Source: a virus. Taken from it: a stretch of 21,857 bases of DNA. The notes beneath the pieces are model-generated. The model was not told the origin of the DNA. It saw nothing but the letters and a program-made list of their open reading frames with translations, and ran no database searches. Below are positions 1 through 21,857 of this stretch, piece after piece. The position numbers and the translations under genes were made by a program. Location of the stretch: positions 1-21,857 of IMG/VR virus record IMGVR_UViG_3300022925_000205; one strand, given 5' to 3'. Position 1 is the stretch's first letter, and the number at the start of each line of letters is the position of its first letter.

Positions 1-1
1 G

Positions 2-154
2 CTAAGTTTAAGCCAAGAAGCATTAGCTCATAAGATTGGCTGCACTGTATCACTCATTCATAAATGGGAGGCGCATAAGCGTTTGCCTTCTGGATTTATG
101 CTTATGTGTTGGCTGGATGCATTAGAATATGACATCGAAGTCAAAAAAAGGTAG
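2..154 (+). CDS. Cro/CI (XRE)-type helix-turn-helix protein, C-terminal part
   Basis: The reading frame is open from the window edge to a TAG, giving the last 50 residues of a protein whose start lies outside. The visible part begins LSLSQEALAHKIG, continues with SLIHKWE and ends KRLPSGFMLMCWLDALEYD. This is the usual pattern of the HTH_3/XRE fold: helix 2 with S-Q-E-A-L-A, recognition helix with S-L-I-H-K-W-E, then a hydrophobic helix around L-D-A-L. Proteins of this family bind operator DNA as dimers, often as phage repressors or Cro. Here it is the first of a run of small plus-strand genes, so a regulator of this early module is likely (inference). The stop lies 26 bases inside the next reading frame. 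Confidence 0.8.
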   Translation, partial: LSLSQEALAHKIGCTVSLIHKWEAHKRLPSGFMLMCWLDALEYDIEVKKR

Positions 155-449
155 CTCAATTGATTGCATTGCATGTCAAACCACAACCACTTGGTTCGTT
201 GCAATACTTAAAAACAATAGCGCAGCTACTTACGAGAAGCATTGGTATGTCTGCCTTCATTGCTATGAGGAGGACAAATGGCAAACCGTAACAAGAACAA
301 GGGAACTTACCACGAAAAGTGGTTCGTCGACTGGCTTACGAAAGCGAAGATCAAAGCGAAAAGGCAACCCCTCTCAGGCAGCTTGGGAGGAGAGTATAGC
401 GGCGACATCAAGCTCGAACTCTTCGGACAAGAACTGGTGGGAGAAGTAA
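129..449 (+). CDS. Small zinc-ribbon-like protein with basic tail; extent uncertain
   Basis: The ATG at 129 overlaps the end of the HTH gene and opens a 106-codon frame. Two CxxC pairs, C13-I-A-C16 and C42-L-H-C45, are separated by 25 residues, the spacing of a zinc ribbon. After residue about 50 the frame runs inside the next gene (from 278) in another register, and that part is low-complexity and basic (RKRRSKRKG). The unique part, 155-277, would otherwise be an odd gap in a packed module, which favours a real gene. No clear Shine-Dalgarno is seen before 129. I do not recognise the family. The 172-base overlap is unusual, so the true C-terminus may be shorter, or a frameshift may be involved. 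Confidence 0.5.
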   Translation: MTSKSKKGSSIDCIACQTTTTWFVAILKNNSAATYEKHWYVCLHCYEEDKWQTVTRTRELTTKSGSSTGLRKRRSKRKGNPSQAAWEESIAATSSSNSSDKNWWEK

Positions 450-631
450 AGTACAGGGACAAGTCTAACTTCCCTAGCCCATTCACAGTATTAGATAGGC
501 GAGACATTGCCTTCTATAAAAGACGGACAGGAAGTCCGCAAACTCTGGTCATCATGAGCGGTGATCAATTCCTTAAACTTATGGAGAACGCAAATGGAAA
601 ATCAAAACAAAATGATAAAAGCTCACCTTGA
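278..631 (+). CDS. PD-(D/E)XK nuclease, Holliday-junction-resolvase-like
   Basis: A strong AGGAGG about 8 bases upstream fixes the ATG. The 117-aa protein has E13 in an N-terminal helix (YHEKWFVDWL), then a small G/S-rich loop (SGSLGGEYSGD), D43, and E56-V-K58 in a strand. Acidic residue, then D, then E-x-K is the catalytic layout of the PD-(D/E)XK fold, and length and spacing resemble Hjc-type Holliday junction resolvases. Such enzymes cut branched DNA in recombination and replication, using Mg2+. The neighbouring exonuclease and annealing genes fit a role in phage recombination or processing of branched DNA (inference). A different PD-(D/E)XK endonuclease remains possible. Its 3' end overlaps the next gene by 38 bases. 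Confidence 0.65.
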   Translation: MANRNKNKGTYHEKWFVDWLTKAKIKAKRQPLSGSLGGEYSGDIKLELFGQELVGEVKYRDKSNFPSPFTVLDRRDIAFYKRRTGSPQTLVIMSGDQFLKLMENANGKSKQNDKSSP

Positions 632-791
632 AAAAGGTAAGCGATTAACATCACTAGAAGCATTAGATTTATTTGGCTGCTTTAGATTATCAGCCAGAAT
701 ATCTGAGCTAAAAACTTCTGGCTTTCATATAGAAAAAACTATGATTGAACTTCCAAACGGTAAGAAAGTAGCGGAGTATTACAAGCCATGA
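594..791 (+). CDS. Small helix-turn-helix protein (HTH_39-like)
   Basis: I prefer the ATG at 594 over an in-frame GTG at 561 because GGAG lies 7 bases upstream and family members I know start with a similar short polar stretch. The 65-aa product has the run RLTSLEALDLFGCFRLSAR followed by ISELKTSGFHIE and a C-terminal hairpin (PNGKKVAEYY). This matches a small winged-HTH family common in phages and prophages. Members are assumed to bind DNA; no target is known to me. The gene overlaps the nuclease end and shares ATGA with the next gene, so it is probably translated as part of the same message. Confidence 0.65.
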   Translation: MENQNKMIKAHLEKGKRLTSLEALDLFGCFRLSARISELKTSGFHIEKTMIELPNGKKVAEYYKP

Positions 792-1045
792 ATAAACCTA
801 AGTCTGTTTATCAAGCTGTTCAAAGTAATGTTTGGGATGCACACATAAACAAAGCCACAAGCTCACCGCATTACGCTAGAGAATACAAGAAGTATAGTTA
901 TGTACTCGATGAGTATGAGATTATAGCCAAGCGTATTAAGAATGGTGAGCCTGTTGGTGAGCCATATTTCAAGGGCGAGCAGCGAAAAAAACTATTAGAA
1001 CTTACTGACATTACTGAAGCCGACCTCAAAAAATATCTTGAGTAA
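788..1045 (+). CDS. Hypothetical protein, 85 aa
   Basis: I do not recognise this protein. Its start overlaps the previous stop as ATGA, which supports translation and fixes the start. The product is soluble and charged, rich in Lys, Tyr and Glu, with likely helices around residues 38-52 (VLDEYEIIAKRIKNG) and at the C-terminus (LLELTDITEADLKKYLE). No Cys pairs, membrane segment or known catalytic motif is visible. It lies 47 bases before the exonuclease gene, in the recombination module. Confidence 0.6.
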   Translation: MNKPKSVYQAVQSNVWDAHINKATSSPHYAREYKKYSYVLDEYEIIAKRIKNGEPVGEPYFKGEQRKKLLELTDITEADLKKYLE

Positions 1046-1092
1046 GCTGCAAGTATGCAGTAGTCTAGCCCTCATAATAAAAGGAGAACTCA

Positions 1093-1857
1093 ATGGAGCG
1101 TAAAGGTTTCATAGGCGGCAGCGACTGCGTAAAAATTATGAATGGCGACTGGCTTGAGCTATGGCAGATCAAGACTGGTCGCATAGAGCCAGACGACTTG
1201 TCTCGCAATATTGCAGTACAACTCGGTAGCTGGACTGAAGACTTCAATCTTGAATGGTTCGAGCATGAGCATGACTGCATACTGTCTGATCAGCAACGTG
1301 AGTATGAGTTAGAGATTGGCATAGTGCCAGCCAAGGGTCTGATTGATGCTAAGTGGGGCAGCTTTATAGTAGAAGCCAAGCACACCAATCCATACAAATC
1401 TATGGATGATGTCATTGAATATTACATGCCGCAAATACAACTGTACTGCTATCTTGCTAAAGCAGACGGTGCTTATTTCTCAGTAATTTTTGGCAACAGC
1501 AAATGGGAGTCAGCGCATGTCTCGTACAACCACAAGTATTTCGATTCTATGTGGGCAGTGGTGTCAGACTTCTGGGGTTACGTTGTACGCGACGAAGAAC
1601 CAATTGGTATTCAAACGCCAGACATCTCCATTGACAAGGTTGAGGTGGACAACATGGTCAAGCGAGACGCCAGCCGCGACAACCAATTCATTGACGCAGC
1701 AATTACCTACATCAACGGTTACGAACATAACCGCGTGTTCGAGAACGCAAAGAAAAATCTTAGAAGCATGGTCGCCAGCAACGAACGAGAAGTTTACTGC
1801 GATCAACTCACAATTAAACGAGACAAGCGGGGATCATTAAGGATTACAAAACGATGA
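1093..1857 (+). CDS. YqaJ/lambda-exonuclease-like alkaline exonuclease
   Basis: The 254-aa protein begins with F-I-G-G-S-D (residues 6-11), the usual N-terminal signature of YqaJ-type viral recombinases. It then has G-S-W-T-E49, and the catalytic set D85 (GLIDA) and E94-A-K96 (VEAKHT), followed by YYMPQIQLYCYL, the conserved tyrosine/glutamine helix. These match a PD-(D/E)XK 5'-3' double-strand exonuclease like lambda Exo. It should resect DNA ends to leave 3' single strands for the annealing protein encoded two genes downstream. AAGGAG sits at the right distance before the ATG. The stop overlaps the GIY-YIG gene by 4 bases (ATGA). The family call is firm; the partner relation is inferred from context. 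Confidence 0.82.
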   Translation: MERKGFIGGSDCVKIMNGDWLELWQIKTGRIEPDDLSRNIAVQLGSWTEDFNLEWFEHEHDCILSDQQREYELEIGIVPAKGLIDAKWGSFIVEAKHTNPYKSMDDVIEYYMPQIQLYCYLAKADGAYFSVIFGNSKWESAHVSYNHKYFDSMWAVVSDFWGYVVRDEEPIGIQTPDISIDKVEVDNMVKRDASRDNQFIDAAITYINGYEHNRVFENAKKNLRSMVASNEREVYCDQLTIKRDKRGSLRITKR

Positions 1858-2231
1858 TTGGGGTCTATGCATTTGTACCAAGAGGTAAATTAAATCCAAT
1901 GTATATTGGGCATTCTAAAAATGTTCAGAAAAGAATAGGTGAACATTTTAGAAACGATAGACCATTTACTACATTATCATGGATTTTGTATCAGCAATTT
2001 CAAAATAAAGAGGAGGCATATCTAAATGAGCAATTTCTAATTCACAAGCACAAGCCTTGGTATAACAAAACAATAAGAAAAGATCGAATTATCCCAACGC
2101 CTTGGGAATGCGAAAGCATTGATGATGTATTAACGGGGTATGAAAATCCACCTTGGCGAACACAAAGCCTAGCGATGTCAGCTTACTATAGACACCAAAA
2201 AGAACTGTTTAAAAAGGAGAACCAAAAATGA
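1854..2231 (+). CDS. GIY-YIG nuclease domain protein
   Basis: The 125-aa protein shows the GIY-YIG core in order: G3-V-Y5, M16-Y-I-G19, the catalytic Arg in Q-K-R27-I, Glu59 (LNEQFLI) and Asn71 (KPWYN). All core residues expected for metal-dependent DNA cleavage are present. No extra DNA-binding domain of the homing type (zinc finger, NUMOD) is seen; the C-terminal 50 residues contain a Trp-rich stretch of unknown role. It overlaps both neighbours by ATGA, so it is embedded in the recombination operon between exonuclease and annealing protein. It may be a repair or branch-cutting nuclease, or a free-standing endonuclease that inserted there and became fixed; the sequence does not decide. Confidence 0.8.
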   Translation: MIGVYAFVPRGKLNPMYIGHSKNVQKRIGEHFRNDRPFTTLSWILYQQFQNKEEAYLNEQFLIHKHKPWYNKTIRKDRIIPTPWECESIDDVLTGYENPPWRTQSLAMSAYYRHQKELFKKENQK

Positions 2232-2677
2232 CTAATAACCTAGACATCTGGGACAAGCTGGCCTCTTCAGACCCCAAATATCTGAAGAAGGTCAGCTTCG
2301 GCAGCCGATCATTCACCGCCATTGACCCACAATACCAAGTCAAAAAGATGACTGAGCAGTTTGGGCCAGTCGGTGAAGGCTGGGGTTGGCACAACACAAC
2401 AGAGATTGTGCCTGTAAGCAACGGAGACAGCGCTGTGTTAGCGCATGTTACTGTTTGGCATGGTACACCAGCAAATTCATTTGGCCCCTTCACAGGGTGC
2501 CGTAAGTTCTTTGATGCAGCTAAAGGTCGTATGGCTGAAGATGCACCGAAGATGGCTATCACTGATGGCCTAACCAAAGCACTGTCGCACATTGGCTGTG
2601 ATGCTGACATCTTCTTAGGTAAGATGGATGGCAACAAGTATGATCAAGATAGTGGAAACAAGAGCAGTGGCTGGTAG
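2228..2677 (+). CDS. Single-strand annealing protein, Rad52/ERF-like
   Basis: The 149-aa product starts NLDIWDKLASSDPKYLKKV and contains FTAIDPQYQVKKMTEQFGPVGEGWGW, the typical entry of small phage annealing proteins (position and R/K-T-E-x-F-G-P-x-G-x-G-W). It later has AKGRMAEDAPKMAITDGLTKALSHIG, matching the Ala/Thr-rich helix A-x-T-D-A-x-x-K-A of Rad52/ERF-type domains. Such proteins form rings on single strands and anneal complementary DNA. It should act with the YqaJ-like exonuclease encoded upstream. The start overlaps the GIY-YIG stop (ATGA). It is shorter than full ERF proteins and has a short polar tail (DQDSGNKSSGW). Assignment to Rad52 rather than ERF is open. Confidence 0.7.
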   Translation: MTNNLDIWDKLASSDPKYLKKVSFGSRSFTAIDPQYQVKKMTEQFGPVGEGWGWHNTTEIVPVSNGDSAVLAHVTVWHGTPANSFGPFTGCRKFFDAAKGRMAEDAPKMAITDGLTKALSHIGCDADIFLGKMDGNKYDQDSGNKSSGW

Positions 2678-2701
2678 CCACACAACACAGGAGCCAGAAG
2701 C

Positions 2702-3061
2702 ATGGCAGAATATGACGACACAAACAGAGGCGCAGCCTTTACACCATTCCCAACGCAGCAAATGATCTTGCAAGGCAAGGTCAACGTCGAGGGCGTAGAT
2801 TCAAAAGTAGTTCTTGTCAAAGACCAGACCAAAGACGGTCGCGGTATTGTTGAGGTCTATCAGAAAATGGCTGTAATGTTTGATAACGATAAGAAGGGCA
2901 ATGATGCAGCACCCGATTACTCTGGCCCAGTTGGTGAAGACAAGCGGATTGCTGGGTGGAGACGCATGAAAGATGGTAAACCTTATATGTCTTTTCAAAT
3001 AAGCAACAAACAACAAGGTCAACAATCTTCGTCCTTGCCAGAAGATAGCATTCCGTTCTAA
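2702..3061 (+). CDS. SSB-like protein: DUF736-like region with acidic D/E..IPF tail
   Basis: GGAG lies 9-10 bases before the ATG. The 119-aa protein ends SSSLPEDSIPF after a flexible Q/S-rich linker (NKQQGQQSSS). This closely copies the C-terminal tip of bacterial SSB (D-D-D-I-P-F), which docks repair and replication proteins. The body is not an obvious OB-fold by motif. The part from APDYSGP to IAGWRRMKDGKPYMSFQIS resembles DUF736 (P-D-Y ... G-x-x-W ... G-x-x-Y-x-S). Position right after exonuclease and annealing protein suggests single-strand DNA binding in recombination (inference). A strong terminator follows about 45 bases after the stop. Confidence 0.6.
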   Translation: MAEYDDTNRGAAFTPFPTQQMILQGKVNVEGVDSKVVLVKDQTKDGRGIVEVYQKMAVMFDNDKKGNDAAPDYSGPVGEDKRIAGWRRMKDGKPYMSFQISNKQQGQQSSSLPEDSIPF

Positions 3062-3106
3062 GCTAGGCTTAGTTCTCCGAGGAGCGTCCTGCCCTCCCTC
3101 ACAACT

Positions 3107-3152
3107 GCCCCGCTTAATTAGGTTTCGCACTGTTTAAGTGGGGCTTTTTTTT
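3107..3152 (+). terminator. Intrinsic terminator after the recombination genes
   Basis: GCCCCGCTTA (3107-3116) pairs with TAAGTGGGGC (3135-3144), with one G-T wobble, and is followed directly by eight T. Loop of 18 bases. This is a textbook rho-independent terminator. Three more plus-strand genes follow within 17 bases and I see no promoter between, so they need read-through or antitermination. Confidence 0.85.
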
Positions 3153-3168
3153 ACCCAAAGGAAACAGC

Positions 3169-3360
3169 ATGGAAACATGGGAAGAAATGACTGAACGTCA
3201 CAAGAAAGAAAAACTAGAGCTAGTAAAAGCACTGGCACAATCTCGCTGCACTCAAACCCAAGCAGCAAAAATCCTTGACGTAAAGCTATCTGGTCTGAAT
3301 AATTTCATTCACCGCAACAACATATACTGGCCCGTCATAGAGCAAGGGAGAAGACAATGA
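3169..3360 (+). CDS. Small Fis-type helix-turn-helix protein
   Basis: AAAGGA precedes the ATG. The 63-aa protein has a charged N-terminal helix (TERHKKEKLELVKALAQ) and then the run CTQTQAAKILDVKLSGLNNFI. This matches the HTH of the Fis/NtrC family, where A-A-x-x-L-G-V-x-x-x-x-L is the turn and recognition helix. It likely binds DNA; the target is unknown. The stop overlaps the next start as ATGA. It lies directly behind the intrinsic terminator, so its expression depends on read-through. Confidence 0.6.
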   Translation: METWEEMTERHKKEKLELVKALAQSRCTQTQAAKILDVKLSGLNNFIHRNNIYWPVIEQGRRQ

Positions 3361-3536
3361 AAATACATCGCGCACATGAAGTAGAGTTAGACTTCCTCAA
3401 GCGCAGAGTTGATACACTAATCAATGAAGAAAACAAAACTGACCCACATCCAAATGTAAAACAAGATTTGTGGGCAGCGCGTTCTGAACTAAACCAATTC
3501 GTAAACAAACTAAGAAGTGAGGGCTATCACATATGA
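3357..3536 (+). CDS. Hypothetical protein, 59 aa
   Basis: The ATG overlaps the previous stop (ATGA), and the TGA overlaps the next start (ATGA). GGGAGAAG lies before the ATG inside the upstream gene. The frame reads MKIHRAHEVELDFLKRR, then VDTLINEENKTDPHPNVK and QDLWAARSELNQFVNKLR, ending SEGYHI. It is a charged, mostly helical small protein with no known motif. The double 4-base overlap is the main reason to accept it. Family not recognised. Confidence 0.6.
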   Translation: MKIHRAHEVELDFLKRRVDTLINEENKTDPHPNVKQDLWAARSELNQFVNKLRSEGYHI

Positions 3537-3823
3537 CCGAAGAACAATTGCGAGAAGCAATGCTTGCTGATGCCAAGGAAGTCAGAAAAAGAGCAAAGGA
3601 TCGTGACGGAACAAACATCTATCTAAAGCAAAACTTAGCTAGTAACTACCACATGGGTGGCAGAGACGCCAAGCCAGAAACAAAAGAAATAATTGCTTTA
3701 GCTCAGAAAGGTATAGACCGTGAGTCTATATGCAAACGCATGAACTTCAAAGGATATACTCGCAGACAAACCTTAGAAGTCTTGAATCGTCACTCAGAAA
3801 AGATTCCAAACTTAAAACATTAA
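3533..3823 (+). CDS. Hypothetical protein, possible HTH C-terminus, 96 aa
   Basis: The start is fixed by the ATGA overlap with the previous gene. The N-terminal half is strongly charged and helical (EEQLREAMLADAKEVRKRAKDR). The C-terminal half, ETKEIIALAQKGIDRESI followed by CKRMNFKGYTRRQTLEVL, looks like a helix-turn-helix of the kind used by small phage regulators, but I cannot name the family. Its last four codons and stop (NLKH) lie in the stretch that also resembles the endolysin 3' end on the other strand. The C-terminus may therefore have been set by a recombination event (inference). Confidence 0.6.
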   Translation: MTEEQLREAMLADAKEVRKRAKDRDGTNIYLKQNLASNYHMGGRDAKPETKEIIALAQKGIDRESICKRMNFKGYTRRQTLEVLNRHSEKIPNLKH

Positions 3824-3886
3824 CTTAAAGTAAAGGCCATCAATGAATGGCCTTTTTCCTTGGCTTCCTCTTAAATTCACAATCGC
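3812..3886 (-). pseudogene. Decayed remnant of a second endolysin 3' end
   Basis: Read on the minus strand, this stretch encodes 24 residues and a stop. Its last 16 are QGKRPFIDGLYFKLMF, against QGRRPFIDGPHFELML at the end of the intact endolysin (3935-4393). Upstream, AIVNLRGS aligns with AYIDLRRG. By my count 14 of 24 residues are identical and both stops fall at the same place. A minus-strand TAG at 3887-3889 closes the frame upstream and no homology is visible beyond. The zinc ligand His147 is Tyr here and Glu149 is Lys, so it cannot work as an enzyme. It overlaps the 3' end of the plus-strand 96-aa gene and contains that module's terminator. Confidence 0.65.
3832..3857 (+). terminator. 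Intrinsic terminator at end of plus-strand module
   Basis: AAAGGCCAT (3832-3840) pairs with ATGGCCTTT (3847-3855) around a CAATGA loop, ending in TTTTT (3853-3857). It starts 8 bases after the 96-aa gene. The hairpin sequence is also found, nearly unchanged, inside the endolysin gene at 3955-3978. Confidence 0.75.
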
Positions 3887-3888
3887 CT

Positions 3889-3933
3889 AAAAAAAGACAA
3901 ATTAATCATTTTGTTAACGTCAACAAAATGATT
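3889..3933 (-). terminator. Likely terminator of the minus-strand late module
   Basis: AATCATTTTGTT (3904-3915) pairs perfectly over 12 bp with AACAAAATGATT (3922-3933), loop 6 bases. It starts 2 bases after the endolysin stop. On the minus strand it is followed by eight bases and then a run of seven T (A-run at 3889-3895). The stem is AT-rich and the T-run is displaced, so efficiency is uncertain. Confidence 0.55.
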
Positions 3934-3934
3934 G

Positions 3935-4393
3935 CTAAAGCATTAGCTCAAAGTGAGGGCCATCAATGAATGGCCTTCTACCCTGACCTCTACGCAAATC
4001 AATATAAGCATTCATCGCTTCTTCAGCAGTTCCGTCCCAATCAGCAATGCTATCAATATGCCAAGCAGCACCCCAACGGATACGACAACCAACAATACCG
4101 GCTGCTTCTCCCATTGCATCAGCCAAGTCATCATATAAATTTAACTCCCAAGATCCACGCCCATTAATATAAGCCATTAAATCAACAGCCAAACCATCTA
4201 AATGTTTTGACTTCATAGTTTGACTAGCGCCTTTAGCTACTAATTCTTTCTGTTGCTCTATAGTTCTCATGCCTTGAATAACACCAAAGTCAGTCTTGGT
4301 TAAAGTAATAGCCATCTTAACTACAGAAACCAAACGCTCATCAACGCCTTCTAACCTATCAAGGCTGCGTCTACTTAATTTAAACTCACTCAT
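3935..4393 (-). CDS. Endolysin: M15-type (VanY/L,D-endopeptidase-like) peptidoglycan peptidase
   Basis: I use the start at 4393 because it forms an ATGA overlap with the upstream holin-like gene; a longer frame to 4456 would run well into that gene. The 152-aa protein has the zinc-binding set of M15 peptidases: S62-K-H64-L-D-G-L-A-V-D71-L (S-x-H-x-x-G-x-A-x-D-L) and, near the end, G-P-H147-F-E-L. I-R-W-G-A-A-W lies between them, as in M15_4-type endolysins. These enzymes cut peptide cross-links in peptidoglycan for cell lysis. No signal peptide or cell-wall-binding domain is seen, so a holin is probably needed. It ends the late module. Its 3' end is repeated in degraded form at 3812-3886. Confidence 0.85.
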   Translation of the reverse strand: MSEFKLSRRSLDRLEGVDERLVSVVKMAITLTKTDFGVIQGMRTIEQQKELVAKGASQTMKSKHLDGLAVDLMAYINGRGSWELNLYDDLADAMGEAAGIVGCRIRWGAAWHIDSIADWDGTAEEAMNAYIDLRRGQGRRPFIDGPHFELML

Positions 4394-4734
4394 TTTTTTA
4401 ATCCCTTCATTGTGCGGATACCAAAGCTTGCAGCAATAGAGGCATACATTCCCCACTGCACCCAGAGCGGTGTGGTTTCTAAGTTAGCAAATCCAATAGC
4501 CATTACATCCTGCATAGAAGGAATAAAATTCATGCAAAGAATAGCTACAAAAACTATAGTCCATAGCTCATCCTTCCAAGAATCTTTCGATGCTTCTATT
4601 GCTGACTGCTCCCAGTCCATTTCACCAGTAGCTTGCTTGAGCTTAATCTCCGCATTAGCCTTCTGGATTGCAGCCTTACCGTCTAAATAACTGGTGGCTA
4701 AACCACCAACTGCACCTATAATCTGACCAATCAT
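4390..4734 (-). CDS. Holin-like membrane protein (three-helix, GTA-holin-like)
   Basis: The 114-aa product has a short hydrophobic N-terminus (MIGQIIGAVGGLATSYL), a charged middle helix rich in Lys, Glu and Ala (residues 19-50), then two likely membrane segments at about 58-73 (LWTIVFVAILCMNFIP) and 91-106 (WVQWGMYASIAASFGI). It ends in a basic tail (RTMKGLKK). The K-D-E-L-W then TM layout after a charged helix recalls the three-segment holins of gene-transfer agents and many alphaproteobacterial phages. A position directly before the endolysin, with ATGA overlap on both sides, supports a lysis role. The family link is from memory of the pattern. Confidence 0.6.
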   Translation of the reverse strand: MIGQIIGAVGGLATSYLDGKAAIQKANAEIKLKQATGEMDWEQSAIEASKDSWKDELWTIVFVAILCMNFIPSMQDVMAIGFANLETTPLWVQWGMYASIAASFGIRTMKGLKK

Positions 4735-4937
4735 TTCTCATGTCCTATCCATACTGCGAAAGCACCTGTCATAGCGCCTGTAACCGTCGCTGTAAGCGCG
4801 GTAGCTTGCGTGCTAACCTCACCTTGCGGAAGAGACATAAACCATTCTATGACGCGAATATACATAACAGTCATTACCAGCATCATAATCCTTGGCATAA
4901 TCTTCCAAGCCAATATCTTTTCCATAGCTATAGTCAT
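4731..4937 (-). CDS. Small two-TM membrane protein of the lysis cluster
   Basis: The 68-aa protein has two likely membrane segments, about residues 14-34 (MPRIMMLVMTVMYIRVIEWF) and 46-64 (TALTATVTGAMTGAFAVWIG), joined by a short polar loop and ending in HEK. A good AAGGAG precedes the ATG at 4937, and the start also overlaps the upstream stop (TAATG). It shares ATGA with the holin-like gene. Size and topology suit a holin or antiholin, so either this or its neighbour may form the lysis hole. I do not know a characterised relative. Confidence 0.6.
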   Translation of the reverse strand: MTIAMEKILAWKIMPRIMMLVMTVMYIRVIEWFMSLPQGEVSTQATALTATVTGAMTGAFAVWIGHEK

Positions 4938-5395
4938 TATAACTCCTTTAAGAACTCAGTGAATAAATACAAAACAATAAAACCACCAATGCTTAACGTT
5001 GCAACAATACCCCATGTTGCATACTTAATAATCTTGGCGATTTGTTTCTGCTTTTCTTCTGCTTCTTTCTTACGTTGAACGCGCATCTTGGCTTCAAAAG
5101 CTAAGAAACTATCCCACGTTCCGGGCTTGCCGTACAAACGACAAATACTTTCTAGCTCTTTGCGTTGCTCTTGGATCTTTTGCAAAGCTAAGAACTCATC
5201 AAAGTCATCAGCAGATTTGCCCATGACCTTGGAAAACAATCCATCTTTTTTGCGGTTGCCTCTAGCTCTTAGCTCTTCCTCAGAACTCACAAGATTTTTA
5301 AGGGGCGCTAGAAAATCTGACACCTCTTTGCCATTGGCAACAAACTTCTTAATCGTGCTGTAAGCAGCATTGGCTGCTGCTAATTCAGCTAACAT
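4937..5395 (-). CDS. C-terminally anchored coiled-coil protein of the lysis cluster
   Basis: The 152-aa product begins with an Ala-rich segment (MLAELAAANAAYSTIKKFVANGKEV), followed by long charged helices. These include LALQKIQEQRKELESICRLY and KMRVQRKKEAEEKQKQIAKI. One membrane segment lies near the end (about 126-146, WGIVATLSIGGFIVLYLF). Similar proteins occur near the tail-fibre and lysis genes of marine podoviruses, as far as I recall, but no function is known to me. Topology is opposite to a classical inner-membrane spanin, whose membrane anchor is N-terminal, so I do not call it a spanin. Start is at 5395 with a weak GGGA; it overlaps the next gene as TAATG. Confidence 0.6.
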   Translation of the reverse strand: MLAELAAANAAYSTIKKFVANGKEVSDFLAPLKNLVSSEEELRARGNRKKDGLFSKVMGKSADDFDEFLALQKIQEQRKELESICRLYGKPGTWDSFLAFEAKMRVQRKKEAEEKQKQIAKIIKYATWGIVATLSIGGFIVLYLFTEFLKEL

Positions 5396-5398
5396 AAT

Positions 5399-5590
5399 TT
5401 ATCCCAACATATTTATGCGAAGAAGAAGCGCGATGATAAACGCACTCGTTGCAATCACAACGGCCTCAAGGCGCTTAACCCTGTTAAACAAATCTTTGAA
5501 CTGGATTTCCATCTCGGTTTTTATAGCCACGATTTCCTTCTCCAATCCATCAATGCGAGTATGTGCTGATTGTACGGTGCGTTTATCCAT
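5399..5590 (-). CDS. XhlA-like coiled-coil/TM protein
   Basis: The 63-aa protein is an N-terminal amphipathic helix with heptad-like spacing (TRIDGLEKEIVAIKTEMEIQ, then FKDLFNRVKRLEAV) followed by one C-terminal membrane segment at about 44-60 (VVIATSAFIIALLLRIN). Size and order match the haemolysin XhlA family of phage lysis accessory proteins, which help holins or associate with the membrane. I see no sequence signature beyond this layout. It lies 3 bases upstream of the next gene in the cassette. Confidence 0.55.
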   Translation of the reverse strand: MDKRTVQSAHTRIDGLEKEIVAIKTEMEIQFKDLFNRVKRLEAVVIATSAFIIALLLRINMLG

Positions 5591-5595
5591 TGTCT

Positions 5596-5790
5596 TTACT
5601 CTAAGTTTTCTTTCAGTTTAGTCATGAAGAACTCACGACCCCCTTGAAGTTGCATTAAGTTAAACTGAGCACTAGCAATCTTTTGATCCAAAGAACCTAT
5701 ATGATTTATACAAGTCTTTGCCTCGTCTGATAATTGATCCTCAGTGTATTCCACATCGTCAATCGTAATGACCTTTTTGTCTTCAGTCAC
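5596..5790 (-). CDS. Small conserved-type phage protein (DUF6447-like)
   Basis: The start is a GTG at 5790, supported by AAAGGAG 6 bases upstream; an ATG offset by two bases leads straight to a stop. The 64-aa protein has VITIDDVEYTEDQLSDEAKTC then a helix (INHIGSLDQKIASAQFNLMQ) and a short tail. The pattern I-T-I-D-x-x-x-Y-x-x-x-x-L-S-D-E-A-K followed by a helix with L-x-Q-K-I is one I know from small proteins in marine T4-like and podovirus genomes (DUF6447, from memory). Function unknown; the position between tail-fibre and lysis genes is typical. Confidence 0.6.
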   Translation of the reverse strand: MTEDKKVITIDDVEYTEDQLSDEAKTCINHIGSLDQKIASAQFNLMQLQGGREFFMTKLKENLE

Positions 5791-5811
5791 ATTGATCTCC
5801 TTTCTAGGTTA

Positions 5812-6117
5812 TTACCAAGGCACTCCCGCCTCAGTAGTTGGATTAGCTATCGCATCAATCTTAGAAGCAATAGCAGCTTCAGTGGCATCCTTATCCACCG
5901 ATCCATGCACCCAACCCAAGACTACTGTCTCAGTCAAATCAGCGTAAGCAATAAAGTCAGCATCATCTGGATCAGGTGTGTGTGAGGTTGTTCCATAGGA
6001 ACGTGCAGAGTTTCCATCTGCGTCAGTGCCTAAGCAATACCAGTGAACAGTAATAACACCGTCATCTGATGTATTGCGTTCCATGTTGGCTACTGACCAT
6101 GTGTATGTGATAGACAT
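5812..6117 (-). CDS. Small conserved-type phage protein beside the tail fibre
   Basis: AAGGAG lies 8-9 bases before the ATG. The 101-aa protein starts SITYTWSVANMERNTSDDG with VITVHWYCLGTDADGNSA next. It continues with FIAYADLTETVVLGWVHG and ends in a helix (EAAIASKIDAIANP) and EAGVPW. The beginning I-T-Y-x-W-S, the H-W strand, Y-A-D-L-T-E-x-x-V-x-G-W-V and the final G-x-P-W recur in small proteins next to tail genes in marine phages. The predicted mix of strands then a helix suggests a small structural or chaperone protein, but no role has been shown to my knowledge. Confidence 0.6.
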   Translation of the reverse strand: MSITYTWSVANMERNTSDDGVITVHWYCLGTDADGNSARSYGTTSHTPDPDDADFIAYADLTETVVLGWVHGSVDKDATEAAIASKIDAIANPTTEAGVPW

Positions 6118-6134
6118 AGCGTCTTTCTCCTTTG

Positions 6135-9100
6135 TTATGCGTCTTCTAGGGCAGTAATCCGTGCCTCTAGTTCTTTGATTGTAGCGACCAAGAGTGGCAC
6201 TAGTTTGCTTTGGTCAATGCCTTGGTAGACAGGGTTGCTATCCGCATCGACTTCGTTGTGTGTTCCTGTGATTGCTTCTGGCACGACTGATTGAACCTCA
6301 TGCGCCAAGAAACCATCGACTGTTGTGTCTGCATCCGCAATAAAGTTGAACCGCTTTGGCTCCAGTTGTTTCAGGCGTGTTGTTGCGCCTGTTAGGTCAA
6401 CTACGTTTTCTTTTAAGCGGTGGTCTGAAGATGTTACATAAGATGTTGACGAGCCATTGGTGCTTATCCCACCAACGCCACCATTGCCATTTCTAAAATG
6501 CACATGATAAACAGTTGTCGTAGCAGCGCACTCACTTATTATTGATCCTGCGCCAGTTGCAACACCATCAGCATCAATGTGCAAAACAGCGTTACTACTT
6601 GCAATGTTACTGGTGGTTGCTGCAAGTATTCTTCCGCTACTATCAATATGCAACCTAGGATTACCATCCCCATCCGACAGCACGATGTTGTTGCTTGAGG
6701 TGCGGATGTCCAAGCCGCCTTGGTTGCCGTCAAACGGACCTAATATGGTATTCTTTGCACCGCTACTAACCCAATAGCCAGAGCCTTGACCTAAAAATGT
6801 GTTGCGTGTTCCTGTTGTGCTATAGCCAGCGGTGTGACCAAAAAAAGAACTGCTTGCATTTGTGGTATTACTATATCCCGCCTGATAGCCAACAGCCGTG
6901 TTGTAGTTTGCGGTATTAGAGTTTAACGCTTGCTTACCAACGCCGACATTGCCTGTGCCGTTTTCTATTTCAATAGAGCCAGAGAGGTAAAGGTCTTTGA
7001 AGCGGTAGTTGCTACTTGTTTGACCTAAATCTACTTGGTTGTCTGCCAATGCCCCATTGTATCTAGGCAAAATGGCGGGAGAACTAAATCGCAAACCTGA
7101 GTGATTTGAACTGCTACTATCTATAATTAAGTCGCCACCTTGCGTCCCAATACTCCCCACAGTGGAGCCGTCTTTGCGGAACGTTGCAATAGCACCATCT
7201 GAAGTAAGCCTGTTGAGGAATAGCGGATTGCCGCCATCACGAACACCTACAAGTGTACCGTCTGGATTTATCTCACCGCCAACCGTACTTGTGGACGCAC
7301 TCGTCTTACCCACCAGCAAGTTACCGCTCGCATCGAGGCGCATTGTCTCATCTGAACCACCAACATTTGTAAAAATAAGGTCAGCGGCAGAAGAAGACGA
7401 AGTTGCAGTACCGCTTTGTATATAGTTCACGCCGCCCGTAGAAACAAACCGCATAGCAGAGTTACTGCTGGTAATGAACTGCTCACCGTAAGACCCACCG
7501 TGAATGTGCAAAGCCCCTGCTGGGCTGCTAGTCCCAATCCCCAAACTCTCAGCACTCGCATCCCAGAAGAACTTTGCCGTGGTGCCAGTATCCTCGTAAA
7601 AACTGATGTCGCCGTTGTCAGAAAATAATGCAATGGACTTGCCGCCAGTGCTAGTGCTATCAGTACCAACTCTGAATACTTTACCTGTTTCATTGTTATT
7701 ACTATCAATGTTTAAGTAAATACTTTCATCAGAATTAATTACACCGTTTGCGCCACCCTCTCCACCTATCGTTAAAGTGGTGTTAGATAAGGAAGCAAAA
7801 TTATTAACCGTCAAAGTACCCGTGATGTCTACGCCTGTGCTGGTGGTTTCTAGCTTGGGAGCGTTATCATGGTAGATTGTTACACTACCATCAGCCACAG
7901 CACCTAAGTAATTTTCATTAGCAGAGCTACGAAGAAACAAGTTTGTGCCACGAAGGATAAGCCCACCAGTGCCTTGGTCATCTACAAATGAACCATACCC
8001 ATCATGGTAAATCTGTAGGTCAGACCCAGCGCCAAAGATAGCTTTGTCGTTGTCGCCGAAAGACATATCAGCAGATACAGAAATACCACCAGCACCAGCT
8101 ATACGCATTCTTTCTGTAGTTGAGCCAGATGTGCCTGTCTTAAATATTATATCACTACTACTAGATGTTATGGTCATATTACTAGAGCTATTAGTAATAA
8201 ACATTCCATCATTAGATGTTAGTGAAAGCGTGTGACCTGTGTTAGTCGCTCCAATGCTTAAATTTCCTGATGCAGAAATATAAGAAAAATCATTTGAATC
8301 ATCATAACGCAATAAAAGTCTATCAGTATTACTGCCATCGCCCCTGATAGCTACAAAAGGACTAGAATCCCCCTCAAGAATAATGTTTGCGCTTGCTGAT
8401 GCAGTTGTTGCACTAATCTTTAACGGATCATTGGTAGATATAATATTACCAGCTACCTCAATTCCATCAGGTTCAATCTTAAAAATAATATTTGTTGCAG
8501 CAGCACTAGCACCATCGCTTACACCAAAATGTAAAGCACCCGTTCTTGCTGTATCACTGTCAAGACCATTAATAATTCTAGGACGAATGGTCGAGTATTT
8601 GTGATATGCTGTGTTTGTTTTTTGCCCATAGAAATTAACGCCACCCGTATATGCAGCAACTCCATCAGCAACAGCAGTTGAGTCATATAAACTAAAGTTA
8701 GGATTCGGCCCTTGTATGCGAACATCATCGCCGCCCGTATCAGTATTACCAATCTGAACATAAGCCGATGTGCCGTTAATAGCATTGCCGTAAACAAACA
8801 ACTCACTGTCAACATCAACAACGCCATCACCATTGCAGCGAAGGTTAATGTTTCCATCAGTATCTGTTGAGCTAATTGTATTGCCATCAATAGTAATGTT
8901 ATCAACATTAAGTTCAGTAGCCCCAACAGTGGCTAATACAGAAGTACCCGCTGGCTCTAAGTAATAGCTAGTATCATCAGCATCCTTATACTTCTGGGCT
9001 TCTACGCCTTCAGAGCCGTATAGCTTTACAAAGTTTGAACCAGCTTCAATGCGTACATAACTGCCAGCACTTGGGCTGTCGTATGTATGAAAGATCTGAG

Positions 9101-10562
9101 TGGGTAAATTACCTTCTTGCGACTTAATAAATGTCTGATCGTTTGAATCCTTTAAACCAAACACATTGTTTTGAGAGGCAACAATGCCACCGCGAAATAC
9201 ACCAGATCCAGTGCCAGTAATAAATCTTAGCTGAGCAGATCCAGTATCTTCAGCTTGCAAGTTAAGAATGCTGTCATCACCATCTGAGGGATACAAGGAA
9301 ACATTCTCTGTAAAATGTAGCTTCTGCGCGTTCTCAATATCATTGTCGCCAATATCAACATCTTTGTTGAAGGTCATAGCGCCAGTTAAATGAACGTATG
9401 TAAGCGTAGCGCTTGCGCCATCTATTGTAATACCAGCGCCATCAGCAGCTAAACTACTAGCAGCACCAGAGGCTAAAACAATATTCTTATCATCAACAGT
9501 AAGCGTTGTTGAGTTAATAGTTGTTGTCGTTCCATCAACAGTTAAGTTACCAGACACAACCAACTCACCAGCAATAGTAACATCAGCACCATCAAACGTA
9601 GTGTTAAGCGTTCCTGTGCCTGTGCCAGTGTAGAGCTTAATTGTATTTGCAGTATTTATATTTAAGTAACCGCGCTGAACTCCATCATCCTTTAGCGGAA
9701 TAGTACCACCACCAGTATCAAGCTCTAACGGACCACCGTCACTTTTAAGAATAAGATCAGATGATGTGCCGCCAAGATGATTTGATTGTATTACAGAATA
9801 CGTTGTTGCTGTGGTTGTATTGATAAAACGAACTTCTTGAGAAATAGAAGTAAACGCAAAGTCTAATGCCGTTGTTCCAGCACGCTGCATATACAAGCTA
9901 CTTGATGCCGGAATGTTTATTTCAACATCAGCAGTAGGCGCTAAGATTAAGCTGCCCGTTGTAGAGCTAACTGTATTCCCATCAATACGAACGTTATCAA
10001 TGTCTAGCCGCTCAAGCGTAAGAAAGCTTAAATCAACAACAGAGTTAATAGCTGCATTACCATTGCTATCGAAGCTAAGAAAGCCATTGGCTCTATCTGC
10101 TGCTTTGGGAATAACAAGACTTGTGCCAACATCAGTTGGATCTGTAATAGGTGCAGTCAGCGCACGAACAGATCGCATTTTGTTGTCAGCCGCAATAGCT
10201 GTAAGCGTGTCGAGTTGAGTATTTAAAGCTGCTCGGTTTATATCTGACCCTGCTGAGAAATCAGTTACCCGCTCAATAGGTATATTTCTTGCAATAACAA
10301 CCTGACTGCCGCCAGTTATACCTGTTACTGGCTGTATGCCTGATGATACCGTATTAAATGTTGCTGTACCTGTAGACCCCTCACCGCCAGTAATAGTGTA
10401 GTTACCATCACCAGATCCCTGAGTTTTTATTATGCCATCTACATACAGCTGTACTTCGTCGTCATCAAAGAACTCAAAAGTAATTGAGAATGTTGTTTGC
10501 GTTGCGCCTTCGGCAACGGTGTAAACAACGTGGGGATTATTATTTGCAACATTTATAGACAT
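6135..10562 (-). CDS. Tail fibre: T7 gp17-like N-terminus, beta repeats, C-terminal S74 chaperone
   Basis: The 1475-aa protein starts with a T7-tail-fibre-type attachment domain (about 1-150): TQTTFSITFEFFDDDEVQLY, then VVIARNIPIERVTDF and a GSDINRAALNTQLD helix. The shaft is a long Thr/Ser/Asn/Gly-rich beta region. It includes GNLTVDGTTTTINSTTLTVD (about 339-358), a module seen in marine phage fibres, and two copies of IDGNT(V/I)SST (about 189 and 554). Residues about 1205-1282 carry YadA-head-like repeats (NTAVGYQAG, FFGHTAGY, NTFLGQGSGY). The end is a peptidase S74 intramolecular chaperone: S1379-D-H-R-L-K1384, then FLAHEVQ and a final coiled coil. Ser1379 and Lys1384 would form the self-cleavage dyad, releasing the mature trimeric fibre. 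It should bind the host receptor. Confidence 0.88.
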   Translation of the reverse strand: MSINVANNNPHVVYTVAEGATQTTFSITFEFFDDDEVQLYVDGIIKTQGSGDGNYTITGGEGSTGTATFNTVSSGIQPVTGITGGSQVVIARNIPIERVTDFSAGSDINRAALNTQLDTLTAIAADNKMRSVRALTAPITDPTDVGTSLVIPKAADRANGFLSFDSNGNAAINSVVDLSFLTLERLDIDNVRIDGNTVSSTTGSLILAPTADVEINIPASSSLYMQRAGTTALDFAFTSISQEVRFINTTTATTYSVIQSNHLGGTSSDLILKSDGGPLELDTGGGTIPLKDDGVQRGYLNINTANTIKLYTGTGTGTLNTTFDGADVTIAGELVVSGNLTVDGTTTTINSTTLTVDDKNIVLASGAASSLAADGAGITIDGASATLTYVHLTGAMTFNKDVDIGDNDIENAQKLHFTENVSLYPSDGDDSILNLQAEDTGSAQLRFITGTGSGVFRGGIVASQNNVFGLKDSNDQTFIKSQEGNLPTQIFHTYDSPSAGSYVRIEAGSNFVKLYGSEGVEAQKYKDADDTSYYLEPAGTSVLATVGATELNVDNITIDGNTISSTDTDGNINLRCNGDGVVDVDSELFVYGNAINGTSAYVQIGNTDTGGDDVRIQGPNPNFSLYDSTAVADGVAAYTGGVNFYGQKTNTAYHKYSTIRPRIINGLDSDTARTGALHFGVSDGASAAATNIIFKIEPDGIEVAGNIISTNDPLKISATTASASANIILEGDSSPFVAIRGDGSNTDRLLLRYDDSNDFSYISASGNLSIGATNTGHTLSLTSNDGMFITNSSSNMTITSSSSDIIFKTGTSGSTTERMRIAGAGGISVSADMSFGDNDKAIFGAGSDLQIYHDGYGSFVDDQGTGGLILRGTNLFLRSSANENYLGAVADGSVTIYHDNAPKLETTSTGVDITGTLTVNNFASLSNTTLTIGGEGGANGVINSDESIYLNIDSNNNETGKVFRVGTDSTSTGGKSIALFSDNGDISFYEDTGTTAKFFWDASAESLGIGTSSPAGALHIHGGSYGEQFITSSNSAMRFVSTGGVNYIQSGTATSSSSAADLIFTNVGGSDETMRLDASGNLLVGKTSASTSTVGGEINPDGTLVGVRDGGNPLFLNRLTSDGAIATFRKDGSTVGSIGTQGGDLIIDSSSSNHSGLRFSSPAILPRYNGALADNQVDLGQTSSNYRFKDLYLSGSIEIENGTGNVGVGKQALNSNTANYNTAVGYQAGYSNTTNASSSFFGHTAGYSTTGTRNTFLGQGSGYWVSSGAKNTILGPFDGNQGGLDIRTSSNNIVLSDGDGNPRLHIDSSGRILAATTSNIASSNAVLHIDADGVATGAGSIISECAATTTVYHVHFRNGNGGVGGISTNGSSTSYVTSSDHRLKENVVDLTGATTRLKQLEPKRFNFIADADTTVDGFLAHEVQSVVPEAITGTHNEVDADSNPVYQGIDQSKLVPLLVATIKELEARITALEDA

Positions 10563-10570
10563 AGCTCACC

Positions 10571-10605
10571 TCTCTAGCTTCTTTTCTCACAAAGAAGCTA
10601 AGAGA
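10571..10605 (-). other. Hairpin in the tail-fibre leader
   Basis: On the minus strand TCTCTTAGCTTCTT (10605-10592) pairs with AAGAAGCTAGAGA (10583-10571) with a single bulge, loop about 8 bases. It ends at the Shine-Dalgarno (GAGGTGAG) of the tail-fibre gene, which starts at 10562. There is no following T-run, so it is not a normal terminator. An RNA-processing site or a 5' stabilising stem is more likely (inference). It occupies most of the 70-base gap after the internal protein gene. Confidence 0.5.
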
Positions 10606-10632
10606 TTCAATGCACAAATAGTCTAGTACAAA

Positions 10633-13600
10633 TCACTGCGCCCAAGCGCGAGTAATCTGATTAATGTCATCTTTTAAAAACCACATTCTAGCAAACGGCA
10701 AGTTCCTAACTACTTGTTTGCCGCCTTCTCCATACTCACCATTAGCAAATTGATACATTCCAGAAATAGTATCAGCAGCCCAAGATGGCCCAGCACCAGC
10801 AAGACCAGTTAATGCATCAATAGCATTTGGTTCTTGCGGAAACTTAGGTGATATAAGGCCATTAGTAATATTAGGCCCACCAAGAGCCAAAGAAGTATGC
10901 AAAGAAGTGTAAAGAATATCTGAGTATAATGCCATTACGCCACTCATATCAAAACTTCTAGCAAATCTATCACGCCAACCCATTTCTTCCCAAGCAAAAT
11001 CAGGAGTGCGAATAGACAATGACATATAAGCTAATCCCATAGATGCAGTAATACCTAACATTCTATTCTTAATTTGCCCTTGAGCTAATGCGCCTATAGT
11101 CTTGTTTACGTTAGCTAGCATGTAACTATAAAACTGAAATGGCAAGCCAACAAAACCGTTTTCAATTCTAGTATATCCTTTAAACTTTGGGTCTTCTTTA
11201 AATCCAAATGACCTACCTATATGCGCTGGAATATAAACCACACCATCAGTAATGATTGGCTTGTCAGCAGGGGTCGCAGACATAATTGTATTTAACACAC
11301 CGCTGTTAAGTGCAGTGCGAAACTTTAATACCGTTTCTTCATTAATAATTGACTGAGCCTTATGTTGCTCCATAGCTATTTTATTAATTCTATTTTCATA
11401 CTGAGCTTTGCTCTCACCAGCTTTCTGCAGAAAGTTTGTATGAGCAATCTCATGAAGCATAATAAAATTAGAAAATGCTTTAGGTGTTGGAAAGGCATCT
11501 TCTGGAAGTGGGTTTACACCTTTAACTCTTGGCTTAGTCCAAGCTTTATCTTGATACATTGGCCCTTCAATGTAATCTATATCTGCAAAAATAGTTTTCT
11601 TTTTCTTATCGTAATAAGCGGGTATGTATCTGTCGCCTCTTGTTTTTCCAACAGGTGTGCCATCTTCATTTATAGTTACAATGCGAGCATCAGTTTGTGG
11701 AAAGCTAAGGTTATCAACCCATTCATCTGTATTAGCCATATACAGGCCATTATCTGTTTTGCGCCAAGGTGCATTAGCAATTTGCTTGGCGTCTTCTGCG
11801 CCAATCCCATAGCGAGACAGCCACGTTAGCTCTTGTGGTGTAAGCTCAGTGTACCGAATTGAGTAATCAATAATAGTATGAGCATCAACAATACCAGCAA
11901 GCTGCTTGGCTATTGTAGTCATAGGTGCAAGCCCGTTCATAATGTAAAATGCATTACGAGCATTACTAAGAAAATCACTAGCATCTACGTTATTGGAAAG
12001 ATCTTCCATAAGCCGCATATGCGCAGAACCACGAAGAATATCTATAGCCTCACCAGCATACCTAATCTCATTAGCAGTTAGATTAACTGTGTTTTTATCC
12101 ATAATCGCTTGAATGCCTTTTATAACATTTTCAGCATCATGCTCCATAACAATGCGCCCAAAGTCAGGCAGTGCAGCTAAACCAGCAGAACCCATATAAC
12201 TAAATGAAGCGGCTTCTCTAAGAATAAACGCAGCCTTCTGACTCAAGCTATCTGGATTTCTAATAACTGCACCAGCAGTACGCTCGTACATGTGTAGATA
12301 ATCTCTACGCATTTTGTTTATGTCTTTCTCAGAAAAACCTTTAGCAATCATTTCTGATTCTAAATCAAACAAAACACCATCAACATCCTGACCAAATGCT
12401 TTTGCATACTCATAACGCGGCTCAATGCGAGTAGCGTATGTTTTCATTACAGCAAGCGGATCAGTAACCATAAAATCAGTTACAAGTTTATTAGGTATAT
12501 CTAATTCTCTATGGCGAAAATGCTTAGAACGACCAACACCAAAGCCAATGTTATCTACGTTAGTAGGGTCTTGCTCACCAAGTATACGATCTATTGTTAA
12601 ATCAACGCGCTCTTGAATCTTAGAAGGCTCAGAAGATAATTCAGTCTTAACATATGTAGATGTTTTAGGGTCAAACTCATAAATAAACGGGTTCTGCTTA
12701 TACCAGTTATAAAGAATCTGAGAAAACTCATTACGATTTTTTTTGATTGCAGATTGGCTCCAAAACCTTGGAAAAAACACATCTTCATTAGCAGGGTTAA
12801 TCTTAACTTCTTCTAAGCCCTGCAATGTTTGACGCTCTACGGCTAGCTTACCGCCTATGCGATCAAGCTCACCTTTAATTCTATTAGCTTCAAGTTGACT
12901 GCGAGTAGTTTTTTTTCTTTCTGCTCTAGCTAGTCGTGCATTTAGATCTTCGATCTTTGCTTCAAAGTTTTCTATACGGCGAGACACGCCCTTAGCTGTA
13001 CCTATAAGACCTACATCTTCTAAACGCTCACCAGCATCCTTAAAGTATTTGTTTATAACCCCAATCGCTTTGCGCTCATTGTCAGTAAGATCTTCTATGT
13101 TTTTAATTCTTTTTTCGCTAACTGTAGTTAGCCACTTTCGATAAGTATTTTCAGAGCGAGAAGCACGACGAACAATATCCGTTACGTTAATATCAAGCCT
13201 ACTAATATTAGCTGCACCAGTTTCCGCTGTCCAAAGCTTTATCATTTCGTCATGCGCTCTTACCCACTTACCATTGGATACCGCTGCTCTTTGAGCAACT
13301 GACTGCGGAGAAGCCAAGCCAACAGAGTTTAATGCTAGAGTAATGCCGCTATCTCCAAAGCTACGCACAGTCGCTTCTTTAATTGCTGACGGATATTTTG
13401 ATTGTAGCAAACGTTTGACTGGTGTGGTGACCGCTTTGTAAAGAAAACTGTCAGTGTAGAGCGTATTCATAATTCTATACGGATCTGTAAGATCTATGTT
13501 CCTAGCTTCTAGCTCACGAATGCCCTGCTCGTTTTTAAACTGCTGTGCGTAAGCCCTTTGCTCTTGCGCTCTAGCTTCAAACTGAGCAGCCTCTGATCTG

Positions 13601-14367
13601 CCCTCATAAGCAATAGCATCTGCTTCTGAGCGAGCAGCAGAAGACTCAAACATATCTAGTTGTGCTTGCAAGTATTCATCGCTGTCATTGCCAAATCTAC
13701 GCTCTGCTCTTGGCACACTAATCTGTTCTGTTGTAACGCCCTCTAATCTATCTAGGCGCTTAATCATATCAAATTCTTCTTGAATACCCTGCTTTGTCTT
13801 TGCATAAGCCTTAGCGTTTACACCACCAAAGCCAGCTCCAAAGCCAGCACCAAACATGCCAGCAGATAATACATTTATTGCGCCCTCTTCGGCTGTCTGC
13901 AAAGGATCAGACTGCCTAGTTAGCTCTAAGCCTAGTTCTAATGCAGCAGTACCAGCGCCAACGCGCAGAGCAGAACGACCTACTCCAACAGCAGGGCCAC
14001 CAAAAGGAAGAGCAACGAGATTAATAGGATCAAATAAACCAGCACCAAGTTGAGAAAGAATAGATGAGTTTTGAAGAACCTGTCGCCTAGATATTGAGTC
14101 TTCTATATCTTGCTTTAGTTTTGCCATGTGCTGTGGACTAACAGCGTGATTAAGATCAGTTGCAAATAATTCATAACCTTCTAAGTCTTGTCGCCAGTCA
14201 TATCCCTTTTGAGGATTGTAACGAAAGGAATTAGTAAGAGTATTATATAAAGGAGCATAACTGTAACCAAGAGAGGCACCAAGCGTATCAAGAAATGATG
14301 GATCTGGCTGTTCAACTACACCTTGCGCAAAATACCCTGCACGAAAGCTATTTGGATCTACTACCAT
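10633..14367 (-). CDS. Large internal virion protein (T7 gp16 position) with HEXXH motif
   Basis: The 1244-aa protein occupies the place of T7 gp16, the ejected core protein, between the 1095-aa protein and the tail fibre. The ATG directly follows the upstream stop, with GAGGA in the last codons of that gene. It has a Gly-rich hydrophobic stretch at about 166-185 (LSAGMFGAGFGAGFGGV) and a long coiled coil at about 455-525 (RIENFEAKIEDLNARLARAE and following). A predicted metallopeptidase-like segment has TIFADIDYI upstream and M970-L-H972-E973-I-A-H976-T, an HEXXH zinc motif, in its context. I see no lytic transglycosylase motif of the T7 gp16 kind. It probably helps form the ejection channel; the peptidase-like part could process proteins or act on cell wall or host targets (inference). 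Confidence 0.72.
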   Translation of the reverse strand: MVVDPNSFRAGYFAQGVVEQPDPSFLDTLGASLGYSYAPLYNTLTNSFRYNPQKGYDWRQDLEGYELFATDLNHAVSPQHMAKLKQDIEDSISRRQVLQNSSILSQLGAGLFDPINLVALPFGGPAVGVGRSALRVGAGTAALELGLELTRQSDPLQTAEEGAINVLSAGMFGAGFGAGFGGVNAKAYAKTKQGIQEEFDMIKRLDRLEGVTTEQISVPRAERRFGNDSDEYLQAQLDMFESSAARSEADAIAYEGRSEAAQFEARAQEQRAYAQQFKNEQGIRELEARNIDLTDPYRIMNTLYTDSFLYKAVTTPVKRLLQSKYPSAIKEATVRSFGDSGITLALNSVGLASPQSVAQRAAVSNGKWVRAHDEMIKLWTAETGAANISRLDINVTDIVRRASRSENTYRKWLTTVSEKRIKNIEDLTDNERKAIGVINKYFKDAGERLEDVGLIGTAKGVSRRIENFEAKIEDLNARLARAERKKTTRSQLEANRIKGELDRIGGKLAVERQTLQGLEEVKINPANEDVFFPRFWSQSAIKKNRNEFSQILYNWYKQNPFIYEFDPKTSTYVKTELSSEPSKIQERVDLTIDRILGEQDPTNVDNIGFGVGRSKHFRHRELDIPNKLVTDFMVTDPLAVMKTYATRIEPRYEYAKAFGQDVDGVLFDLESEMIAKGFSEKDINKMRRDYLHMYERTAGAVIRNPDSLSQKAAFILREAASFSYMGSAGLAALPDFGRIVMEHDAENVIKGIQAIMDKNTVNLTANEIRYAGEAIDILRGSAHMRLMEDLSNNVDASDFLSNARNAFYIMNGLAPMTTIAKQLAGIVDAHTIIDYSIRYTELTPQELTWLSRYGIGAEDAKQIANAPWRKTDNGLYMANTDEWVDNLSFPQTDARIVTINEDGTPVGKTRGDRYIPAYYDKKKKTIFADIDYIEGPMYQDKAWTKPRVKGVNPLPEDAFPTPKAFSNFIMLHEIAHTNFLQKAGESKAQYENRINKIAMEQHKAQSIINEETVLKFRTALNSGVLNTIMSATPADKPIITDGVVYIPAHIGRSFGFKEDPKFKGYTRIENGFVGLPFQFYSYMLANVNKTIGALAQGQIKNRMLGITASMGLAYMSLSIRTPDFAWEEMGWRDRFARSFDMSGVMALYSDILYTSLHTSLALGGPNITNGLISPKFPQEPNAIDALTGLAGAGPSWAADTISGMYQFANGEYGEGGKQVVRNLPFARMWFLKDDINQITRAWAQ

Positions 14368-17300
14368 TTAATCCTCGACGCCATTAATAATACTAATCAT
14401 TGATTTTAGGTCTACTTCAAGCTGTCTAGCCAAGGGATTTTTGTCTCGTTTTATTATTGATAGCATACTGCTTAAAGCTATTAATGATTGATTAAATGGA
14501 ACTTCACCAATCCTGCTGTAAGACCTAAGCATTGCTGGCTTAACTGAACTAAGAGATTTGTATTTATCAACATCAACAATAGTTTTTAATTCATCTATTG
14601 CCTCTTGCTGGGTAAACTTTTTCTGAGCAATCTGAGCTTTATACTCTACTCCAAATCCCAATCTTTCTTGGACGGCTCGACCAAGTTTAGTTCTTTCTGC
14701 TATAACTGACGCCTTGCTAGGTTGAGCGGCTTCTTCTGTAGCAATATCTACTTGCTCTTGTTCAGCAGCTTTCATTCTTTTTTCTTTAGCAGCAGCAAAC
14801 AAAGGTTCATTTGTAGAAAAGAATGCAGGAACAATAACAGCTTCTTCTGTATCAGGCTCAAGCTGCATAGAAACTTCTTGCAAGTCTCGCCCACCAGTTT
14901 CATTCTCAATTACAACTCCATAAGTCATGCCGCTATCTTCATCATTGTACCCAACAGGCGTTAGCTTAAACTCAACAGAGTTCCAATCTATATCTTTATT
15001 GGGAGAGTTTTGCGCTAAGGAAGAGCGAATATAGTCCATAAATGCTTGCTCATTGCCTTTGGCTGTAACAGACAACGGGTACAGCGTTTGACTAGAGCCA
15101 GACAAAGTAATGATTCGATCATCCTCAACAAAGTTCTTATCTATATCAGACTGAAGAGCAGATATTAAATCATCAGTAGACTCAGGTTTAATTTCACCAG
15201 CGTTCTTAAAGTAATGCATTCTTGTTTTAGCAAGCAATCTACCTAATAAGTTTGAATTAAAACTAGTTTCTAGAAAATTCTTAACAACAAATTCTCTAGC
15301 GTCCTTTACACCTTCACCCTTAAAGTAATCATCCATCTTTTCTTTAAGTGCAGGATTACTCATAGTCATTTTTAGTTTTTGCATGTGAAGCACTAAAGCG
15401 GAAGGATCATTATTTATTTGAGCAAACGCAACAGCTTCATCCATTAATACTCTTTGATCTTTAGATAGAGAGTTTGCTCCTCCAGATTGTACTGGCACCC
15501 CTTGATCTGTCTGATACTCAGAAGATTTTGCGTAAGTCATTATAATTCTTTTGACTTCATCTTCCTGAGAAATGTTTCCGTTAAGAAATGCATCAATAGT
15601 ATCTACTTGAGCTTGAGGCCAGATAGAATGAGATGTTTGAGAAACCATTGCGGTTAATTGAGCATACTCAGGATCATTATACTTTGGGTTACGAAAAAAG
15701 TCGTCAGGTATTCTCAGAAGCTTTTGAAAAAGAATACGATCATCTTCAGTTGTTTCTCCAAGAGTGCCATCAAAAGCATCTCGCAGAAGCTTATCGTCAG
15801 AAGCAATCTTTACATTAAGCTTGTAACGTCGTTTTGCTCCTTCGCTATATCTGTCTACAGATGCACTATATGAAGACGGATCATCAAAAGACTGTCTGGC
15901 CTTATCTATTATAGATTTTCTTTGAGGACTAACAAGATTGTTAGGGTCAACTCCATCCCTAGCATAAAGCGCAGCAGCTTCTATTGCTTTAGGATTAGTC
16001 ATGCCACTAAACGCAAATCGAACAAAAGCTTCTGAAGTTTTATTTGCTAAAGCGCTTTGAAACTTTTCTTTATCACCATCTTGAAGTTCAGTTTTATTTA
16101 GTTCGTCTATTGAATTCCCTCTAATTATCTCAATTTCCTCAACACTTTCTGCTGAGAATAAATTAGGAAATGTTCTTCCCTTAAGGTAATCGTCATAATA
16201 AAGAGCATTATCTGTTTTTCTTTGAAATTCTGAAAAACGAGTTTCATCTCTTACACCTTCTGCATATGATATAGCTTCAGTTAAGAATTGAGGATTTTGA
16301 CTATTTCTTGCCATATCAGTTAAAATAACTGCTAAAGGCTGTGAGGCTTCATTAACTTTGTTTAAATTATCGTCAGTTGGATTTCTTAAATAATTTTGAA
16401 TATTAACAACATCTTCTACTGAAGTCGCTTCAGCAAGCAGGTTATTAATTACTCCATCTTTAACAATATTTAATCTTCTAAAAGATCCAGCTGTAGCGGC
16501 TTCTATTTGTCCTTGAGATGCGCCTGAATCTATTAAGTTAATTTGCGTCTGCAAATCTGTCATATAGTTAGAAACCGCATCTGATGCTGTTCCAGCAACA
16601 TCTGAATTAGCGCCAGTAATTATATTAAAGTAGTCACTATTAGCTTTAGATTTATTATCTGAATCATCTGCAATACGTTTACGTGTTGCTATTTCAGCAG
16701 TAAGTCTAGTTTGATTTAAACCATCTTCTAGAAGCTCAGTAGCAAAAGCAGAGAATGATTCTGTAAAAGTTGCACCCTCAGCACTAAGAGATTTAAATGT
16801 ATTCTCAAAGCCTTTGCCCTTAAGACCTGATAGATCACCGCTATCTATAGCATTTAAAGCAGCTTCAAGATCAAAGCGTGAGCTACCATTCTTTATTGCT
16901 TGTCTTAACTCGTATCTAAACTGCCCTCTAACCTTTGCAAGCTGTCTATTCTTAGCGTTGCCAATAGTTGCATTTGAAAGAATAGTGCCAGCAGCAACAT
17001 TATCCGCATCCATCTTTTGAGCAGATTCTATTAAATTATCACCAGTAGTATTATCACCAGCAGCAAATGCATCTTCAATATTAAGAGAAGCTTCAGAGTT
17101 GTTGAACTCATAAAGAATTTCATCATTACGTTCTTGTCTAGCAATAGCTTGAGATTGAAGCGCTCTATATTTTTGAGATTGAATGGCATTACCAATTCTT
17201 AGAATCTCGTTTTTAAATACAGTAGACTCTTCTACATTTGACATCTCAGCAATGTAATCAGACATAGCTGTATTAAATGCTTCTGGGCTTTTTCTATTCT

Positions 17301-17655
17301 CAAGAGCAAGTTCTTTAGATTTGTCCTCAATTTCTGTTGCAATCTCTTGCTCAAAACGAGAAAGCAAAACACTTTGATAAGCTTTTAAAGCATAACGACC
17401 CATTCCTTTTGGCCCATTATATGCTGCTGGCCTTCCAGTTTCCGGATCAAGTGCTGTTATTTCAGAAGCCTCTAAGGCTTGAGCCGAATCAATACCAGCT
17501 TGCTTTGCATCTTCAACAGATCTACGAAACAAGTATTGCTGCGCTTGATTGGCACTTCTTGCAACTTGCTCACCTATAATCTGACCAGCCGAAGATGATC
17601 TGGCTACACCAATAGGCCCAATTTTAAATTGTCTAGCTTCTCTAATAACAGCCAT
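14368..17655 (-). CDS. Internal virion protein (T7 gp15 position), 1095 aa
   Basis: The protein follows the gp14-like gene and precedes the gp16-like gene, and its length suits a T7-type internal core protein. It is predicted to be mostly helical, rich in Ala, Glu, Asp, Asn and Ser, without membrane segments or cysteine clusters. The N-terminus (KIGPIGVARSSSAGQIIGEQ) followed by ARSANQAQQYLFRRSVEDAK is typical of such core proteins in podoviruses. The start at 17655 has AGGAT in front. No enzymatic motif is seen. It is expected to be stored in the capsid around the portal and ejected into the cell with the gp14- and gp16-like proteins. The function rests on gene order rather than sequence signature. 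Confidence 0.7.
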   Translation of the reverse strand: MAVIREARQFKIGPIGVARSSSAGQIIGEQVARSANQAQQYLFRRSVEDAKQAGIDSAQALEASEITALDPETGRPAAYNGPKGMGRYALKAYQSVLLSRFEQEIATEIEDKSKELALENRKSPEAFNTAMSDYIAEMSNVEESTVFKNEILRIGNAIQSQKYRALQSQAIARQERNDEILYEFNNSEASLNIEDAFAAGDNTTGDNLIESAQKMDADNVAAGTILSNATIGNAKNRQLAKVRGQFRYELRQAIKNGSSRFDLEAALNAIDSGDLSGLKGKGFENTFKSLSAEGATFTESFSAFATELLEDGLNQTRLTAEIATRKRIADDSDNKSKANSDYFNIITGANSDVAGTASDAVSNYMTDLQTQINLIDSGASQGQIEAATAGSFRRLNIVKDGVINNLLAEATSVEDVVNIQNYLRNPTDDNLNKVNEASQPLAVILTDMARNSQNPQFLTEAISYAEGVRDETRFSEFQRKTDNALYYDDYLKGRTFPNLFSAESVEEIEIIRGNSIDELNKTELQDGDKEKFQSALANKTSEAFVRFAFSGMTNPKAIEAAALYARDGVDPNNLVSPQRKSIIDKARQSFDDPSSYSASVDRYSEGAKRRYKLNVKIASDDKLLRDAFDGTLGETTEDDRILFQKLLRIPDDFFRNPKYNDPEYAQLTAMVSQTSHSIWPQAQVDTIDAFLNGNISQEDEVKRIIMTYAKSSEYQTDQGVPVQSGGANSLSKDQRVLMDEAVAFAQINNDPSALVLHMQKLKMTMSNPALKEKMDDYFKGEGVKDAREFVVKNFLETSFNSNLLGRLLAKTRMHYFKNAGEIKPESTDDLISALQSDIDKNFVEDDRIITLSGSSQTLYPLSVTAKGNEQAFMDYIRSSLAQNSPNKDIDWNSVEFKLTPVGYNDEDSGMTYGVVIENETGGRDLQEVSMQLEPDTEEAVIVPAFFSTNEPLFAAAKEKRMKAAEQEQVDIATEEAAQPSKASVIAERTKLGRAVQERLGFGVEYKAQIAQKKFTQQEAIDELKTIVDVDKYKSLSSVKPAMLRSYSRIGEVPFNQSLIALSSMLSIIKRDKNPLARQLEVDLKSMISIINGVED

Positions 17656-17664
17656 GTTTTTATC

Positions 17665-18111
17665 CTATGCTGTAGTATCTTTATAGTCAGCAGTTGCTTG
17701 AGCTATTGTAGTAAATGCAGAAATAGTTGCAGACTGTCTTCTGGCTCTACCTTCTATTCTTGTAGTAGTCGCTTGTTGTTGCAATTTCATTTGCTCAAAA
17801 AAACCCATTAAATCAGATCTCTGTGTATCTTGAAGGGCAACTTCTTTTTGTCGATTTAAAAAAGCAGATACTGATTTATCAGATTGAACATCTCTACCCA
17901 TTGCAGAAAATGCAGCTATATTTGCTTTTGCATTATATCTATATTGCTCAAGTCTATCGTTATGACGTTGTAAAGTTTCAACTTTAGCTAATTCTTTTTG
18001 AGTTTCTATATTAAAAGCATCAAGCCTTGCTGACTGTTCGGCAGCTTGACCCGCTGCAATCTGACCTACTGCTGACAATCCAGCTGCACCCGCTGCAAGT
18101 ATTTGCCACAT
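17665..18111 (-). CDS. Internal virion protein (T7 gp14-like), 148 aa
   Basis: The N-terminus WQILAAGAAGLSAVGQIAAG is a Gly/Ala-rich, membrane-active-looking segment. It is followed by long helices with Gln, Arg and Ala (EQSARLDAFNIETQKELAKV, FLNRQKEVALQDTQRSDLMG). This is the layout of T7 gp14-type internal proteins, which go into the outer membrane on infection and start the ejection channel. Size and order agree: after the tail tube B gene and before the large core proteins. The start overlaps the tail tube B stop as TAATG; the Shine-Dalgarno is weak, so translational coupling is likely. Confidence 0.72.
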   Translation of the reverse strand: MWQILAAGAAGLSAVGQIAAGQAAEQSARLDAFNIETQKELAKVETLQRHNDRLEQYRYNAKANIAAFSAMGRDVQSDKSVSAFLNRQKEVALQDTQRSDLMGFFEQMKLQQQATTTRIEGRARRQSATISAFTTIAQATADYKDTTA

Positions 18112-20429
18112 TAAACTACTAGCTCCGCTACTAATCCATTAACCTGTAATGGCAATGGATGATCTTGTTCTATTGTTATTTGTGCTGTTCGATTATATCC
18201 CAACAGGCGAAACTCTTTCTTGCCGCTAAATGCTGACGTAGTAACCAATGGTCTTGAATTAACCTTAGCTGATCTAGTGTTTTTAAAATCAACTACAATG
18301 TTAGTTAGCCCTCTAATCTCACCAGTCGCAGGGCCATTGCCCATCGAGGCATCAATCGGATTGGTAATAATCTTAGAGGTAAATGCAGACCCAATGTAAG
18401 CTGTAGTATAGTTAAACGCTGAGTAAGCAGACAAATCAATTACATTCCCAGATATAGTAAACGTACCTAAATGAGAAAGCTGTGTATCGTCAGCATCCTT
18501 AGCCAACACAGTTACTGTATCTCCATTGCCCCAAGGTTGATTCGCTACAGAACTTACATCAATCTGATTGCTGGTAATAGAAAACTCTCTCCAGCCATCT
18601 AAGCCAATTTCAAAGTCTGTCGTGTTTTCAAAGCTACCATAATAATAATACCCATCAGAATCTTTGATCGTAGCATAGATAACATTACCAAGTGCAGTCA
18701 CAGCATCAAACGATCCAAAGTCGCTAGAGATCTTTGTCCAAGAGGCTCTCTTCTCAGCCCTGTTTGAGTTAAACAAAGCTATCGTTCCGTCAGCCATAAC
18801 AAAGGCAGCATAGCTTTCAGATGTATCAAAGCTTGAGTTCGATACCGCCATATCTATTGGGCTATTGATTAAATGGTTAGCAATTGTTGAGATAGCAGTA
18901 GAAGTATAAGCGCTCTCATTATCAGTAAACAAATATTCCCTAACCGTCCTACCACCACGTTCTACAAACAAAGTCGCACCGTCTATCGGAGTGGGAGTCA
19001 CAAACTCACACCCGTATGGTGTCTGCTTTCGTATCTGTAGATTAGTTGGAGTAAGCGGTTGGTTTTGAAATGTAGGTATGTAAAGCTCCGCTGAGCCAGT
19101 AAAGATCTGCAAGTCACGGTTAGAAACCAAATACCTAATTGGATTTATTTCTCCAAGCGCAGCAGTAACTTGTATTGCATCATCATCAGCTGCATCTCCA
19201 ACATCAAAGTTAAAGAAGCTTCCAATCTTACTAAAGTAAATAGAATCTGGTTCTGTTAATGTGCCAGCAAATACTAATCTATTCTGATGAAAAGTAACTG
19301 CCGCTGGATAGCCACGAACAGCAGACCAAGACTGTTCGTCAAAGTTAGGACTAGGTGCATGAGAAGAAATCTGTACGCTACCACCACCATCTTCTGAAAG
19401 ATTTGCATTAGCACCAGCAGTAAAGCTATAGGTGTTTTCATCTATAATATCAGAATCAATTGTTCTTGATCCATTTATTTGAGTAGCATTTATACCGCCA
19501 ACAGCTACTGCATTAGAAATAACAATGGCCTCACCGCCCTGAAAGCCGTGATTAATATGCGTAACTTCAACAGTTGCGCTGCCATCAGTAGTTCTCAATG
19601 GGTTTGCTACACTAAGCCTTACATCTAAAGTTTCATGCACATTGCCAGTGGCTTGCGTAGAAGACTGAACGCTAGTGATTGTTATTTCATCTCCATGGTA
19701 TCTTATAATTGTACCAACGTGTTTTGAGTCTAAATAATCACCACCTGTTTGTGAGCCTGTGGTATCAAAGTAAGCAGCGCTTGTTGTAAGCGTAATTCCA
19801 TTGCCGCTAGTAGCGCTAGGATCAAGCGTAACACCGCTATCTTGAAACGTAGAGTAAGGCTGAAAAGTAACTTTGTTATCTGCTCTTTGACTAAACGAAA
19901 ACACACTAACCTCAAAGTCAAACTGTCCACTTTGAGTAGTGCTTGCCTTTCTTGTTAGGATTCTAGGCGCAAACTTATTATGGCAAATAATAACAATATC
20001 GCCATATCTGGTAATGTTATACTCATGCAAATCATCTTCATCAAACGGAAGCGCATCTCCATCAACATCTTGAGTAAGTATCTGAGCACCAAGTGTGTTT
20101 GTAGTAAAGGGAAAAGCTATATAGCCATGCCCAATACCAATAACATATCTATTAGTATCATCGCTTAAACTATTAGAAACTGTAACAGGCTCACCAGTTA
20201 CCCAAGAAAAAAGCCTAATCTTTTTATCAATTGCAGCGCCAGTAACAAAGTTTGCTCTTTTCCCATACTTAAAGCCGTGCCTTCTCTTAACGCCGCCCTC
20301 AGGAAGAACAATCATATTCTGTAAGCTTTGAGCAGACGCAGAATAAACAGCAGAATCAGTCCTCATTAAAAGAGAATCACTGATTTCACCATACTGAAAG
20401 CTGTTAATGGGTACTCTGACTTTCTGCAT
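18111..20429 (-). CDS. Tail tubular protein B / tail nozzle (T7 gp12-like)
   Basis: The 772-aa protein starts QKVRVPINSFQYGEISDSLL and reaches ALQNM-type text at SAQSLQNMIVLPEGGVKRRHG followed by FKYGKRANF. The L-P-E-G-G-V-x-R-R-x-G-F/T motif near residue 40 is characteristic of podovirus tail nozzle proteins. The body is beta-rich, in keeping with the propeller-like nozzle. RQTPYGCEFVTPTPIDGATL followed by FVERGGRTVREY in the middle is also a usual feature. Six copies would form the distal tail tube, attached below tail tube A and next to the fibres. It overlaps the neighbouring genes by TAATG on both sides. Confidence 0.85.
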   Translation of the reverse strand: MQKVRVPINSFQYGEISDSLLMRTDSAVYSASAQSLQNMIVLPEGGVKRRHGFKYGKRANFVTGAAIDKKIRLFSWVTGEPVTVSNSLSDDTNRYVIGIGHGYIAFPFTTNTLGAQILTQDVDGDALPFDEDDLHEYNITRYGDIVIICHNKFAPRILTRKASTTQSGQFDFEVSVFSFSQRADNKVTFQPYSTFQDSGVTLDPSATSGNGITLTTSAAYFDTTGSQTGGDYLDSKHVGTIIRYHGDEITITSVQSSTQATGNVHETLDVRLSVANPLRTTDGSATVEVTHINHGFQGGEAIVISNAVAVGGINATQINGSRTIDSDIIDENTYSFTAGANANLSEDGGGSVQISSHAPSPNFDEQSWSAVRGYPAAVTFHQNRLVFAGTLTEPDSIYFSKIGSFFNFDVGDAADDDAIQVTAALGEINPIRYLVSNRDLQIFTGSAELYIPTFQNQPLTPTNLQIRKQTPYGCEFVTPTPIDGATLFVERGGRTVREYLFTDNESAYTSTAISTIANHLINSPIDMAVSNSSFDTSESYAAFVMADGTIALFNSNRAEKRASWTKISSDFGSFDAVTALGNVIYATIKDSDGYYYYGSFENTTDFEIGLDGWREFSITSNQIDVSSVANQPWGNGDTVTVLAKDADDTQLSHLGTFTISGNVIDLSAYSAFNYTTAYIGSAFTSKIITNPIDASMGNGPATGEIRGLTNIVVDFKNTRSAKVNSRPLVTTSAFSGKKEFRLLGYNRTAQITIEQDHPLPLQVNGLVAELVV

Positions 20430-21013
20430 TAACTTCGCCTTTCAGCAATAAACCTCGATGTGTTTAGCTTTTTAGTTGTTTGCTGTTGTGAATCCAGCCT
20501 TCTAGCTCTCATCATATGGAACTGCGCTCGCTCATCCATCATCTGAGCAAGCTGTGAATCCCTAGCAACAGAAACAGCAAGTATCCCAGCCATCATATAT
20601 TCTACAGCAATAGTAAAGAACGGAGGCCAGTCAGCTTCACTAGCCCTAAATGTATGATCGCAGATTAAAGTGTCTGTGGCGACTGCATCGCAGTAAGCCA
20701 TGTCAGCATAAATATCGTACTTAATTGGATACTCATTAACAGTTATAGCGTGAACCATTAATGATGTGGACGGTATTTGATAAGCTGCATCCCAGCGTCC
20801 ATCAGGAACAGCAGCAAGTCGCACCAGTGTGCTTTGAGTAGTCGCAAAACCCCAGCGCATACTGGTGAGCGCAGCAGTAGCTGTATCTTCATACATAGCA
20901 TCTACGACAGCAGACTCAGCAGTGCCATCCGTAAATGATTGAATCTCGTTGCCCCCCATAAGAACAGAAGCACGAGAACATACTTTAATAGAAGTGTTAG
21001 CTACATCAGGCAT
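20429..21013 (-). CDS. Tail tubular protein A (T7 gp11-like)
   Basis: The 194-aa product has the usual start of tail tube A proteins, with IKVCSRASVLMGGNEIQSFT after a short leader, followed by a helix (AESAVVDAMYEDTATAAL) and R-W-x-F-A-T. Later parts (FTIAVEYMMAGILAVSVARD, then AQFHMMRARRLDSQQQ) are the conserved C-terminal helices. Length agrees with the family. It forms the adaptor between portal and nozzle. No Shine-Dalgarno is visible between the start at 21013 and the hairpin at 21020-21039, so initiation may depend on translation from the capsid gene. Its stop overlaps the tail tube B start as TAATG. Confidence 0.85.
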   Translation of the reverse strand: MPDVANTSIKVCSRASVLMGGNEIQSFTDGTAESAVVDAMYEDTATAALTSMRWGFATTQSTLVRLAAVPDGRWDAAYQIPSTSLMVHAITVNEYPIKYDIYADMAYCDAVATDTLICDHTFRASEADWPPFFTIAVEYMMAGILAVSVARDSQLAQMMDERAQFHMMRARRLDSQQQTTKKLNTSRFIAERRS

Positions 21014-21019
21014 AGTAGT

Positions 21020-21039
21020 ATGGGGGCCGAAGCCCCCAT
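21020..21039 (-). other. C(UUCG)G hairpin between capsid and tail tube genes
   Basis: On the minus strand ATGGGGGC pairs with GCCCCCAT around TTCG, an extra-stable tetraloop. It sits 4 bases after the capsid stop and 6 bases before the tail tube A start. There is no T-run after it. Position matches the T7 terminator behind gene 10, so a partial terminator or an mRNA-end-protecting stem is possible. Confidence 0.7.
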
Positions 21040-21043
21040 CCCC

Positions 21044-21853
21044 TTAGTTGTTATCAAGAACTTCAAAGACACCATCGTCATCAATAACAACAGCACCCAT
21101 AGACATCATTGATGTTGCCAAGTGTGAAACCTTTTGCGGTACATAGTTTACTTCAGTTTGAACATCAGCATTAATGCCAAGCCCAACAGCAGAAGTATGG
21201 TACGCAAAGTTTTTCCCACCAGCTACAGCAGATGTAGAGAAGATCTTAAAGCCTAAGAACTCTTTCATTGTCATCCCACCTGCGAATGGCAGGTTTTGTG
21301 GGCCAACATAATCAGAGCTTGCAAACTCATTAATAGCAAACAAATCAGCAAAACCAGCAGGAGACATTGCTAAGTAGCGCTGTCCGTCTTCTGGAATGTC
21401 TTCTGCACCAAATGTTGAGAACAGGGTCAACAAGTCAGCTTTTTCAAGAGCAGAACCAGTGTCATGGATTTGAGTAGAGTTAGCACCCGCGTCCATTGCT
21501 GTAATCAAGATTTCATCAGTCTTGCGACCAAGAGCAGCAGCAGCAGATTGCGCTACAGCTTGACGCTCATTAATGTTAATCTTCAACTCGTCCAGCTTGT
21601 CAATGTACTCTGGTGCATAGAAGTCAGCCATAGTGGCCTCGACATTTGTATGCACAAGTTCCATTGCAGTTACATCGCCGTTACGCGCTTTAGTGTTTGC
21701 AGCGCCTTTTCCAATTACTTGGAATCGAGCAACCGAGCCAGACACATTGCTTGAGCGAACAGTATTCCGTAGTTTGGAACCCATACGCTGATAAGCCATG
21801 TGAACTTCTGTCTCGAACTGCTTGATAAAGGCTTGGTCAATAGTATTAGCCAT
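21044..21853 (-). CDS. Major capsid protein (HK97-fold type)
   Basis: The 269-aa protein has KQFETEVHMAYQRMGSKLRN at the N-terminus followed by TVRSSNVSGSVARFQVIGKG. Next comes AANTKARNGDVTAMELVHTN, then ADFYAPEYIDKLDELKININ and ALGRKTDEILITAMDAG. This order is that of small major capsid proteins of marine podoviruses that I know (the family beginning with Y-Q-R-x-G-S-K-L-R-N-T-V-R and including D-K-L-D-E-L-K). It forms the icosahedral shell. It is complete; the start is at 21853, four bases from the window edge, so its Shine-Dalgarno is not visible. It precedes the tail tube genes as in T7. HK97 fold is inferred from the family. Confidence 0.85.
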   Translation of the reverse strand: MANTIDQAFIKQFETEVHMAYQRMGSKLRNTVRSSNVSGSVARFQVIGKGAANTKARNGDVTAMELVHTNVEATMADFYAPEYIDKLDELKININERQAVAQSAAAALGRKTDEILITAMDAGANSTQIHDTGSALEKADLLTLFSTFGAEDIPEDGQRYLAMSPAGFADLFAINEFASSDYVGPQNLPFAGGMTMKEFLGFKIFSTSAVAGGKNFAYHTSAVGLGINADVQTEVNYVPQKVSHLATSMMSMGAVVIDDDGVFEVLDNN

Positions 21854-21857
21854 TTTT

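Follow-up and report, generated by a model that had tools for sequence, protein, structure and literature searches.

Probable scar of an endolysin replacement, holding the stop and probable terminator of the opposing gene, in an uncultured marine phage

The window analysed here is the whole 21,857-nucleotide stretch of the viral record IMGVR_UViG_3300022925_000205. Its major head protein is 52% identical to the counterpart in Pelagibacter phage EXVC031P Hodr, which points to a tailed marine phage that is not closely related to any named one. Two genes converge at the junction of interest. On the minus strand, positions 3935 to 4393 encode an intact endolysin of 152 amino acids that qualifies as an M15-type enzyme, matching PHROG 465 (endolysin, E 6e-48), PDB entry 8q2g (a peptidoglycan L-alanyl-D-glutamate endopeptidase, E 7e-29) and, at 25.6 bits against a barely exceeded cut-off of 25, Pfam PF13539. 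Facing it, the terminal gene of a plus-strand run (3533 to 3823) encodes a 96-amino acid product with no match in Pfam or PHROG and no relative among named phage records. From the end of this gene to the endolysin stop, there follow the remnant described below (3812 to 3886), a linker (3887 to 3903) that is seen only in the window and in a second contig, L105/L119, and for which no source sequence was found, and a palindrome (3904 to 3933). Searching Rfam gave no match in the window. Elsewhere, a GIY-YIG endonuclease gene (1854 to 2231) lies within a stretch (1837 to 2209) that is absent from the otherwise collinear L001, L002, L017, L111 and L116 and present in L119; this candidate homing endonuclease could promote recombination at the junction.

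The remnant lies on the minus strand, 123 nt from the intact gene, and copies the final 75 nt of an M15-type endolysin gene. Its 24 codons and stop, translated as AIVNLRGSQGKRPFIDGLYFKLMF-stop, align with the intact C-terminus, AYIDLRRGQGRRPFIDGPHFELML-stop, with 14 of 24 residues identical and the stops in register. The DNA forms an ungapped direct repeat of 64 nt (3813 to 3876 versus 3936 to 3999, spacing 123) with 78% identity; the initial ~12 nt of the remnant match weakly. The initial annotation, which had proposed such a copy beside the intact gene, is thereby confirmed. With 24 codons, a stop just upstream, no start and a Tyr for the His of DGPHFE, the remnant fails as an M15-type endolysin and cannot be an enzyme. 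The loss of this His had also been proposed and is seen; from knowledge of the M15 family we take the residue to be a zinc ligand, and the PDB alignments found for the endolysin end before it.

The endolysin motif RPFIDG is itself palindromic in its coding DNA and by its protein sequence alone gives four of six central stem pairs, and the match could be imagined to be a chance product of the motif with no common history, a reading we consider exceedingly improbable. The resulting 18-mer occurs twice in the window and in none of 100 shuffles. Because of the palindromic motif, its 18-nt core was masked before scoring, with first-order Markov shuffles as the null. So masked, the remnant agrees with the window's own endolysin tail at 36 of 57 positions and with that of a related contig, L030, at 42 of 57, neither score being reached by any of 20,000 shuffles. 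In the comparison with L030, the parts 5' (23/34) and 3' (19/23) of the palindrome each exceeded all 20,000 shuffles. The stops fall in register, and L030 has the same DNA in an intact gene at the same place. A chance or palindrome-only match is ruled out by the masked comparison, which is the check on sequence outside the 18 bases that had been suggested at the outset. An assembly artefact is excluded by contig IMGVR 3300022929_000309 (L105/L119), which has the same structure and is 100% identical to the window across the junction, diverging from about 5.6 kb on, and also by a truncated version in contig 3300044674_000217 (L116/L127). Our search of viral contigs found no remnant-bearing ones beyond L105 and L127, and the four other matches (L135-L138) were unrelated sequence.

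Among the 87 distinct endolysin ends in the retrieved loci, 30 (counting that of the window) lie opposite a homologue of the 96-amino acid gene. In 23 of these 30 junctions, the opposing-gene alignment ends 10 nt or less from the endolysin stop, frequently overlapping it, and a single tail abutting the opposing gene is thus the ancestral state by parsimony. Four junctions (L003, L004, L011 and L018) have a different, hairpin-like spacer of 71-72 nt, and the gap measures 34 nt in L017 (palindrome only), 61 nt in L116 and 115 nt in the window. In L030, the only contig from which the intact state with the same opposing-gene allele is known, the tail found in the remnant lies within an intact endolysin that converges with the opposing gene with a 12-nt overlap. 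The endolysin end of L030, ttaatgctttaa, is directly followed by GTTTGGAATCTTTTCC, which is almost identical to the sequence after the window's remnant. The same overlap is present in the window, where the last three codons and stop of the opposing gene (Leu-Lys-His-stop, 3812 to 3823, plus strand) are kept inside the remnant. The initial annotation had considered that relatives might carry this sequence without any endolysin-like frame; what they carry lies inside an intact one.

The nearest relative of the remnant among all tails compared is that of L030 (60 of 75 positions, versus 54 of 75 for the window's own), so the closer match to another phage's endolysin, anticipated as the sign of a replacement, was indeed found. 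Seven sites discriminate L030 from the window's endolysin; the remnant agrees with L030 at six of them, with neither at one and with the window at none. The opposing gene product is 96% identical to those of L030 and L116 and at most 69% identical to those of the other 27 junctions. The endolysin body (4000 to 4400), by contrast, is 93-98% identical to L001/L002/L083/L101 and only 62-84% identical to L030, L116, L017 and L111. The protein tree places the window together with L001/L099/L101 (support 100/96) and assigns L030 and L116 to another supported group. For the final 65 nt of the endolysin, L014 is the nearest relative (98%). Since the segments differ in their nearest relatives, the ancestry of the window switches at the remnant. 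Judged by these affinities, the window is a mosaic of an L030-type opposing gene and remnant, the latter the 3' end of a former L030-type endolysin, and an endolysin body of L001/L101 type, which supports the replacement history first suggested for the junction.

Neighbouring copies in direct orientation, 123 nt apart, are what would be expected if the present endolysin tail had been copied in place by local tandem duplication and the copy beside the opposing gene had decayed. We nevertheless hold this to be quite unlikely, as the discriminating sites go 0/7 to the window's own tail and 6/7 to L030, and the opposing gene linked to the remnant is of L030 type. Those sites rule out the present tail of the window as the source of the copy. 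A duplication could also have taken place in an L030-like ancestor whose functional tail and body were then replaced, and such a history would be hard to tell from direct replacement.

The loss of coding constraint on the remnant is also of interest. Comparison with L030 across the 17 terminal codons, counting the stop, reveals five differences in the remnant; each is a G:C to A:T change, and each is non-synonymous when read as endolysin (R to K, P to L, H to Y, E to K and L to F). The intact tails compared with L030 show 15 distinct synonymous and 4 distinct non-synonymous changes, versus 0 and 5 in the remnant (Fisher p 0.003). The sole change in the overlap, the Leu to Phe of the remnant, is AAG to AAA in the opposing gene, where Lys remains Lys. 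The remnant is free of endolysin constraint, and its changes are compatible with constraint from the opposing gene. Taken as a replacement remnant, the locus displays homology above chance, affinity to another lineage, mixed ancestry of the flanks and lost coding constraint.

A further decayed state is available in L116, which has the arrangement of the window minus 54 nt (3846 to 3899), a loss that costs half of the hairpin described below, and which has two derived changes in common with the remnant. Its truncated remnant (L116 4291-4345) reflects a deletion between short AAT repeats that left the opposing gene's stop and the palindrome. L116 carries the palindrome and the incoming tail, and its endolysin protein is identical to that of L030 over the columns used in the tree. 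An incoming tail joined to an L030-identical endolysin hints that the tail was exchanged before the body.

Within the remnant, a terminator-like hairpin, AAAGGCCAT[CAATGA]ATGGCCTTTTT (3832 to 3857), can be drawn on both strands, and the same palindrome, from the RPFIDG codons, occurs in the intact endolysin (3958 to 3975, minus strand). The plus-strand fold, AAAGGCCAT[CAATGA]ATGGCCTTTTTCC, has an energy of -12.5 kcal/mol (z -1.9, moderately better than shuffles) and the minus-strand fold one of -13.7 kcal/mol (z -3.5). The element has the form of a bidirectional terminator, placed between convergent genes and presenting a stem-loop and then a T-tract on either strand. A terminator scan reported the minus-strand site only, and its count of 2 sites in 2 kb equals the 2.0 expected in shuffles, so that the scan alone is not evidence. 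Compared with L030, both bases of the outer pair have been replaced (G-C to A-U), a G-U has become A-U and the T-tract is longer, and all nine of the nine stem pairs are kept. As 11% of random G:C-to-A:T trials do as well, keeping the stem with an equal T-tract (0.5% under uniform substitution), adaptive strengthening of the terminator is not claimed.

Terminators of convergent genes often act in both directions (PMC7566282), and in Bacillus cereus the bidirectional class shows higher conservation than the unidirectional one, and compensatory changes have been described (PMC5381666). We propose that the remnant probably serves as the terminator of the opposing operon in the window. It may instead be a passive scar that keeps the opposing gene's stop by position, with no terminator action in the window, which we regard as possible if rather unlikely. 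The broken remnant hairpin of L116 has not prevented its survival, an unbroken version of the hairpin follows 123 nt later in the endolysin, and the observed changes are compatible with mutation bias. The full retention of the stem, one pair through a two-sided change, and the lengthened T-tract speak against a passive scar, as do the position of the hairpin and its bidirectional A-tract/T-tract form, which fit convergent-gene terminators (PMC7566282). From the loss of half the hairpin in L116, the terminator is not essential in the group. The initial annotation had the endolysin tail left behind and later kept as a terminator. Later recruitment does not hold, as the RPFIDG codons of the living L030 endolysin gene already form the palindrome ~10 nt beyond the opposing gene's stop, the same distance as in the window; by this comparison, the hairpin is inherited from the living gene, not newly recruited.

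The palindrome beside the endolysin stop, AATCATTTTGTTAACGTCAACAAAATGATT (3904 to 3933), is also found after the endolysin stop of L017, L111 and L116. Written as A(T/C)CATTTTGTT-GACGTT-AACAAAATG(A/G)T, it is found in the window (3904-3933), L017 (1712-1735), L111 (6104-6127), L120-L131 and L139-L161, in about 30 distinct contexts, many of them in seemingly unrelated viral contigs, and its 20-nt core is present in 41 contigs. One Spirochaeta MAG contains it, and near-copies occur in Akkermansia, Fusobacterium and Streptococcus phages. Plasmids gave no match, and the literature searched contained no mention of the core GTTGACGTTAAC. Against the empty sites of L014, L039 and L097, the palindrome of L017 stands out as a clean insertion of 32 nt between TTAGCG direct repeats and looks as if it were mobile. 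Its 11-nt arms and 6-nt centre recall a recombinase core site, and its overlap with a promoter-like TTGACG...TATATA in several contigs recalls an operator. In L017 and L111, the opposing-gene frame appears to enter the palindrome and to use a TGA within it, resulting in a different C-terminus.

Based on these observations, we consider it very probable that the remnant is an old endolysin 3' end left by replacement, carrying the stop and a probable terminator for the opposing gene. The homology, the affinity to L030, the mosaicism, the overlap and the relaxed coding constraint are read from the DNA itself; what we infer is how the recombination ran, in which order the two exchanges came and that the hairpin terminates transcription. 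The ancestral junction would have looked like that of L030 today, with the endolysin converging on the 96-amino acid gene and overlapping it by 12 nt, and the terminator site of the opposing operon would have lain inside the RPFIDG codons of the endolysin. Recombination may then have brought in another endolysin 3' end with an adjoining palindromic spacer, as in L017/L111, with a join that left the opposing gene still attached to the final 75 nt of the old endolysin. The endolysin body would also have been exchanged, becoming L001/L101-like. Without a role in an enzyme, the old tail would have decayed as protein while still providing the opposing gene with its three final codons, its stop and, in the window, probably its terminator. 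An uneven recombination had been envisaged from the start; the replacement is supported, and uneven recombination is one plausible route. The first step could have been an unequal crossover, or else a duplication with later conversion.

The use of endolysin codons as a terminator may extend beyond the window. Two of the six central stem pairs hinge on synonymous choice, at the Arg/Gly and the Pro/Asp third bases. Counted on the antisense RNA with G-U allowed, both pairs are kept in 29 of the 30 junctions facing a 96-amino acid gene homologue, the exception being L011 with its hairpin-like spacer, and in 8 of the 9 remaining tightly convergent junctions, with L010 showing an A-T pair in place of G-C. 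This amounts to 37 of 39 tightly convergent versus 8 of 32 co-directional junctions, orientation outside the 96-amino acid gene group being scored roughly from ORF lengths. Raw counts of kept pairs over the tree rows are 36 to 2 and 8 to 24, respectively, but the endolysin tree holds only five independent contrasts, a mean of 3.6 for and 0.3 against, which is not significant (p at least 0.125). We therefore suggest only tentatively, at somewhat less than even confidence, that the catalytic-motif RPFIDGP codons at the endolysin end may double as a built-in terminator for whichever gene faces them. Such dual coding, if true, would explain how the lysis gene is exchangeable yet its tail not lost cleanly, and if the wider pattern holds, codons of a conserved protein motif could act as terminator for an opposing gene, with a measurable constraint on synonymous codons.

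The intact neighbour belongs with the M15-type phage endolysins (PF13539; PHROG 465; PDB 8q2g, 2mxz); the remnant corresponds to the end of one but differs from them in its 24 codons, missing start and Tyr for the DGPHFE His. The hairpin resembles bidirectional intrinsic terminators (PMC7566282; PMC5381666) in its GC-rich stem between convergent genes, with an A-tract before and a T-tract after, and in the one pair changed on both sides relative to L030. It differs from them in that the hairpin of the relatives is inside the coding sequence of one gene and that of the window in a decayed copy. Public contigs make this locus of an uncultured marine phage a readable scar left by replacement of a lysis gene, as they provide the state before (L030), after (the window and L105/L119) and further decayed (L116). 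Overlapping convergent genes have sequence in common, which suggests that neither can be exchanged cleanly alone and hence why the scar persists. Mosaic junctions with fragments are ordinary in phages, and this one is like them in that a lysis gene was swapped, an old piece was left at the border and the neighbours differ in their nearest relatives. Unlike the usual mosaic junction, it has its before, after and decayed states all on hand, and, what is less usual than a fragment as such, the piece retained holds another gene's stop and probable terminator.

Follow-up and report, generated by a model that had tools for sequence, protein, structure and literature searches.

Gene neighbourhood and identity of the carrier protein

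The DNA analysed here, which we refer to as the window, is a stretch of 21,857 nucleotides representing positions 1 to 21,857 of the IMG/VR virus record IMGVR_UViG_3300022925_000205. On its minus strand, at positions 10633 to 14367, an open reading frame of 1244 amino acids encodes a gp16-like ejection (internal virion) protein whose residues 20 to 865 match profile positions 220 to 997 of phrog_342, “internal virion protein with endolysin domain”, with an E-value of 2.4e-34. On the same strand there follow a gp15-like gene (14368 to 17655, 1095 amino acids), which is named by its position and size only, and the gene of a gp14-like internal virion protein (17665 to 18111, 148 amino acids) which matches phrog_418, “internal virion protein”, with an E-value of 1.4e-5. 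A tail fibre gene (1475 amino acids, with S74 chaperone) is located on the other side of the gp16-like gene, and the order gp14, gp15, gp16, tail fibre is present in the window, the gp15-like gene being assigned on the basis just given. The gp16 protein of T7 shares with the window protein the scaffold, the gene order (14-15-16-17) and the presumed ejection. Judged from the sequence of its scaffold, by which we mean residues 1 to 883 and 1013 to 1244, the carrier is homologous to the T7 gp16-like internal virion proteins. A first-pass annotation of the window had described it as an ejected internal virion protein, and both the profile match and the neighbouring genes bear out this identity, ejection itself being presumed by analogy with T7.

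The window protein differs from T7 gp16 in lacking the N-terminal transglycosylase of the latter. No lytic transglycosylase was recognised in it by either PHROG or Pfam: the phrog_342 match starts only at profile position 220, which leaves the profile region corresponding to the T7 transglycosylase unmatched, and Pfam yielded nothing significant. The first-pass annotation, which had been unable to find this domain, was thus right on this point. In gp16-like proteins the N-terminal transglycosylase is described as phage-specific and not universal in the relevant sections of PMC8954989. Neither Pfam nor PHROG revealed a peptidoglycan hydrolase in the gp15-like protein of the window, nor was any hydrolase recognised in eight gp15-like relatives. 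Among the gp16-like relatives, L017 carries an N-terminal Phage_lysozyme domain (9.9e-5) and L021 an N-terminal Pesticin-type lysozyme domain (3e-35), each alongside the zincin described below. One recognised effector-type domain is present in the window protein; L017 and L021 possess lysozyme plus zincin. Both lysozyme domains take up the N-terminal position which the transglycosylase has in T7.

Several further genes of the window were noted in passing. An M15-type endolysin is encoded at 3935 to 4456 (minus strand; phrog_465 with an E-value of 1.3e-48, Peptidase_M15_4 just at its cut-off), and a DUF7936 protein (E-value 7.2e-31) at 5812 to 6117 (minus strand), with the tail fibre gene on one side and small genes close to the endolysin on the other. 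On the plus strand, positions 1093 to 1857 encode a YqaJ-like recombinase/nuclease domain (PF09588, E-value 1.1e-5), and the start of a small open reading frame at 1854 to 2231 resembles a GIY-YIG nuclease when its translation is read by eye.

A conserved HEXXH motif and its predicted third ligand

As the first-pass annotation had pointed out, residues M970-L971-H972-E973-I974-A975-H976 of the gp16-like protein (positions 11440 to 11460) contain a HEXXH motif. This motif, HEIAH (H972 to H976; 11440 to 11454, minus strand), is predicted to supply two zinc ligands as well as the general base, E973. It is the sole HEXXH in the 1244 residues of the protein, for which 0.010 such motifs are expected from composition, and none occurs in the three neighbouring virion open reading frames. 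The search for a third ligand, which the first-pass annotation had recommended, leads to E991 (11395 to 11397, minus strand), situated just outside the interval which that annotation had covered. This predicted ligand lies within the pattern Y-E-N-x-I-N, is separated from H976 by 14 residues and sits on the next helix after HEXXH in both AlphaFold models described below. In an alignment of the window protein with 79 distinct relatives (80 rows; 79 of 86 open reading frames were kept, short or identical ones being dropped), H972 and E973 are each retained in 79 rows and H976 and E991 each in 78, the third glutamate being surrounded by Y990, N992, I994 and N995. Across the census of gp16-like proteins described below, 117 of 118 HEXXH domains possess the third glutamate. 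The active-site helix is preceded by a strand comprising T925 to D929 (11581 to 11595, minus strand), which model 1 places at model residues 76 to 79, corresponding to window residues 925 to 928; D929 is an aspartate in 76 of the 80 rows. The first-pass annotation had taken the whole of TIFADIDYI (residues 925 to 933) as a strand. According to model 1 this applies to its first half, while the second half already begins a helix.

The segment holds HEXXH in 84 of 86 loci of IMG/VR relatives, some contigs of which were fetched twice. These first relatives, the best 80 of 119 loci, were found partly via a pattern containing the motif (NFIMLHEI). Among loci found by patterns outside the motif (the best 80 of 244), HEXXH is present in 79 of 80; this set shares most contigs with the first and thus constitutes a check on selection rather than a fresh sample. 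An exception is L025 (L128 in the motif-independent set), a fragment of 434 amino acids with the domain at the same place as in the window (site 3, see below), in which the three ligands have given way to R, V and D although the remainder of the domain can still be recognised. With all three ligands lost jointly, L025 looks like a natural dead copy. The conservation of the two histidines and the glutamate, to which the first-pass annotation had tied its proposal, accordingly holds in the close homologues but fails in this fragment. Compared with the two closest relatives tested, the domain exhibits dN/dS ratios of 0.05 and 0.067; the ratios for L037 versus L043 (0.276) and L037 versus L045 (0.168) are above those of their flanks, and several near-identical or saturated pairs yield no ratio. 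On this evidence the domain is under purifying selection.

Predicted fold and family matches

Two AlphaFold models were computed, the first of residues 850 to 1085 from 55 sequences (mean pLDDT 72, with values of about 85 to 93 over most of the domain core), the second of residues 896 to 1014 from 79 sequences (pLDDT 87.8, pTM 0.82). Model 2 begins nine residues after the stretch which most rows aligned in model 1. Structural alignment of model 1 by VIA-align places PprI and IrrE at the top, with Z-scores of 6.6 and 6.5 and rmsd values of 2.0 and 2.2 over 76 to 77 residues, followed by ERAP1 and ArdC (Z 5.1), mini-gluzincins (4.9), BepA, Wss1, lethal factor and selecase. Almost all of the leading rows are zinc peptidases, although a Z-score below 8 is not proof in itself. 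The alignments of model 2 are weaker, with a best Z-score of 5.2 and zincins mixed with unrelated folds, and Foldseek found no match in the PDB below an E-value of 1.2 for model 1 or 2.0 for model 2. A zincin-type fold is likely from the model 1 alignments taken together with the ligand pattern. The zincin setting assumed by the first-pass annotation is therefore supported by the best rows of model 1 and only weakly matched by model 2. A viral structure library gave as its four top matches, with E-values up to 5e-4, proteins of 990 to 1325 residues which are either unnamed or uncharacterised.

Family profiles match the domain weakly. Among 55 members, we found Peptidase_M4_C in 12, DUF4344 in five, MPTase-PolyVal in four and M78 in two, and no Pfam family was shown to reach its cut-off for the domain. 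MPTase-PolyVal (PF18818) gave no match to the window segment and a best E-value of 0.0069, short of its cut-off, in the four members; a separate search of the window with this family was likewise negative, as were its controls. Peptidase_M78 (PF06114) did not match the window segment either, and a separate search of the window with it gave no match while 7 of 14 controls matched. IrrE/PprI and Peptidase_M78 resemble the window domain in the best structural alignments, whereas the M78 profile barely matches it (two of 55 members, best 0.071, cut-off not reached). In M78 the HEXXH motif is followed by a Glu-x-x-x-Asn stretch, as in the window domain. A search of NCBIfam returned nothing, and sequence searches against solved structures returned nothing relevant. 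On the ligand pattern, its conservation and the predicted fold, we consider the segment very probably a gluzincin-type zinc metallopeptidase domain, with zinc binding and proteolysis as predicted properties.

An insertion found at three sites and in two subtypes

An alignment gap and the AlphaFold models delimit the zincin-type domain as an insertion of residues about 884 to 1012 (11332 to 11718, minus strand), designated site 3 and subtype A. Between about W883 and V1013 it is missing in Hodr, in Vibrio phages and in T7, as seen in the gp16 alignment; T7 gp16 possesses no insert where the window zincin is placed, at about T7 residues 1006 to 1075. In 144 unique proteins (of 249 rows, open reading frames without both anchors being left out) the flanking anchors are separated by no more than 15 residues in 54 and by at least 100 in 90.

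Two further sites are empty in the window protein and occupied in relatives. Site 2 is located at residue 566 (12670 to 12672, minus strand), after which L225 bears an insert of 169 residues holding HEFHH; the layout of profile matches reveals occupation of this site in L225, L227, L228, L231, L242, L250, L264 and others. Six of these (L225, L227, L228, L231, L242 and L250) had been considered domain losses, an assignment overturned by the relocated HEXXH copy. Site 1, defined by alignment and census, comprises residues about 222 to 290 (13498 to 13704, minus strand); it is occupied by an intact domain in L283 to L286 and by a degenerate copy in the Hodr clade. The census covers 164 of 286 open reading frames, contained copies being dropped, from loci which are the best 80 of 119, of 244 and of 356 confirmed and hence not a random sample. 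The first profiles detect the domain in 148 of the 164 distinct gp16-like proteins, and 154 are reached after one iteration. The 148 are made up of 99 intact and one dead domain at site 3, 16 intact domains at site 2, and three intact and 29 degenerate ones at site 1. By profile, ten open reading frames of the census have no copy, including those of Vibrio phages, L239 and two short fragments. From the census 92 domains were chosen, of which 80 and 79 rows entered two alignments (A4, A5). In two proteins a weaker partial match directly precedes an intact HEXXH domain, possibly as tandem copies (L267_1851, 960-1041 and 1053-1236; L211_1210, 638-702 and 709-822).

A profile of the second subtype, B, finds its matches in gp16-like open reading frames at all 32 of 32 loci, and its matches in L283 to L286 revealed site 1. 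The exchange of subtypes is most clearly seen in L004, which outside residues 851 to 1050 is 88 to 100% identical to the window protein per block of 50 residues, mostly 96% or more and about 97% on either flank of the domain. Within 851 to 1000, in contrast, identity falls to 23 to 62% with large insertions, and the L004 domain belongs to the other subtype. The pair L027/L278 displays the same pattern of near-identical scaffolds with differing domains. In this pair, an extra variable stretch at L027 residues 351 to 450 has 54 to 74% identity, the scaffolds being otherwise mostly 96 to 100% identical. An earlier scaffold tree used 82 of 130 rows and a later one 89 of 148, near-copies being dropped. 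On the latter, counting well-supported branches only, subtype B at site 3 requires at least seven gains or losses; there are four or more changes of site and two of activity state, L025 not being in the tree. As far as sequences can tell, these comparisons show the domain to be a self-contained cassette, two divergent subtypes of which replace one another on scaffolds that hardly differ.

Degenerate copies at site 1

The 29 degenerate copies at site 1 exhibit K-E-x-x-[R/K/S/A/I] in place of H-E-x-x-H. The first histidine is replaced by lysine in all of them, the second by arginine in 11, lysine in 11, serine in four, alanine in two and isoleucine in one, while the equivalent of E973 is kept throughout and the third glutamate is Glu in 27 and Asp in two. 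Positive side chains apparently stand in place of the metal. One of these copies belongs to Hodr, a cultured Pelagibacter phage on which our literature search found no paper. Hodr had been taken to lack the domain until the degenerate copy was found at site 1 of its gp16-like open reading frame (L086, residues about 268 to 361; Hodr record 29512 to 29850). Aligned within the same domain, “FAMKKEVYRGVY...FENRIN” in Hodr faces “FIMLHEIAHTNF...YENRIN” in the window. When the window domain was run by tblastn against a whole phages collection, the Hodr copy was the sole match (E-value 3e-6, 31.6% identity), and no intact copy was detected among the cultured phages of that collection. Bacterial genomes yielded one MAG fragment (L256), in whose gp16-like open reading frame the profiles found no domain. 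No recognised hydrolase is present in the gp14- to gp16-like proteins of Hodr. As 29 of 148 domains lack both histidines and a cultured phage bears such a copy, metal catalysis is not indispensable for the domain to be of use.

Comparison with known systems

Zincins in large injected phage proteins have precedents. Excerpts of Iyer et al. 2017 (PMC5512222) describe zincins as the commonest domain type of polyvalent proteins, N4 vRNAP included, and place the MPTase domains N-terminally, C-terminally or mid-protein; the N4 vRNAP zincin is also mentioned in an excerpt of PMC8472413. Like the window domain, these polyvalent-protein zincins combine HEXXH with a glutamate on the next helix, as presented in the same excerpts of PMC5512222. 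The window domain differs from them in its carrier, a gp16-type ejection protein, and in its weak match to PF18818. The words gp16, ejection and internal core are all absent from the main text of Iyer et al. 2017. A comparison with the zincin segment of N4 vRNAP by hhalign gave no match, which is a weak test with a single-sequence template. ArdC of plasmid R388 is likewise a zincin in an invasion protein and aligns with model 1 at a Z-score of 5.1 (rmsd 2.9 over 80 residues), but it possesses a ssDNA-binding domain, none of which was recognised in the window protein; hhalign against ArdC, again a weak test with a single-sequence template, gave no support (probability 0.1%). A HERLH sequence at residue 559 of T7 gp16 was considered as a zincin; on reading of the stretch it has no conserved context and was taken as chance. 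Among the matches listed in our literature search, no zincin or metallopeptidase is reported in T7-type ejection proteins, and only N4 vRNAP and polyvalent proteins appear. Zincins in injected phage proteins are therefore known; new are the gp16-type carrier, the mobility of the domain and its dead clade.

Place of action and possible function

According to a weak MAFFT alignment, the three sites correspond to T7 gp16 residues about 438 to 481, 730 and 1006 to 1075. The relevant sections of PMC8954989 place residues 411 to 1118 of T7 gp16 in the host cytoplasm, the placement of gp16-C itself being a model, and the transglycosylase (residues 1 to 156) in the periplasm. They also state that the mutations G737D, I754T and E761K release DNA entry; by the same weak alignment these positions are near the site-2 equivalent. 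By analogy with T7, the gp16-like protein would be packaged in the head and leave it before the DNA does, its portion with all three sites ending up in the host cytoplasm. Such cytoplasmic delivery of the domain appears probable to us. There, H972, H976 and E991 would act as zinc ligands with E973 as base, and the domain would cut in trans a host cytoplasmic protein, most likely one of defence or regulation which the DNA encounters on entry.

Our best explanation as a whole, to which we assign a probability of roughly 0.5, is that a zinc peptidase travels into the cell as part of the ejection protein and cleaves some protein of the host cytoplasm. The peptidase-like character proposed by the first-pass annotation is backed by the conservation of the three ligands, by a fold which lends support, by purifying selection and by modular insertion, with cutting itself as a prediction. 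Since the domain is indifferent to position, is exchanged between subtypes and conserves its ligands strictly within its clade, a delivered effector is favoured over a structural part or self-processing; its position independence and subtype swapping, together with occasional catalytic loss, fit the cutting of a host protein better than a building role. Against this explanation count L239, in which no copy is detectable, the degenerate copies without the histidines, and ArdC, whose peptidase activity is reported as dispensable for antirestriction (PMC7213743). As to the substrate, it may well be a host protein rather than the ejection apparatus itself. Possible, but put forward tentatively, is a wider reading in which the zincin lineage hops among at least three gp16 sites, the two subtypes are swapped to meet changing host targets at DNA entry, and the domain of the large Hodr clade has turned into a metal-free pseudo-peptidase, where lysine plus arginine or lysine would replace the zinc ligands and perhaps hold E973 and E991 by salt bridges, the domain perhaps being a decoy or binder.

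Alternatively, the zincin might cut the ejection protein itself or its gp14- or gp15-like partners, either while still in the head or once ejected, and so release or remodel parts of the ejectosome. Autoprocessing by metallopeptidase domains of polyvalent proteins has been proposed and P1 DdrB is cleaved before encapsidation, while N4 vRNAP is packaged unprocessed (all as given in excerpts of Iyer et al. 2017, PMC5512222). The invariable residence in gp16-like open reading frames (32 of 32 loci) would suit such a role, yet three sites and swaps among near-identical scaffolds are unexpected if a fixed nearby cleavage site served, and we regard self-processing as rather unlikely. It is more doubtful still that the domain serves chiefly for binding, be it to DNA, to a host protein or to a partner subunit, the metal site being optional. 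The strongest reasons for keeping such a binding role in consideration are the degenerate clade, including Hodr, whose 29 domains retain E973 and Glu/Asp991 without the histidine ligands, and the peptidase activity of ArdC, dispensable for antirestriction according to the pertinent part of PMC7213743. Nearly invariant ligands in the window's clade and purifying selection on the domain stand against it, as does the confinement of degeneracy, L025 aside, to one clade at one site, with only two changes of activity on the tree.

A cell-wall endopeptidase which replaces the T7 gp16 transglycosylase by cutting peptidoglycan cross-links would be in line with the lack of a recognised transglycosylase in the gp16- and gp15-like proteins of the window and in the eight gp15-like relatives. 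As L017 and L021 possess an N-terminal wall hydrolase as well as the zincin, however, the latter does not simply replace a wall enzyme, which weakens the hint of a transglycosylase stand-in contained in the first-pass annotation; Hodr gets by with neither a recognised hydrolase in its gp14- to gp16-like proteins nor an intact zincin. Moreover, all sites fall, by the weak alignment, within the portion of gp16 presumed to be cytoplasmic, so that the domain would be cytoplasmic at any site if this placement holds, disfavouring a wall substrate and rendering this role quite improbable. Finally, a chance HEXXH without a metal site, with which family profiles below cut-off and Foldseek PDB E-values above 1 would agree, is rejected on the conservation across relatives and is highly improbable in view of four positions kept in 78 to 79 of 80 rows, the joint loss in L025, the zincin-like model and the expectation of 0.010.

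Implications for the phage group

The phage of the window is uncultured and belongs to a group known mainly from environmental DNA, and within the gp16-like proteins of this group the domain looks like a delivered tool. Nature has supplied a set of controls in the form of the near-identical scaffolds of the window and L004 with their two subtypes, the loss of all three ligands in L025, the clade devoid of the histidines and the lysozymes beside the zincin, while Hodr, as a cultured Pelagibacter phage, offers a first opportunity to study the degenerate form by experiment. Little is known of how podoviruses shield their DNA during the first minute of infection. If the domain is an active protease that enters ahead of the genome, a structural protein of these phages would contain an enzyme for early host takeover or counter-defence.
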